This document shows, one piece after another, positions 1-64,000 of a DNA stretch of 64,000 bases. A program made the translations under genes and the position numbers. Every line of letters starts with the position of its first letter. Position 1 is the stretch's first letter. The DNA is from Acetobacter cerevisiae (GTDB taxonomy: Bacteria; Pseudomonadota; Alphaproteobacteria; Acetobacterales; Acetobacteraceae). The notes beneath the pieces were generated by a model. It saw only the letters and a program-made list of their open reading frames with translations. It was not told the origin of the DNA and made no database searches. The stretch is from contig NZ_LHZA01000157.1 in NCBI RefSeq assembly GCF_001580535.1, positions 124,001-188,000 of the forward strand, read 5' to 3'.

Positions 1-401
1 AACAGCATCCGGCCCAGAACCAGCCAGGCCGGGGCTGGTTCCAGCATATCCAGCGCGAACTCCAGCACATCCGCGTTTTCTGGCTGGTGGAGCTGCGCCA
101 TTGTGGCTTCCAGCGGCGGGTCGGGCCGCAGCTTTTTGCCCAGCAGCGCGCGGCCCAGCTTGCGGTCATGGTTGCCTATCAGAAACAGGCCGCGTCCTTC
201 GCGCATCACGTCATGCATCAGGCGCAGTACGCCGGCACTGTCCGGCCCGTAATCTACAAGATCACCAAGCTGGATAATAAAGCGGTCCGTGGCAACGGCG
301 TGGCGGAAGGCCTGTAAATCTCCATGCACGTCTCCCACAATGCGGAGTCCTTTCCGCATTGCCGCTTTCACGTTTTCGTCAAGGAAGAGGCTCGTGTGCA
401 T
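1..401 (-). CDS. Metallophosphoesterase (calcineurin-like), 3' end cut by window edge
   Basis: The first 133 codons are visible, starting from an ATG at 399-401, and the gene runs off the left edge. Residues about 21-27 read GDVHGDL, followed by GDLVDYGPDS and then GNHDRK. These are the first three metal-binding blocks of calcineurin-like phosphoesterases (Asp, His, Asp, Asn-His) that hold a two-metal centre. Family members include ApaH/PrpA-type protein phosphatases and dinucleotide hydrolases; the substrate cannot be told from this half. A purine-rich GGAAGGAG lies rather far upstream of the start (about 18 bases), so the exact start is less certain than the family. It is divergent from aarC. 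Confidence 0.8.
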   Translation of the reverse strand, partial: MHTSLFLDENVKAAMRKGLRIVGDVHGDLQAFRHAVATDRFIIQLGDLVDYGPDSAGVLRLMHDVMREGRGLFLIGNHDRKLGRALLGKKLRPDPPLEATMAQLHQPENADVLEFALDMLEPAPAWLVLGRML

Positions 402-2193
<1,792 letters not shown>

Positions 2194-2209
2194 GAGACGG
2201 TAGCCTGAA

Positions 2210-2968
2210 TTAGCTGTCCCGGGCGAGCGTCTGGGACAGCTGCGTGGGCTGCGGCGTGACGACAATATCTACCGGACGCTCGGCCAGAAATTCTTCTGCC
2301 GAGAAAGTTGTCGTGATCGGGTTTTCTGTAATCACGGCTTCTGCGTCCCGGTGCACCAGCGTGAACAGGTCTGGTGCTGCGGTGGGGGAGAGATACGCCG
2401 CGTAAGGATGATGCCCCGCCATACGGTGAGCCGCATAGGCCTCCCGCGTGGAATGAACGGGAATGGCCACCAGCATGGACGGGTCTGCCTGCAGGGCGAC
2501 TTGCGTGGTTTCCTTGCTGGACGGCACCAGCACTACACGGTCCCGCATTCTGGCTTTGCGCACCAGCATGGCAACATCAGCCGGATTGGTGTCGTTCAGA
2601 TCCAGCATCAGCAGTGTATGCGCACGGCGGGATGAGGCCAGAACCTCGTTCAGCGGGTTCGAGCCGGGCACTACCACCACCCGTCCATCTTCCTGAGAGG
2701 CCAGTTCCAGCCGCAGCATGCCGGGGCTGTCCTGATGTGGCAGGCCTGCGGAGGCTGACGTCATGCTCAGGCCGGTGCCGGGTGTGCAGATAATCAGACC
2801 ATGATGGATGCGGGCAAGAAGCCCATAGGCTTTTGAGTGATGGAGAACCACGCCGGCACAGGCCAGCATGCACACGCCAACAGCGACAATGCCTTTGCCA
2901 AGGCAGCGCTTGAGGGGACTCCCTGTGGATTTGCAGGGTTTGTCTGATGTCGTATCAGGATGCGGCAT
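2210..2968 (-). CDS. Membrane-anchored GDPD-like protein, catalytic residues apparently lost
   Basis: A 252-residue protein. Residues about 25-45 form one hydrophobic N-terminal segment (a membrane anchor or uncleaved signal), so most of the chain is probably periplasmic. The middle (LRLELASQEDGRVVVVPG, then HTLLMLDLNDTNPADVAMLV and RDRVVLVPSS) follows the strand order of glycerophosphodiester phosphodiesterase TIM barrels. However, the usual His-Arg-Gly and Glu-x-Asp metal ligands are not evident (ELA in place of ExD), so activity is doubtful. I chose the ATG at 2966-2968, 13 bases after the smc stop; a longer frame would start inside smc. It is the last gene of the smc transcript. The family call is tentative. 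Confidence 0.55.
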   Translation of the reverse strand: MPHPDTTSDKPCKSTGSPLKRCLGKGIVAVGVCMLACAGVVLHHSKAYGLLARIHHGLIICTPGTGLSMTSASAGLPHQDSPGMLRLELASQEDGRVVVVPGSNPLNEVLASSRRAHTLLMLDLNDTNPADVAMLVRKARMRDRVVLVPSSKETTQVALQADPSMLVAIPVHSTREAYAAHRMAGHHPYAAYLSPTAAPDLFTLVHRDAEAVITENPITTTFSAEEFLAERPVDIVVTPQPTQLSQTLARDS

Positions 2969-2981
2969 CTGTCTTTTATCC

Positions 2982-5900
2982 CTATTCCTGTTGCCCAGCC
3001 ATAGCGGCGGCGCGAGCAAGGTCAACTGACAGAACACGGCTGACGCCGCGCTCCTGCATGGTTACGCCAAAAAGATGGTCCATATGTGCCATTGTCAGCT
3101 GATGGTGAGTAACAACCAGAAAACGGGTTCCTGCTTCTGTAACCATGTCCCCTAACAGGGAACTGAAACGTCCAACGTTGGCATCATCAAGCGGTGCGTC
3201 AACCTCGTCGAGCACACAAACGGGGGCCGGATTACAGCGAAACACTGCAAAAATCAATGAAAGAGCGGTTAAAGCCTGTTCACCTCCCGAAAGCAGAGAG
3301 AGGGTCGCCAGCTTTTTGCCCGGTGGCTGAGCATAGATTTCCAGCCCGGCTTCCAGCGGGTCATCACTGCCCACAAGGCCCAGATGGGCCCGGCCGCCGC
3401 CAAACATGCGGGAGAAGAGAGACTGGAAATGCTGGTCTACCTGCGTGAACACCGCCATCAGGCGTTCCCGCCCTTCCTTGTTCAGGGAACCGATGGAGCC
3501 GCGCAGGCGCGCAATGGCGGCTTCAAGATCAGCAATTTCCGCAGCCAGCGTGTTGGCCTGACCAGAGGCTTCTTCGGCTTCAATTTCTGCGCGCAGATTG
3601 ACCGGGCCCATCTCTTCGCGCTCCCGCGTCAGGCGGGAGATCTTGCGGCGGAGGGCGCTTTCTGCGGCTTCTGTCAGGTCCCCGGTGGGTGGGCGCGGCG
3701 GGGCCGGGGTTTCTACCAGAAGCTGGTCCAGAATGGCCTGTGCCTGCTCACTGCGGGCTTCGGCTTTCAGCAGGTTTTCCCGCGCGGCGGTAAGCTCTGC
3801 TTCCGTTTTGCGACGCTGCTCATTGGCATTGGCCAGAGCGGCTTCGGCCTCGGCGCGGGCTTTGTCGGCTTCGGCGTAGGTTGTTTCTGCCTCGGTCAAA
3901 GCCTGAAGCGTGTTCTTTTTTAGCCGTTCGGCTTCCGCAGGCAGTTCCGAGACGGTCTGATGTTCCGTGCGGGCGGCCTCCAGCCGGGCCTGAGCGTGGG
4001 TCAGGTCCATCCCGGCGGCTTCTGCGCGGGCTGTCCAGTCCTGCACGGCCACGTTCAGAGAGGCCTGTTTGCTGGCTAGCGTGGCTTTTTCTGCCTGAAG
4101 GGCGGCCCGGAGTTCGCGCACCTGCTCCAGTTCTGTTGTTAAGGCGCTGCGCTGTTCTCGCAGGCTGGCCAGATCATCTTCCCCGGTTTCCGGTAGAGCC
4201 GCAGAGGCTTCTTCCAGCGCGGTAGTGGCATAGGTTTTGCGGGCTTCGGCTTCGGCCTGTTCCGCCTGAAGCGTTTCCAGACGCGGGGAGAGGGCCGCCA
4301 GACGGGAGCGGAGTTCGAGCGAGAGTTCCTGCAGTTTCTGGTGTTGCTGCGCAGCCGTTTGTGCGGCGCTTTCCGCACTGACGGCAGCCTGTTCTGCCGT
4401 GCGGCAGGCGGCCTCAGATTCTGTCTGCCGGGTTTGGGCGGCTTGCAGAACCTCTTCAATCTGCTTGTCCGCCTGTCCGGCAGCCAGACGGCTTTCCAAA
4501 TCCGTGAGGGCGCTTTCTTCCGCAGAAACGTCCTGCCGCAGACGGTCGCGTTCTGGCAGGAGGGTTTCCAGCCGGGCGCTGGCGGTGGCCTGCTGGTTTT
4601 CTGCGCGGGTGAGGGCATCCTGCGCGGAGCGGAGCTGCTGTTCCGCCATTTTCAGAGCTGTGCGCGCCTGTTGTTCCGCCTGCTGGGCGGCGGTGTCTTT
4701 CTGGCGCGCCTGATCGAGGGCCGTTTTCAGAGCTTCCGTCTGGGGCAGGGCATCCCGCGCTGCTGTGGCGGCCGTCAGGGCGGCGTCTGCGTCCTTTCGG
4801 GCCGCAACGGCACGTTCCTGCTGCGGACGCAGGCCATCCAGCCGGGCGCGAGAGGCGGCATGACGGCGCTCAAGGTCCGCTTCCTGCGTGCGGGCCTGTT
4901 GCAGGGCCTGTTCCAGCTTTGCGCGCTGGGTCCGCTGGTCTGTCGCCTGCTGTTCCATCTCCCGCAGAGCGGTGGTGGCGGTGGTGACGGCCTGTTCGGC
5001 TTCCGGCGCATCTTCCTGAAGCGTTGCAATGCGCTGTTCTGTTTCTTTCAGAATCCGGCGCTGGCCGAGGCGGCGGGTGGCGGCGTCCGGTTCCCCCGCA
5101 CGGGTATAAAACCCATCCCAGCGCCAGAGGTCGCCCCTGCGGGAAACGAGGCTTTGGCCCGGTTTGAGTGCGGCCTGCAAGGGGCGACCGTCCACACCGT
5201 CGGGTAGCAGACCGATGTAGGTGAGCGCACGGTCCAGCGCTTCCGGGGCCTTGATGTGTGCCTTGAGGGGCACCGCGCTGCCGGGCAGGGCAGGCAGATC
5301 ACCAGATGCGGGGAGAGCGTGCCAACCACGTGCAGCGTTCTCTGCCACCGGGGCGTCCAGCCCTTCCGAGAGAGCAGCGGCCAGAGCCGCCTCATACCCT
5401 TCCGGGATTTCCATGCGGGCGGAGACGGGTTCATCCGAGCCTGTGGCGTCTGTGCCCAGTGCCTGCGCCAGACCTTCCGCCTGAGCCTGTAACCGGGTGA
5501 GTTCCGTGCGCAGGGTGTTCTGGCGGGTCAGGGCGTCGTTATGGCGGGTTTTGAGGTCTGTCAGGGCGGTTTCAGCCTGACTGAGCGCATCCGTGACGGT
5601 ACGGAGCTTGTCTTCCTGCGTGGTGCGGGCGGTCTGGGCTGCTTTAAGCGTGTCGTCGGGAAGGGCATCCGCCTGCGCCTGTTGCAGCCCTTTTGTGAGC
5701 GTTTCTTCTTCCTGACGGGCGCGATGCAGGGCGGTCTGAGCGGCAGAGCAGGCGGCTTCTACCGTCTTGCGGTGGCTTTCATGTTCCTGAAAATTGCGGC
5801 TGGCCTGTGTGAGGGCGGCTGATGTCTCGCGCCGGGTGGCCTCGGCCTCTTCCAGCGTGCGCGCTGCGGTCTGGTGGGTGGTGGTGGCCTGCGCGGCCTT

Positions 5901-7508
5901 GTCTCTCAGAGCCTGAAGAGCCGTATCTTCCAGCAAGGCGCCCTGTGTGTCGGCGTGGCGTTTTTCCAGCTGCGCGAGGTCGGCCCGCAGGGTGTTGAGT
6001 TTGGCACGGCTGCGTTCCAGCGCCTTGCGGGTTTCAGCCTGCGTCTGGCGGGCATTTTCTGCGTCGTTTCGGGCGATGGAAAGAGCCACGCTGGATTCGG
6101 AACGCGCACGGTCAGCCTCTTCAAAAGCGGTGCGGGCGGCAGCCTGAGCAGCACGGGCGTCCTGCACGGCTTTGACGGCGGCTTCCATGCTGTCATCAGA
6201 CGGCAGGCGCTCCTGCAGGGCGGACAGTTCGGCCTGCAAAGTGGAGACGGCATCGGACGCGCGAGCCAGCAAGGTTGTGGCAGCGTCCAGATCTTCCGTT
6301 GCGCGCTGTTTGCGGGCACGGGCGGCGGCCAGTGTTTCGGTCTGCTGGGCGAGGGTGCGTTCGCTTTCTGCCAGCGTTTCGGTCAGCTCTGTCTGGCGGG
6401 TTTCTGCGTCTGCCGTCCGTTGCGGGAGTGAGGCTTCAGCTTCTTCAGCCTCGGCTTTCTCCGCATTCAGGCGCTCCAGCGTGCTGGTGGCATCCTCCAC
6501 GCGGGTCTGGGCGGCGGTGGTGTCGGCCTCATGCTGATGGAGGCGGTCTGTGGCACTTTTAGCCTGTGCGGCGGCGCGTTCTTCTTCCCGCGTTACACCT
6601 TCCGCCGTTACGCGGCAGCGTTCCAGCACGGTCCGGGCTTCATCCGCACGGGCGCGGATGGCGGGGAGTTTCTGGTTGGCTTCAAACTCTGCAACAACCG
6701 CGCTTTCTGCGGCCTCTTCATGCTCTGTCAGAGCATGGCGGGCACGGGCGGCAGTCTCGATAGCGCGTTCAACCGCCTGCCGGGCGCGGGCATGCAGCAC
6801 GGCCAGCAATTCGGTTTCGGTCTCGCGCAGGGCGGAGGAGAGTTCCCGGTAGCGACTGGCCTCACGGGACTGTTCGGCCAGACCACCCAGCCGGGCTTCC
6901 AACTGCTGGCGAAGGTCTTCCGCGCGGGTCAGATTGTTTTCGGTCGCGCGGAGCTTGAGTTCCGCCTCGTGCCTGCGGGCATGCAGGCCGGTAATGCCTG
7001 CCGCTTCTTCCAGAATGGAGCGGCGCTCTTCCGGCCGTGCGCCCACCAGCATGGCCACGCGGCCCTGACTGACCATGGCGGAAGAGCGGGCACCGGACGC
7101 CAGATCGGCAAACAGGGTCTGCACATCACGCGCGCGGGCGGGTTTGCCGTTAATGCGGTATTCACTGCCGGAGCCGCGTTCAGCCCGGCGGGTAATCTGG
7201 AGTTCGTCCTGATCGGCAAAGGCAGCGGGGCCACGGCCCTGCGTGCCTTCCAGCGTGACGGTGACTTCCGCCAGAGAGCGGGCCGGGCGGCCAGCTGTGC
7301 CGGCAAAAATCAGATCATCCATTTCTCCGCCGCGCAGGGAGCGGGCGGAGGATTCCCCCATCACCCAGCGCAGGGCTTCCACCACGTTGGATTTGCCGCA
7401 ACCGTTAGGCCCCACAATGCCGGTCAGACCGGGGAGGATTTCCACGGTGACGGGTTCAGCAAAGCTTTTGAACCCGACAATCCGCAAACGGACAAAACGG
7501 ACGGTCAT
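2982..7508 (-). CDS. smc: Chromosome segregation ATPase SMC, unusually long
   Basis: A 1508-residue structural maintenance of chromosomes protein that forms the ATP-driven condensin ring with ScpA and ScpB. The Walker A motif GPNGCGKS is at residues 33-40. Two very long Ala/Glu/Gln/Arg-rich coiled-coil arms flank a globular hinge at about 675-815. The ABC signature LSGGEQ is near 1400 and the Walker B VCVLDEVDAPLDD near 1430. Bacterial SMCs are usually about 1150-1200 residues, so the arms are some 25% longer here. The repetitive coil coding leaves long open frames on the opposite strand, which are shadows. It lies between a DsbA-like gene and a GDPD-like gene on the same strand. Confidence 0.95.
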   Translation of the reverse strand: MTVRFVRLRIVGFKSFAEPVTVEILPGLTGIVGPNGCGKSNVVEALRWVMGESSARSLRGGEMDDLIFAGTAGRPARSLAEVTVTLEGTQGRGPAAFADQDELQITRRAERGSGSEYRINGKPARARDVQTLFADLASGARSSAMVSQGRVAMLVGARPEERRSILEEAAGITGLHARRHEAELKLRATENNLTRAEDLRQQLEARLGGLAEQSREASRYRELSSALRETETELLAVLHARARQAVERAIETAARARHALTEHEEAAESAVVAEFEANQKLPAIRARADEARTVLERCRVTAEGVTREEERAAAQAKSATDRLHQHEADTTAAQTRVEDATSTLERLNAEKAEAEEAEASLPQRTADAETRQTELTETLAESERTLAQQTETLAAARARKQRATEDLDAATTLLARASDAVSTLQAELSALQERLPSDDSMEAAVKAVQDARAAQAAARTAFEEADRARSESSVALSIARNDAENARQTQAETRKALERSRAKLNTLRADLAQLEKRHADTQGALLEDTALQALRDKAAQATTTHQTAARTLEEAEATRRETSAALTQASRNFQEHESHRKTVEAACSAAQTALHRARQEEETLTKGLQQAQADALPDDTLKAAQTARTTQEDKLRTVTDALSQAETALTDLKTRHNDALTRQNTLRTELTRLQAQAEGLAQALGTDATGSDEPVSARMEIPEGYEAALAAALSEGLDAPVAENAARGWHALPASGDLPALPGSAVPLKAHIKAPEALDRALTYIGLLPDGVDGRPLQAALKPGQSLVSRRGDLWRWDGFYTRAGEPDAATRRLGQRRILKETEQRIATLQEDAPEAEQAVTTATTALREMEQQATDQRTQRAKLEQALQQARTQEADLERRHAASRARLDGLRPQQERAVAARKDADAALTAATAARDALPQTEALKTALDQARQKDTAAQQAEQQARTALKMAEQQLRSAQDALTRAENQQATASARLETLLPERDRLRQDVSAEESALTDLESRLAAGQADKQIEEVLQAAQTRQTESEAACRTAEQAAVSAESAAQTAAQQHQKLQELSLELRSRLAALSPRLETLQAEQAEAEARKTYATTALEEASAALPETGEDDLASLREQRSALTTELEQVRELRAALQAEKATLASKQASLNVAVQDWTARAEAAGMDLTHAQARLEAARTEHQTVSELPAEAERLKKNTLQALTEAETTYAEADKARAEAEAALANANEQRRKTEAELTAARENLLKAEARSEQAQAILDQLLVETPAPPRPPTGDLTEAAESALRRKISRLTREREEMGPVNLRAEIEAEEASGQANTLAAEIADLEAAIARLRGSIGSLNKEGRERLMAVFTQVDQHFQSLFSRMFGGGRAHLGLVGSDDPLEAGLEIYAQPPGKKLATLSLLSGGEQALTALSLIFAVFRCNPAPVCVLDEVDAPLDDANVGRFSSLLGDMVTEAGTRFLVVTHHQLTMAHMDHLFGVTMQERGVSRVLSVDLARAAAMAGQQE

Positions 7509-7549
7509 GCAGAAACGGACTTACTGCAGGATAAAGGGGGAAGAGCGCG

Positions 7550-8176
7550 TCAGCTGGCGTCTGCCACGTTTTTGGCGAAGGCTTCGTAAGTCATGTCATT
7601 CGACATCTGAATTTTGTTGTTGAAGCGGAAGGTCGGCGTGGAATCGAAATGATATTTGTTCTGCGCTTCTGTCTGCTGAGACAGGATGAACTGCATCAGC
7701 TGCTGGTCCGCGACCGTCTTGTCGAACACATCACCCGGCATGCCGGCAAAGGCAGCCATTTTCTTCAGGGCTTCCAGCGGGCTGCTGTCCCGGATGTAGG
7801 CCCAGCGGTCCAGACTGGCGAGCAGGGACGCGGTGAAGGGCTCATAGCGTTCCGGCGGCAGGGTGCGGGCGACCATGGCGGCCACGGTTGCCAGCTGGTC
7901 GGTCGGGAAGTCATGGAAAACGTAGCGGATTTTCCCGGTGTCGATCAGGTTCTTCTTCACCAGCGGGAAGGTGTTCTCGGAAAAATGGGCGCAATGAATG
8001 CAGGTGAGGGAGAACCATTCTTCCACAACAATTTTCGCGTTCGGGTCACCCAGTTCACGCGTCGCCATGCGCCGGTCTGTTGCGGGAGCCGTATCGGCAA
8101 AAGCCAGGCCATGCGTTGCCGTTGCGGCCAGAGCCGTGCCAGCGGTGACAAGGAGTGAGCGGCGGGAAAAGGACAT
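7550..8176 (-). CDS. DsbA-family thioredoxin-fold protein, exported
   Basis: A 208-residue protein with an N-terminal signal, SFSRRSLLVTAGTALA, then a cleavage-like ATHGLAFA. The twin arginine suggests Tat export, but the h-region would also suit Sec. The catalytic CIHC motif is at Cys59/Cys62 (EWFSLTCIHCAHF), followed by an alpha-helical insertion, as in DsbA/DsbG-like oxidoreductases that make or isomerise disulfides in the periplasm. I start at the ATG 8174-8176 because AGGA lies about 8 bases upstream; an in-frame ATG at 8192-8194 has no such site. It lies immediately upstream of smc on the same strand. Confidence 0.85.
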   Translation of the reverse strand: MSFSRRSLLVTAGTALAATATHGLAFADTAPATDRRMATRELGDPNAKIVVEEWFSLTCIHCAHFSENTFPLVKKNLIDTGKIRYVFHDFPTDQLATVAAMVARTLPPERYEPFTASLLASLDRWAYIRDSSPLEALKKMAAFAGMPGDVFDKTVADQQLMQFILSQQTEAQNKYHFDSTPTFRFNNKIQMSNDMTYEAFAKNVADAS

Positions 8177-8246
8177 CGGAAATCCTGGCTTCATTACTGG
8201 TTGAACAGATCAGAGTTTTAGGGATGACGGCAGAACGGTCTTTCCG

Positions 8247-9194
8247 TCAACCCGTACGCGGGGTCTCGTCGCCGCGCTCGCCTTCGCTGGGTGTGGGTTC
8301 TGCGGCATTTGGAAGTTTGCGGACCCGTACCCTGCGGATATGCCGGGCATCGGCATCAAGCACCCGGAAAACATAGCCGTTTTCGTGCGTCAGCACTTCC
8401 CCGCGGGCTGGCACATGGCCCGCCATCCGGAACACCAGACCGCCGATGGTCTCGATTTCCGCTTCCTTTTCAGAGGCTGTGAGAATCGCGCCAATCCGCT
8501 GCTCAAATTCCTGCACGGGGCAGCGGGCATCCACGTCATACGTGCCGTCGGGGCGTTCCGTAATCATGGTCACGGCGGGTTCATCATGCTCGTCGGAAAT
8601 ATCGCCGACGATGGTTTCAATCAGATCCTCAATGGTGACCAGACCGTCCACGCCGCCATATTCATCAATCACCAGCGCCAGATGCGTCTGCCGCAGGCGC
8701 ATTTGCAGCATCAGGTCCATCACCGGGATCTGCGGGGCAATCATCAGCGGCTGGCGGAGCAGGGGTTCGATATTGAACGCTTCACTGGTGCCAACATAGG
8801 CGATGAGATCCTTCACATGGATCATGCCCACAATATCATCCAGCTGGTTGCGATAGACCGGCATGCGGGAGTGGTTTTCCCGCCGCATCATCGCCAGTGC
8901 GTCATCCAGACTGATGGAGACCGGCATGGCGACAATATCCGGGCGCGGGATCATCACGTCATCCGCCGAGATGTTCCGCAGGCGCAGGATGTTGGCAATC
9001 AGCACGCGCTCCTGCCGGTCCAGCTCCGGTTTTTCGCCTTCCGGCGTCTCCGATTCGTTGGCGGCCTGCTGGACAAGGGCGGCAATGGAGCTGCGCAGGC
9101 CGGGAGCCTGCTTCTTACGGCTGAAAAAGGAGAACAGACCGCCGCGACCAGGCGTGTCCTGTCCCTCAGACCGTGTGGACTCGTGCTCGCTCAT
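8247..9194 (-). CDS. CorC/YbeX-type CBS-domain protein
   Basis: A 315-residue soluble protein of the hemolysin C / CorC group. A CBS pair spans about 75-200 (DVMIPRPDIVAMPVSISLDDAL; VIDEYGGVDGLVTIEDLIETIVGDI) and a C-terminal CorC_HlyC domain follows (about 215-300, ETIGGLVFRMAGHVPARGE). No membrane segment is present. The preceding genes are phoH and ybeY, giving the ybeZ-ybeY-ybeX order of E. coli, where YbeX is linked to ribosome metabolism and magnesium/cobalt efflux. The start ATG overlaps the ybeY stop as ATGA, with GGAAG 8 bases upstream. Its exact biochemical role is not shown by sequence. Confidence 0.88.
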   Translation of the reverse strand: MSEHESTRSEGQDTPGRGGLFSFFSRKKQAPGLRSSIAALVQQAANESETPEGEKPELDRQERVLIANILRLRNISADDVMIPRPDIVAMPVSISLDDALAMMRRENHSRMPVYRNQLDDIVGMIHVKDLIAYVGTSEAFNIEPLLRQPLMIAPQIPVMDLMLQMRLRQTHLALVIDEYGGVDGLVTIEDLIETIVGDISDEHDEPAVTMITERPDGTYDVDARCPVQEFEQRIGAILTASEKEAEIETIGGLVFRMAGHVPARGEVLTHENGYVFRVLDADARHIRRVRVRKLPNAAEPTPSEGERGDETPRTG

Positions 9195-9730
9195 GCCCGT
9201 GGCTTCCATGGATTGGGAATATGCAGCCGGGAGAGCAGGCGCGCTTCCAGCATTTCCATTTCGCGGGCTTCTCCCGCCTGATGATGATCATACCCAGCCA
9301 GATGCAGGCTGCCATGAACGATCAGATGCGCCAGATGATGGCTGACGGACTTGCCTGACTGACGGGCCTCCCGCAGCACGGTTTCCAGCGCGAGAATAAC
9401 GTCTCCGCCGGGAATGCCGGGGGGCGGGTCAAAGGTCAGGACATTGGTGGGGCGGTGCTTGCCGCGGTGCTGCCCGTTGAGGACACGCACGACGCGGTCT
9501 GTTGAGAGCACAACGCTGCCGGGCTGCCGGCCATAGCCTTCACAGGCGGCCAGTGCGCGCCGTATCAGGTGTTCCGGGCGGGGCACATGGCAGTGCCACC
9601 GCCGGTCCTCTATCAGAATTTCAGGCGTTTCTTCAAACGCGCATGATGGGAAAAACCCTGCAGCGGCAAGACTTTCCGGGCCAGCCACATTCCTTTCGTG
9701 AACGTGGCTTGTGCTACTTGGCGGTTCCAT
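9191..9730 (-). CDS. ybeY: Endoribonuclease YbeY
   Basis: A 179-residue zinc endoribonuclease for 16S rRNA 3' maturation and ribosome quality control. The HGSLHLAGYDH motif (His139, His143, His149) is the three-histidine zinc site of UPF0054 proteins, preceded by KHRPTNVLTF typical of the family. The start ATG at 9728-9730 lies 17 bases inside the end of phoH and has AGGAG 5 bases upstream. A longer in-frame extension to 9892 would run deep inside phoH and is rejected. Translation is probably coupled to phoH before and corC after. Confidence 0.93.
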   Translation of the reverse strand: MEPPSSTSHVHERNVAGPESLAAAGFFPSCAFEETPEILIEDRRWHCHVPRPEHLIRRALAACEGYGRQPGSVVLSTDRVVRVLNGQHRGKHRPTNVLTFDPPPGIPGGDVILALETVLREARQSGKSVSHHLAHLIVHGSLHLAGYDHHQAGEAREMEMLEARLLSRLHIPNPWKPRA

Positions 9731-10835
9731 TGTTCTCCTGACGGCGATTGTTACGGGGCGATCCCCTGAGAGCCGTCGTCCTTGCATCATACGCTTCCAC
9801 AATGCGCGCGACCAGTCTGTGACGTACGACATCTGCCGCGTCAAACTGTGTGATGCTGATACCGCGCACATTTTCCAGCGTTTCCAGAGCATCCTTCAGC
9901 CCGGATGTCGTGCCCGGAGGCAGATCAATCTGGGTGAGGTCTCCGGTAACAACCATGCGTGACCCCGGCCCGAGGCGGGTCAGGAACATCTTCATCTGCG
10001 CGATGGTGGTGTTTTGGGCTTCGTCCAGAATGACGAACGCGTGGGAGAGGGTGCGCCCGCGCATAAAGGCCAGCGGGGCGACCTCAATATCGCCTGCTGC
10101 CATCCGCCGTACCACCTGATCCCCCGGCAGCATATCGTGCAGGGCGTCATAAAGCGGGCGGAGGTACGGGTCGATCTTGTCCTTCATGTCGCCGGGCAGG
10201 AAGCCGAGACGCTCGCCTGCTTCCACTGCCGGGCGGGAGAGGATGATCCGGTCCACCGAGCCCGCCTGCAACATGGCGACTGCCTGCGCCACGGCCAGAT
10301 AGGTTTTGCCCGTGCCTGCTGGGCCAATACCGAACACCATTTCCTTTTTGGCCAGCGCCTGCATATAGGCCGCCTGACCGGGGGAGCGGGGTTCAATCAC
10401 GCCGTGGCGCATTTTCAGGGCAGGGAGAGTCGGTGTGGCCTCAGAGCGTGGTGCGGGGGCTGTTGTCTCGGTCTCAGAGCCTGAACGCTGCATATCGGTG
10501 TGCCTTGTGCTTTCGCGCAGTTGGGTCATGCGGATGACAGCTTCAATCATGCTGACATCCACCACGCCCCCGGCGGCCAGTTTCTGGTAAAGTGTGCTGA
10601 GCGTTGTGCGGGCCAGAGCGACATGCTCCGGCGAGCCCTTGATGGAGATGCGGTTTCCGCGATGGGCGACCTGTACATCCAGCCCTTCCTCCAGATGTCG
10701 CAGATTGCGATCATGGTCTCCCACCAGTCGGGCCAGCAGCGTGTTGTCTTCAAACAGCAGGGTCACCGGTTTTTCCGGAGCCGTGCCGCCAGAGAGGGAG
10801 AGAGCGGAGGAAAGGGGCTGGACTATGGTGCTCAA
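9714..10835 (-). CDS. ybeZ: PhoH-family ATPase (YbeZ)
   Basis: A 373-residue PhoH-like P-loop NTPase. Walker A GPAGTGKT is near residue 168 and Walker [10 protein letters not shown] near 265, followed by GDLTQIDLP. An N-terminal KH/RNA-binding-like region spans about 25-100. YbeZ acts with YbeY in RNA metabolism. No ATG fits the N-terminus: the frame begins with TTG at 10833-10835, which overlaps the miaB stop (TTGA) and has GAGGAG about 11 bases upstream, so a TTG start coupled to miaB is the best reading. It is part of the miaB-ybeZ-ybeY-ybeX run, the same order as in E. coli. Confidence 0.92.
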
Positions 10836-12217
10836 GCGTAAACTTTCTCCTCTTCCAGAATACCGTTCAGAGAGTTGGTCAGGCGTTCGGTAATGCGTAC
10901 GGGCACTTCCCGGCCAATCAGATCAGGCGATCCGGTGACGTGCACAGGCTGGAGCCAGGGGGAGCGACCGGAAATCTGCCCCGGCTTACGCCCTTCTGAC
11001 GTGAACAGGACCGGCACCGTCTGCCCGACCAGAGACTGATTGAAAGCATCCTGCTGTTCCCGCAGCAAGGCCTGCAAGGCTTGCAGGCGTGCGTCTTTTA
11101 CATCCTCTGGTACCTGCAACGGGGCACCGGCTGCCGGAGTTCCGGGGCGCTGGGAGTATTTGAAGGAATAGGCCTGCGCAAAGGTGACATCCCGCACCAG
11201 CTGCATGGTGGCCTCAAAATCCTCATCCGTTTCACCCGGATGGCCGACAATGAAGTCAGACGACAGGGCGAGGTCCGGCCGCGCGGCATGCAGTTTACGG
11301 ACAATCTCCCGATACTCATCCGCCGTGTGGCCACGGTTCATGGCGCGCAGAATTTTGTCGGACCCGGACTGCACCGGCAGGTGCAGGTAGGGCATGAGTT
11401 CCGGCAGATCCCGATGAGCGGCAATCAGGGCGTCATCCATATCGCGCGGGTGGGATGTGGCGTAGCGAATGCGGTTCAGGCCGGGGATGGCGGCCAGTGC
11501 GTACGCCAGCCGTGCCAGATCCCAGACCTCTCCGTCCGGACCGGTGCCGTGATAGGCGTTTACATTCTGGCCCAGCAGGCTGATGTCCTGCACGCCGCTT
11601 TCCACCATCCGGCGTGCTTCCGCCAGAACGGAGGTGACAGACCGGCTGACTTCCGCGCCGCGTGTGTAGGGCACCACGCAGAAGGAGCAGAATTTGTCAC
11701 ACCCTTCCTGAATGGTGAGGAAGGCGGTGAGGTTGCCGGGGGTCTGCGGCGCTGCGGTGTCTGGCAGGAAGTCAAACTTCTGCTCTGCGGGGAAGTCCGT
11801 CTCAATCACCGCGCCACCGGCACGGGCGGCGCGGGCCACCATTTCCGGCAGGCGATGATAGGTCTGCGGGCCGAGCACGATATCCACATACGGCGCGCGG
11901 GCCAGAATTTCCTGCCCCTCCGCCTGCGCCACGCAGCCTGCGACGGCAATAATGGTCGGCTGGCCTGCGGTTTCACGCGCTTCCTTGATCTTCCTCAGGC
12001 GCCCGAGTTCGGAGAACACCTTTTCCGCCGCTCGGTCCCGAATATGGCAGGTGTTGAGGATGATCATGTCGGCGGCGTCAGGGGTGTCTACCGGCTGGTA
12101 GCCGAGCGGACGCAGCACGTCGCTCATCCGTGCGCTGTCATATACGTTCATCTGGCAGCCCCATGTGATGACATGCAGGCCGCGCGGGGCGGTGGAAGAA
12201 GAAGGAAGTCCAGTCAT
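10832..12217 (-). CDS. miaB: tRNA-2-methylthio-N6-dimethylallyladenosine synthase MiaB
   Basis: A 461-residue radical-SAM methylthiotransferase that adds the 2-methylthio group to i6A37 of tRNAs reading UNN codons. The N-terminal UPF0004 domain carries its three cluster cysteines in [17 protein letters not shown] and AVAGCVAQ. The radical-SAM CxxxCxxC is CDKFCSFC, followed by [17 protein letters not shown] domain ends the protein. I start at the ATG 12215-12217 (GGAG about 11 bases upstream). An in-frame ATG at 12248-12250 would add 11 residues but lacks a ribosome site. The stop codon overlaps the phoH start. Confidence 0.95.
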
Positions 12218-12344
12218 GACAGCAGGGGCTCCGGCACGCCGCAGGCCCATTCCATACGGCAGGGGGAGGAAATCGGGCCAGTGAGGCCAGAGGTCAAGAG
12301 TCTTTTCCGCAAACGGAGGGGTGGTGTGCCATGAAAAGGGATCC

Positions 12345-13496
12345 TCACCGGATCTTCAGGTATGAAGCAAAACGTGGGAGCAGTCTGTCAAGCAGACGTT
12401 TCATGACACGCGGTTTGTTGTAGGGAATTTCCGACGGCTCGCACCGGCCGGGCTGCGGAACCGGGTTCTGGTTCTGGTTCTGGCGCAAATCGGCCGCGCC
12501 GCGCGCGACGGCATTCCATGCGGCCTGCGCCAGAGCTTTTCGGCTGGGGAAGAGTTCCGGGTCCAGAGGCTCATGCAGAACAACGGTGGCGCGGGACTTG
12601 TGCCACTGCACCAGCTGCCAGAGGTGCGGGCCGAGATCCATATCGCCATACCACGCAAAAACCGGGCGGCGCAGGCGGGAGACGGGCAGGCCTTCCAGCT
12701 CATCATACACCACGGAAACCGGTTGGATGATGGGGGACATGCCGGGGGCGTAGGTAATAGGCAGCAGGCTTTTCTCACCATTGCGCAGCCGGGGCAGCTT
12801 GGCGATGGCGAAGAAGGCGGACATGAATGGCAGCACGCGGGAGCCGTCGGACGATGTGCCTTCCGGGAAGAGAATGAGATTATCCCCGTCCACCATGCGG
12901 CGGATCATCAGGTCACGCTCACGTCCGGTGGTGCTGCGCTGGCGGCTGACAAAAATGGTCCGGCCAATTTTGGAGACCAGCCCCATGATGGGCCATTTCT
13001 CAATATCGCCTTTTGCCACAAAAACAGATGGCAGCAGCGTGCCCAGCACCAGCACATCCAGCCACGAGGAATGGTTGGAAATATAAATAACCGGACGTTC
13101 CCCTCGCGCACGGGCGCGCGCGCCACCCACGGTGCCGGCCCGCTTGCCGATAACCCGGATACGCAGGCCCAGCAGCTTGCACAGCACGCCCCAGATCACC
13201 CGCGTCCAGCGGATTTTGACGGTGCCCGGCACCAGCAGCAGGCAGGCTTCAAACCCGACGGAGAGCGGAACCCATAGGGTAATAGCCCCCAGCCGCAGGC
13301 CGCCCTGGACCTGGCTGCTGACCTGACACCACTTTTCGACCCATGACGGCAGGGGCGACAGCATGTCACGGCCCGGCGGGGCTGATGTCTCGGAAAACCG
13401 CGTCTGAGCGGGGGAGGCACGCTTCATGATCTTGGGCCTGCCTTGCACGGGCAGGGGCTGGGTTTGCGGCGGGAATGGCAAATCATAGGCTCTCAT
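12345..13496 (-). CDS. plsC: Lysophospholipid/1-acyl-glycerol-3-phosphate acyltransferase (PlsC family)
   Basis: About 383 residues. The PlsC block I motif is [12 protein letters not shown] and block III is [15 protein letters not shown], the acyl-acceptor and phosphate-binding sites of sn-2 acyltransferases that make phosphatidic acid from lysophosphatidic acid. A hydrophobic stretch ([21 protein letters not shown]) precedes the catalytic part and anchors it to the inner membrane. The start is uncertain: ATGs at 13494-13496 and 13425-13427 are both possible, and a further one at 13553 is less likely. It is longer than typical PlsC (about 250) because of both termini. It is divergent from tamA and upstream of miaB. 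Confidence 0.85.
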
Positions 13497-13704
13497 AACG
13501 CGAACTGATGCCCTCGGACAATCGTGCTTCGCAAGATGCCTGCAAGATGGCACAAGGGACTATGGGGCGGAGAAATCCATAACGCCTGAAAATGATCTCA
13601 TTTTTGTCATGGTGATGCGCCATGACGCAGGCCGTGATCATGAAAAGGCAGGATGCACGAGGCGTGAGGCAAGGGAGTGAGACAGGCTGTGAGAGCAGAG
13701 GTGC

Positions 13705-15648
13705 GTGCAGGTGAGCAGTAAAGGCGTTCTGGATGGCCTCGTGCTGACAGCGAATCGTGTGATGACGGGTGTGACGCTGTGGGGTGCGGCAGCAGGCTGC
13801 GCCTGGGCGGCGGACCCGCAGCCTTATGTTACCCAGCTTGCAGGCACCGGGCAGGCCGATCTTGATGCTGCCCTGAAATCCTCCTCCGATCTGCTGAGCC
13901 TGCAGGCGACGCATGCCGTCGGGCCGTTTGCGCTGGCCGGGCGGGTGCGGAATGAATATGACCGCATGCGCTCTGCGCTGGAGAGTTACGGCTATTACGA
14001 AGGCACGGTGCAGATTTCCCTGCATCGGGCGAAGGAAAAAGATTCCGTCACGGTCGATGGGATGTCTCCGGCTCTGTCCGACTGGCTGTCGGGCGTTCCT
14101 GCAGGGGAAAAGGTAACCGCTGAGATCAAGGTGCAGAAGGGGCCGCTTTATCACCTTGGGTCGGTGAGGGTTGTGGACCCGAAAACCAATACTCCCGTTA
14201 CGCTGACACAGTCTGAGCAGACGGCTTTCGGTCTGAAATCCGGGCAGGATGCTGTAGCGCAGGATGTGCTGGGCAGTGGCGGCAACCTGCTGGATGCCTG
14301 GCGGGAAGAAGGCCATGCGCTCGCACAGGTGGACAAGCCGCGCGCCTATCTCCAGCCGCAAACGCATACGCTGGATATTGTCTATCCTGCCTCAGCAGGG
14401 CCGGTGCTGAATATTGGCAAGATTGATGTAGACGGGTTGCAGCGTGTGCATGAACCGTTTGTGCGCCGCAGGCTGACTGTGCAGGAAGGGGAGCTGTATC
14501 AGCCTTCCAAAATTGAGGCGGCCCGGCAGGATCTGAGCTCGCTGGGTGTGTTTTCCAACGTGGGGGTCAAGGACGGTTCCACCAAGCCGGTCAATGGCAC
14601 CATGCCGCTGGACTTTACACTCAAGGAAGCCAAACGGCGGTCTGTGGGGGCGGAAGCCGGGTATTCAACAGACCTTGGGGCCCGTGTGGGTGCGACGTGG
14701 ACGCATTACAACATTCTGGGCAATGCCGAGCGTCTGAAGCTGACGGCTCTGATTACCGGTCTTGGCGGTTCTGCCCAGCAGGGGCTGGGTTATGATGTGT
14801 ATGCGGATTTCATGAAGCCAGATTTTTACAGCCGCAACCAGAACCTGAGTGTGCGGGTTGAAGCGCTGCGCCAGCTGTTCTGGTCTTATCGCCAGACGGC
14901 GTTTCTGGTGAATGCCGGGATTACCCGCAAAATTGATAAAAACTGGAACATTAATTTCGGGCTGGCAGCCGAACAGGAAAATATCGAACAGTTCAATGTG
15001 AGCCGGGATTACACCATTGTCTCTGCCCCGCTGGGCGCGACGTTTGACAATACGGGTGTGGGCAACCCCATTGAACCGGCTCTGCGTGGCGTCCGTGCCA
15101 GCATTAACGCCACGCCGTCTGTCTCGCTGGGGGATAAGGGGAGCGGGACGTCCTTTTTCGCCATTCTGAATGCGTCGGCCTCGACCTATTTTGACCTCCA
15201 TCATCTGGGTATCAGCAAACCGGGCCGCAGTATTATTGCGCTGCGCGGGATGATTGGCAGTATTCAGGGCGCATCGACTTACGATATCCCGCCTGACCAG
15301 CGCATGTATGCCGGTGGTAGCGCCACGGTGCGAGGCTATCGCTGGCAGGGTGTGGGGCCGCAATATGGGCGCACGCGCTACGCCATTGGTGGGACATCGC
15401 TGGATGCCGGGTCTATCGAATATCGCCAGAGGTTGTTCAAAAGCTTCGGCATGGCCGGGTTTGTGGATGCCGGGCAGGTGGGCAGCAGTAGCATGCCCTT
15501 TACCGGCACGCTGCGCGTGGGTGCCGGTGGTGGCGTGCGTTATTATACCCCCATCGGGCCGGTACGTGTGGACGTCGCCGTGCCGCTGAATCGCGCCTAT
15601 CGCGGCGACAAATGGGATTTGTATATCGGTCTTGGAGAAACGTTCTGA
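13705..15648 (+). CDS. tamA: TamA, outer-membrane BamA-family translocation subunit
   Basis: A 647-residue Omp85 protein. A signal peptide (TLWGAAAGCAWAADPQ region, about residues 20-37) is followed by POTRA-like repeats (about 40-270) and a C-terminal beta-barrel (about 290-647) with the Omp85 motif VRGYRW and the terminal aromatic LGETF. TamA works with TamB in autotransporter assembly and phospholipid movement between membranes. I use the GTG at 13705; GTG 13711 or ATG 13762 are alternatives, but a start at 13762 would leave only a short signal region. The stop overlaps the tamB start as TGATG. Confidence 0.9.
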   Translation: MQVSSKGVLDGLVLTANRVMTGVTLWGAAAGCAWAADPQPYVTQLAGTGQADLDAALKSSSDLLSLQATHAVGPFALAGRVRNEYDRMRSALESYGYYEGTVQISLHRAKEKDSVTVDGMSPALSDWLSGVPAGEKVTAEIKVQKGPLYHLGSVRVVDPKTNTPVTLTQSEQTAFGLKSGQDAVAQDVLGSGGNLLDAWREEGHALAQVDKPRAYLQPQTHTLDIVYPASAGPVLNIGKIDVDGLQRVHEPFVRRRLTVQEGELYQPSKIEAARQDLSSLGVFSNVGVKDGSTKPVNGTMPLDFTLKEAKRRSVGAEAGYSTDLGARVGATWTHYNILGNAERLKLTALITGLGGSAQQGLGYDVYADFMKPDFYSRNQNLSVRVEALRQLFWSYRQTAFLVNAGITRKIDKNWNINFGLAAEQENIEQFNVSRDYTIVSAPLGATFDNTGVGNPIEPALRGVRASINATPSVSLGDKGSGTSFFAILNASASTYFDLHHLGISKPGRSIIALRGMIGSIQGASTYDIPPDQRMYAGGSATVRGYRWQGVGPQYGRTRYAIGGTSLDAGSIEYRQRLFKSFGMAGFVDAGQVGSSSMPFTGTLRVGAGGGVRYYTPIGPVRVDVAVPLNRAYRGDKWDLYIGLGETF

Positions 15649-18600
15649 TGGCTGAGTCTAACGAGGCAAATCCTGCCCCGCGTCGCTCGGTCCTTCGTCG
15701 CGCCGGGCGAGTTATTGGTCTGTCCGCCGGTGTTCTGACGGGTGTTGCCGTTCTGGCTGTGGGTGCCATTCTGGTGGGTGCCAATACCGGGCCGGGCCGT
15801 GGGTTGCTGATCAAGCAGACAACGGCGCTGACGGGCGGCACCGTGACGCTTGCCGGGATGTCTGGCCGGTTCCCGGATAATTTCCATCTGGATTCCATCG
15901 CCTTGCATGACAAGGACGGAGTCTGGCTCTCTCTGCGGAATGTTGACCTGAACTGGTCCCCGCTGAGCATGGTGTGGCGCACGGCCCGCATTTACACCCT
16001 GAAGGCGGATGAACTGAACATTCCGCGCCTGCCGGTATCAGACCCCAATGCAGCGCCTGCGGCTCCGGCCTCGACATCAAAGTCTAAACTGGGGCTGAGT
16101 GTTGATATCCGCACGCTGGCTGTGCAGCGGATTAACGTAGGTGCGCCGCTGGCGGGTGTGCCTGCCAGTTTCTCTCTGGCTGGGCATGGGAGCCTGTCCT
16201 CTATTGACCCGGTGATTGACGGGCTCAGTCTGCCCACACTGCCGAAATCCGACATTGCTCTGCACGTCAAACGGCTGGATGCCAGCGGGCAGATTGATCT
16301 GACGACCACCACCGGTGGCGGCAAACTTGGGCTGCATCTGGATGCGCAGGAAGGTCAGGATGGTTTTGCTGCGGCTAAGCTGAAAATGCCGCAGCTCACA
16401 CCGTTGTCTCTGGCGCTAGACATTAAAGGCCCGACGAACGCAGCTGTGCTGGGTTTTTCTGCCTCTGCCGGGCCGGTGAAGACCAAAGCGGACGGCGAGC
16501 TGAATTTGCTGGCCGGAAACATGGCGCGGTTGTCTGCGCAGTTTGATTCGCCGCAACTCGCTCTGACTCCGGATATTGGCTGGGATGCGATTCATCTGGT
16601 TGCCCAGCTTAAAGGGAAGATGACTGAGCCAGACGGCACGGCGCAGTTGCAGGTGGACAGACTGGCGGCCGCCGGAGCCGCTGTGGGGACGCTGAAAGCG
16701 ACGTTCACAGGTCAGACCGGGCAGGCCGGTGTAACGGACCTGCTGCATCTGGTCATGACGGCGGATGGTGTGCGTCTGCCGGGCAAAACGCCCAATCTGC
16801 TGGCGTCTGCGCCGGTGCAGCTGGATGCTAAGCTCTCACCGCAACCCGCCGGTAAACCGCTGGAACTGGATATCTCACATCCGTTGCTGCACTTGACGGG
16901 CTCTGTCATGACGGCAGCGCCCCAGCGTGGCACCGTGACGCTGAGCCTGCCAGATCTTGCTCCCATCGGGCAGGCGGCAGGGACGCCGCTCAAGGGGAAT
17001 GCCGGGGTTACAGCGCAGTTTGACCTGCCGGCAAAAGCGGAGGGCGATACGCACCTGAAAGCGGACGGCACGCTGGCTATTACCGGTGGCCAGCCGCAAG
17101 CCGCAGGGCTGATTGGCCCGAAAGGCACCTTTGCGCTGGCGGCCACGATGCGTCCGCATCCGGCTCCGGCTCCGGCTCCGGCTCCGGGGGCAACTGTGCC
17201 GACATCAACGCACGCGCCTTCTGTCACGCCCAAACAAACGGGTTCTTCGACACCAGATACGTCTGCTCCCACACCTCATCCGGCTGGTTCTGCCGTTGAG
17301 GCTGAGCAGAAAACCCAGACTACTCAGCCTGCGGCGCAGTCTGCAGGGCAGCAGATTGATCTGGCATCCCTGACTGTGGACGGGCAGGCACTGCACCTGA
17401 AGGCGCAGGGCCGGGTAAATACCGGGCAGGACATGGATGTCACGTCCACGCTGGCGCTGCCTGATCTGGCCAAGGCGCTGCCGTCTTTGCGCGGTGGGGT
17501 CACGCTGGCGCTGTCAGCCAAAGGGCTGATGCAGGATTTTGCAGCCAACCTGCAGCTTGAGGGCGACCCGGGCACGGCCACCATGCCGCGTGGTCCGGTG
17601 GTGCTGGATGCGGCTCTGCAACATCTGCCGTCCGCCCCTGCGGGCACAGTGGAGGCCCACGGTTCCATCAATAAAGCCCCTTTGCTGCTGAATGCTGTTT
17701 TTGCGCAGGATGAGAAGGGCAGCAGGCAGCTGGATCTCAAAAAGCTGTCCTGGAACAGCGTGCAGGGGCAGGGGATGCTCTCTCTTGCATCGGGCGAGGT
17801 CGTGCCACTGGGCACACTGGACCTGAAAGTGGGCCGCCTTGCGGACCTGAAAGACGTTATCGGGCAACCCATTTCCGGCGCGCTGGCCGCTTCCGTCAAA
17901 ACCACGCAGGTTAATGAGAAGCCGCTGGTGGCATTGAAGCTGGATGGTAATGTGGCCATGCCGCAGGCCAAAATTGGGTCACTTGCTCTGGCTGGCACGG
18001 TGAAGGACCCGGCTGCGCACCCGGATGCGGATCTGAGCCTGAAACTGGGTGGACTGGCTGCTGCGGGTATGACCGGGCAGGCGCGGGTGACGGCTAAAGG
18101 GCCAGAAAATGCCATGGCGCTCACAGCGCAGATTGGTCCGGCAACATGGTCAGGCAGCCCGCTTGCTCTGGATACGGCAGCTTTGCTCAATCTGCCTGCT
18201 AAAGAAGTCAAACTGCAAAAGCTAACGGCGACGGCCAAACAGGAAAATCTCCGTCTGCAGGCTCCGGCTTTGATCTCCTTTGGCGAGACAATGGGTGTTG
18301 ACCGTCTGCGCGCTACATTGGGCACGCAGGGGGCTGAACCGGCAACAGCGGATATCGCTGGCCGCATCAAGCCGACGCTGGCGGCCACGGTGGATGTGCG
18401 AAACCTGACACCCGGACTGGCTCGTCCGTTCATGCCGGACCTGCATGCTCAGGGCACGTTGGCTGTGCAGGCCAAAGTCAGCGGCACCATGGAGCGCCCG
18501 CAGGGGCAGGTGCATCTGATGGGCAATGGCCTGCGGATGCAGGGTGTTTCGGCTGCGGCGTCTTTGCCGCCGTTGCATCTGGACGCCACGGCCGATTTGG

Positions 18601-20021
18601 CCGGAACCTCTGCCAAGGTGAAGATGCAGGCGGATGCCGGGTCTAAACTCGCGCTTGGTCTGGCTGGCACCGCACCGCTTACCAGCACCGGGCCGGTCAA
18701 TCTGCGCACCAACGGGCATCTGGATCTGGCGATTGCCAATGGCTATCTGGGCGCACAGGCGCGGCAGGCTCTGGGGCAGGTTCTGCTGGCCCTGCAGGTG
18801 GATGGCACAATGGCCGCTCCGCACATTACGGGCACGGTGGACCTGCAGAATGCTGACATTCAGGACTTTGCGCAGGGTGTGCATCTGTCTGCCATCAATG
18901 GGCGCATTGTCGGGCAGGGCAACAGCATTGTCATTCAGAACCTGACCGCAAAAGCAGGCGATGGGACGATGGGCGTGACCGGCTCCGTTGGTGTTCTGGC
19001 ACCGGGGCTGCCGGTGGATATCCATTTTGTGTCTCGTGATGCCCGCCCCATCTCCAGCGACCTGATTACAGCTGTGATGAATTCAGACATGACCATTAAA
19101 GGGCAGGCCGCAGGCCGGCTGGATGTGGCGGGGAATGTTGATCTGCGGAAAGTGGAAATCAATATTCCCAACTCGCTTCCATCCTCTGTGGCCCGGCTGG
19201 ATGTTGTGCGGCCGGGGGACAAGCCGCAGACCGATACTGCGACGACGAATGCCAGCGCAAGTGTGATCGGTCTTGATCTGAGCCTGACATCACCGGGCAA
19301 GTTCTTTGTACGCGGGCACGGTCTGGATGCCGAAATGGCGGGTAAGCTGAAGGTTAAGGGCACAAGCTCTGCGCCGCTGGTCAGCGGTGGGTTTGACCTC
19401 AAGCGCGGGAACTTCGATCTGGCGGGGATTTCCCTCAACTTCACCAAAGGCCGTGTCGCCTTTAACGGCAGCAGCGTGGACCACAAGCTGGACCCCACAC
19501 TGGACTTTGAGGCCGACCGTGCTGTGAACGGGGAAACCGCGATGCTTAAAGTCGGTGGATATGCCAGCGCGCCGAAAATCAGCTTTGAATCCATTCCGTC
19601 TTTGCCGCAGGATCAGGTTCTGGCCATGCTGCTGTTCGGCACGGATGCGCATTCCCTGTCGTCTACTCAGATGGTGGAACTCGGCACGGCGCTGGCTACG
19701 CTGACGGGTGTCACCTCTTTCGACCCGATGGGTACCATACGCAAAACACTGGGTCTGGACCGTCTGGCCGTTGGCGGTGGTTCAGGCGTCGGCAATGGCG
19801 GCACGACGGTGGAAGCCGGGAAGTATGTAATGCGCGGCGTGTATGTGGGGGCCAAACAGGCCACATCCGGTTCAGGCACGCAGGCGCAGGTGCAGGTTGA
19901 TCTGACCAAGCACCTCAAGCTGAACACCACAGTGGGCACCGGCGGTAACGTGACCGGCTTTACCACGCCGGAAAATGACCCCGGCAGTAGCGTGGGCCTG
20001 CTCTGGCAGTATCGTTACTGA
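15648..20021 (+). CDS. tamB: TamB, translocation/assembly module inner-membrane subunit
   Basis: A 1457-residue AsmA/TamB-type protein. One N-terminal membrane segment (about 25-47, VIGLSAGVLTGVAVLAVGAILVG) is followed by a long repetitive beta-rich periplasmic body and the conserved C-terminal DUF490 domain (GVTSFDPMGTIRKTLGLDRLAVGGG region, about 1350-1457, ending WQYRY). It bridges the periplasm and partners TamA, encoded directly upstream. The ATG at 15648 overlaps the tamA stop, with GGAG about 10 bases upstream. A Pro/Ala/Thr/Ser-rich disordered insert at about residues 500-575 interrupts the body. Confidence 0.92.
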   Translation: MAESNEANPAPRRSVLRRAGRVIGLSAGVLTGVAVLAVGAILVGANTGPGRGLLIKQTTALTGGTVTLAGMSGRFPDNFHLDSIALHDKDGVWLSLRNVDLNWSPLSMVWRTARIYTLKADELNIPRLPVSDPNAAPAAPASTSKSKLGLSVDIRTLAVQRINVGAPLAGVPASFSLAGHGSLSSIDPVIDGLSLPTLPKSDIALHVKRLDASGQIDLTTTTGGGKLGLHLDAQEGQDGFAAAKLKMPQLTPLSLALDIKGPTNAAVLGFSASAGPVKTKADGELNLLAGNMARLSAQFDSPQLALTPDIGWDAIHLVAQLKGKMTEPDGTAQLQVDRLAAAGAAVGTLKATFTGQTGQAGVTDLLHLVMTADGVRLPGKTPNLLASAPVQLDAKLSPQPAGKPLELDISHPLLHLTGSVMTAAPQRGTVTLSLPDLAPIGQAAGTPLKGNAGVTAQFDLPAKAEGDTHLKADGTLAITGGQPQAAGLIGPKGTFALAATMRPHPAPAPAPAPGATVPTSTHAPSVTPKQTGSSTPDTSAPTPHPAGSAVEAEQKTQTTQPAAQSAGQQIDLASLTVDGQALHLKAQGRVNTGQDMDVTSTLALPDLAKALPSLRGGVTLALSAKGLMQDFAANLQLEGDPGTATMPRGPVVLDAALQHLPSAPAGTVEAHGSINKAPLLLNAVFAQDEKGSRQLDLKKLSWNSVQGQGMLSLASGEVVPLGTLDLKVGRLADLKDVIGQPISGALAASVKTTQVNEKPLVALKLDGNVAMPQAKIGSLALAGTVKDPAAHPDADLSLKLGGLAAAGMTGQARVTAKGPENAMALTAQIGPATWSGSPLALDTAALLNLPAKEVKLQKLTATAKQENLRLQAPALISFGETMGVDRLRATLGTQGAEPATADIAGRIKPTLAATVDVRNLTPGLARPFMPDLHAQGTLAVQAKVSGTMERPQGQVHLMGNGLRMQGVSAAASLPPLHLDATADLAGTSAKVKMQADAGSKLALGLAGTAPLTSTGPVNLRTNGHLDLAIANGYLGAQARQALGQVLLALQVDGTMAAPHITGTVDLQNADIQDFAQGVHLSAINGRIVGQGNSIVIQNLTAKAGDGTMGVTGSVGVLAPGLPVDIHFVSRDARPISSDLITAVMNSDMTIKGQAAGRLDVAGNVDLRKVEINIPNSLPSSVARLDVVRPGDKPQTDTATTNASASVIGLDLSLTSPGKFFVRGHGLDAEMAGKLKVKGTSSAPLVSGGFDLKRGNFDLAGISLNFTKGRVAFNGSSVDHKLDPTLDFEADRAVNGETAMLKVGGYASAPKISFESIPSLPQDQVLAMLLFGTDAHSLSSTQMVELGTALATLTGVTSFDPMGTIRKTLGLDRLAVGGGSGVGNGGTTVEAGKYVMRGVYVGAKQATSGSGTQAQVQVDLTKHLKLNTTVGTGGNVTGFTTPENDPGSSVGLLWQYRY
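17161..17184. repeat. Hexanucleotide tandem repeat CGGCTC x4 inside tamB
   Basis: Four exact tandem copies of CGGCTC encode alternating Pro-Ala in the disordered insert of TamB. Because the unit is six bases, gain or loss of a copy would keep the frame and only change the linker length. Confidence 0.85.
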
Positions 20022-20069
20022 GGCACGGGCGCTGGCTGGCTCACAGAGAACTGGTCAGCATTTGCTCGG

Positions 20070-20112
20070 GTGCCGGGAAAGGAGCAGACGGATCTGCCCC
20101 TTTCCCCGACAC
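20070..20112. terminator. Long hairpin between convergent tamB and xthA
   Basis: A near-perfect stem of about 19 pairs runs from GTGCCGGGAAAGG... (20070-20088) to TCTGCCCCTTTCC... (20093-20112), with a CGGA loop, one bulge and two non-Watson-Crick positions. It sits between the 3' ends of tamB (+) and xthA (-). No strong T-run follows on either strand, so it may block readthrough or stabilise both 3' ends. Confidence 0.6.
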
Positions 20113-20114
20113 TC

Positions 20115-20921
20115 TTAAAACTTGAAATCGACTACAACGGGCACATGGTCCGAGGGGCTGGTCCAGTTACGGGCTTCCCGCACGACGGTCATGCCGGTGA
20201 GGCTCGGGACCAAATCCGGCGTTACCCACACATGGTCCAGACGGCGGCCGCGGTTGGATTTCTGCCAGTCCCGGTTGCGGTAGGACCACCATGTATAAAG
20301 CTTTTCCTGAGGCGGGATAAAATGCCGCATGGCGTCCACAAAGCCTGTTTCCAGCCAGCGGTTGAGCCGCTCGGTCTCCGGCGGTGTGTGGCTGACGATT
20401 TTAAGCAGTTGCTTGTGGCTCCACACATCATGCTCAAGAGGCGCGATGTTGAGGTCTCCCACCAGAATGGCGCGAGCCGGTTTGCGCTCTTCAAACCACT
20501 CGGTCACTTCCTCAACAAAGGCCAGTTTGTGCGCAAATTTGGGGTTGGCGTCCGGGTCTGGAATGTCACCGCCCGCAGGCACATAAAAATCATGCAACTC
20601 AACGGGGCCGGAAGGTGTGGTGATAACCGCGCCGACATGGCGGCAATCTTCCTTGCCATGCCAGTCCGGCAGATTGTCCAGGGGGGTTATGGGATGGCGG
20701 GAGAGGATGGCCACGCCATTATAGCTCTTCATGCCTTTGTAATGCAGATGCTCAAAGCCCAGAGCGCGCACGGCGTCTTCCGGGAAGAGGGGATCTGGCA
20801 CCTTGGTTTCCTGCAGGCAGATAATGTCGGGGGCCAGTTCGGTGACGAGATCTTCAAGCCGGGGCAGGCGCAGGCGGAGGGAATTGATATTCCAGGTTAC
20901 AAGTCGCATGGGCTGAGGCAT
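20115..20921 (-). CDS. xthA: Exodeoxyribonuclease III
   Basis: About 268 residues of the ExoIII/AP endonuclease family, which cleaves DNA 5' to abasic sites and degrades 3' ends in base excision repair. Motifs in order are LVTWNINSLRLR, the metal-binding glutamate in CLQETKVPD, DFYVPAGGD, VGDLNIAP, and the catalytic SDHVPVVVDF at the C-terminus. Possible starts are ATG 20919-20921 (used) and ATG 20907-20909; neither has a strong ribosome site. It is convergent with tamB and monocistronic as far as can be seen. Confidence 0.93.
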   Translation of the reverse strand: MPQPMRLVTWNINSLRLRLPRLEDLVTELAPDIICLQETKVPDPLFPEDAVRALGFEHLHYKGMKSYNGVAILSRHPITPLDNLPDWHGKEDCRHVGAVITTPSGPVELHDFYVPAGGDIPDPDANPKFAHKLAFVEEVTEWFEERKPARAILVGDLNIAPLEHDVWSHKQLLKIVSHTPPETERLNRWLETGFVDAMRHFIPPQEKLYTWWSYRNRDWQKSNRGRRLDHVWVTPDLVPSLTGMTVVREARNWTSPSDHVPVVVDFKF

Positions 20922-21022
20922 TGCGCATCCGGGTTTGCGGAGCAAGAAAAAACAGTCACATAAGAGAAGGCACAGCAGGGCATGCGCCTTGCAATCTTGA
21001 CTGACAGGACCATTTTTCTCTC

Positions 21023-22111
21023 ATGACGTCTTCCTCACAGGCTCAGCCGGGCCAGACCGCCGTTCCTTCCGCCGAGGCACAAGCGCTGCATCGCGCTCTG
21101 TTCACGCTGGACAGCCATATTGATATCCCCTGGCCGGATCGGGGGGATGCGTTTGAAGACACGGAAACCCGTCGGGTTGATCTGCCCAAGATGCAAAAGG
21201 GCGGCATGTCTGCCGGCTGCTTTGTGGCCTATATCGCTCAGGCGATGGTGAATGCAGAAGGGCAGGCGCAGGCGCAGGCTCAGTGTCTGGCCATGCTGGA
21301 CGTCATCAACGGCATGCAGGCCACGCACAACGGTGTGACGGCGCGCGTCTGTTCTACCGTGGCGGAAATCAGGGCAGCGTATGAAGCCGGGATTCTGGCG
21401 GTCATTCCGGCGGTCGAAAACGGCTACGCCATGGGGGATAATCCGGCGGTGCTGGCGCAGTTCCGCGCCAAGGGGGCCCGTTATGTGACGCTGACCCACA
21501 ATGGCCATAACGCGTTGGCGGATGCGGCCGTGCATCGACCCAGTCTGGGCGATAAGCCGGAAAATCATGGCGGCCTCTCAGCGCTGGGGCGTGAGGCGGT
21601 GCGGGAAATGAACCGTCTGGGTCTGCTGATCGACGTTTCTCATGCGTCCAAAAAGACCATGTTGCAGGCTGTTGCGGCCTCTGCCGTGCCGGTTGTGGCC
21701 AGCCATTCCTGCGTGCGGACGCTGTGTGACCATCCACGCAATCTGGATGATGAACAGCTGGATGCGCTGAAGGAAAGCGGTGGGGTGATCCAGATTACCG
21801 CCATGCCAGCTTTCCTGAAGCCGAAAGACGAGAACGGCGCGCGCTCTGCTGGCGTATCGGATTTTGTTGACCATATTGATTATGTGGTGCGGCGGATTGG
21901 CGCAGAGCATGTCGGGATTTCCTCCGACTTTGATGGCGGCGGTGCGCTGGCAGACTGGCAGAACGCCACGCAGGGTGTGAACCTGACAGCGGAACTCCTG
22001 CGGCGCGGGTATGACAAAAGTGAGATTGCCGCTTTCTGGGGCGGAAACTTCATGCGTCTGCTGGCCAGAGCCGAAGCGGTGGCGGCGGAACAAACCGGGA
22101 CTATTGGCTGA
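21023..22111 (+). CDS. Membrane dipeptidase-like peptidase M19
   Basis: A 362-residue zinc dipeptidase of the renal dipeptidase family. Visible metal-site motifs are LDSHIDIPWP (His and Asp near residue 35), the bridging glutamate in AVENGYAMGD, and the histidines in LIDVSHASKKT and VVASHSCVRTLCDHPRNL. GISSDFDGGG closes the barrel. Bacterial members hydrolyse dipeptides, often with D-residues at the C-terminus. No signal peptide is seen, so it is probably cytoplasmic. AGGA lies about 13 bases before the ATG. It has no obvious functional link to neighbouring uvrC. Confidence 0.9.
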   Translation: MTSSSQAQPGQTAVPSAEAQALHRALFTLDSHIDIPWPDRGDAFEDTETRRVDLPKMQKGGMSAGCFVAYIAQAMVNAEGQAQAQAQCLAMLDVINGMQATHNGVTARVCSTVAEIRAAYEAGILAVIPAVENGYAMGDNPAVLAQFRAKGARYVTLTHNGHNALADAAVHRPSLGDKPENHGGLSALGREAVREMNRLGLLIDVSHASKKTMLQAVAASAVPVVASHSCVRTLCDHPRNLDDEQLDALKESGGVIQITAMPAFLKPKDENGARSAGVSDFVDHIDYVVRRIGAEHVGISSDFDGGGALADWQNATQGVNLTAELLRRGYDKSEIAAFWGGNFMRLLARAEAVAAEQTGTIG

Positions 22112-22159
22112 AAACTGCAGCCAGATTTTTGTGGCATTTGTCCACTTCCGCTCTTGACA

Positions 22160-22180
22160 GACTTTATTTTCAATAAAGTC
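22160..22180. repeat. Perfect AT-rich inverted repeat upstream of uvrC
   Basis: GACTTTATT (22160-22168) and AATAAAGTC (22172-22180) form a perfect 9-base inverted repeat with a 3-base centre. A consensus-like TTGACA lies immediately before it (22154-22159). It could be an operator inside a promoter or a weak terminator of the dipeptidase gene; there is no T-run. Confidence 0.6.
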
Positions 22181-22328
22181 TTCAGGTGTGGTCTGGCTGT
22201 TACGTAACGTCATATATAAAATCGTTTCAAATCAATGAGTTGCTCTGTTTGGCTAAAAAATATGCAATGCGTCAGGACCACGGGAAATCTGCGGATTTCG
22301 GGGTGTCAAGCCCGGCTCTTCCACAGAC

Positions 22329-22337
22329 TTATCCACA
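22329..22337 (+). promoter_or_regulatory. Perfect DnaA box (TTATCCACA) in the uvrC leader
   Basis: TTATCCACA matches the high-affinity DnaA box consensus exactly, 40 bases before the uvrC start. ATCCAC (22331-22336) also pairs with GTGGAT (22344-22349). A 9-mer can occur by chance, so function is unproven. Confidence 0.45.
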
Positions 22338-22376
22338 AAATCGGTGGATGAAATTGTTTTCTCGAAAGAGCGCCTG

Positions 22377-24290
22377 ATGACAGCTGAAAATTCTCCAAAC
22401 AATTCCCAGCCGGATGCAGCAAAAGACGCGCCTTCTGCCCCGCTGAAAGGCGTGGAGGTCATCCGGCACGCGCTTAAAACCATGCCGCTTTCACCAGGCG
22501 TGTATCGCATGCTGGGTGAGAAAGGGGATGTGCTGTACGTCGGCAAGGCGCTGGCGCTGAAGAAGCGGGTGACGTCCTACACCCATGTGAATCGCCTGCC
22601 GGAACGTCTGCGCCGGATGGTGTCCGAGACAGCATCCATGGAGATTGTCACCACCCATACCGAGGCCGAGGCGCTGCTGCTTGAGGCCAACTACATCAAG
22701 CGCATGAAGCCGCGCTTCAACATCCTGCTGCGGGATGACAAGAGCTACCCCTGGCTGATGCTAACGGACGCGCATCCGTTCCCGCAGATTGCCAAACATC
22801 GCGGCAAGCCGGTGAAAGGGGCCAGCTTGTGGGGGCCATTTGCTTCCGCATGGGCGGTCAATCAGACTCTCAATCTGCTCCAGCGGGTTTTCCTGCTGCG
22901 CTCCTGTGCGGATTCTGTGTTCAACAGCCGCTCTCGCCCATGCCTGCTGTATCAAATCAAACGCTGCTCCGGCCCATGCGTGGACCGGATTGATCAGGAC
23001 TCCTACGCGAAGCTCGTAGAGCAGGCGCGGGAGTTTCTCTCCGGCAAGGATCACGCCTTGCGGGAGGAGATGAGTGCCGAGATGCACCGGGCGGCCGAAG
23101 CGCTGGATTTTGAGCGCGCTGCGACCATGCGGGACCGTATCCGCGCTCTGGCGCAGATGCAGGAGTCCAGTGTGATCAATCCGGCCTCTCTGCAGAACGC
23201 CGATGTGTTCGGGATCTGGCAGGAAGCCGGCCAGGCCTGCATTCAGGTGTTTTTCATCCGGGGTGGGCGCAATAACGGCAATAGATCGTTCTTCCCGGCC
23301 CATACGCAGGATCAGGAAGCCGGTGAGATTCTGGCGTCCTTCATCGCCCAGTTTTATGACGACAAGCCCTGTCCCGCACAGGTGCTGGTGAACCATGAAC
23401 TCCCGGAAGAAGCCTTGCTGGCGGAAGCGCTGACGTTACGGCGCGAGCGCAAAGTGGAAATTCTTCACCCGCTACGGGGTGAGAAAAAGCAGGTGCTGGA
23501 CCATGCCGTGGCGAATGCGCGGGATGCCCTGCATCGCAAACTGGCCGAGAGTGCCGGGCAGGCCAAACTGCTGGAGGGCGTGGCCCGTGTTCTGGGGCTG
23601 GATGCACCGCCGGAGCGGATTGAGGTTTATGATAACAGTCACATCATGGGTTCCCATGCCTATGGCGTGATGATTGTGGGCGGCCCGGAAGGGTTTGACC
23701 GCCGCGCGTATCGCAAGTTCCTGATCAAAGGCCCCGTCACGCCGGGGGATGACTTTGGTATGATGCGGGAAGTGCTGGAGCGGCGCTTTGGTCGTGCTTT
23801 GAAGGAGGCTGCCGAGGGCGATATGTCCAACTGGCCGGATGTCCTGCTGATTGACGGCGGGGCAGGGCAGTATTCCGCCGTGCGCAGTGTGCTGGATGAC
23901 CTCGGCGTGACGGGTGTCAAACTGGTGGGGATTGCCAAGGGACCGGACCGTGATGCCGGTCGGGAATGGTTCCATACGGGGGATGCCCCACCATTCCAGC
24001 TCGAACCAAGGGACCCGGTTCTCTATTACCTGCAACGGCTGCGTGATGAGGCGCATCGCTTTGCCATTACCACCCATCGGGCCGGGCGCTCCAAGACGCT
24101 GGTGACATCCGAACTGGATGAAATTCCGGGGGTTGGTCCTGCGCGGAAAAAGATGCTGCTCAATACGTTCGGGTCAGCCCGGGCGGTCAAGCAGGCGGGG
24201 CTCTCGGAGCTCGAATCGGCGCCGGGGATTAACCGTGAGACAGCGCGGGCCGTGTATGGTCACTTTCATCCGGACTGGACTCCGGCATAG
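22377..24290 (+). CDS. uvrC: Excinuclease ABC subunit C
   Basis: A 637-residue nucleotide excision repair nuclease that makes both incisions around a UvrB-bound lesion. The N-terminal GIY-YIG domain is at about 35-115 ([20 protein letters not shown]). A UVR motif that contacts UvrB follows at about 230-260, then the RNase H-like domain ([27 protein letters not shown]). Tandem helix-hairpin-helix motifs end the protein ([33 protein letters not shown]). I use the ATG at 22377 with GAAAGAG about 7 bases upstream; an in-frame GTG at 22344 would add 11 residues. pgsA follows 99 bases later. No LexA box is visible before it. Confidence 0.95.
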
Positions 24291-24389
24291 TCCCGGTTTT
24301 CAGCCCTGCACTGAACTTCTGGGTGAGTGGTGAAAAGTGGCAGTCAGAAACCATTTCAGCTCTGCCGGAAATAGGCTAGCATTCCGCCA

Positions 24390-24962
24390 ATGCTGACAGA
24401 CCTGCCGAATGTTCTGACTATCTCGCGTATCGTGGCGATCCCGATCGTGGTGCTTTTTGCCGCATGGGGTTCTCCGCAAACGGATGCGCTGGCCTGTCTT
24501 CTGTTCATCCTTGCCGGGGTGACGGACTATTTTGATGGTAAGCTGGCCCGCTCCCGCCACCAGATGTCTGACTTTGGCCGGATGTTTGACTCCATTGCGG
24601 ATAAGCTGCTGGTCGGTGCGTGCCTGATGGTGCTGGCCGGGCTGGGGCGCATGGCCTATTTCAGCCTATGGCCCGCCATTATCATCCTCTGCCGGGAAAT
24701 TCTGGTGTCCGGCATGCGGGAATATCTGGCTGAGCGTCGCGCCAGTCTGCCGGTTACACGGCTGGCTAAGTGGAAAACCGGCTTCCAGATGACTGCCATC
24801 GGGTTTCTGCTGGCAGGGGATGGTACGGGGATGCTGCTGGGTATGCCCTGGCTGCATGTCGCGCTGATCGGCGCTATCCTTCTCTGGATTGCTGCCGTTC
24901 TTACGCTGATCACCGGCTGGGATTACCTTACAACCGGCTTGCGGCATGTTAATCTCTCGTGA
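24390..24962 (+). CDS. pgsA: CDP-diacylglycerol--glycerol-3-phosphate 3-phosphatidyltransferase
   Basis: A 190-residue integral membrane enzyme of the CDP-alcohol phosphatidyltransferase family. It makes phosphatidylglycerol phosphate, the committed step to phosphatidylglycerol and cardiolipin. The signature D-G-x2-A-R-x8-G-x3-D-x3-D is complete in DYFDGKLARSRHQMSDFGRMFDSIADKLL (about residues 47-75). Several hydrophobic helices span the rest. It follows uvrC, as in many alphaproteobacteria. The ribosome-binding site is weak. Confidence 0.93.
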   Translation: MLTDLPNVLTISRIVAIPIVVLFAAWGSPQTDALACLLFILAGVTDYFDGKLARSRHQMSDFGRMFDSIADKLLVGACLMVLAGLGRMAYFSLWPAIIILCREILVSGMREYLAERRASLPVTRLAKWKTGFQMTAIGFLLAGDGTGMLLGMPWLHVALIGAILLWIAAVLTLITGWDYLTTGLRHVNLS

Positions 24963-25128
24963 ACGATCGTTTTAAACGCACATAAGGTGTGTCTCATTAG
25001 CCTCAAATAGCTTTCATCGGCTTGTATCCCCTCCGCAAACCGTTATTTAAGCTTTGGACGGCATGTTCTTGCCGGTAGCAGGTCTCTCTGATTTGCCTGC
25101 ATGGTGTCATGGTTAGCGGAGTCAGGTG

Positions 25129-25665
25129 ATGCGGAAAGCCGCTCTTGTAGGGTTGTGTCTGGTTTTGAGCGGATGTTCCGGCTTCGGGAAATTTGTGTCC
25201 GATACCGCGACCCTGCCGGGAGAAAACCCGAATGCGCCCTCCGGGGACAATCTCAATATGCGGCGTGTGCATGGATATTCCACGGCAGAAACGCCGCTGT
25301 TGCCTGCTGGCGGGGATATCTGGCCGGGGCCGCCTGCGCCGTTGCCCACGCTTGAAGACGTTGAGAAAGATCGCGCTGGCACCATTCTTGGTGGCGTGCC
25401 CAATTCCGGTGGCAAGCAGTTGCAGGACGGCGGGGAAATGAGTGTTGGGGAGCCGGACGGCATGCCCGATACATCTCAGTCCATCACAGGTAAACTGCCG
25501 GATGCGGAGCCTGATGCCGCAGCCAAATACGGCGCGCAGCGTGGCTCTGCCTCGACGATTGAAATCCCCAATGGCGACGGCACAGTCACACTGATCCATC
25601 CGGATGGGTCGGTAAGCACAACGCAGGCTAAAAAGAGCGAAGCCCCCGCGACACCCCGGCACTAA
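25129..25665 (+). CDS. Small predicted lipoprotein of unknown function
   Basis: A 178-residue protein with a lipoprotein signal: MRKAALVGLCLVLSGC, lipobox LSGC with Cys at about residue 16, then Ser+2 and Gly+3, which suggests outer-membrane sorting. The mature part is Pro/Gly/Asp-rich, low in predicted structure, and ends in a hydrophilic tail. I recognise no domain. ATG 25129 has GGAG 7 bases upstream; the frame could also begin at the preceding GTG 25126. It sits between pgsA and moaD with its own upstream gap of 166 bases, so it may have its own promoter. Confidence 0.75.
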   Translation: MRKAALVGLCLVLSGCSGFGKFVSDTATLPGENPNAPSGDNLNMRRVHGYSTAETPLLPAGGDIWPGPPAPLPTLEDVEKDRAGTILGGVPNSGGKQLQDGGEMSVGEPDGMPDTSQSITGKLPDAEPDAAAKYGAQRGSASTIEIPNGDGTVTLIHPDGSVSTTQAKKSEAPATPRH

Positions 25666-25729
25666 CGGGAGAAGGGGGCGGCCCCGCGCAGGCCGCTGTC
25701 GCGTGAATAAATCAAGTAAGGAATCAGGT

Positions 25730-25993
25730 ATGGCGCAGGACGTCACAATTTTCTATTTCGCCGCATTGCGTGAGCAGATGGGGCGGGAAAAGGAGACTGT
25801 CTCCCTGCCTGCGCAGTCCGTAACAGTGGAAGCGCTGGTGATGGAGCTGCGCCAGAAGGATGTGGGCATGGATGAGGTCTTTGCGGCCTCGCCCCGTATC
25901 CGGGTTGCCATCAACCAGACCCTTGCGACGTTTCAGGATACCGTCAAACCCGGTGATGAACTGGCCTTTTTCCCGCCAATGACGGGGGGATAA
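25730..25993 (+). CDS. moaD: Molybdopterin synthase small subunit MoaD
   Basis: An 87-residue ubiquitin-like sulfur carrier ending in the required Gly-Gly (FFPPMTGG). The C-terminal glycine is activated and thiocarboxylated, and MoaE uses it to convert precursor Z (cPMP) to molybdopterin. The ATG at 25730 has AAGGA 8 bases upstream; an in-frame GTG at 25703 is less likely. moaE begins 4 bases after the stop, so the two subunits are co-translated. Confidence 0.93.
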   Translation: MAQDVTIFYFAALREQMGREKETVSLPAQSVTVEALVMELRQKDVGMDEVFAASPRIRVAINQTLATFQDTVKPGDELAFFPPMTGG

Positions 25994-25997
25994 GCCC

Positions 25998-26447
25998 GTG
26001 CTGCGCGTTCTTGTCCAAAACGAGTTGTTTGATATGGGGGCGGAGATGGATCGCCTCTCTGCGGACTCATGGGGGATTGGCGGCATCAGCGTTTTTATGG
26101 GGCAGGTGCGGGATGGACCGGATGGGCTGGAAAGCCTCACTCTGGAACATTATCCCGGCATGACCGAAAAAGTGCTGACGGAACTGGCCGCTGAGGCTGT
26201 CAAACGGTTCAGGCTTATTGGCTGCACGCTCATTCATCGTGTGGGCACTCTTGTGGTGGGCGCACCGATTGTCTTTGTCGGCACGTCGTCCGCGCATCGG
26301 GCGGAAGCTCTGGCGGGCACGAATTTCCTGATTGATCGGCTCAAGACCGGCGCGCCTTTCTGGAAGTGCGAACGCTATCAGGATGGACGTCAGGTATGGG
26401 TGGATGCGCGGGAAGCAGACGATAAGGCTGCTGCGTCCTGGGATTAA
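25998..26447 (+). CDS. moaE: Molybdopterin synthase catalytic subunit MoaE
   Basis: A 149-residue large subunit of molybdopterin synthase, which transfers sulfur from MoaD thiocarboxylate to cPMP. Family motifs are GGISVFMGQVRD, LEHYPGMTE, IHRVGTLVVGAPIVFVGTSSAHR, and the active-site lysine region LIDRLKTGAPFWKCER. The start codon is GTG with GGGG upstream, 4 bases after moaD. The C-terminus is slightly acidic and not conserved. Confidence 0.94.
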   Translation: MLRVLVQNELFDMGAEMDRLSADSWGIGGISVFMGQVRDGPDGLESLTLEHYPGMTEKVLTELAAEAVKRFRLIGCTLIHRVGTLVVGAPIVFVGTSSAHRAEALAGTNFLIDRLKTGAPFWKCERYQDGRQVWVDAREADDKAAASWD

Positions 26448-26547
26448 GAATATCCCTTAGTGGTCTGATTTTAAAATTCTTTGAAGTTGCTTTTTAGGCG
26501 CACGCATGGGTTTTTCTTCACGAAAAACCGTGCCTGCAAAGCCGGAT

Positions 26548-26575
26548 GGCACAACAGGCTTTTCCCTGCTGTGCC
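26548..26575. terminator. Hairpin between convergent moaE and bioA
   Basis: GGCACA-A-CAGG (26548-26558) pairs with CCTG-C-TGTGCC (26565-26575) around CTTTTC, with one A/C mismatch. A second stem, GGTTTTTC/GAAAAACC at 26509-26529, lies nearer moaE. Neither has a classical T-tail, but their position between two convergent 3' ends fits termination in both directions. Confidence 0.5.
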
Positions 26576-26585
26576 AGTGGGGCGT

Positions 26586-27923
26586 TCAGTTGTCCGTCGA
26601 TAAGACGCGATAGATTGCGTCCGTCAGGGCAGTCAGGTCTTCCGGCGGAATGGTGAAGGCCGGGGTCAGATAGACAATCGAGCGGAACGGACGGATCCAC
26701 ACATTTTCCGCAATAAAGCGCTGCCTCAAAGCGTCCGGGTTGGCGATTTTCTCCAGTTCCACCACACCAATCGCGCCCAGAACACGGACATCCTTCACGC
26801 CCGGCAGGGTGCGGCAGCGTTCCAGTTCTCTGGTCAGGTGCGCGTTGATGGCGGCAACCTGTTCAAGCCGGGGTTCAGTTTCAAACAGATCCAGCGAGGC
26901 ATTGGCGCAGGCGCAGGCCAGAGCGTTGGCCATAAAAGTCGGCCCGTGCATCAGGGCGTGTTCCGGGTTGTCGGACAGGAACGCTTCAAACACATGCGGG
27001 CGTGCAATGGTGGCCGCAAGCGCCATGGTGCCGCCTGTCAGGGCTTTGGAGAGCGTTACGATATCCGGTACAATTCCTGCCTGTTCGCACGCAAACATCG
27101 TGCCGGTGCGGCCAAACCCGGTAAAAATTTCATCCAGAATGAGTAGCAGGCCATAGCGATCCGCCGCAGCGCGCAACGTGCGCAGCACATCGGGGGAATG
27201 GAAGAGCATGCCGCCCGCACCCTGCACCAGAGGCTCGGTGATGATGGCGGTCAGTTCATGCGCGTGGGTCTCCAGCAGCGTGAAAAATTCGGCCTCGCTG
27301 GCGTCGTCCTGCGGGAGAGGGGCGATGATGTGATTGGCCAGCACGTCTCCATAGAGATGGTGCATGCCTTCTTCCGGGTCGCAGACCGACATGGTGGCGA
27401 GGGTGTCTCCATGATACCCGCCCTTGAAGGCCAGCATCTTGGTGCGTTTCGGCTCACCTTTATTCAGACGATACTGAATGGCCATTTTCATGGCGACTTC
27501 CACCGCAACAGAGCCGGAATCTGTAAAGAAAACCCGGTCCAGATCCCCCGGCAGCAGGGCGCACAGGCGGCTGGCCAGCTTTAGCGCGGGCTCATGCACC
27601 ATCCCACCAAACATGACGTGCGGCATGGTGGCCAGTTGCGCCTCAATGGCTGCGCGGATATGGGGGTGGTTGTAGCCGTGGCAGGCTGTCCACCATGCGG
27701 CCACGCCATCCACCAGTTCCCGGCCGTCCGTCAGCTGAATGCGCGCATTATGCGTGCTGCGGGCCGCCAGAGGGGCAGGGGCGGTTTTCATCTGGCTGTA
27801 GGGCAGCCAGATATGCGGCAGGCCTTGTGTGTACCACTCCGGTGTGGCGGCTGTAGCGGCCTGCTCTGAGTGGTGAGAAGAGGCTATGCGGGAGGCCGCA
27901 AGGGGATTCTGGGGGGCGGACAT
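26586..27923 (-). CDS. bioA: Adenosylmethionine-8-amino-7-oxononanoate aminotransferase BioA
   Basis: A 445-residue class III PLP aminotransferase that converts KAPA to DAPA in biotin synthesis, using S-adenosylmethionine as amino donor. The PLP lysine is about Lys293 in LSKALTGGTMALA, with the preceding LILDEIFTGFGRTG block. The N-terminal HIWLPYSQMKTAP and HGPTFMANALACA are BioA-type substrate-site motifs. The ATG at 27921-27923 has AGGAG 10 bases upstream; the frame is open further out to 27986 but would overlap bioF. It is divergently transcribed from bioF with only 61 bases between starts. Confidence 0.95.
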   Translation of the reverse strand: MSAPQNPLAASRIASSHHSEQAATAATPEWYTQGLPHIWLPYSQMKTAPAPLAARSTHNARIQLTDGRELVDGVAAWWTACHGYNHPHIRAAIEAQLATMPHVMFGGMVHEPALKLASRLCALLPGDLDRVFFTDSGSVAVEVAMKMAIQYRLNKGEPKRTKMLAFKGGYHGDTLATMSVCDPEEGMHHLYGDVLANHIIAPLPQDDASEAEFFTLLETHAHELTAIITEPLVQGAGGMLFHSPDVLRTLRAAADRYGLLLILDEIFTGFGRTGTMFACEQAGIVPDIVTLSKALTGGTMALAATIARPHVFEAFLSDNPEHALMHGPTFMANALACACANASLDLFETEPRLEQVAAINAHLTRELERCRTLPGVKDVRVLGAIGVVELEKIANPDALRQRFIAENVWIRPFRSIVYLTPAFTIPPEDLTALTDAIYRVLSTDN

Positions 27924-27984
27924 TGCGCGAGAACTCCTGCTTAGGTGATTGACCGGCGGTCCCGGCTCCGGCACCACTCGCTTC
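27924..27984. promoter_or_regulatory. Divergent bioA/bioF promoter region
   Basis: These 61 bases must hold promoters for both arms of the biotin locus, the arrangement seen for the E. coli bio operator. I cannot see a clear BirA-type or BioR-type palindrome or a good -35/-10 pair. The bioA ribosome site (AGGAG on the minus strand) takes up one edge. Confidence 0.4.
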
Positions 27985-29181
27985 ATGACGCGGTTTGATT
28001 ATCTTTTCCAGCATGGGCTGGAGGAACTGGCCGAACAGGGGCGTCTTCGCACGCCGCGCAGTCTTCAACCCAGAGCCGATGGGCTGCTGGAGAGAGAAGA
28101 CGGCACCGTTCTGGTTGATTTTTCCTCCAATGACTATCTCGGCCTGCGGGCGCACCCGCTTTTACGTGAGCGCGCGCTTGCCTGGGCGGAGCGCTATGGG
28201 GCAGGCTCCGGGGCCTCACGACTGGTGACAGGCACAGCCCCTGGTATGGTCGCGCTGGAAGCTAGGCTGGCGGCCCTGAAGGGGATGGAGGCAGCCTGCA
28301 TTTTCTCCTCCGGCTGGCAGGCGAATGCGACTCTGGTGCCCGCTCTCGCTCAGCTCTCGCTGGCGGCGACGGGTGCGGCCCCTACACTGATTGTCGATAA
28401 ATTCATTCATGCCAGCCTGTATCATGGCTGTGCTGCGGCTGGCGTGCGGCCTGTGCGGTTCCGGCATAATGACAGGGAGTATCTTGAAAGCCTCCTGCAG
28501 AAAGCCGATGGCCCCGGCCTGAAAATCATTCTGACAGAAAGCGTCTTCAGTATGGATGGAGACCGGGCCGATATGGCGGCGCTTGGTGCATTGGCTCGCC
28601 AGTATGGCGCGTTTTTGTGCGTGGATGAGGCACATGCCACCGGCATTCTGGGGCCGGACGGAAAAGGTCTGGCTGACGGGCAGGCGGACCTGATTATCGG
28701 CACGTTCAGTAAGGCTCTGGGCGGGATGGGCGCATTTATCGCTTCCTCATCCGCCGTATGCCGCTGGCTGGTGAATAAAGGCTCCGGCTATATCTACTCC
28801 ACAGCGCCATCTCCTCTGGTGTTGGGTGCGGTGGACGCAGCACTGGATCTGCTGCCAGATTTGGACGCAACGCGAGACCGTGTTGCGGGACTGGCGGAGC
28901 GGTTCCGGCAGCATATGTGGCGGGCCGGGTTGGAAACGGGGCCGTCTTCTACTCAGATTGTGCCGGTTGTTGTGGGGGGCGAACGCACGGCTCTCACCCT
29001 TTCTCGCATGGTGGAAGACGCTGGTTTTCTGGCGATTGCTATTCGTCCGCCTACGGTGCCACCGGGTGGCTGCCGCCTGCGGGTGGTGCTGCACGGAAAC
29101 CATACAGAGGCGCAGGTGGACCAGCTGGCGCAGGTGCTCAAGGATGCTGTGTCGCAGTGCGCAGCAATGGGATTTGCATGA
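27985..29181 (+). CDS. bioF: 8-amino-7-oxononanoate synthase BioF
   Basis: A 398-residue alpha-oxoamine synthase that condenses pimeloyl-ACP with L-alanine to give KAPA. The PLP lysine is Lys243 in GTFSKALGGMGAF, preceded by VDEAHATGILGPDGKG and the N-terminal SNDYLGLRAHP motif. Membership of the bio operon favours BioF over the related KBL or ALA synthase. The ATG at 27985 has no strong ribosome site. The stop overlaps the start of the next gene (ATGA). Confidence 0.94.
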   Translation: MTRFDYLFQHGLEELAEQGRLRTPRSLQPRADGLLEREDGTVLVDFSSNDYLGLRAHPLLRERALAWAERYGAGSGASRLVTGTAPGMVALEARLAALKGMEAACIFSSGWQANATLVPALAQLSLAATGAAPTLIVDKFIHASLYHGCAAAGVRPVRFRHNDREYLESLLQKADGPGLKIILTESVFSMDGDRADMAALGALARQYGAFLCVDEAHATGILGPDGKGLADGQADLIIGTFSKALGGMGAFIASSSAVCRWLVNKGSGYIYSTAPSPLVLGAVDAALDLLPDLDATRDRVAGLAERFRQHMWRAGLETGPSSTQIVPVVVGGERTALTLSRMVEDAGFLAIAIRPPTVPPGGCRLRVVLHGNHTEAQVDQLAQVLKDAVSQCAAMGFA

Positions 29182-29870
29182 TCGGGCCGCGGCTTGTTTT
29201 TGTGCATGGCTGGGGTTGCGGGCCGGATATCTGGGAGCCGGTGCTGGAGGCACTGGATCAGCGTTCAGCCTGTGTGCTGGATCTGGGCTATTTCGGAGCC
29301 TCGCAGAGCGACACACAGCAGCGGCTGGACGCTGTGCTGCGTGGGTCCCAGCCCGTGCTCGCCGTTGGTCATTCTCTGGGCTTTCTCTGGCTTCTCTCTC
29401 GTGGAGGCTGGCCAAAAAGGACACGCTTTCTGGGCATCAACGCGTTCGGGCGCTTTGCTGCCGAAGACGGTTTTTCGCAGGGCGTGCCTCAGCGTATGCT
29501 GACTCGCATGCAGACAGGCCTGCAGCGCGATGCAGTTCAGGTGGTCAATAATTTTCGCGCCCGCTGTGGCGTGGGGCCGGTTAGGCCGGATGCTGTTTGT
29601 GTGCCAGCGCTGCAAGAGGGGCTGACAGAGTTGATGACGCTGGACGCACGGCCTGCGCTGGCCCGTCTCGCTGAGGTGCCCGGGACCGTAAAGGTTCTGG
29701 CCGGGGAGCACGATCCGATTGTCAGCCCGGAGATGACGCAGGCCTCTTTCCCGCGGGGTGTGCCGGTTGAATGGGAATCTGAGGGCGGGCACATGCTCCC
29801 GCTGACACATCCACATGTCTGTGCCGAGGCTGTTCGGTGCATGATGTCACAAAATCTGGAAAACTCATGA
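29178..29870 (+). CDS. bioH: Alpha/beta hydrolase, probable pimeloyl-ACP methyl ester esterase BioH
   Basis: A 230-residue alpha/beta-fold hydrolase. HGWGCGPDIW forms the oxyanion hole, Ser66 lies in the elbow GHSLG, Asp179 in GEHDPIVS and His205 in GGHMLP, so the triad is complete. Its place between bioF and bioCD, with ATGA overlaps on both sides, makes the BioH role (cleaving pimeloyl-ACP methyl ester to end pimelate synthesis) very likely. Sequence alone does not separate BioH from other small esterases. Confidence 0.85.
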   Translation: MIGPRLVFVHGWGCGPDIWEPVLEALDQRSACVLDLGYFGASQSDTQQRLDAVLRGSQPVLAVGHSLGFLWLLSRGGWPKRTRFLGINAFGRFAAEDGFSQGVPQRMLTRMQTGLQRDAVQVVNNFRARCGVGPVRPDAVCVPALQEGLTELMTLDARPALARLAEVPGTVKVLAGEHDPIVSPEMTQASFPRGVPVEWESEGGHMLPLTHPHVCAEAVRCMMSQNLENS

Positions 29871-31315
29871 CCGACCGTTCTGCCCAGGCCCGACAGGCTC
29901 GCATTCAGCAAAGTTTTGATGCTGCGGAGGGGTATGATGCCGCCGCTGTGCTGCAACGTGTGGCGGCGCGGCGTCTGTTTGATGGTCTCCGGGCTCGGCT
30001 GGCTGGCCGAACGCCCCGGCGTATTCTGGAAGTTGGGTGCGGTACGGGCTTTCTCACGCACATGCTGCATGAGGCCTGGCCTGAGGCGGAACTGGTCGCA
30101 ACAGATGTTGCCCCCCGTATGCTGGAACGCGCCCGCAAGCGAGTCGGGGAAGGCGTGCAGTTTTGTGTGATGGATGCGGCCCGACCCGATGTGGCGGGGG
30201 CGTTTGACCTGATTTGCGGCAATCTGGTTTTCCAGTGGCTGGCCGAGCCCGCAGTAGCCTTGCAAACGCTGGCGGACCAGCTGGCCCCCGGTGGTGTGAT
30301 TGCGGTCTCCACCTTGCTGGATGGCACCTTTGAAGAATGGCGACAGGCCTGCAGCGCAGAAGGGCTTGTGGCCGCAACGCCGGATTATCCGGCCGCCCGG
30401 ACTGTGCAGGGCTGGCTGCCCGGCCTGTGCGCCGGGAAATGGACAACAGAACGGTGCGTTCAGCCGTTTGGGAATGGACTGGCCTTTGTAAAGCATCTGA
30501 AGGACACGGGGGCTGCCGTGCCGCGTGAAGACGGGAAGGCTTTCTCTCCCGCCGAACTGCGTCGTACTCTGGCGCGTTTTGATCAGGCCGGAGCTATGGT
30601 GACATGGCATCTGGCTTATGGCTGTTTTCAAAAGCCTCAACGCGCCGGAGTGTTTATCACCGGAACAGATACCGGCGTGGGCAAGACGCTGACATCTGCC
30701 TGCCTCGTCCATGCGTGGAAAGCAGCCTACTGGAAGCCGTTGCAAAGTGGGCTTGCGGATGAAGAAGGCGATACCAGCACGGTTATAAAGCTGAGCGGTT
30801 GCCTGCCGGAGGACTGCTTTCCGTCAGCCGGGGCGTATCAGGCCTCTCTGTCTCCTCTGGCGGCTGCCAGGGCCGAAGGTGCGGAGATTGACCCCGCACG
30901 TCTGGTTCTGCCTTTGGAGGATCCGCAGCGCCCGCTCGTGGTGGAAGGGGCAGGAGGCCTGATGGTGCCTGCGACCGATACGCTGATGATGGTTGATCTG
31001 GCTGAACGCTGGGGTTTGCCGGTGGTGCTTGTCGCCCGAAGCGGACTGGGGACGCTGAACCATACGCTGCTTAGTCTGGAAGCGTTGCGTGCCCGTGGTC
31101 TGGCTATTGCCGGGGTGGTGCTGAGCGGCCCGCTCAACCCGGAGAACAGCAAGACCATTCAGGAAAAAGGGCAGGTGCGCATTCTGGCAGAACTGCCACA
31201 GCAGAAGACCGTGACTGCGGAGATCGTTACAGCATTGAGCTGCCTGATCCCCTCATGGGACGATGTGTCTGAAGCAATGCAAGGAGTGCAGGCAGGCGTC
31301 TCAGAAAAGGTCTGA
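29867..31315 (+). CDS. bioCD: Fused BioC-BioD: malonyl-ACP O-methyltransferase / dethiobiotin synthetase
   Basis: One 482-residue frame holds two biotin enzymes. Residues about 1-252 are a BioC-type SAM methyltransferase, with motif I EVGCGTG at 55-61 and LICGNLVFQWL. It methylates malonyl-ACP to start pimelate synthesis. Residues about 258-482 are BioD, with the P-loop GTDTGVGKT at 266-274, KPLQSGL, VVEGAGGLMVP and VARSGLGTLNH. BioD closes DAPA to dethiobiotin using ATP and CO2. The junction is continuous with a short linker (YGCFQKPQRAG) and no stop or frameshift. The ATG overlaps the bioH stop (ATGA). bioB is not in the window. Confidence 0.93.
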   Translation: MTDRSAQARQARIQQSFDAAEGYDAAAVLQRVAARRLFDGLRARLAGRTPRRILEVGCGTGFLTHMLHEAWPEAELVATDVAPRMLERARKRVGEGVQFCVMDAARPDVAGAFDLICGNLVFQWLAEPAVALQTLADQLAPGGVIAVSTLLDGTFEEWRQACSAEGLVAATPDYPAARTVQGWLPGLCAGKWTTERCVQPFGNGLAFVKHLKDTGAAVPREDGKAFSPAELRRTLARFDQAGAMVTWHLAYGCFQKPQRAGVFITGTDTGVGKTLTSACLVHAWKAAYWKPLQSGLADEEGDTSTVIKLSGCLPEDCFPSAGAYQASLSPLAAARAEGAEIDPARLVLPLEDPQRPLVVEGAGGLMVPATDTLMMVDLAERWGLPVVLVARSGLGTLNHTLLSLEALRARGLAIAGVVLSGPLNPENSKTIQEKGQVRILAELPQQKTVTAEIVTALSCLIPSWDDVSEAMQGVQAGVSEKV

Positions 31316-31322
31316 CGTTTCA

Positions 31323-31374
31323 CCCGGCCTGAGGGATGGAGCTTCTGCGCCTGAATGGAGAAGCCTCAACCGGG
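31323..31374. terminator. Nested hairpin between convergent bioCD and lexA
   Basis: CCCGG..TGAGG (31323-31334) pairs with CCTCA.CCGGG (31364-31374), and inside it GCTTCT (31341-31346) pairs with AGAAGC (31359-31364); the two share one base. A further stem, GCGTGA/TCACGC, follows at 31380-31401. These lie between two converging genes and probably end both transcripts, although no T-tract is present. Confidence 0.45.
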
Positions 31375-31419
31375 CGGACGCGTGACCTTTCAAAATCACG
31401 CTCCGTCTTTCCTCTGGCG

Positions 31420-32085
31420 TCAATGGTAGCGGCGGATCAGTCCGGCCAGTCGACCCTGAATATGCAGGCGTTCAGCCGGCACAATGCGCGTTTCATAGCG
31501 CGGGTTGGCGGGTTCCAGCGCAATGGTGTTGCCCTTGCGGCGCAGGCGTTTGAGCGTGACTTCGCTATTATCAATGAGTGCGACAACAATCTGTCCGTTC
31601 TCGGCATCTTCTGTGCGACGGATGATGACGTGATCGCCGTCCAGAATCCCGGCCTCAATCATGGAATCCCCGGTGACTTCCAGCGCGTAATAGTCGCCTG
31701 AGCTCACCATATCTTTCGGGATGTCCAGAAAGGTATCCGTTTCGGCCATGGCTTCAATCGGCAGACCAGCGGCAATGCGCCCATAAAGCGGGATTTTCAG
31801 CGCGGCGGGCTGCTGGCGGGAGAAATCACCACGCACGACATTCGTGGGCAGCGTTTCGGAGGTAGGCGCCATTTCCGGGAGATGGATGACTTCCAGTGCG
31901 CGGGCCCGATGGTGATGGCGGCGCAGAAATCCGCGTTCTTCCAGGCCGGAAATCAGGCGATGAATGCCGGATTTGGAGCGCAGGCCCATGGCCTCTTTCA
32001 TCTCGTCGAAAGAAGGAGAGAAGCCCGTCTGCTTGAGGTGAGAATCAATAAAAAGCAGCAGTTTGTGCTGTTTGCGCGTCAGCAT
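31420..32085 (-). CDS. lexA: LexA repressor, SOS regulator
   Basis: A 221-residue SOS repressor and self-cleaving serine protease. The N-terminal winged helix-turn-helix (about 1-65) begins [14 protein letters not shown]. The Ala106-Gly107 cleavage site is in YGRIAAGLP, the catalytic Ser141 in [11 protein letters not shown] and Lys179 in EVTLKRL. DNA damage activates RecA, which triggers cleavage and releases SOS genes. The ATG at 32083-32085 matches the usual LexA N-terminus; the open frame continues upstream to 32187 but lacks family similarity there. A GTTC-N7-GTTC box 46 bases upstream indicates autoregulation. Confidence 0.96.
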
Positions 32086-32131
32086 TGCGGCACCCCGGAG
32101 CAGATGAGTGTTTTTGTATTTATAGTGCTTT

Positions 32132-32146
32132 GTTCTATATAAGTTC
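32132..32146. promoter_or_regulatory. LexA operator (SOS box) of lexA
   Basis: GTTC-TATATAA-GTTC is an exact match to the direct-repeat LexA box known for Alphaproteobacteria. On the minus strand it overlaps a probable -10 (TATAGA) that lies 15 bases after TTGACT (32155-32160), so LexA would block its own promoter. Confidence 0.88.
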
Positions 32147-32342
32147 TCTTTTTTAGTCAAGGGGTTATTCACCCCAGCCAAAAGCACTTCTGTATTTTTT
32201 GTGGTGTCTGTAAAGGTTCCTGCAGAAGGCCCGTTGGGGCCTGTGCTTTCAGTCTGGCTATTTAAGCGGGGCCGGTGATCATCGGTCCGAAATCTCTGAT
32301 GCCGCCTTTGTATGCGGTTCTATAACATATTGAAAAGGTTCG

Positions 32343-33652
32343 GTGTTTAGGAAAATTATCACGGTTCCGGCAGCGTTTTGTGCCTGTTTCAGCCTGAGTG
32401 TGTCTCAGGCTGCGGCGCAGGCGACTGCTCCCGATGCGAATGCGTTCAGCTTTGCAGACCGCCTGACGCGGGACTGGGGCGGTGTGCGTCGCACTTTGGC
32501 GGAACATGGCGTGGATTTTCAGCTAACGGACCAGAATGAACTGTGGGCTGTTCCCGTGTCGGCGGCAGCCAGCCGTCCAATAACTACATTGGCGTGACCA
32601 CCGGCCAGCTTTCTGTGGATCTTGGGCGCCTGACGCATCTGCCGCTCGGCACCATTGGCATCAGCGGGGTGGATATTCGTGGTCATCCCTTCAGCAACCA
32701 GCCGCTTTATGTATTCAATCAGGTTTCCGGGATTGAGGCGGACATTAATCTGCGTCTCTATGAGGTCTGGTATGGCCAGACTTTTGACCATGACCGGCTG
32801 GATATGCGGATTGGGAAGCTTGATCTCAGTCATGACTTCATGGGGAGTGACGGCGCGATGCAGTTCATGAACGCCTCATTCTCCTGGCCCATGGTGCCGG
32901 ATAACAACCTGTACGATCAGGGGCCGGCGTCACCGCTGGGCACGCCTGCCGTGCGGGTCAAATACAAGCTTTCCAAAAGCTGGACGGTTCTGGCCGCAGT
33001 TGCGGATGATAACCCGATTGGCGCTGGTTTTCTGAACGATGCCGACCCGTGGAACCAGAATCAGGACCCCAGCGGCACCCGATTCCATTTTGGCACCGGG
33101 GCGCTGATGTTTCTGGAAGCGCAGTATCACACGCAGCTCTGGGGGAAGGACGGAACCTATAAGCTGGGCGGTTACGGAGATACCGGCCGCTTTCCGGATC
33201 AGGCTGACCCAACTGTTCGCCATAAAGGCAACTGGACATTTTACGCCGTGGCCGATCAGGTTCTGGCTAATCTTGCAGGCAAGCAGACGATTGCGGGCTT
33301 TGTGCGCGCCACCTGGGCACCGCCCGCCAACCGCAACCAGATTGTGAATGCGGTGGATGCGGGGCTTTTGCTGAACGCGCCATTCCAGCGCGAAAACGAT
33401 GTTCTGGGGCTTGGTTTCGGCTATGGCGAGGCCAGCCCGGTTTTGCGGCGGTCAGAACGGCGTGCGGGCACGCTGGCGCAGCACGCCGAATGTCATCTGG
33501 AACTGACTTATCAGTTTCAGGCGACACCCTGGCTCCTCATCCAGCCTGATCTTCAGGGGATGCTCTCACCCAGCGGCGGCGTGCTGGATACCGCAGGCCG
33601 CAGGGTGAAAGACGAAGCCATTTTTGGCCTGCATTCCAGCATGTCGTTCTGA
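32343..33652 (+). pseudogene. OprB-type carbohydrate porin, broken by a one-base frameshift
   Basis: The first frame (GTG 32343, AAAAGG upstream) encodes a signal peptide (KIITVPAAFCACFSLSVSQAAAQA) and the OprB N-terminus (FADRLTRDWGGVRRTLAEHGVDFQL..NELWAVPVS), then hits a stop at 32595-32597. The family sequence continues without loss in the next frame (GGSQPSNNYIGVTTGQLSVDL...) to the terminal phenylalanine at 33649. One base is missing around 32559-32561 (expected S-G-G-S). Restored, the protein would be about 436 residues, normal for OprB outer-membrane sugar porins. It could be a real null mutation or a sequencing error. An internal GTG at 32543 would yield no signal peptide. Confidence 0.85.
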
Positions 33653-33657
33653 AGCTC

Positions 33658-34857
33658 TCAGGGCAGGCGAAGAATACGGCAGGGCGCGCCGGCTTTCTCG
33701 GCTGGTGCGAAGGGCGCGCGAATCAGGAGCGCCTGACTTTGGGCGAAAATATTCAGCTGAGCCGAATCCTGCGAACTAAATGGTGTTGCCAGTGGAAGTT
33801 GTCCATCAGCCTGCGGCGTGAGGCGGCACCGCACAAAATCCTGCCGCTGGTCATTCTCGCCAATATCCGCGCCCAGCACGGCGGCTTCCGTTTCCATCTT
33901 GTCCGGCACGGGCTGGCCGAGCAGCTTGCGCAGGGCAGGGGCCACAAACACCAGACTGCACACCAGCGCCGCGACCGGATTGCCCGGCAGGCCGATAACG
34001 GGGGTGTGGCCCAACTGGCCGAACATCAGCGGTCTGCCCGGGCGCATGGCGATTTTCCAGAAATCCAGCGCCAGACCGTGAGCCTCCAGCGTGCTGCGCA
34101 CCACGTCATACGTGCCTATGCTGGCCCCGCCGATGGTCACCAGCAGATCCAGCGTATGCGCCTGCCCGATGGCGGCAGAGAGAGACTCGGCATTATCCCG
34201 TGCAACAGGGAGCAGGATCGCGTCCGCCCCCAGAGATTTGAGCAGGGCGGTAATCATGAACGCGCCGGAATTAACGATGGAGTCTGGAGAAGCCGGGTCT
34301 CCGGGCAGCACAATTTCATCACCCGTGGCCAGAACGCCAATGCGCGGACGGCGCGAGACGGGGAGCCAGATATGCCCGCCAGCCGCTGCCAGCCCGATAT
34401 CGCGCGGCCCGATTTTTTTGCCTGCCGGAACCAGAATGTCGCCTTTGCGGAAATCCTGTCCCTCTTTGCGGATGAACTGGCCCACGCGCCCGGCGCTGAG
34501 CAGCGTTGCATGGTCGCCCTCACGCCGCACATTTTCCTGAATCATGACCATATCGGCGCCTGCGGGGATCTGGCTGCCGGTAAACAGCCGCAGGCAGGTG
34601 CCTTTCTCCACGGTCAGACTGGATGGGTGTCCTGCGGGGGCTTCGCCCACAATGCGCAGTGTGGCGCCATCCTGCGCGTCCTCAGCCTTGAGAGCATAGC
34701 CATCCATTGAGGAGATGGAGACAGGCGGATTGGAGAGGCGCGCTGTGAGCGGGGATGCCAGCACCCGGCCACATCCATCGGCCAGAGAGACGGTTTCCGA
34801 GCCCCCGGCTGAGAATTTTTCAAGGATTCGGGCGCGCGCAACAGCCACATCCAGCAT
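33658..34857 (-). CDS. moeA: Molybdopterin molybdenumtransferase MoeA
   Basis: A 399-residue enzyme that inserts molybdate into adenylylated molybdopterin. The N-terminal MoeA domains carry PVSISSMDGYALKA and GEAPAGHPS. The MoCF-binding domain follows (about 175-320) with RPRIGVLATGDEIV, TIGGASIGTYDVV and MRPGRPLMFGQLGHTPVIGLPGNPVA. Domain IV ends the protein. The ATG at 34855-34857 has AGGAG 9 bases upstream. It ends 5 bases past the convergent porin stop. Confidence 0.95.
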   Translation of the reverse strand: MLDVAVARARILEKFSAGGSETVSLADGCGRVLASPLTARLSNPPVSISSMDGYALKAEDAQDGATLRIVGEAPAGHPSSLTVEKGTCLRLFTGSQIPAGADMVMIQENVRREGDHATLLSAGRVGQFIRKEGQDFRKGDILVPAGKKIGPRDIGLAAAGGHIWLPVSRRPRIGVLATGDEIVLPGDPASPDSIVNSGAFMITALLKSLGADAILLPVARDNAESLSAAIGQAHTLDLLVTIGGASIGTYDVVRSTLEAHGLALDFWKIAMRPGRPLMFGQLGHTPVIGLPGNPVAALVCSLVFVAPALRKLLGQPVPDKMETEAAVLGADIGENDQRQDFVRCRLTPQADGQLPLATPFSSQDSAQLNIFAQSQALLIRAPFAPAEKAGAPCRILRLP

Positions 34858-35009
34858 GTTTTTTTACTCCTTTCGGCTATTCCCACGCCTGAATGATGCA
34901 AGAATGCTTGACGTTTGGCTCTTGTATGCGCATTTTGCCGGCACTTGAACACCACCCGACCACGTTTCTGGCGTGGTGCCGGGTTTAACGATGCTCTGCT
35001 GAGGAAGCT
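34858..35009. promoter_or_regulatory. Divergent moeA/rpmG promoter region
   Basis: Toward rpmG there is a good -35-like TTGACG at 34908-34913, but the matching -10 position (about 34931) reads CATTTT, which is poor. The rpmG ribosome site GAGG sits 5 bases before its ATG. Toward moeA only the ribosome site is clear. Confidence 0.35.
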
Positions 35010-35177
35010 ATGGCCAAGACCAATGTTATCAAAATCCGTCTCGTTTCCACGGCGGACACCGGTTACTTCTACGTCACCAAGAAGAACGCCCGTGCCCACA
35101 CCGGCAAGATGGAACTGAAGAAGTACGATCCCGTTGCACGCAAGCACGTCGTGTTCCGCGAAGCGAAAATCAAATAA
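35010..35177 (+). CDS. rpmG: 50S ribosomal protein L33
   Basis: A 55-residue basic protein, [20 protein letters not shown] at the start and VFREAKIK at the end, a full match to the L33 pattern. It lacks the CxxC pairs of zinc-binding L33 forms, so it is the zinc-independent type. GAGG lies 5 bases before the ATG. It is monocistronic, closed by a strong terminator 27 bases after the stop. Confidence 0.96.
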
Positions 35178-35204
35178 TCTCGCCCTTCTGGGGGAAGAGA
35201 TTAT

Positions 35205-35238
35205 AAAAAAGCGGCTCCATCCGGGGCCGCTTTTTTTT
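35205..35238 (+). terminator. Rho-independent terminator of rpmG
   Basis: GCGGCTCC (35211-35218) pairs with GGGGCCGC (35223-35230) around ATCC, with one G-T pair. It is flanked by six A upstream and eight T downstream (35231-35238), a textbook intrinsic terminator. Confidence 0.92.
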
Positions 35239-35261
35239 ATGGCTGTTGTGCCGCGTGCATA

Positions 35262-35294
35262 AAGAAAAACCCCGCCAGACGGATCTGCGGGGTT
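35262..35294 (-). terminator. Rho-independent terminator of the ftsB-like gene
   Basis: On the minus strand AACCCCGC (35294-35287) pairs with GCGGGGTT (35275-35268), and a T-rich tail (TTTTCTTT) follows. It lies about 80 bases past the ftsB-like stop and back-to-back with the rpmG terminator. Confidence 0.85.
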
Positions 35295-35372
35295 CGAGCG
35301 TAACGGGTCATACTGCCGGGGCTATCGCGCGTTGCGGTTTGCCCGATAGCCGGTCGTTAGCGTTTACGGCGT

Positions 35373-35702
35373 TTAGTAAAGCGGATCATGCCGGTCATAC
35401 GGCACGACAATATCGTTCTTGTCAGCCAGATTGAGCATCGCGCGGGCGCGTTCATCCAGCGTGTCATTATCCAGAGACTGTTCCCGCAGGCCGTTCACGC
35501 GCCGCCGCCAGGCTGTCTGCTCTGCAGAAGCATCCTGCTGCGCCTGTTTGGCCTGATCAAGCAGAACAAGCTGGGTCTGATAGGCCTTCATGCCGTGGTC
35601 ACCCTGCGTGGCGTTCCAGCCAAAATAGACCGCAATGCCCAGAAAAACGGTGGGCGGAACAATGGCGCGCACTGCACGTCTGATAAAGCGGCCGATTTGC
35701 AC
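35373..35702 (-). CDS. ftsB: FtsB/DivIC-family septum formation initiator
   Basis: A 109-residue bitopic membrane protein: a short basic N-terminus, one transmembrane helix (about 15-31, IVPPTVFLGIAVYFGWN), a coiled coil (about 40-75) and a C-terminal LDERARAMLNLADKNDIVVPY block typical of alphaproteobacterial FtsB. It should act with FtsL and FtsQ at the division septum. It lies downstream of eno on the same strand, as ftsB does in many proteobacteria, although a terminator separates them here. Confidence 0.82.
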   Translation of the reverse strand: MQIGRFIRRAVRAIVPPTVFLGIAVYFGWNATQGDHGMKAYQTQLVLLDQAKQAQQDASAEQTAWRRRVNGLREQSLDNDTLDERARAMLNLADKNDIVVPYDRHDPLY

Positions 35703-35803
35703 GATTTTAACGTCCCTCTGTCCCGGAAAATGACATTTTGATCAGATCTTTATGTCTAAACCATGAATATCTGCACAGGAAGAGACCTCGGTGGGGAAGG
35801 GCA

Positions 35804-35834
35804 TAAAAAAAGCCGTGCTCCGAAAAACACGGCT
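35804..35834 (-). terminator. Rho-independent terminator of eno
   Basis: On the minus strand AGCCGTG (35834-35828) pairs with CACGGCT (35817-35811) around a T-rich loop, and seven T follow (35810-35804). It lies about 30 bases past the eno stop. Confidence 0.9.
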
Positions 35835-35862
35835 CTAATAGGCCAAGGGGCAGGCCTGTTGC

Positions 35863-37146
<1,284 letters not shown>

Positions 37147-37322
37147 TCATTCCCGTTTCAGGCTCAGGCGATTTGGGCTGGCCGAGATGCGTTGTTTTTC
37201 TTTTTGCTTCAACGAAACACGGCTGCGCGCGTTTCCTTGCAGTTGCTAGTGGCAGCCTGTTGGGCTTTTCTGTCAACCAGTTCAAGGCCTGAAAGCGTGC
37301 AGAGGAGGCACACCAAAAGCTC

Positions 37323-37799
37323 ATGAAGAGACTTCCATTTGTCGCTGTGGTGCTGGCAATCGCGGGGCTTCTGCCCCTGATTCTCTGTGCGTGTGGGATT
37401 GTGTTTTTTGCCTCCGGTGTGCCCACCCCCAATCTGATGATGGCGTTTGTGTCTTACTGCGCGGTGTCTCTCGCCTTTTTCGGGGCGGTGCACTGGGGGC
37501 TGGCGCTTGAGCCTGCACCCGCGATTGTGACCAGCGGGGCAGACCGGACGGATATCATCCGGCTTGTGCTGGGGGTGGTGCCCGCTTTTGTCGGCTGGGT
37601 AGCGGCCTATACGGCGTTTGCGTGGATGCCCGTGGCAGGTGTTGCGATTCTGGCCGTCGCGGTTCCGGTCCTCGCCTTGCTGGAGCGGCAGGGGTGGCGC
37701 ACGGGCGCTTTACCGAGCGGCTATATGGGCCTGCGGTGGATTGTGACCGCTGTTACAGAATGCTGCCTGCTGGTGGTGCTTATCGCGCGCCTCTTCTAG
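37323..37799 (+). CDS. DUF3429 integral membrane protein
   Basis: A 158-residue protein with about five transmembrane helices. The central YCAVSLAFFGAVHWGLAL and C-terminal LPSGYMGLRWIVTAVTECCLLVVLI match the DUF3429 pattern. The function is unknown. It precedes the thiazole operon on the same strand by 77 bases, but nothing in its sequence ties it to thiamine. GAGGAGG-like purines lie upstream of the ATG. Confidence 0.85.
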   Translation: MKRLPFVAVVLAIAGLLPLILCACGIVFFASGVPTPNLMMAFVSYCAVSLAFFGAVHWGLALEPAPAIVTSGADRTDIIRLVLGVVPAFVGWVAAYTAFAWMPVAGVAILAVAVPVLALLERQGWRTGALPSGYMGLRWIVTAVTECCLLVVLIARLF

Positions 37800-37876
37800 C
37801 GCTTCGGGCTACTCTGTTGTTATAACATGGAAATCCGGCGGGAGTGGCCGGGTGGACGTGGAAGGATTTGAAGACC

Positions 37877-38860
37877 ATGCACAGCACTCCGCGCATTCTG
37901 GTCAAAGGAGCCGGTGTTGCCGGTATGACAGCCTCTGTCACGCTGGCTGAGCGTGGTGGGCAGGTTACGCTTTATGATGCCGGAGGGCGTGTTGGTGCCG
38001 GGGCGTCATGGATGGCCGGTGGCATGCTGGCCCCGTGGTGTGAGGCGGAATCGGCTCCCGCAGAGGTGACGGCGCAGTCTGTTGATTCGGTGGAGTGGTG
38101 GGCAGCTCATGTGCCTGACGTGGTGCGGGCTGGCAGTCTGGTTCTGGCCCCACCGCGGGATGTGGGGGAGATCGCCCGGTTCGGGCGGCGTACTTCACAT
38201 TTTCACACACTCGGTACGGAAGACATTGCTCTGCTGGAGCCAGATCTGGCGGGCCGTTTCCATAAAGCCCTCTTTTTTGCCGATGAAGGGCATGTGGACC
38301 CTCGCAAGGCTCTGGTCGCTCTGCGGAAAAGTCTGGAAGCCAAAGGCGGCACAGTGCTGCTGGAAGGCATGCAGAAGCTGGACGAGGCTGAATTTGACTG
38401 GGTGGTGGACTGCACTGGTCTGAATGCCCGTACCAAACTCACGACGCTCCGTGGCGTACGGGGGGAGATGATCTTGCTCCGCTGCCCGGATGTTGCACTG
38501 CATCGCCCGGTGCGGATGCTGCACCCTCGTATTCCCATTTACATCGTGCCGCGGGCTGACCATGTCTTCATGGTCGGGGCCACCATGATTGAAAGCGAAA
38601 ACGCTGGCGGGATGACGGTGCGTTCCATGACCGAGTTGCTGAATGCCGTGTGGACGCTGCATCCAGGTTTTGCCGAAGCGGAAATTCTGGAAATGGGCAC
38701 CGGGCTCCGACCGTCCTACCCGGACAACATGCCCACCGTCGTGCAGGATGGGCAGCATATTTATGTGAATGGCATGTATCGCCACGGTTTCCTGCTTTCT
38801 CCCGCGCGGGCGCAGGAAGCGGCGAACATGATTTTTGGAGCGCCGGACAAGACCGCCTGA
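37877..38860 (+). CDS. thiO: FAD-dependent glycine oxidase ThiO
   Basis: A 327-residue D-amino-acid oxidase-type flavoprotein. It starts with the dinucleotide fold VKGAGVAGMTASVTLAERG and continues ASWMAGGMLAPWCEAES, a ThiO hallmark, ending in TGLRPSYPDN and VNGMYRHGFLLSPA. It oxidises glycine to the imine used by ThiG to build the thiamine thiazole. The ATG at 37877 has AAGGA 11 bases upstream; an in-frame start at 37844 is less likely. It is followed by thiS, thiG and thiE on the same strand. Confidence 0.92.
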   Translation: MHSTPRILVKGAGVAGMTASVTLAERGGQVTLYDAGGRVGAGASWMAGGMLAPWCEAESAPAEVTAQSVDSVEWWAAHVPDVVRAGSLVLAPPRDVGEIARFGRRTSHFHTLGTEDIALLEPDLAGRFHKALFFADEGHVDPRKALVALRKSLEAKGGTVLLEGMQKLDEAEFDWVVDCTGLNARTKLTTLRGVRGEMILLRCPDVALHRPVRMLHPRIPIYIVPRADHVFMVGATMIESENAGGMTVRSMTELLNAVWTLHPGFAEAEILEMGTGLRPSYPDNMPTVVQDGQHIYVNGMYRHGFLLSPARAQEAANMIFGAPDKTA

Positions 38861-38927
38861 ACGCGATTGCCCCGAAGGGAAATCGTGCTTAAGTCCGACA
38901 GCAGAGGTTTAAGGGGAGAACGCCCAC

Positions 38928-39125
38928 ATGCAGATCGTGGTCAATGACGAGGTTCATGAGGTGTCAGCCAGGACGCTGGCAGCCCTGATTGATGAGCTCG
39001 GCTACGGCGGTGCGCGGATTGCTACAGCCATGGATGGCAGCTTTGTGCCGGTGCCTTACCGTGCCCGGACCGTCTTGCGGGATGGTGCGCGGATTGAAAT
39101 TGTTGCTCCCATGCAGGGAGGCTGA
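38928..39125 (+). CDS. thiS: Sulfur carrier protein ThiS
   Basis: A 65-residue ubiquitin-like protein ending APMQGG. The terminal Gly-Gly is adenylated and converted to a thiocarboxylate that donates sulfur to the thiazole ring. GGGGAG lies about 8 bases before the ATG. thiG starts 6 bases after its stop. Confidence 0.94.
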   Translation: MQIVVNDEVHEVSARTLAALIDELGYGGARIATAMDGSFVPVPYRARTVLRDGARIEIVAPMQGG

Positions 39126-39131
39126 GACCTC

Positions 39132-39908
39132 ATGACAAAATCTTTTTACGGCACAGTTCTGTCTTCGCCGCTCATGCTGGGTACAGCCCAGTATCCATCC
39201 CCTGATATTCTGCGTGATGCGGTCAAGGCGGCTCAGCCGGGTGTTGTGACGGTTTCTCTGCGGCGTGAATCTGCCGGAGAACGGGCCGGGCAGGCGTTTT
39301 GGGATCTTATTCAGGAACTCGGTGTGCCCGTTCTGCCGAACACGGCCGGGTGCCACACCGTTAAGGAAGCCGTCACCACCGCGCATATGGCGCGCGAAGT
39401 GTTCGGCACGGACTGGGTCAAGCTGGAAGTGATCGGGGAACTGGATACGCTCCAGCCGGACGTGTTCGGGCTGGTCGAAGCCGCGCGCATTCTGACGGAC
39501 GATGGCTTCAAGGTTTTCCCATACACTACAGAAGATCTGGTGGTCGCCGAGCGCCTGCTGGCTGTGGGATGTGAAGTGCTGATGCCCTGGGGCGCGCCTA
39601 TTGGCTCTGGCAAAGGGTTGAACAATGTCTTCGGTCTGCGCGCCTTGCGGGCACATTTTCCGGATGTGCCGCTGGTGGTGGATGCGGGCATTGGTGTGCC
39701 CTCTCATGCCGCACAGGCGCTTGAGCTGGGGTATGATGCGGTGCTGATTAACACCGCGGTAGCCAAAGCCGGAGAGCCTGCTGTGATGGCTGAAGCGTTC
39801 CGGTTTGCCGTGCAGGCCGGCCTGCTGGCCCGTCAGGCTGACCCTATGGAAGAGCGCGATATGGCTGTTCCTTCAACCCCCGTCGTCGGAAAGGCCATGC
39901 TGGCATGA
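39132..39908 (+). CDS. thiG: Thiazole synthase ThiG
   Basis: A 258-residue TIM-barrel enzyme that joins DXP, dehydroglycine and ThiS-thiocarboxylate into thiazole phosphate. Motifs are [10 protein letters not shown], the Schiff-base lysine in [51 protein letters not shown] and the phosphate loop before AGEPAVMA. Its stop overlaps the thiE start (ATGA), which suggests coupled translation. Confidence 0.95.
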
Positions 39909-40519
39909 CATCCCTCCCGCAGAAAATTTATCCTGTTGTTGATACCGCGCGCTGGGTGGACCGGCTTGGGAGTGCGGGCGCGCGCTTTATCCAGTTGCGC
40001 ATCAAGGACCTCCCGGAAGACGAACTGCTGGCGGAAATTCGGGCTGCCCACGCGTTTGCAAAGAAGCATGGCGTCTGTCTGGTGCTGAATGATTACTGGC
40101 AGATCGCTGTGGCGGAGGGGATTGATTACCTTCATCTCGGGCAGGAAGATCTGGATACGGCGGACCTTGAGGCTATTCGTAAGGCCGGTATCCGGCTTGG
40201 GATCAGTACGCATAGCCATGAAGAATTGACGAGAGCGCTGGCCTGCAAGCCGGACTATGTCGCTCTTGGCCCCATCTGGCCGACCCGCCTGAAGAAAATG
40301 CCGTTCGGCCCGCAGGGCACAGAGCGCCTGACAGAGAGGAAAAGCCTGATTGGCGATCTGCCTCTGGTCGCCATTGGCGGGATTACGCTGGAACGCCTGC
40401 GGCCGTGTCTGGATGCCGGCGCGGACAGTGTAGCCGCTGTGTCCGACTTCACGCAGCATGCCGACCCGGAAGGGCAGGTGAAGGCATGGCTGGCGGAGGC
40501 CGGGGAGGCTGTGCCTTAA
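39905..40519 (+). CDS. thiE: Thiamine-phosphate synthase ThiE
   Basis: A 204-residue TIM-barrel enzyme that couples HMP-pyrophosphate to thiazole phosphate. Visible motifs are [43 protein letters not shown] and [21 protein letters not shown], then [25 protein letters not shown]. It is the last gene of the thi operon. The HMP-branch gene thiC is not in the window. Confidence 0.92.
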
Positions 40520-40630
40520 GAAAACGCTAAGTTTTCAGCATATATCTTCTAAGTAAATATCTGTTATAACATTGAGATTTCCTTATTCGTTCCTATCTTT
40601 GGAAGAAGTAGACGAATTAAGGAAATCATC

Positions 40631-40870
40631 ATGTCTCACGATAAAGCACCGCATACTTCCAGCTCTCTGCATGATCTGGCTCGTAAAGCGACACATTCTC
40701 CCAAACTCCTTACAAAAGCAGAAATCATTCAGCTCGCAGACCATGTGCTGAAGGGTGGAGAACACGCTTCCGAGTTTGAAAAGGAAGTCGCCAAGAAGGC
40801 CCGCCATAATCCGGAAGGGCTGGAAGAGAATGAAATTATTGCTCTGGGGAAGAAGACACTCTCTGCCTGA
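40631..40870 (+). CDS. 79-residue unknown protein with an internal duplication
   Basis: I do not recognise this protein. It is hydrophilic, probably helical, and has no signal or membrane segment. Residues 17-40 (ARKATHSPKLLTKAEIIQLADHVL) and 54-77 (AKKARHNPEGLEENEIIALGKKTL) align with about 11 of 24 identities, so the gene seems built from two copies of one helical unit. AAGGA lies 8 bases before the ATG, so it is very likely translated. The upstream 110 bases are AT-rich, with a TATAAC -10-like element near 40565. Confidence 0.75.
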   Translation: MSHDKAPHTSSSLHDLARKATHSPKLLTKAEIIQLADHVLKGGEHASEFEKEVAKKARHNPEGLEENEIIALGKKTLSA

Positions 40871-40937
40871 GAGCCGTCTGATCTGATGAGCACCGCCTGC
40901 CAGCAGGCGCACTATTTTTACAAGGGGATTACCGCAC

Positions 40938-41240
40938 ATGACGGTTAAAAAGCAGCTTAGCGACGCCATTAAACAGAAAAAAGCAGTGAGCTTTTCTTTT
41001 CAGGGCAAACCCGCATTTGGCTCGCCTCACGCTCTGGGTAAAGGAGATGGAGAAGAACGCGTTCTGATCTATCGCGGGGAAGATTCCCACGAGAAAGAGG
41101 TCAAGCCCACAGGCAAGTGGGCCTGCCTGCGGCTTGCGGACCTGAGCAACGTGATGCTGACGGATGAGCCTTTCCATGAGGGCCATCCGGGTGAGCATGA
41201 CAAAGCCTGCCTGCACGATGTTGAGCTTTCAGTGAAATAA
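40938..41240 (+). CDS. 100-residue unknown protein, faint WYL-like pattern
   Basis: A hydrophilic protein beginning MTVKKQLSDAIKQKKAVSFS and ending LHDVELSVK. The order 'A-I-x-x-K-K-x-V-S-F-S-F' then 'R-V-L-I-Y-R' and 'W-A-C-L-R-L-A-D' recalls the small beta-barrel of WYL domains, but the match is loose. No helix-turn-helix is present, so it would be a stand-alone sensor-like domain if the call is right. AAGGGG lies about 11 bases before the ATG. It follows the duplicated 79-residue gene by 67 bases on the same strand. Confidence 0.7.
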   Translation: MTVKKQLSDAIKQKKAVSFSFQGKPAFGSPHALGKGDGEERVLIYRGEDSHEKEVKPTGKWACLRLADLSNVMLTDEPFHEGHPGEHDKACLHDVELSVK

Positions 41241-41285
41241 AGCTTCGCGCGTTTTGCACCGGTGGGTGCCGGAGCAAAGTCGTGT

Positions 41286-41681
41286 TCACTGGAGGGAGCC
41301 GAGAGTTTTATCCTCACTGTTCCCTTCAAGAACATGCGTGAGTTCGTCGACCAGCGCGATGCGTCCTTCCCTGAGTTGAAAGAACGCAATCACCCTTATT
41401 GTGCTGATATGGCCAGAAGGGCGTATCGCACGGGCGACATGCACCGTCACCGCCATATCCTCCTCACAGACGATCCGTTCAATCGTAATCTCAAGTGACT
41501 GAAGGGCCGCCCGTAAGGCCTGGGCGTGTGTGAGAAAATCCTCCAGCGTCAGTGTGCGACCATCCACAATCTGCTGGTAGTCAGGTGTCAGGAAAGCTTT
41601 CAGCTGATCCACACTGGTGCTAAAATCCGTAAAGGTGGCAAACATCTGGCGGATGATCTGTTCGGAAGCGGGGGCGGCCAT
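41286..41681 (-). CDS. SnoaL/NTF2-like small protein
   Basis: A 131-residue protein with the pattern of NTF2-like cone folds: a helix (EQIIRQMFATFTDFS), LTPDYQQIVDGRTLTLEDFLTHAQAL, then alternating strands EITIERIVCEEDMAVTVHVARAI and ISTIRVIAFFQLREGRIALVDELTHVLEG. Members include ketosteroid isomerase-like enzymes and non-catalytic binding proteins; the substrate is unknown. The ATG at 41679-41681 has AGGAG 6 bases upstream; the frame continues to 41789 but without support. It is divergent from an AraC regulator that may control it. Confidence 0.8.
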   Translation of the reverse strand: MAAPASEQIIRQMFATFTDFSTSVDQLKAFLTPDYQQIVDGRTLTLEDFLTHAQALRAALQSLEITIERIVCEEDMAVTVHVARAIRPSGHISTIRVIAFFQLREGRIALVDELTHVLEGNSEDKTLGSLQ

Positions 41682-41908
41682 TTGGGTCTCCTGCTGGTGT
41701 GAGGGAGATCCTGTCTTGCCATATGCAGGTTGTGGCCTGTTAATGGGATTACGCCAATCAATACGGGTTAGCCGCCATTTCCGATGCATTTCTCCCTTTA
41801 GATGTCCTGAGCAGGGATCAGCCTCTTCTTATCGCGCAGTCTGCGCAGGGGCGGCGTGCGCGGGAGACGGCGGCGCACCAGCATGCACGGGGTCAGCTGA
41901 TTGGCACG

Positions 41909-42568
41909 ATGACCGGCCTTTCAATGCTCAGCACGTCAGCAGGACGCTGGGCCGTGCCGCCGGCCAGTGCTGTGTGGGTGCCCCCATATCTGGCCCATGA
42001 GTTTCGGTCCTATGGGCCATTTCATGGGTGGAGCGTCTATATTGCGCAGCCCGCATGCCGGGTCTTACCGGATAGACCGCAACTCCTCTCAACTTCCTCA
42101 TTACTGCGGGAAGCTGTTCTGCGGGCTGCTCTCTGGCCGGTGGTAGAGCATTTGACAGCGCAGCAGGCGCATATTGCGCAGGTCATCCTTGATGAGATTG
42201 CCAACAGCCCACGTGAAGAATTTTGTCTGCCTATGCCGTCTGATCCCCGCTTGCTGGCCGTGGCAGAAGCTATTTTGAAAAATCCTTCAGCCCGCGAGAG
42301 CATGAGCGCCTATGCGGAGCAGGTGTCTCTTTCAGAACGGACGTTCAGCCGGTGGTATAAAGCGCAAACCGGATTTTCCTTCCGGGGCTGGCAAGCACGC
42401 GCTCGTGTGCTGCAGGCCATTGAATGGCTCACGGAGGGGCAACCCGTGACGACCGTTGCGTTTGACCTTGGCTATGAGACGGTGAGCAGCTTCATAGAGG
42501 TCTTCAAAACGCATGTGGGTATGACGCCCGGTCGTTTTGCTGCCGTTGTTGGAGGCGGTCAGCCGTAA
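41909..42568 (+). CDS. AraC-family regulator, true start unclear
   Basis: From the first ATG the protein has 219 residues: the second half of an AraC-type cupin domain (WAVPPASAVWVPPYLAHEFRSYG) and two C-terminal helix-turn-helix units (about 130-210; YAEQVSLSERTFSRWYKAQTG and PVTTVAFDLGYETVSSFIEVFKTHVGMTPGRF). The conserved first half of the cupin (HQHARGQLIG, metal/ligand site) is encoded in frame upstream of this ATG. The frame is open back to 41744, after a TAA at 41741, with no ATG, GTG or TTG. A rare ATT at 41777 (ISDAFLPLDVLSRDQP) or a lost start codon must be considered. It is divergent from the SnoaL-like gene, its likely target. Confidence 0.8.
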   Translation: MTGLSMLSTSAGRWAVPPASAVWVPPYLAHEFRSYGPFHGWSVYIAQPACRVLPDRPQLLSTSSLLREAVLRAALWPVVEHLTAQQAHIAQVILDEIANSPREEFCLPMPSDPRLLAVAEAILKNPSARESMSAYAEQVSLSERTFSRWYKAQTGFSFRGWQARARVLQAIEWLTEGQPVTTVAFDLGYETVSSFIEVFKTHVGMTPGRFAAVVGGGQP

Positions 42569-42578
42569 TCCCAGCCGT

Positions 42579-44723
42579 TTAGCCCCCGGCAAAAATGCGG
42601 GCTGCGTCAGTTTTGTTAAACAAAAGCAGCAGAATTTTCGCTGCCAGCGGAAGGGGCGGTGCGGCGGTCAGCGGTGCGGTGTCGGGCAGGAGTTTTTCCG
42701 CCTCCGCATGGGCGGTTTCCAGCAGCATATCCACCAGAATTTCCGGGGCCATCCGGTATTCCGGCAGGCCAGACTGGCGGCGGCCCGTCATGTCGCCTCC
42801 CCCACGCAGGCGGAAATCTTCATCTGCAATCAGGAAGCCATCTTCCGTCTCGCGCAGGCAGGTCAGCCGGCGGCGGGCAGTCAGGCCCAACCCTTCATCA
42901 TGCAGCATCAGGCAATAGGACGCCGCCGAGCCTCGGCCCACACGTCCGCGGAGCTGATGGAGCTGGGCCAGTCCGAAGCGCTCGGCATGTTCTATCACCA
43001 TGATGGTCGCTGTTGGGACGTCCACGCCCACCTCAATTACGGTGGTGGCAACCAGTATGCGGGTTTTGCCCTGAGCGAATTCCTGAAGGGCTTCCTCACG
43101 CACATTGGCGTCTTGCCGCCCATGCGCCAGTCCGACCACCTCGCCAAACCGTTCCAGCAGCGCCGCCTGCCGGGCTTCCGCTGCGGCAATATCCAGCGCC
43201 TCACTTTCCGAGACGAGCGGGCAAACCCAGAAGATCTGTGCGCCTTTAGTCAGAGCGCGGGCCAAGCCCTCAATAACTTCATCCATCACGCTGATAGTGT
43301 GCAGAGAGGTCCGCACGGGCTTGCGGCCAGCAGGTTTCCCGTCCAGACGGCTGATCTGCATATCCCCAAAGCGGGTAATCAGCAGGGTGCGGGGAATGGG
43401 GGTCGCCGTCATGACCAGCATGTCCGTGGCTGGACCTTTTTCCACCAGCGTCAGGCGCTGCTCCACCCCAAACCGATGCTGTTCATCAATCACCGCCAGC
43501 CCGAGGTCTGCAAACTTCACGGTCTTCTGCACTAATGCGTGCGTGCCGATCACCAGCCGTGCTGTACCGTCTTCTATCTCCTGCAAAGCTTTCTTGCGGG
43601 CTTTGCCTTTGACGGAACTGGAGAGGAACGCAACGGGCACGGGAGAAAGGCGTGCAAAGGTGGCGGCATGCTGGCGGGCAAGAATTTCTGTGGGGGCCAT
43701 CAGTGCCCCTTGGGTGCCAGCTTCTACGGCACGCAGCATGGCGAGTAAGGCGACCAGTGTTTTCCCTGCGCCCACATCGCCCTGCAGCAAGCGACTCATG
43801 CGGTAGGGGGCGGCCATGTCGGCTTCAATTTCAGCCAGAGCCTTTTTCTGGCCGGGGGTTGGTGCATGGCCAAAGGCTGCCAGTGCCTGCCGTTGCAAGT
43901 GCCCGTCACCCCGCAGACTACGGCCCGGGCGGCTACGGGAGGCGTGCAGGGCAATGCGGGTGGCAAGCTGGTCAGCCAGTAATTCGTCACAGGCCAGCCG
44001 GGCCTGAGCGCGCGTCTGCTGGGCTCGCCATGCGTCTCCGGTCTCACTGCCGGGAATGCGGTCGGGGAAATGCATCCATGTCAGCGCGGTGATGAAATCT
44101 GGCCAGCCTTTCTTTTCGATGAGGACGGCCTCATGCCATTCCGGCAGCGTGGCGGGCAGGCGGGTGAGGGCTGCTGTCATGGCCGAACGGACATTGCCGG
44201 CAAACAGCCCTGCCGTGAGCGGCCAGACCGGGTCCAGACCGGGGATGCGGTCTGCCGAGCGTGCGGGGAGCAGATAGTCTGGCGATGTCATGCACAGGCG
44301 TTCACCAAACCGTTCGACCTTGCCAGAGGCTGCAATGGATTCGCCCAACACGACCTTTTCGGCCTGCCATTTGGAGAAAAAAGCGAGTTCGAGCTGGCCG
44401 GTGCCATCTGCCAGTGTCACCCGCCACGGCTGACGGGTGCGTGGTGCAGGGGCGCGGATATCCTGCACGGTGCCAGAAATGGTTGCGATTGTGTCTGGCC
44501 TGAGTTGCGCCAGAGTGGGGCGCAGGCGGCGGTCCACCACGCTTTCCGGCAGGCAGAACAGGAGGTCCAGAACCCGTGAGCCACCCGCAATACGGCTTAG
44601 CAGCTTTGCCCGTGCCGTGCTGACACCCGGCAGTGTCTCCAGCGGCGCCAGTATGGCGGACAGGCTGGCGCGGTCAAACGGACCGGGTGCCGAAGCGGAT
44701 GTGATAGGTGGGGGGCTGGACAC
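42579..44723 (-). CDS. recG: ATP-dependent DNA helicase RecG
   Basis: A 714-residue superfamily 2 helicase that regresses stalled forks and branch-migrates recombination intermediates. It has an N-terminal wedge/OB domain (about 25-180), then Walker A LLQGDVGAGKT, motif II VIDEQHRFG, motif III TATPIPRTL, motif VI QLRGRVGRGSAASYC and the C-terminal TRG region. The ATG at 44721-44723 fits the family N-terminus. It is divergent from sdhE by 69 bases. The recG-sdhE-mfd neighbourhood is common in alphaproteobacteria. Confidence 0.95.
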   Translation of the reverse strand: MSSPPPITSASAPGPFDRASLSAILAPLETLPGVSTARAKLLSRIAGGSRVLDLLFCLPESVVDRRLRPTLAQLRPDTIATISGTVQDIRAPAPRTRQPWRVTLADGTGQLELAFFSKWQAEKVVLGESIAASGKVERFGERLCMTSPDYLLPARSADRIPGLDPVWPLTAGLFAGNVRSAMTAALTRLPATLPEWHEAVLIEKKGWPDFITALTWMHFPDRIPGSETGDAWRAQQTRAQARLACDELLADQLATRIALHASRSRPGRSLRGDGHLQRQALAAFGHAPTPGQKKALAEIEADMAAPYRMSRLLQGDVGAGKTLVALLAMLRAVEAGTQGALMAPTEILARQHAATFARLSPVPVAFLSSSVKGKARKKALQEIEDGTARLVIGTHALVQKTVKFADLGLAVIDEQHRFGVEQRLTLVEKGPATDMLVMTATPIPRTLLITRFGDMQISRLDGKPAGRKPVRTSLHTISVMDEVIEGLARALTKGAQIFWVCPLVSESEALDIAAAEARQAALLERFGEVVGLAHGRQDANVREEALQEFAQGKTRILVATTVIEVGVDVPTATIMVIEHAERFGLAQLHQLRGRVGRGSAASYCLMLHDEGLGLTARRRLTCLRETEDGFLIADEDFRLRGGGDMTGRRQSGLPEYRMAPEILVDMLLETAHAEAEKLLPDTAPLTAAPPLPLAAKILLLLFNKTDAARIFAGG

Positions 44724-44792
44724 TGGCGCGACAGAGGCCTCTGTTTGGCAGGCTGACAGAAGAGAACGCCAAGGCTATAGGACACCAGCGCC

Positions 44793-45116
44793 ATGCAACA
44801 CAATTCAACGACCACTCTTCCGCCCGAACAGGATTCTGAAGAGGCTCTGGCCTCTCGGCGTCGTCGCTTGCGTTTTCGCGCCTCGCATCGCGGCACGTTT
44901 GAGACGGACGCCCTGATTGGCGGCTTTGTGGAAGAGAACGTCGATACCATGAACGCGGCGGAGTTGACGGACATGGAAGCCATTCTGGAAATCCCGGACC
45001 CGGACCTGACGGACTGGCTGTTTGGCCGTCTGCCATTGCCGCCAGAGCGGGAGACCCCCATGTTACGCCGGATGGTTGATGCGTGCCGCGCAAAAGGAGT
45101 TGGGATAGCCGGATGA
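44793..45116 (+). CDS. sdhE: FAD assembly factor SdhE (SDHAF2 family)
   Basis: A 107-residue protein with the DUF339 core: RRRLRFRASHRGTFETDALIGGF (the RG motif that contacts the flavoprotein), then AELTDMEAILEIPDPDLTDWLFGR. SdhE promotes covalent flavinylation of succinate dehydrogenase and fumarate reductase. About 25 extra residues precede the core. Its stop overlaps the mfd start (ATGA). Confidence 0.9.
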   Translation: MQHNSTTTLPPEQDSEEALASRRRRLRFRASHRGTFETDALIGGFVEENVDTMNAAELTDMEAILEIPDPDLTDWLFGRLPLPPERETPMLRRMVDACRAKGVGIAG

Positions 45117-48100
45117 CGGAAGAGACGAGCGCTGAGGGCCGTATTGCGCCCATCTGGGGCGTGCCTGAAGGGTATGATGCGCTTTTGCTGGCCAAAAGGG
45201 CCAGAGAACATAAAGGGCCTGTTCTGCATATTGCGCGGGATGATGCCTCCACAGCCCGGCTGACAGACATGCTGGCCTATGTGGCGGAGGATGTGGAAAC
45301 CCTGCGTTTCCCGGCGTGGGACTGCCTGCCGTATGACCGCGTTTCTCCCAACCCTGCGATTGTAGCGGAACGCGTTGCAACCCTGACGCGCCTGCTGGAA
45401 CCGTCAGACGGTCGACCACGTCTGGTGCTGACAACTGTTTCCGCTGCCGTGCAGCGCGTTTCCCCACGTTCCACGTTTGAAGGCCAGTCTCTTACGGTCA
45501 AGCAGGGGGAGAGCCTCGATCAGGCTTTTCTGATCGAACTGCTGATTGCCAATGGCTACACCCGCACCGATACGGTGATGGAAGCGGGCGAGTTTGCTTC
45601 GCGGGGTGGCATCTTTGACCTTTTCCCCGCAGGGGCGGCTGAACCAGTCCGGCTGGATCTGTTTGGTGATGAAGTCGAGAATATCCGCGCTTTTGATCCC
45701 GGCTCCCAGCGCTCCACCACCAAACAGGATGCGCTAACGCTGCGGCCTGTCTCTGAATTTTCGTTGGATGCCGCCAGTATCTCCCGCTTCCGCACGGGCT
45801 GGCGTGATGTTTTTGGCCCCGCTGCAGCCTCTGACCCGCTCTATGAGCATATTTCCGATGGTCGTCGTTATCCGGGCATTGAGCACTGGCTGCCGCTGTT
45901 CCATGAGCGGCTGGAAACGCTGTTCGACTATCTGCCGAATGTCTCCGTCTCGCTCGATTATCAGGTCGAGGACGTGCTTAGAAACCGTCTGGAAATGATC
46001 GCTGATCATTATCAGGCCCGCCGTCAGCCTGCGCGGGAAGGGGAAACGCCCTACCGCGCTCTGCCGCCGCATCTGCTGTATCTGGATTCCAAAGGCTGGG
46101 AGGCGATTCTCAGCCGTCTGCCTGTTGTCGCCTTCAGCCCCTACGCCAAGCCTGATGGTGCTGCGGGGATGGATGTTGGTGGCCGCCCCGGCAAGATGTT
46201 TGCTAAGATTGTGCCCGGTGCCCAGCGCGAGCAGGTTTTCACACTGCTTGGTGAGCAGGTGCGGGACTGGGGGCAGGTTAAGCGCAAGACATATGTCACC
46301 GCATGGACCAAAGGCTCGCGTGAGCGCATTGGCACGTTGCTGCGTGAACATGGCGTGGCCACCCAGAGCTATGATGACTGGGCTTCCGCCCGCAAAGCCA
46401 AGCCGGGTTCTGTTGGTCTGCTGACACTGGGGCTGGAACGCGGCTTTGTTGCGGATGATCTGGCGTTTGTGTCTGAGCAGGATTTGCTGGGCGAACGGAT
46501 TGGTCGCCCGCCACGCCGTCGCCGCCGTGCAGATGAACTGATTGCCGAAGCCGGGGAAATTTCCGCTGGCGATCTGGTGGTTCATCAGGATTACGGGATT
46601 GGCCGGTATGACGGGCTGGAGACGGTCAGCGTTGGCGTGGCCCCGCATGACTGCCTGCGTCTGCTCTATGATGGCGGCGAGAAGCTCTATCTTCCGGTTG
46701 AAAATATCGAACTGCTGAGCCGTTTTGGCTCGGATCAGGCTGGTGTGCCGCTGGACAAGCTGGGCGGCGTTGCCTGGCAGGGCCGTAAGGCCAAGATGAA
46801 GCAGCGCATCCGCGATATGGCCGGAGAACTGATTCGCACTGCTGCCGCGCGTGCCCTGAAGGAAGCGCCGGTTCTGGCTCCGGCGGAAGGGATGTGGGAC
46901 GAGTTCTGTGCCCGTTTCCCGTTTGTAGAAACGGATGACCAGTCCCGCGCCATTGCCGATGTACTGGATGATATGGGCTCAGGCCAGCCGATGGATCGGC
47001 TTGTGTGTGGCGATGTGGGCTTTGGGAAGACGGAGGTTGCGCTGCGTGCGGCCTTTGTTGCTGCCATGTCCGGCGGACAGGTGGCGGTTGTGGTGCCGAC
47101 CACGCTGCTGGCGCGCCAGCACTACCGCACCTTTGCCGCGCGCTTTGAAGGCTTCCCCATTAAGGTCGCTCAGTTGTCCCGCATGGTGACGGGTAAGGAA
47201 GCAACGGCCGTGCGCAAAGGTCTTGCGGACGGTTCCGTTAATATCGTGATCGGTACGCACGCTCTGCTGGCTAAAACGGTGCAGTTTGCCTCGCTTGATC
47301 TGCTGATTATTGATGAGGAACAGCATTTTGGTGTGGGGCATAAGGAAAAGCTGAAAGCCCTGCGCGAAGACGTGCATGTGCTCACACTGTCCGCAACACC
47401 TCTGCCGCGCACCCTGCAACTCTCGCTCTCCGGCGTGCGCGAGATGAGCCTGATTGCAACACCGCCGACCGACCGTCTGGCGGTGCGCACCTTTATCATG
47501 CCGTTTGATAGTGTCGTGATTCGGGAGGCTATTCAGCGCGAACGCTTCCGCGGTGGTCAGATTTTCTGCGTGGCCCCGCGTATTGAGGATCTGGACCGTC
47601 TGGCGGAGCGGCTGAGTTCCATCGTGCCGGACGCCAAGGTGGTGCAGGCGCATGGCCGCCTGACGCCGACTGAACTTGAACGGGTGATGACCGAGTTCTC
47701 GGACGGGAAATATGACATCCTGCTCTCCACCAACATCGTGGAAAGCGGGCTGGATATGCCCGCTGTGAATACGCTGATTATCCACCGGGCCGATATGTTT
47801 GGCCTCGGGCAGCTCTATCAGCTGCGTGGGCGTGTGGGGCGCGGTAAGCAGCGCGGTTATGCTTATCTCACCTGGCCGCAAACGCACGCTCTCTCCACCT
47901 CCGCTGAAAAGCGGCTGGAAGTCATGCAGACGCTGGATACGCTGGGGGCAGGCTTTACGCTGGCCTCGCACGATCTGGACCTGCGTGGGGCAGGCAATCT
48001 GCTGGGGGATCAGCAATCCGGGCATGTGCGGGAAGTAGGGATCGAACTCTATCAGCAGATGCTGGAAGATGCGGTGGCCGACCTCCGTAATGAAACGAGC

Positions 48101-48592
48101 CGTCGCCGTGCGGAAGATCGGGACTGGACGCCGAATATCATTGTCGGCCTGCCTGTTCTGATCCCGGATGCCTATGTGCCGGATCTGCCTGTGCGCCTTG
48201 GTTTGTATCGTCGCATCAGTGGTCTGGCGTCAGATGCCGAGCTGGAAGCGATGGAAGCCGAACTGGTGGACCGCTTTGGCACGCTGCCGCCGGAGGTAAA
48301 AAATCTTCTGGATATTGTCGATCTGAAAAGACTGTGCCGTGCCGCAGGGGTGGAACGTCTGGAAGCCGGACCAAAAGGCATGGTGCTCCAGTTCCGCAAT
48401 AACAGCTTCAAAAATCCCGCTGGGTTGGTGCAGTGGATGGGCCGCTGGAAAGATGGCGCTGTCCGTCTGCGTCCCGACCACAAAATGGCGGTGGTGCGGG
48501 AGTTGACCAATGCTCAGCGTATTGATCTGGCGCGTCGTGTGCTGCGGGATCTGGTTAAGATGACAAAGAAGGTCCCGGCAGAAGTCGCCTGA
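45113..48592 (+). CDS. mfd: Transcription-repair coupling factor Mfd
   Basis: A 1159-residue translocase that removes RNA polymerase stalled at lesions and recruits UvrA. The N-terminal UvrB-like region (about 1-350; FPAWDCLPYDRVSPNP, FASRGGIFDLFP) is followed by the RNA polymerase-interacting domain (about 480-570; GDLVVHQDYGIGRYDGLE). The RecG-like motor carries Walker A GDVGFGKT, DEEQHFG, SATPLPRT and QLRGRVGRGKQRGYAY, and the TRCF domain ends the chain. The ATG at 45113 overlaps the sdhE stop; AGGAG lies 13 bases upstream. It ends at a strong terminator. Confidence 0.96.
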   Translation: MTEETSAEGRIAPIWGVPEGYDALLLAKRAREHKGPVLHIARDDASTARLTDMLAYVAEDVETLRFPAWDCLPYDRVSPNPAIVAERVATLTRLLEPSDGRPRLVLTTVSAAVQRVSPRSTFEGQSLTVKQGESLDQAFLIELLIANGYTRTDTVMEAGEFASRGGIFDLFPAGAAEPVRLDLFGDEVENIRAFDPGSQRSTTKQDALTLRPVSEFSLDAASISRFRTGWRDVFGPAAASDPLYEHISDGRRYPGIEHWLPLFHERLETLFDYLPNVSVSLDYQVEDVLRNRLEMIADHYQARRQPAREGETPYRALPPHLLYLDSKGWEAILSRLPVVAFSPYAKPDGAAGMDVGGRPGKMFAKIVPGAQREQVFTLLGEQVRDWGQVKRKTYVTAWTKGSRERIGTLLREHGVATQSYDDWASARKAKPGSVGLLTLGLERGFVADDLAFVSEQDLLGERIGRPPRRRRRADELIAEAGEISAGDLVVHQDYGIGRYDGLETVSVGVAPHDCLRLLYDGGEKLYLPVENIELLSRFGSDQAGVPLDKLGGVAWQGRKAKMKQRIRDMAGELIRTAAARALKEAPVLAPAEGMWDEFCARFPFVETDDQSRAIADVLDDMGSGQPMDRLVCGDVGFGKTEVALRAAFVAAMSGGQVAVVVPTTLLARQHYRTFAARFEGFPIKVAQLSRMVTGKEATAVRKGLADGSVNIVIGTHALLAKTVQFASLDLLIIDEEQHFGVGHKEKLKALREDVHVLTLSATPLPRTLQLSLSGVREMSLIATPPTDRLAVRTFIMPFDSVVIREAIQRERFRGGQIFCVAPRIEDLDRLAERLSSIVPDAKVVQAHGRLTPTELERVMTEFSDGKYDILLSTNIVESGLDMPAVNTLIIHRADMFGLGQLYQLRGRVGRGKQRGYAYLTWPQTHALSTSAEKRLEVMQTLDTLGAGFTLASHDLDLRGAGNLLGDQQSGHVREVGIELYQQMLEDAVADLRNETSRRRAEDRDWTPNIIVGLPVLIPDAYVPDLPVRLGLYRRISGLASDAELEAMEAELVDRFGTLPPEVKNLLDIVDLKRLCRAAGVERLEAGPKGMVLQFRNNSFKNPAGLVQWMGRWKDGAVRLRPDHKMAVVRELTNAQRIDLARRVLRDLVKMTKKVPAEVA

Positions 48593-48670
48593 TCCTTTCA
48601 GGCGGAGGGGTACTTGCGCTGCGTCCGGGACGGTGGTTTCGGACAGGACACCACGTCCAACAGGCCATAC

Positions 48671-48706
48671 AAAAAAGCGGACTGCTCAGGCAGCCCGCTT
48701 TTTTTT
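48671..48706. terminator. Bidirectional intrinsic terminator between mfd and the convergent gene
   Basis: AAAAAAGCGG-A-CTGC (48671-48685), loop TCAG, GCAG-C-CCGC (48690-48698), then eight T (48699-48706). The A-run on one side and T-run on the other allow termination of both mfd (+) and the leftward gene that ends at 48726. Confidence 0.93.
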
Positions 48707-48725
48707 CGGTGTATATCTTAAGAAA

Positions 48726-49658
48726 TTAGTGAAGCGGGAGAGGGAAGCCGTTCACCGTCAGCACACCCCCTTGCCAGACGGTATTCCACACATTCACATC
48801 GTTCTGGCTGTGGCTGACCAGCCGGGCCAGCACGAGGCCTGCGGCCAGCTTCATCTGTTTGGCGGTCCGGGCCTTTTCAATCAGGGCTTCCAGATTGCTG
48901 ACTTCCAGATGACCGGAGGCCGTTGTGGCATCGACATTCCCGGTGAGGGTGGCTGTGCCATTGCCTTTCAGCTGCACGGTGTCGCGCGTCGCATTAAAGC
49001 TGGAAATGGTGACATGGACTGCGGGGGCAGCGGTGGATTTCCCTCCGATGGCTGCCATCAGCGCCGGCAGTTCGGATGCCGGCAGCGAGAACGCGGCATC
49101 AGCAGCGGAGGGGAGCAGGGCTTCATTACTAATCCCCTGATAGCTCAGGCCGGACAGTGCAAGTGTTGCGGCACTGGTATGGGCGGAGGTGCTGCCTTCC
49201 ACCTTGAAATGTGCGGTGCTGCTGGACACGCGGTTAGAGCCGTGCGTCAGAACCGCATTGTTCCATGTGATGTCATACCCACCGCCGGCTTTCAGGGTTG
49301 CTGCGGCAGTTTGCCCCTGCTGGGCCAGCCAGTCTGAGCACGCGGCGTTGTGGCGGCCGGTGATGGCGGACATCAGCAGCAGCGAGGCCGCGTCAGCCTG
49401 ATCATGTGCGGCATCGGCCGAGCTGCCGGTGAAAGTCATCTTCCCGGCGGTCAGCCCGCTGCTGCCATCAGGTGTGCGCACGACCACGTTCTCATACGTC
49501 ACGCCATGCGCGCTGTCCTGTGCGGAACCGTGGGTAATCACGGCGCAGGCGGCGGGAGGAGCTGCGGCGTGTGTTGCCCGTAACGGAACAACGGCGGCGC
49601 AAAGACCAAGGCTCATAAGCATGAGCCCAGCGGGGGAAGGAATGGTGTTGTGTTTCAT
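48726..49658 (-). CDS. Exported protein of unknown function, possibly DUF2125-like
   Basis: A 310-residue protein. The signal peptide is about 1-31 (GLMLMSLGLCAAVVPLRATHA, then AAP). The mature part is Ala/Ser/Thr/Gly-rich with alternating strands and ends LARLVSHSQNDVNVWNTVWQGGVLTVNGFPLPLH, which resembles the end of DUF2125 proteins (low confidence). It would be periplasmic. The ATG at 49656-49658 directly precedes the signal; a longer frame to 49739 has no support. There is no clear ribosome site. Confidence 0.7.
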   Translation of the reverse strand: MKHNTIPSPAGLMLMSLGLCAAVVPLRATHAAAPPAACAVITHGSAQDSAHGVTYENVVVRTPDGSSGLTAGKMTFTGSSADAAHDQADAASLLLMSAITGRHNAACSDWLAQQGQTAAATLKAGGGYDITWNNAVLTHGSNRVSSSTAHFKVEGSTSAHTSAATLALSGLSYQGISNEALLPSAADAAFSLPASELPALMAAIGGKSTAAPAVHVTISSFNATRDTVQLKGNGTATLTGNVDATTASGHLEVSNLEALIEKARTAKQMKLAAGLVLARLVSHSQNDVNVWNTVWQGGVLTVNGFPLPLH

Positions 49659-49771
49659 TTGATCGTAAAGGTGGCGTATGCGGGTTCCGGGTGCAATCCG
49701 GATCTTAAAAATAATACAGATTTCACGCGTCCGATCCAAAAGCGCGTGTCACATTAAAAAGAGCGCAGCAG

Positions 49772-50761
49772 ATGTTCAGACTGGACCCTTTCCTCATTGG
49801 CCTGCTCTGCACCATTTTTCTGGCGACGGTCTTGCCGTGCCATGGTGCAGCCGTGCCGGTTTTTCAGTGGCTTGCCATTCTTGTCATTGCCCTGATGTTT
49901 TTCCTGCAAGGCGCGCGCCTGTCCCGCAAGGCGGTCGTTGATGGCGTAATGGCCTGGCGGCTGCACCTGATTATTCTGGCCTGCACATTTGTTCTGTTCC
50001 CGCTGCTGGGGCTGGCCGCACATGCTCTGATGCCGGGGCTGTTGCAGAATGATGTCTGGCTCGGGGTGCTGTTCCTGTGCTGCCTGCCGTCCACTGTGCA
50101 GTCTTCCATTGCGTTTACCTCTATTGGCGGGGGCAATGTGCCAGCGGCTGTCTGTGCGGCCACGGCGTCCAATATTGCAGGGATTTTTATCACGCCATTT
50201 CTGGTGGGACTGGTGCTCAGCAAGCATGGCGGGGCCTCTGGCAATGTGATGAATATCGTTTTCCAGCTACTCCTGCCGTTTCTTCTCGGGCAGCTGCCCC
50301 AGCCATGGATCGGCAAGTGGGCGCACCGGAACAAGAAGCTGCTTTCCCTCACGGATCGCGGGTCTATCCTGATTGTGGTCTACACGGCCTTCAGTGAGGC
50401 CGTGATGCAGGGCTTGTGGCACCGCCTGCCGCTGAGCCAGCTTGCTCTGATCGCACTGGTGGATTTCCTGCTGCTGGTCTGCGTGCTGGTAATTACGGCT
50501 TATGGCAGCCGTCTGGCAGGCGTGCCGCTGCGTGATGAGATTGCCATTGTGTTCTGTGGTTCCAAAAAAACGCTGGCGTCTGGCGTGCCGATGGCCAACG
50601 TGCTGTTCCCCGCAGCCTCTGTCGGGCTTATCGTCCTGCCGCTGATGATCTATCACCAGATCCAGTTGTTCGTCTGTGCGGTGCTGGCCAGAAAATTTGC
50701 CCGCATGACGCAGGAAAACGCGGAAGGCCTGCAGGCGGCAGGAGGGCCGCAAAAGGAGTAA
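49772..50761 (+). CDS. Bile acid:sodium symporter-family transporter (YfeH/SLC10A7 type)
   Basis: A 329-residue membrane protein with about ten hydrophobic helices. The pattern FLQGARLSRKAVVDG, LCCLPSTVQSSIAFTSIGGGNVPAAVCAATASNIAGIFITPFLVG and CGSKKTLASGVPMANVLFP is typical of the SBF-like group. The substrate is unknown; relatives move organic anions with sodium. AGCGCAGCAG precedes the ATG. The downstream decarboxylase starts 3 bases after its stop with a strong ribosome site, so the two form an operon, and the transporter may serve that enzyme's substrate or product. Confidence 0.88.
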   Translation: MFRLDPFLIGLLCTIFLATVLPCHGAAVPVFQWLAILVIALMFFLQGARLSRKAVVDGVMAWRLHLIILACTFVLFPLLGLAAHALMPGLLQNDVWLGVLFLCCLPSTVQSSIAFTSIGGGNVPAAVCAATASNIAGIFITPFLVGLVLSKHGGASGNVMNIVFQLLLPFLLGQLPQPWIGKWAHRNKKLLSLTDRGSILIVVYTAFSEAVMQGLWHRLPLSQLALIALVDFLLLVCVLVITAYGSRLAGVPLRDEIAIVFCGSKKTLASGVPMANVLFPAASVGLIVLPLMIYHQIQLFVCAVLARKFARMTQENAEGLQAAGGPQKE

Positions 50762-50764
50762 AAC

Positions 50765-52219
50765 GTGGCGGGGCTTGATCCGGAAAACTGGGACGCATTA
50801 CGGGCGCTGGGGCACCGCATGCTGGATGAAATGCTGGACAACGTGCAGAACGTGGGCTCCGGCCCGGTCTGGCAGCCCATGCCAGATACCGTCCGGCAGG
50901 GCTTTCGGGATGCAGCGCTGCCCACGCAGGAAACCTCTCTGACAGCACTTTATGACCAGTTTTCTCAGTCTGTGACGCCCTACGCGACTGGCAACCGCCA
51001 TCCGCGCTTTATGGGATGGGTGCATGGCGGCGGTACGGCACAGGGAATGCTGGCCGAGCTTCTGGCCGCTGGTCTGAACGCCAACCTTGGTGGCCGGGAC
51101 CATGCGCCGATTGAAGTGGAGCGCATGGTCATTCGCTGGGCCGCGACCATGCTGGGCTTTCCGGAAACCGCGACGGGTGTGCTGGTCACGGGTTCTTCCA
51201 TGGCCAATTTTATCGCCATGATTACGGCAAGTCGCGCTGTGAATGGTGGTCTTGAGATGAGGAGCGCGGGGCTGGCAGGCCGCAAGCTGGTTGGCTACGC
51301 GGCTCAAACGGCCCACGGTTGCATTGCCCGCGCCTTTGATATGGCAGGCCTTGGCACGCAGGCGCTGCGCCGGGTACCGGTCGATGCAGATTTCCGGATG
51401 GATATGGCGGCCCTGCGGCAGATGGTGGCGGCAGACCGGGCTGCCGGGCTGGAACCGTTTGTGGTGGTGGGCACGGCAGGGACGGTTGATACTGGCTCGA
51501 TTGATCCGCTCACGGCTCTGGCGGGTTTTGCTGAGGCCGAGAACCTCTGGTTCCATGTGGATGGGGCATTCGGTGCTATGGCACGACTTTCTCCAGACTA
51601 CGCTCCGGCGCTGGCTGGCATGGAGCGGGCCAACAGCATTGCGTTCGATTTCCATAAATGGGCGCAGACCCCTTACGATGCCGGGTGCGTTCTGGTGCGC
51701 GAGCCGGGGCGTCAGGCTGCGGCCTTTGCGCAGTCTCTGGCTTATCTGTCGCGGGAAGATCGTGGGCTGGCTGCGGGAGCACCGTGGTTTTGTGATCTGG
51801 GTCCGGATTTGTCCCGTGGTTTCCGGGCTCTGAAGGTCTGGTTCACGCTGGCCTCGTTCGGAACCGAACGGCTGGGCGGTGTGGTGTCGCAGTGCTGTGC
51901 GGCGGCGCAGCATCTGGCCAAACGGGTTCAGGCAACGCCCTGCCTCGAATTGTTGGCGCCTGTTACGCTCAACATCGTCTGCTTCCGGGTTATTGCATCA
52001 GACACGGATGAAGACAGCCTGAACGGCGAACTGGTGAAAGACCTGCAGGAAAGTGGCGTGGCTGCGCCTTCTACCACAATCGTGCATGGCAAGCGTGCCA
52101 TTCGGGCTGCGATCGTCAACCACCGCACGGTGGAAGCCGATGCAGACCTTATGCTTGAGACCCTGCTGGATCTGGCGGAAAAACGGCTTGGCCAGAAGCT
52201 GGAGCGTCAGACAGCCTGA
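50765..52219 (+). CDS. PLP-dependent group II decarboxylase
   Basis: A 484-residue protein of the glutamate/aromatic-amino-acid decarboxylase family. The PLP lysine is in AFDFHKWAQTPYDAGCVL, preceded by LWFHVDGAFGAMARL (aspartate contact with the PLP ring) and VVVGTAGTVDTGSIDPL. The N-terminal NRHPRFMGWVHGGGTAQGMLAELLAAGLNAN matches the family. Which amino acid it uses is not clear. The start is GTG at 50765 with AGGAG 6 bases upstream, 3 bases after the transporter stop. Confidence 0.88.
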   Translation: MAGLDPENWDALRALGHRMLDEMLDNVQNVGSGPVWQPMPDTVRQGFRDAALPTQETSLTALYDQFSQSVTPYATGNRHPRFMGWVHGGGTAQGMLAELLAAGLNANLGGRDHAPIEVERMVIRWAATMLGFPETATGVLVTGSSMANFIAMITASRAVNGGLEMRSAGLAGRKLVGYAAQTAHGCIARAFDMAGLGTQALRRVPVDADFRMDMAALRQMVAADRAAGLEPFVVVGTAGTVDTGSIDPLTALAGFAEAENLWFHVDGAFGAMARLSPDYAPALAGMERANSIAFDFHKWAQTPYDAGCVLVREPGRQAAAFAQSLAYLSREDRGLAAGAPWFCDLGPDLSRGFRALKVWFTLASFGTERLGGVVSQCCAAAQHLAKRVQATPCLELLAPVTLNIVCFRVIASDTDEDSLNGELVKDLQESGVAAPSTTIVHGKRAIRAAIVNHRTVEADADLMLETLLDLAEKRLGQKLERQTA

Positions 52220-52257
52220 GTGATTTTCTTAAGGCAGCCCGAGGGGGCAGCTTCACC

Positions 52258-52295
52258 CTTCAGCGCAGATGCTGGTATTTGTGTCTGCGCTGAAG
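52258..52295. terminator. Perfect 12-pair hairpin between convergent decarboxylase and cobT
   Basis: CTTCAGCGCAGA (52258-52269) and TCTGCGCTGAAG (52284-52295) are perfectly complementary with a 14-base loop. The hairpin lies between the ends of the decarboxylase (+) and cobT (-). There is no T-run. Confidence 0.6.
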
Positions 52296-52318
52296 TCTGA
52301 CTGCACAAAAGCGGGGTT

Positions 52319-54262
52319 TTACCGCCGTCTGGCTTTGCCGGGGCGGCCGGGGCGGTTTTGTTTTTCATCAAACAGACCAGAGAGGGCTTGCAGCATGGTG
52401 CCGCCCAGTTCTTCCGCATCGGTGAGGGTCACAGCGCGCTGGTAATACCGGCCCACGTCATGCCCAATCCCGATGGCGGTCAGTTCGACCGGGCTGCGTT
52501 CTTCAATCTGATGAATAACGGCGCGGAGATGGTCTTCCAGATAGGAGGCCGGATTGACGGAGAGCGTGCTGTCATCCACCGGCGCGCCATCTGAAATCAC
52601 CATCAGGATTTTGCGGGATTCAGGCCGGCCCTTCAGGCGTTTCCATGCCCAGAGCAGGGCTTCACCGTCGATGTTTTCTTTTAAAAGCCCTTCACGCAGC
52701 ATCAGGCCGAGATTGGGGCGAGCGCGCCGCCAGGGCATATCGGCAGCTTTGTAGATGATGTGGCGCAGATCGTTCAGGCGTCCGGGTTCTGCCGGTTTGC
52801 CGTCTTTGACCCATTGCTCGCGGCTTTGGCCACCTTTCCACGCACGGGTGGTAAAGCCGAGGATTTCCACTTTCACGCCACAGCGTTCCAGCGTGCGGGC
52901 CAGAATATCCCCGCAGGATGCCGCCACAGAAATGGGACGGCCCCGCATGGAGCCGGAATTATCAATCAGCAGCGTGACAACCGTATCGCGGAATTCCGTC
53001 TCCTGCTCACGCTTGTAGGAGAGGGAAAGCATGGGGTTGACCACAATGCGGGAAAGACGCCCGGCATCCAGAATGCCTTCTTCAAGGTCAAACTCCCACG
53101 CGCGCGTCTGCTGTGCCATCAGGCGGCGTTGCAGCTTGTTGGCCAGACGGGAGACGACCCCCTGCAAGGTTGCCAGCTGCAGATCCAGTTGATGCCGCAG
53201 GCGGTTCAGTTCTTCCGGGTCACACAGTTCTTCCGCTTTGATTTCTTCATCAAAGGCGGTGGTGTAGGCGTGGTAACCGCCAGCGGTTTCTCCCGGTTCG
53301 TGCTCAGGGGGAGCACTGGGGCCTGCAGCTTCACCCGTGCCATCTGCACCGCTGCCCTCGCGGTCTTCTTCCATCGCTTCCGGGGAGGATTCACCGCCAC
53401 CACCCATCAGTTCCGGCTGCGGGACCGGGTCGGAAGACGAGTCCGGCTCAGGCGGAACATCTTCTTCCTGCGCTTCCGGTGGCGGGGCGTTGCTTTCGTC
53501 TTCGTCGGCGGCAGAATCGGAGCCGTTATCATCGGCTTCCATCTCGTCAGATGGAGAGTCATCTTCCGTCAGAGAGCACGCTGCCAGAAGTTTCCGGGTC
53601 GCTTTGGCGTAGGCCGCCTGATCATCCTGACTGAGAGCCAGATTTTCCAGAGCCGTTTGCGCCTGCGGGGACAGGGCAGCCTGCCATTTGCGCAAGATAG
53701 ATTGAGCAGAGTCCGGGGCTGGTTCGCCCGTCAGGCGTTCCCGTGCCAGCAGTTCCAGCGCGACGGCTGGAGAAAGGTCATCAGGATCAGTCATCCGGTC
53801 CAGACCGGCAGCCTGACAGTCCTTTTCCAGTCTGTGGCGCAGGTTTGCCGCCACGCCACGCATATGCCGTGCCCCAACGGCCTCAATGCGGGCCTGTTCC
53901 AGAGCGTCATACACGTCCCGTGCCACGGTATCGTCTGGCTGGCGGGCGCGGTGCAGGTCAAAGTCATGGTGTTTCAGCCGGAGCGCCTGAGCATCCGCGA
54001 CCCCACGGATACGCTCAATTTCTTCCTCATCCATATGGCGGGAAGGCTGGGGAAGGCGGATTTTTCCAGCAAGGCTGATTGGCCCCACAGGCATGTTGCC
54101 TGTGTGGAATGAAACCTCTGCCTCCCGCTGGCCGCCGATAGCCCGCAATGTTGCCGCGGTGGCCTGCTTGAAGGCGTCAACCCGGTTGGTCTGCTCGGAC
54201 TCGCTGGCTGGCCGGTTATGGCCAGACGGTGGAGCGTGCGCTCCCTTCCTGCTGTCAGCCAT
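52319..54262 (-). CDS. cobT: Cobaltochelatase subunit CobT
   Basis: A 647-residue subunit of the aerobic CobNST cobaltochelatase that inserts cobalt into hydrogenobyrinate a,c-diamide. The N-terminal helical region (about 20-290) is followed by a highly acidic Glu/Asp/Ser/Pro linker (about 225-340). The C-terminal von Willebrand A domain has the MIDAS motif [15 protein letters not shown] and [10 protein letters not shown]. It follows cobS by 36 bases. cobN is not in the window. It ends in a basic tail (KARRR). Confidence 0.94.
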
Positions 54263-54298
54263 TGATAAAGCCGCTCTCCGTTTGTGCTTCAGGCGCCC

Positions 54299-55297
54299 TT
54301 ATTTGGACAGGGGACTTTTGTTGAAGCAGCGCTGATAATATTCGGCCACCATGCCGCGTTCGGCCTCATCACACTTGTTGAGGAAGGTCACGCGGAAGGC
54401 GAAGGCCGTATCCTTGAAAATCTTCTCGTTTTCAGCCCAGGCGATCACGGAGCGCGGGGACATCACGGTGGACAGGTCGCCCGCCATAAAGCCGGCACGG
54501 GTAAGTTCCGCCAGTGCGACCATGCTCTCAATGGTGCGGCGGGCTTCTCTGTCATCCGGGCTGATACCCATGCGGGAGAGCACAATGCCCACTTCCTGCG
54601 CATGCGGCAGATAGTTCAGGGAGGTTACGATGTTCCAGCGGTCCATCTGGCCCTGATTGATCTGCTGCGTGCCGTGATACAGGCCCGTGGTGTCACCCAG
54701 ACCAATGGTGTTGGCTGTGGCGAACAGGCGGAACCACGGGTGCGGTTTGATCACGCGGTTCTGATCCAGCAGCGTCAGCTGGCCTTCCACTTCCAGCACG
54801 CGCTGGATGACGAACATCACATCCGGGCGGCCTGCATCATATTCATCAAATACCAGCGCGCAGGGGTGCTGGAGGCACCAGGGCAGCAGGCCTTCCTGAA
54901 ATTCCGTAATCTGCTGGCCGTCCCGCACCACAATGGCGTCCTTGCCGATCAGGTCGATACGGGAGACGTGGCTGTCCAGATTGATGCGCACGCACGGCCA
55001 GTTCAGGCGGGCAGAAATCTGCTCGATGTGGGAAGACTTCCCGGTGCCGTGGAAGCCCTGCACCATCACGCGGCGGTTGAACGCAAAGCCTGCCAGAATG
55101 GCCAATGTGGTATCGTGGTCAAACAGATAGGCTGGGTCGATCTCCGGCACATGCTCGGTGCGGATGGAGAAGGCCGGAACCGTCAGGTCAGAATCGATAC
55201 CAAACACCTCGCGCACAGAAACCTGAAGATCAGGCGCAGAAAGAGCTGAAATCGGGGGAAGATCGCCTGGGGTGGTCAGGCTGGCAGAATCAGTCAT
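54299..55297 (-). CDS. cobS: Cobaltochelatase subunit CobS (AAA+)
   Basis: A 332-residue AAA+ ATPase partner of CobT, MoxR-like. Walker A is GFHGTGKSSH (81-90), Walker B CALVFDEYDAGRPDV, and LFATANTIGLGDTTGLYHG is sensor I with the CobS-type loop. SPRSVIAWAEN is the sensor II region. It sits between a J-domain gene and cobT, the usual alphaproteobacterial order. The ATG at 55295-55297 fits the family N-terminus. Confidence 0.95.
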   Translation of the reverse strand: MTDSASLTTPGDLPPISALSAPDLQVSVREVFGIDSDLTVPAFSIRTEHVPEIDPAYLFDHDTTLAILAGFAFNRRVMVQGFHGTGKSSHIEQISARLNWPCVRINLDSHVSRIDLIGKDAIVVRDGQQITEFQEGLLPWCLQHPCALVFDEYDAGRPDVMFVIQRVLEVEGQLTLLDQNRVIKPHPWFRLFATANTIGLGDTTGLYHGTQQINQGQMDRWNIVTSLNYLPHAQEVGIVLSRMGISPDDREARRTIESMVALAELTRAGFMAGDLSTVMSPRSVIAWAENEKIFKDTAFAFRVTFLNKCDEAERGMVAEYYQRCFNKSPLSK

Positions 55298-55392
55298 TCT
55301 TTATCCGTCTGGTAGGTGGGCATTCCGAAAGGACAGTCAGACACGCGCCGGTGTCAGGGCTGCCTCTTTATAATGCAGGCAGCATGGCATGG

Positions 55393-56001
55393 TTACCCGG
55401 CTTTTTCGAGGCCTTCTGCCATAAGATGTGCCCTGAGAGCCGTGAACGCAACATTGATGCTTTTCAGCCGCTCTTCCGAGCGCCGGTCACCATTGTTGGC
55501 ATCCGGGTGATGCTTGCGGGCCAGCGAGCGGTAACGCGCTTTTGCATCGTCCAGTGTTACGGGCCAGGGCAGGCCGAGTGTTGCCAGAGGTTCACGCAGG
55601 GCTTCCGGTGCGCCGGGGGTGGCTCGACTTTTCGCGCGTTCCGCACGGGAGCGCCGGTTCTGGCCAAGGATATCAAGCGGGTCCAGCACGTCTTCTTCAT
55701 GAAACGTCTGTTTGCCGGGCTTCCCACTCTGGCCAAACGCCCAGGATGGCCGATCCCATGCGATATCGGCACGCAGATGCGCTTCAATCTGGCCGGGTGA
55801 CATCCCTTTGTAGTAATCCCAGCGTGCGTTATACTCCCGCACATGCTCGAGACAGAACCAGTAATACTGGTTAAGGGTCTCGCGTGAGCGGGGGGCACGA
55901 TAGCCTGCCGGCTTTTCACAATCAGGCATGTCACAGCAGCGCTGGGGCGCATCCGGATCCGGATCGAACGCCCGGTGACGGGTATTCCTTCGCTTCATCA
56001 T
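55393..56001 (-). CDS. J-domain (DnaJ-like) protein
   Basis: A 202-residue protein with a C-terminal J domain. The HPD motif is at 165-167 (YRSLARKHHPDANNGDRR), preceded by ATLGLPWPVTLDDAKA and followed by INVAFTAL. The N-terminal half has a cysteine cluster (CCDMPDCEKPAGYRAP, then WFCLEHVREYNARWDYY) that may bind zinc. Proteins of this type commonly precede cobS-cobT in alphaproteobacteria; it would stimulate DnaK. Two adjacent ATGs (56001 and 55998) are possible starts. Confidence 0.9.
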   Translation of the reverse strand: MMKRRNTRHRAFDPDPDAPQRCCDMPDCEKPAGYRAPRSRETLNQYYWFCLEHVREYNARWDYYKGMSPGQIEAHLRADIAWDRPSWAFGQSGKPGKQTFHEEDVLDPLDILGQNRRSRAERAKSRATPGAPEALREPLATLGLPWPVTLDDAKARYRSLARKHHPDANNGDRRSEERLKSINVAFTALRAHLMAEGLEKAG

Positions 56002-56048
56002 CAGGGTTATGTGCGTGCTGGTGTGTTCTGTGCAAGAGGGAACGTAGG

Positions 56049-56384
56049 ATGACGCAACGCAATTCAGCTTCCACGCCTGAGGCAGACGGCATCCGTGCCC
56101 GCCGGGTGAGAGATGCTCTGACTGCTGCCTTCAAGCCGACACGGCTTGAAATTCTGGATGAAAGCAGCCGTCATGCCCATCATGTGGCTATGACGCGTGG
56201 CCCGGAAGCCGGGGCGACAGAAACGCATTTTCGCGTTTATCTGGTCAGTCCTCTTTTTGAGGGTGTGAACCGGGTGAATCGCTCCCGCATGGTGCATGAT
56301 GCGCTGAGCTATGAATTCGGTAGCGGTTTGCACGCACTGGCGCTGACGCTCCGCACGCCGGAAGAAGAGAGCGCTCTGGCATGA
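56049..56384 (+). CDS. bolA: BolA-family protein
   Basis: A 111-residue BolA/IbaG-type protein. The core is RVRDALTAAFKPTRLEILDESSRHAHH, then ETHFRVYLVSPLFEGVNRVNRSRMVHDALSYEF and the terminal HALALTLRTPEE. The invariant histidine near the C-terminus (LHALAL) is the shared cluster ligand with monothiol glutaredoxins. GAGGG lies 8 bases before the ATG; the open frame extends further upstream but would overlap the divergent J-domain gene. The stop overlaps the next start (ATGA). Confidence 0.92.
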   Translation: MTQRNSASTPEADGIRARRVRDALTAAFKPTRLEILDESSRHAHHVAMTRGPEAGATETHFRVYLVSPLFEGVNRVNRSRMVHDALSYEFGSGLHALALTLRTPEEESALA

Positions 56385-56977
56385 CACAGCTGGGAAGACC
56401 TCCGCGGTATCAAGCGGCCTCAGGTCTGACGCGCCGCAGTCTGGTGCTGCTGGCACCGGTTTTTCTGGCAGCCTGCGCCACCGGGCAGGGTAATCAGACG
56501 GCCCCGCAGGCCAGTGATACGGGCCGTGTTGAAGCATGGCTGCGGGCCGCAAAGCTGGAAAATGTGCCCTTTACCCAGACATGGCCGAATGGATCCACCG
56601 GTGGCGGGGTACTGACCTATCACGCTGGCTATCTGCACCTGAATTATACCGTGCCGCATAGTATGGACCTCGAGGCCTCAGGCACGCATGCCGTGTTCAA
56701 GGACAGCCAAACCGGGTCTGAAACACGGATGGGGCTCGCGCATAATCCGCTGGGTGTGCTGATGGGCAATCCCATTACGCTCTCCGGGCCGGTGACAGTG
56801 ACCGATATTCAGAAACCGTCGGGGATCCTGCAGATTTCGCTGGCCCGTACGGAAAATCCGTCACAGGGGCTGGTGACGCTGATTTTCCGGGATGGCGGGC
56901 GTATTCTGGACCTTTATGAAATCCGCATTCTGGATGAACGGCAACGCACGTTGTTCATTCGTCTGGGAGGGGTGTGA
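56381..56977 (+). CDS. LolA-like lipoprotein
   Basis: A 198-residue protein. The N-terminal signal [16 protein letters not shown] carries a lipobox (LAAC, Cys near residue 31), so it appears lipid-anchored. The rest follows the LolA pattern: [87 protein letters not shown]. LolA normally is a soluble periplasmic carrier of lipoproteins, so a lipobox is unusual. Its 3' end overlaps the convergent lipB by 23 bases. Confidence 0.75.
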
Positions 56978-57644
56978 GCGCAGAGGGTGTGCTGCCAAAA
57001 ACAGCCTGCCAGCTTTCCGCGAGCGCGGCATCCAGCTGCGCCATCGTGACATTCAGCCCCAGCTTTTCAAAGCTGGTGACGCCGAATTCCCGAATGCCGC
57101 AGGGCACAATGCCCTCAAAATCGGACAGGCGGGGATTGAGATTGATGGACACTCCGTGCCAGCTCACCCAACGTGAGACGCGAACGCCGATGGCCGCAAT
57201 TTTTTCTTCCTGACCGGTGCTGGGGTCAATGACCCATACGCCGACACGTCCCTCGCGACATTCTCCTTTCAGTCCGAATATTGCGAGGGTGCGAATCACC
57301 CATTTTTCCAGCCCATGCACGTAAGACCGCACATCACGCGCCCGGACCTCGCCGTGAGCATTGTGCAGATCCAGCATCACATAAGCGATTCTCTGCCCCG
57401 GTCCGTGGTAAGTCCATTGCCCGCCACGGCCTGCGTCATAGGTAGGGTAATGGTGGGGGTTGAATAAATCTTCCGCTTTTGCGGATGTGCCTGCGGTAAA
57501 AAGAGGTGGGTGTTCCAGCAGCCAGACCCGCTCTGCGGCCTCATTGGCCCGGATTTCCCGCGCCAAAGTTTGCATGCGCGCCAGTGCGGCAGGGTAGGGA
57601 ACGGGCTTTTTGCTAATTTCCCATAAAAAACGTGCGTTGGTCAT
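56955..57644 (-). CDS. lipB: Octanoyltransferase LipB
   Basis: A 229-residue enzyme that moves octanoyl from ACP to lipoyl domains, the first step of lipoate assembly. Motifs are [36 protein letters not shown] (LipB signature), the catalytic lysine in [24 protein letters not shown] and the cysteine in [14 protein letters not shown]. The ATG at 57642-57644 fits. Its C-terminus overlaps the convergent LolA-like gene. Confidence 0.95.
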
Positions 57645-57717
57645 TGCCGCGTGATCCCGGTTCGGTTATAGGGCTTCTCACCAAACGGTATCGCCTTTCA
57701 GATGCTGGTTGTCACGT

Positions 57718-57804
57718 GCGGTCGTGGCGGAATGGTAGACGCGCAAGCTTGAGGTGCTTGTGGGGGAATACCCCGTGGAAGTTCGAGTCTTCTCGACCGC
57801 ACCA
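57718..57804 (+). tRNA. tRNA-Leu, anticodon GAG
   Basis: The acceptor GCGGTCG (57718-57724) pairs with CGACCGC (57794-57800), followed by discriminator A and an encoded CCA (57802-57804). The anticodon stem CAAGC/GCTTG encloses TTGAGGT with GAG at 57751-57753, reading CUC and CUU leucine codons. A long variable arm (TGGGGGAATACCCCGT) and the T loop GTTCGAGTC are typical of class II tRNA-Leu. Confidence 0.97.
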
Positions 57805-58114
57805 TTTTTTCAGCTCTCACAAAAATCAGTTTTAAAATTGTTCTGGTTTCTGTGAGAGCTGCTTTTTCTCAAAATATTAAATTTTTAACGGCTTATGGCT
57901 GCAAATTGGCTCATTTGGCCATATTCAGGCCCAGCTTTCCCGGTTTAAAAGCAAATAGAGCTAGTGTTGCCGTATGGGTCACACTTTTCTGCGTGTTTGC
58001 GCAAAGCACTCTGTTGTTTTGCCGGTGGGCAGGATTGATTTGACGAACGGGCGTCCCCGCGATTACGAGCGACAGAGTTCACTTTTGTTGTAACTTTTTT
58101 AAGGTGTCGTATTC
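57805..58114. other. Intergenic region between tRNA-Leu and galU
   Basis: No gene is supported in these 310 bases. The left part holds the large hairpin described separately, then an AT-rich stretch. Near galU, TTGACG (58039-58044) with GATTAC at 58061-58066 (16-base spacing) is a possible promoter, and AAGG lies about 11 bases before the galU GTG. Confidence 0.45.
57811..57867 (+). terminator. Long-loop hairpin terminator after tRNA-Leu
   Basis: CAGCTCTCACA (57811-57821) and TGTGAGAGCTG (57851-57861) form a perfect 11-pair stem with an AT-rich 29-base loop. CTTTTT follows immediately, so it should end the tRNA transcript. The loop is much longer than usual. Confidence 0.75.
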
Positions 58115-58999
58115 GTGTCCAAGCCCAAGCCTTTACGTAAAGCAGTCCTGCCGGTTGCAGGGCTAGGTACACGCTTCCTGCCGGCGACCAAAGCCATGCC
58201 GAAGGAAATGCTGACAGTCGTCGACAGACCTCTGATTCAGTACGCGATTGATGAAGCGCGTGAAGCTGGGATTGAAGAATTCTGTCTGATTACGGGCCGT
58301 GGCAAAGATTCCCTGATCGACTACTTTGATATTGCCTATGAACTCGAAGCGACACTGCGTGAACGCAACAAACTGGACACTCTGAAGGCGCTTGAACCGA
58401 CCAGCATTGAAGCAGGTTCGCTGGTGGCCGTGCGTCAGCAGGAACCGCTGGGGCTTGGTCATGCCATCTGGTGCGCCCGCAGCTTTATTGGTGATGACCC
58501 GTTCGCCATCCTGCTGCCGGATGATATCGTGAAGTCTGGCACCTCCTGTGTGAAGCAGCTGGTTGATGCCTATAACCAGACAGGCGGAAATGTTCTGGCG
58601 GTAACAGAAGTGCCGCGTGAACAGACCAACCGTTACGGTATTCTGGACATCGGCAAGGACGATGGCCGTCTGGTGGAAGTGAAGGGCCTTGTTGAAAAGC
58701 CCAAGCCGGAAGATGCTCCGTCCAACCTGTCCATCATTGGCCGTTATGTGCTGACCCCGGATGTGATGACGCATCTGTCCAAGCTGGAAAAAGGCGCGGG
58801 CGGTGAAGTGCAGCTGACGGACGCCATGGCAAAAACCATTGGTCATGTGCCGTTCCATGGCCTGCGCTATGAAGGTGAGCGTTTTGACTGCGGGAATAAG
58901 ATCGGCTTCCTGGAAGCACAGATTGCATTCTCTCTCGAGCGCCCCGATCTTGCCGACGATGTGAAAGCATTCCTGAAAAAATATACGTCTCAGATCTGA
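58115..58999 (+). CDS. galU: UTP--glucose-1-phosphate uridylyltransferase
   Basis: A 294-residue nucleotidyltransferase that makes UDP-glucose for cellulose, other exopolysaccharides and lipopolysaccharide. It starts [25 protein letters not shown], the nucleotide loop and catalytic lysine block, with [21 protein letters not shown] and [23 protein letters not shown]. The start is GTG at 58115. Its stop overlaps the next start as TGATG, so it forms an operon with the phosphohexomutase. Confidence 0.96.
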
Positions 59000-60408
59000 T
59001 GACGTTTACGCACACGTTCAACCCGACCAGTCTCCGCGAATATGATATTCGCGGGATTGTCGGGAAAAGCCTCACGTCTGAAGATGCCTTTGCCATTGGG
59101 CGGACGTTTGGATCTGTTGTCGTTCGTCATGGCGGCAAAACTGTTGTGACCGGTTATGATGGCCGCCTGTCTTCCCCGGATCTGGAAGATGCGCTGGTTA
59201 AAGGGCTGGTTGCCTGCGGGTTGAATGTTGTGCGGGTGCGCTGTGGCCCGACCCCAATGCTGTATTTTGCGTCTGTCTCCCTGCAGGCTGATGGCGCAGT
59301 AATGGTAACGGGGAGCCATAACCCGGCAGATTATAACGGCTTCAAGATGATGCTGGCCGGGAAGCCTTTTTTCGGGCCTCAGATTCAGGAGCTTGGCGTT
59401 CTTGCTAAAACCGGCGATGTCGTGCCCTCTGCACACGGGGCGATACGCGGGCTTGATTTACGTACCGACTACGTGCGCCGTTTGCTCAAAGACTGGGATG
59501 GGGGCGAGAAACCTCTTAAGGTTGTCTGGGACAACGGGAACAGTGCTGCAGGAGATGTCCTGCAGAAACTGGTTGCCGGGTTGCCCGGTGAACATACCGT
59601 TCTGAATGGCGCGATTGACGGCCATTTCCCCGCCCATCATCCAGACCCGACCGTTGCGAAAAACCTTGAACAGCTGATTGCGGAAGTTCGCAGGCAGAAG
59701 GCGGATGTTGGTCTGGCCTTTGATGGCGATGCAGACCGGGTTGGCGTGGTGGATGATCAGGGGGAAATCCTCTGGGGGGATCAGATCCTGATTCTGCTGG
59801 CGCGGGATGTTCTGAAAACGCATCCCGGTGCGACAATTATTGCTGACGTTAAAGCCAGTCAGGTTCTGTTCGATGAAGTCCGCAAGGCCGGGGGCAAGCC
59901 GCTGATGTGGCGAACCGGACATTCTCTCATCAAAACCAAAATGGCAGAAACAGGGTCTCCGCTGGCCGGTGAAATGTCAGGCCATATTTTCTTTGCCGAT
60001 AAATGGTACGGGTTTGATGATGCCCTGTATGCCGCAGTGCGGCTGCTTGGTATTCTGGCGCGCCAGGACAAGCCCCTTTCCGCCATCAGAGAGGCGTTAC
60101 CCCGCACCGTTTCAACTCCTGAAGTGCGCTTTGATTGCGATGATACGCGCAAGTTCAAAGTGATTGAGGAGGTTGCGGCTCGTTTGCGGCATGAGGGCGC
60201 GGATGTCTCCGAAATTGATGGTGTGCGCGTCAATACGCCTGATGGCTGGTGGCTACTACGGGCATCCAACACACAGGCTGTTCTGGTCGTACGTGCGGAA
60301 GGGCCGGATGAGGCTGCTCTTGAGCGCCTGAAGCAGGCTGTGGTGGCGCAACTGGCGCAGTCTGGCCTGTCCGCACCAGATTTTTCCGGGAATAACGCCG
60401 GGCATTAA
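58999..60408 (+). CDS. Phosphomannomutase/phosphoglucomutase
   Basis: A 469-residue alpha-D-phosphohexomutase that interconverts 1- and 6-phosphates of mannose or glucose. The four domains show the phosphoserine loop [16 protein letters not shown], the magnesium loop [14 protein letters not shown], the sugar loop [11 protein letters not shown] and the phosphate-binding loop [16 protein letters not shown]. Directly downstream of galU, it could supply glucose-1-phosphate for UDP-glucose as well as mannose-1-phosphate for GDP-mannose. Sequence alone does not fix which sugar is preferred (ManB/AlgC-type). Confidence 0.93.
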
Positions 60409-60494
60409 GAAAACCCTGCCGGCTTGAAGTTTATGGCCGGCATGACCACTTTGGGTTTCGACAAAACGTTTCCTTCCGACTATATAGAGGACCT

Positions 60495-61511
60495 ATGTTG
60501 TCCGGTTTAGTGGACCCCGCGGGGCGCCGCATCTCCTATCTTCGTGTTTCGGTCACAGATCGCTGTGACATGCGGTGTACGTACTGCATGTCCGAACGCA
60601 TGACGTTTTTACCGCGCGCAGATGTTCTGGATTTTGAGGAGTTGCTGCGGCTGTGCCAGGTTTTTGTGAAGCATGGCGTCAAACGGTTGCGGATTACCGG
60701 GGGCGAGCCTCTGGTGCGACGGGATATTGGTCCGTTTTTTGAAACGCTGGGCCAATGGCTGCACCATCCCGAACAGGCGGGATCTCTCGACGAATTAACC
60801 CTGACGACCAATGGCAGCAGACTGGCGTTGTATGCCGAGACGTTGTTTCGCGCCGGGGTGCGGCGGGTCAATGTCAGTCTGGATACGCTGGATGAAGAGC
60901 GTTTTGCCAGCATAACGCGGCGGGGAAAACTGGCTGCCACGCTGGACGGCATCAAGGCTGCACGAGATGTCGGTCTGGCGGTGCGGGTCAATGCCGTGGC
61001 GATGGCTGGCGTGAATGATGATGAATTTGACGCCATGCTCGCATGGTGTGGAGAAATTGGCGCTGATCTCTGTCTGATTGAAACCATGCCAATGGGGGAT
61101 ACGGGGGAAGATCGCACAGCCCGCTATCTGCCGTTATCAGAGGTCAAGGCTGATCTTGCCAGACGGTGGACGCTGGAGCCGGTGGCAGATCGCTCAGGTG
61201 GGCCCGCGCGCTATATGCGTGTTGCGGAAACCGGGCAGCGCATTGGTTTTATCACCCCGATGAGCCATAATTTCTGTGCGACCTGCAACCGTGTGCGTCT
61301 GTCCTGCACCGGACAGCTTTATACCTGCCTCGGGCATGAGGATGGCGTAGATTTGAGGGCTATTCTGCGGTCTGGCGGGGATGACGCTGCTATTCTGGCC
61401 GGCATACAGGCAGCTATTGATCGCAAGCCGACGGGGCATGATTTCATGCTGGGAGCAAAGCCAGGAGAAGTCTCCGGGCCTGTGCGTCACATGAGTGTAA
61501 CAGGCGGCTAA
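60495..61511 (+). CDS. moaA: GTP 3',8-cyclase MoaA
   Basis: A 338-residue radical-SAM enzyme that, with MoaC, converts GTP to cyclic pyranopterin monophosphate, the first step of molybdenum cofactor synthesis. The N-terminal cluster is CDMRCTYC (Cys24, 28, 31) and the second cluster lies in FCATCNRVRLSCTGQLYTC. The ending -PVRHMSVTGG carries the GG motif needed for catalysis. It is followed convergently by a methyltransferase gene whose 3' end overlaps by 4 bases. Confidence 0.96.
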   Translation: MLSGLVDPAGRRISYLRVSVTDRCDMRCTYCMSERMTFLPRADVLDFEELLRLCQVFVKHGVKRLRITGGEPLVRRDIGPFFETLGQWLHHPEQAGSLDELTLTTNGSRLALYAETLFRAGVRRVNVSLDTLDEERFASITRRGKLAATLDGIKAARDVGLAVRVNAVAMAGVNDDEFDAMLAWCGEIGADLCLIETMPMGDTGEDRTARYLPLSEVKADLARRWTLEPVADRSGGPARYMRVAETGQRIGFITPMSHNFCATCNRVRLSCTGQLYTCLGHEDGVDLRAILRSGGDDAAILAGIQAAIDRKPTGHDFMLGAKPGEVSGPVRHMSVTGG

Positions 61512-62395
61512 GAACGCTTGCTATCGGTGGGTGATTCAGTCTGAGCAGCGTCAAGAACACTCTCCAGCGTATGTGTAAAGGCACCGGGTTTTAAAGGCTG
61601 CTGCTGGGTAGGTGAGGGAGCCCAAGCCGTCAGAATAGCCATATGCAGCGGCATGGCGAACGTATCCGCTTCATTCTGATTCAGTTCAGCCGCAGCGGCG
61701 GGGAAGAGGAGGCGCGGCGGCACAGTCCTGCTCCGCAGAGCCAGAGCGTTTGTCTCTCCTGCTGCGCGTAAATCCCGCAAAAGCGCCATGAGAGAGCGGT
61801 AACGTAAATCCAGCTTTTCCGTATCCACAACCGGCAGGGCAAAGCCTGCACGCTGGAGCAGGTGCGCGCAGCTTTGTTGCGTTGGCAGCGGCGAGACACG
61901 CGGCGAGATCCCGTCAGATAATGCCAGCTCGGCATCATCCAGAGCCTGCCTGAGCGGGCGCAGGGTTGGCAGGATTGGCATGCTGGCGAGGAACAGACCG
62001 TCCTGCTTCAAAATGCGGCAAATCTGGCTGAATGTGCCGGGGAGGTCATTAATCCAGTGCAGGGAGAGGCTGGCGGTCACCAGATCAAAGCTGTGCGGGG
62101 CAAAAGGGAGCGTTTCTTCATCCGCGCAGATGGCGTGTTTGGGAGCGCACGCCGCCATGGCGGGAGAAAGATCGGATGAGATGACAGGAATGCCGCGTGC
62201 CGTCAGCCGTTGCGCCATAACTCCGCGACCGCCCAGATCAAGCGCACAGGTAAAATGCCGGGTGACATCATCAAGCCGGTCCATCAGAATATCCGCAGCG
62301 GCATCCAGAATAGGCATGACTGAGGTTTGCAGTCTTGCTGAGCGGGTTCTGTGGGCTTTGACCGCCTTGCGATCAAAAATGACGGGGGCATCCAT
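61508..62395 (-). CDS. SAM-dependent methyltransferase (NDUFAF5/BioC-like)
   Basis: A 295-residue class I methyltransferase. It has FDRKAVKAHRTRSARL at the N-terminus, motif I ALDLGGRGVMAQRL, then ISSDLSPAM, FDLVTASLSLHWINDLPGTFSQICRILKQDGLFLASM and the C-terminal YRSLMALLRDLRAAGETNAL. Alphaproteobacterial proteins of this type next to comF resemble the mitochondrial complex I assembly factor NDUFAF5 and the BioC group. Because BioC is already present in bioCD, a different substrate is likely. It is divergent from comF by 78 bases. Confidence 0.85.
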   Translation of the reverse strand: MDAPVIFDRKAVKAHRTRSARLQTSVMPILDAAADILMDRLDDVTRHFTCALDLGGRGVMAQRLTARGIPVISSDLSPAMAACAPKHAICADEETLPFAPHSFDLVTASLSLHWINDLPGTFSQICRILKQDGLFLASMPILPTLRPLRQALDDAELALSDGISPRVSPLPTQQSCAHLLQRAGFALPVVDTEKLDLRYRSLMALLRDLRAAGETNALALRSRTVPPRLLFPAAAAELNQNEADTFAMPLHMAILTAWAPSPTQQQPLKPGAFTHTLESVLDAAQTESPTDSKRS

Positions 62396-62473
62396 AACGG
62401 GAGACGCTGCGCGTTTCAGGTTGGTTTGCCAAGGGGAGGCGTGGCCAAAACATATGCTGCACGAGGCTTTGTG

Positions 62474-63259
62474 ATGGTGGGGAAATATGCCCGGAAAATA
62501 GGGACGGCAGCGCTGGACGTGCTGTTCCCGCCCACGTGCCTGTTATGCAATGCGGATGTCGCGCAGGCAGGACTGGTCTGCACAGACTGTTTCGGGCGAC
62601 TGCATCCTGTTGTGGCCCCCTGTTGTGATGCGTGTGCCACGCCACAAACTGCTCAGGCTTATATTGGGGTAGATGGGTTATGTCCGGCCTGTGAACGCCA
62701 TCATCCGCTCTGGGCGCATGCTCGTGCGGCATTTTTATATGATCAGGCAAGTCGGGACCTGATCCTGCAACTGAAATATGCGGACCGGCTCGAAAATGCC
62801 CGCTTTCTGGCAAACCGTATGGTGCAGGCCGGACAGGATCTTTTGGTCTCGGACGCCGTGCTGGTGCCTGTGCCGGTGCATCGCTGGCGCCTGATAGGGC
62901 GGCGTTACAATCAGGCTGCGATTCTTGCCTGGGCGCTGGCGCGAAGAACCGGATTGCGCTGTGTGCCAGATGCTCTGGTGCGCAGAAAAGCAACGTCACG
63001 TCTGGCAAGCTTTTCGCCGCAGGAGCGAAAGGCTGAAATGGTGGATGCCATAGCCGTGCATGGGGGACGCCTTTCAGAGTTTGCAGGACGATCCGTAGTG
63101 TTAGTGGATGATGTGCTGACGACTGGGGCAACAGCAACGGTCTGCACGCAGGTCTTGCTGGATGCCGGTGCGGCCTCGGTTAGCCTGCTGGTGGCGGGGC
63201 GGGTGCCTGCGCAAAAAGAAGTTGATCTTGATTTTCCAGTCATGGAAACGACTATGTGA
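62474..63259 (+). CDS. comF: ComF-family phosphoribosyltransferase-like protein
   Basis: A 261-residue protein. The N-terminal zinc-ribbon region has four CxxC pairs (CLLC, CTDC, CDAC, CPAC), and the C-terminal type I phosphoribosyltransferase domain has VPVPVHRWRLIGRRYNQA and the PRPP loop VVLVDDVLTTGAT. ComF proteins are linked to DNA uptake in competent bacteria, but the family is widespread and the role outside competence is unclear. The ATG at 62474 has GAGG 8 bases upstream. Confidence 0.9.
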   Translation: MVGKYARKIGTAALDVLFPPTCLLCNADVAQAGLVCTDCFGRLHPVVAPCCDACATPQTAQAYIGVDGLCPACERHHPLWAHARAAFLYDQASRDLILQLKYADRLENARFLANRMVQAGQDLLVSDAVLVPVPVHRWRLIGRRYNQAAILAWALARRTGLRCVPDALVRRKATSRLASFSPQERKAEMVDAIAVHGGRLSEFAGRSVVLVDDVLTTGATATVCTQVLLDAGAASVSLLVAGRVPAQKEVDLDFPVMETTM

Positions 63260-63316
63260 AGAGAAGTGTAGGCATGCCGGATTTGGCTGCCCTATAAAAA
63301 TGAGGAAAACGGCAGG

Positions 63317-63580
63317 ATGCCAGCAATAGAAATTTATACGCAGCCCGGTTGCCCATATTGCGTGCGCGCTGTGCGGCTTCTTGAGAGCAAGAATGTGTCG
63401 TTCAAGGAAATTAATGCTCCCCCAGGCACGCCGGAACGGGAACAGGCATATGAGCGCTCAGGCGGCAGCTCCACTGTGCCACAGACATTTGTGGATGGGC
63501 GGCCTCTGGGGGGCTGTGATGATCTGATGCGTCTGGAACGGCAGGGGCAGCTGAACGCCGCTCTTGGGCTGGCGGACTGA
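63317..63580 (+). CDS. grxC: Glutaredoxin 3
   Basis: An 87-residue dithiol glutaredoxin. The CPYC active site is Cys12/Cys15, followed by the cis-proline TVPQTFVDG and the GGCDDL glutathione-binding motif. It reduces protein and glutathione mixed disulfides with GSH. It follows comF by 57 bases and precedes a DUF1178 gene by 16, a conserved alphaproteobacterial order. Confidence 0.95.
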   Translation: MPAIEIYTQPGCPYCVRAVRLLESKNVSFKEINAPPGTPEREQAYERSGGSSTVPQTFVDGRPLGGCDDLMRLERQGQLNAALGLAD

Positions 63581-63596
63581 TCCGGGAAGGCGAGGA

Positions 63597-64000
63597 ATGA
63601 TCTGCTACCGTTTGCGCTGTGCTGCCGGGCATGAATTTGAAGGCTGGTACCGTGACAGCGCAACTTTTGCGCAGTTACAGGCTGGTGGCTTTCTGTCCTG
63701 CCCTGAATGCGGCCACGCGGACGTGCAGCAGGCGCTGATGGCCCCCGCCATTTCCAAAAAATGCTCAGACAGCCCCGCCCCTCGTCAGAGTCCTGAGAGC
63801 TCGGTTGAAGGTGCTACGGAAAAGGCTGCCAGTGCAGTTTTGCCCGACCAGATGGTCGCAGCCTTTCAGAAAATCAGGCAGGCCGTGGAAACCGGGTGTG
63901 AAAATGTGGGAGATCGCTTTGCTGAGGAAGCCTTGCGGATGCACCACAAGGAAGCCCCGGAACGCGGGATCTACGGTCAGGCCTCGGAAGAGGATCGTTC
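63597..64000 (+). CDS. DUF1178 family protein, cut by window edge
   Basis: The first 134 codons are visible from an ATG at 63597 with GGAAGG upstream. MICYRLRCAAGHEFEGWYRD, then FLSCPECGHADVQQALMAPAI, is the DUF1178 start, including a possible zinc site (Cys8, His12, and CPEC). The later GDRFAEEALRMHHKEAPERGIYGQASEED is the other conserved block. The function is unknown. It probably lacks only a short C-terminus. Confidence 0.92.
   Translation, partial: MICYRLRCAAGHEFEGWYRDSATFAQLQAGGFLSCPECGHADVQQALMAPAISKKCSDSPAPRQSPESSVEGATEKAASAVLPDQMVAAFQKIRQAVETGCENVGDRFAEEALRMHHKEAPERGIYGQASEEDR

Follow-up and report, generated by a model that had tools for sequence, protein, structure and literature searches.

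A fused bioC–bioD gene in the biotin operon of Acetobacter cerevisiae and its relatives

Results

The biotin locus of Acetobacter cerevisiae

We analysed a stretch of 64,000 nucleotides from A. cerevisiae (contig NZ_LHZA01000157.1, positions 124,001 to 188,000; hereafter the window). Three genes follow one another on its forward strand: bioF (27985–29181), a bioH-like gene (29178–29870) and bioCD, a fused BioC–BioD gene (29867–31315). A 4-base ATGA overlap at each of the two junctions suggests that their translation is coupled. The initial annotation had reported bioF and bioH as neighbours of the fused gene, and bioF and the bioH-like gene do lie next to it in this order. The start of bioF was checked, and its product scores 377 bits against TIGR00858 (cut-off 426). 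The bioH-like product is an alpha/beta hydrolase (Abhydrolase_6); its match to the BioH model is weak (48.9 bits for a cut-off of 207), hence it was assigned by its position and its GHSLG motif. Identity of this esterase across related genera is 30–44%, and it may represent a distinct esterase type. On the reverse strand, divergent from these genes, an open frame at 26586–27923 encodes bioA, the diaminononanoate transaminase, identified as a conserved neighbour whose Azospirillum orthologue is annotated bioA. The bioB gene is found on the same contig, away from the bioCD locus. The initial annotation had asked whether separate bioC and bioD persist; searching the genome for a second BioC or BioD returned none. 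The order bioF–hydrolase–bioCD is shared by the window, nearly all relatives checked and Azospirillum.

One frame encodes a BioC-type methyltransferase and a BioD domain

The initial annotation described bioCD as a single continuous frame with a short linker between two intact domains, and this description holds in each respect. The frame comprises 482 codons and a stop codon with no internal stop, and Pfam and NCBIfam domains as well as orthologues support it. Residues 1–257 (29867–30637) form a BioC-type S-adenosylmethionine (SAM)-dependent methyltransferase domain and residues 261–482 (30647–31312) a BioD dethiobiotin synthetase domain; the linker, set by HMM boundaries, the junctions of other fused genes and DSSP strands, is reduced to residues 258–260 (30638–30646). 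This HMM-based spacing of 3 residues falls within the 1–6 residues found among fused genes. Pfam places Methyltransf_25 at residues 53–143 and AAA_26 at 261–452. With the NCBIfam models, residues 263–420 match TIGR00347 with 136.2 bits, above the cut-off of 83.3, and residues 19–256 match positions 5–244 of the 244 in the BioC model TIGR02072 with 159.1 bits (E 1.5e-46). The latter score does not reach the curated cut-off of 184.95 bits, which is an annotation threshold and no biochemical criterion; BioC is nonetheless the best full-length NCBIfam family, the runner-up methyltransferase model scoring 75 bits. Because the score lies below the cut-off, we take the substrate from context and label this half "BioC-type, predicted".

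The key residues of both catalytic motifs are invariant in 20 diverse homologues. These are G57, G59, T60 and G61 of the SAM-binding motif I EVGCGTG (residues 55–61, 30029–30049) in the BioC half, and G266, T267, D268, T269, G272, K273 and T274 of the P-loop GTDTGVGKT (residues 266–274, 30662–30688) in the BioD half, where K290, D302 and EGAGG (360–364) are invariant as well. The QW motif of the BioC half is also conserved. Between Acetobacter species pairs, dN/dS was 0.028/0.339 and 0.050/0.451 for the BioC half and 0.036/0.330 and 0.035/0.677 for the BioD half; these ratios, well below 1, indicate strong purifying selection on each half. Judged by eye, a separate internal start for BioD at the ATG at 30596 (M244) was rejected: its GGAG is badly spaced and the methionine is unconserved.

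The AlphaFold2 model of the bioCD protein has a pLDDT of 92 and a pTM of 0.90, and a second bioCD member, 37% identical to the window protein, is predicted with a pTM of 0.87; these confident predictions suggest that the two domains may be held in a fixed arrangement. BioD proteins are homodimers with the active site at the interface. In the modelled protein, DSSP assigns the last BioC strand to residues 244–255 and the first BioD strand to 261–266, leaving a gap of five residues. The top Foldseek match of the BioC half is Acinetobacter baumannii BioC (AbBioC, 8x8j/8x8i), with Z 21.4 and rmsd 2.9 over 213 residues for 8x8j, a Z that trans-aconitate methyltransferase equals. The BioD half aligns with Mycobacterium tuberculosis BioD 3fmi (Z 27.8, rmsd 1.9, 207 residues) and with 1dts (Z 23.6), and the plant BIO3–BIO1 enzyme (PDB 4a0f/4a0g/4a0h/4a0r) is among its structural matches.

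Distribution of fused and separate genes

Among 299 genomes sampled from the order, a match covering both halves was found in all 36 of the Acetobacter genomes and in about 59 further genomes belonging to 15 other Acetobacteraceae genera. The second count omits three g13 genomes, in which the halves are parted by an in-frame TAA. These counts come from the search table; DNA frames were verified for every locus fetched, the remaining genomes being table-based. The nearest named records, from A. malorum and A. orleanensis, contain the fused frame. The comparison with related genomes proposed with the initial annotation turned up, instead of a stop, a frameshift or relatives in which the domains are always separate, the same open fused frame in many genomes, including Azospirillum plasmids. 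Within the family, bioC and bioD are separate yet adjacent in eight genera (g3, g6, g13, g20, g21, g33, g37 and g41), and no clear BioC was found in the other family genera that were looked at. Genera g21 and g13 (L036–L042), whose bioC and bioD are separate, have bioA upstream and on the same strand as bioF; wherever bioA was seen in fused Acetobacteraceae (L033, L043–L050, L052), it is divergent. In one Acetobacter genome (G267; L133 about 2360–2430), the BioD half carries an insertion of about 20 residues after EGAGG that keeps the frame; an apparent truncation of BioD in this genome is really this insertion, the frame continuing to the domain end.

Outside Acetobacteraceae, we searched two samples of the class (385 and 388 genomes) and one of the phylum (398), which partly overlap; they gave a single further fused genome, G1163. 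Apart from the Azospirillum-type fusion, bioC and bioD are separate outside the family, often adjacent, in Alphaproteobacteria and in the phylum sample. Several apparent fusions outside Acetobacteraceae and Azospirillum (G403, G510, G415, G439, G407, G638, G318, G799, G939 and others) proved on reading the DNA to be two frames, with a stop codon or a frame change between them, and in G155 the 614-codon frame that contains BioD arises by chance and overlaps bioF. At a number of loci from Alpha- and other proteobacteria (L059, L060, L062, L115–L125), a non-random set chosen by our search for being in frame, only a stop codon separates bioC from bioD, with roughly 10–60 bases from the bioC stop to the first strand of BioD; these pairs are one mutation short of fusion, and none was seen fused.

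The Azospirillum fusion is plasmid-borne, in A. brasilense and A. argentinense, and its operon reads bioF–hydrolase–bioCD–bioA–bioB. In A. brasilense, the complete bio operon with bioCD (L165 7902–9311) lies on a 645-kb plasmid (NZ_CP012917.1). The Sp7 protein WP_035682570.1 (469 amino acids, about 50% identity) has the same fused architecture as the window protein; it differs in its plasmid location, a slightly longer linker and a bioA and bioB that follow it in the same orientation. The records examined annotate it "dethiobiotin synthase" and leave the BioC half unnamed. The G1163 fusion is 94% identical to that of Azospirillum; other genomes under its genus code gave no good match in the sample concerned, so that the presence of the fusion there is patchy.

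Evolutionary history of the fusion

We built a tree from the concatenated BioC and BioD halves and rooted it on separate-gene outgroups. We left two in-family rows with very long branches, g39 (fused) and g41 (split), and two outgroups out of the main tree because long branches met. Within the family clade, fused genes make up the deep branches, and the genera with separate genes nest among them; hence the fusion has been undone one or more times. The AU test on the concatenated halves without Azospirillum rejected the grouping of all fused genes in one clade (p = 0.003). The test was redone in this form because the Azospirillum BioC half groups weakly with the outgroups; an earlier test with Azospirillum had given p = 5e-5. 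The BioC half alone also rejected monophyly of the fused genes (p = 4e-4, Azospirillum included), but the BioD half alone did not (p = 0.19), so the case for fission leans mainly on the BioC half and on the concatenation. A history with just one fission is not rejected (p = 0.18), and the best trees give two. In the trees, the fusion maps to the base of the Acetobacteraceae genes, and one fusion followed by one or more fissions is the economical account. The concatenated tree puts the Azospirillum gene as sister to the family; since its two halves disagree when analysed apart, it may derive from an early transfer or from a separate event.

Discussion

A predicted bifunctional enzyme

Taken jointly, these data are very probably best explained by bioCD being one bifunctional enzyme that arose once, was mostly kept and was split again in some genera. 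Given the intact motifs and the lack of other copies, an enzyme carrying out both steps is by far the likeliest reading of the protein, its two catalytic activities being predicted from sequence. The N-terminal half would transfer a methyl group from SAM to the free carboxyl of malonyl-ACP (or -CoA), the step that would open fatty acid synthesis to the building of the pimelate chain, and the C-terminal half would close the ureido ring on diaminononanoate with ATP and CO2 to give dethiobiotin. The fusion most probably originated when the operon ancestral to the biotin operon of Acetobacteraceae lost the stop codon that parted its neighbouring bioC and bioD; retention in most genera and renewed splitting in some followed. 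In other bacteria BioD is soluble. BioC is reported to end up readily in inclusion bodies and, in soluble form, to block fatty acid synthesis (PMC11089781). More loosely, then, the fusion might be beneficial by fixing the dose at 1:1 and by stabilising BioC, an aggregation-prone and potentially toxic enzyme, through its attachment to BioD, with no substrate channelling: the two steps are non-consecutive, which makes direct channelling unlikely, an argument already made by the authors who described BioG–BioC (PMC3494674).

Coordinated dosage and a scaffold with BioH and BioF, the two ideas put forward in the initial annotation, are both hypothetical. Simple neutral retention is about as likely as the proposed benefit of dose and stabilisation. 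Under neutrality, a stop codon was lost, the joined protein worked equally well, and the fusion drifted to fixation and was inherited, an account to which we give slightly less than an even chance and which opposes the stabilisation and dosage proposal alone, leaving the bifunctional enzyme unaffected. Separate genes recurring inside the fused group would be expected from it, as would the many relatives whose in-frame bioC and bioD are parted by no more than a stop codon plus a few bases, a spacing that makes both fusion and fission easy; nor does joining non-consecutive steps offer any obvious gain in channelling. Against it, all 36 Acetobacter genomes and 15 other genera retain the fusion, its linker length nearly constant, and the in-frame neighbours outside the group are never fused in the genomes sampled. 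The conserved linker length and the confident two-domain model favour some role of the fusion, while the re-split relatives, which keep both parts adjacent, argue against an absolute need for it. One such role would make BioD a regulatory platform, the domains being rigid and the binding of ATP or diaminononanoate to BioD altering BioC activity. We consider this very improbable; if true, a late intermediate would control entry into the pathway and limit the withdrawal of malonyl-ACP from lipid synthesis.

Two further readings bear on the fused protein itself. The TIGR02072 score below the cut-off could mean that the BioC half has lost methyltransferase activity and is retained solely to aid the folding or stability of BioD, with pimelate supplied by another route such as BioZ; conservation of SAM motif I and the QW motif, the low dN/dS, the bioH-like gene directly upstream and the lack of another BioC in the genome all speak against this, and we hold it to be very improbable. 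An assembly or sequencing error joining two genes is practically impossible and already refuted by about 95 genomes that share the frame, as well as by named records; chance is likewise excluded by its recurrence throughout Acetobacter and in 15 further genera.

Comparison with known fusions of biotin enzymes

Fusions of biotin enzymes are already known, namely BioG–BioC, BioW–BioF and plant BIO3–BIO1; we found no published BioC–BioD fusion in the open-access literature searched, and "bioCD" in PMC11264691 means two genes and no fusion. The BioG–BioC protein of Bacteroides fragilis, which performs both jobs in Escherichia coli (PMC3494674), resembles bioCD in that BioC is fused to another biotin enzyme whose step is not directly consecutive and in deriving from adjacent operon genes. 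It differs in having the esterase BioG N-terminal to BioC, whereas BioD is C-terminal in bioCD, and in its flexible, Ala-rich linker of about ten residues, against 3 in bioCD. In addition, BioGC was reported in B. fragilis only, among the Bacteroides genomes of that study, while bioCD spans 16 genera. In plant BIO3–BIO1, BioD is likewise joined to another biotin enzyme; the partner, however, is BioA (DAPA aminotransferase), which acts just before BioD, making channelling plausible there, unlike in bioCD. BioWF (PMC9544090) is also a natural two-domain biotin enzyme, but it combines other enzymes, pimeloyl-CoA synthetase and AON synthase, in consecutive steps. In Gammaproteobacteria and other Alphaproteobacteria, the same two enzymes are encoded by neighbouring genes, often in the same frame, but with a stop codon between them.

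The first committed step of biotin synthesis would be hidden in a gene that RefSeq names only "dethiobiotin synthase" in the Azospirillum records examined. With one half annotated and BioC below the NCBIfam cut-off, automatic reconstruction of the pathway may overlook bioC in Acetobacteraceae and Azospirillum that do carry it. Because natural fused and re-split versions of the pair coexist in the clade, the benefit of fusing non-consecutive enzymes is directly testable, and if attachment to BioD does solubilise BioC, the fusion would provide a practical form of an enzyme prone to inclusion bodies.

Elsewhere in the window, a frameshift near 32,550 breaks the gene of an OprB-like porin (32343–33652, forward strand); two A. 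malorum records have this gene as a single intact frame of 438 codons.
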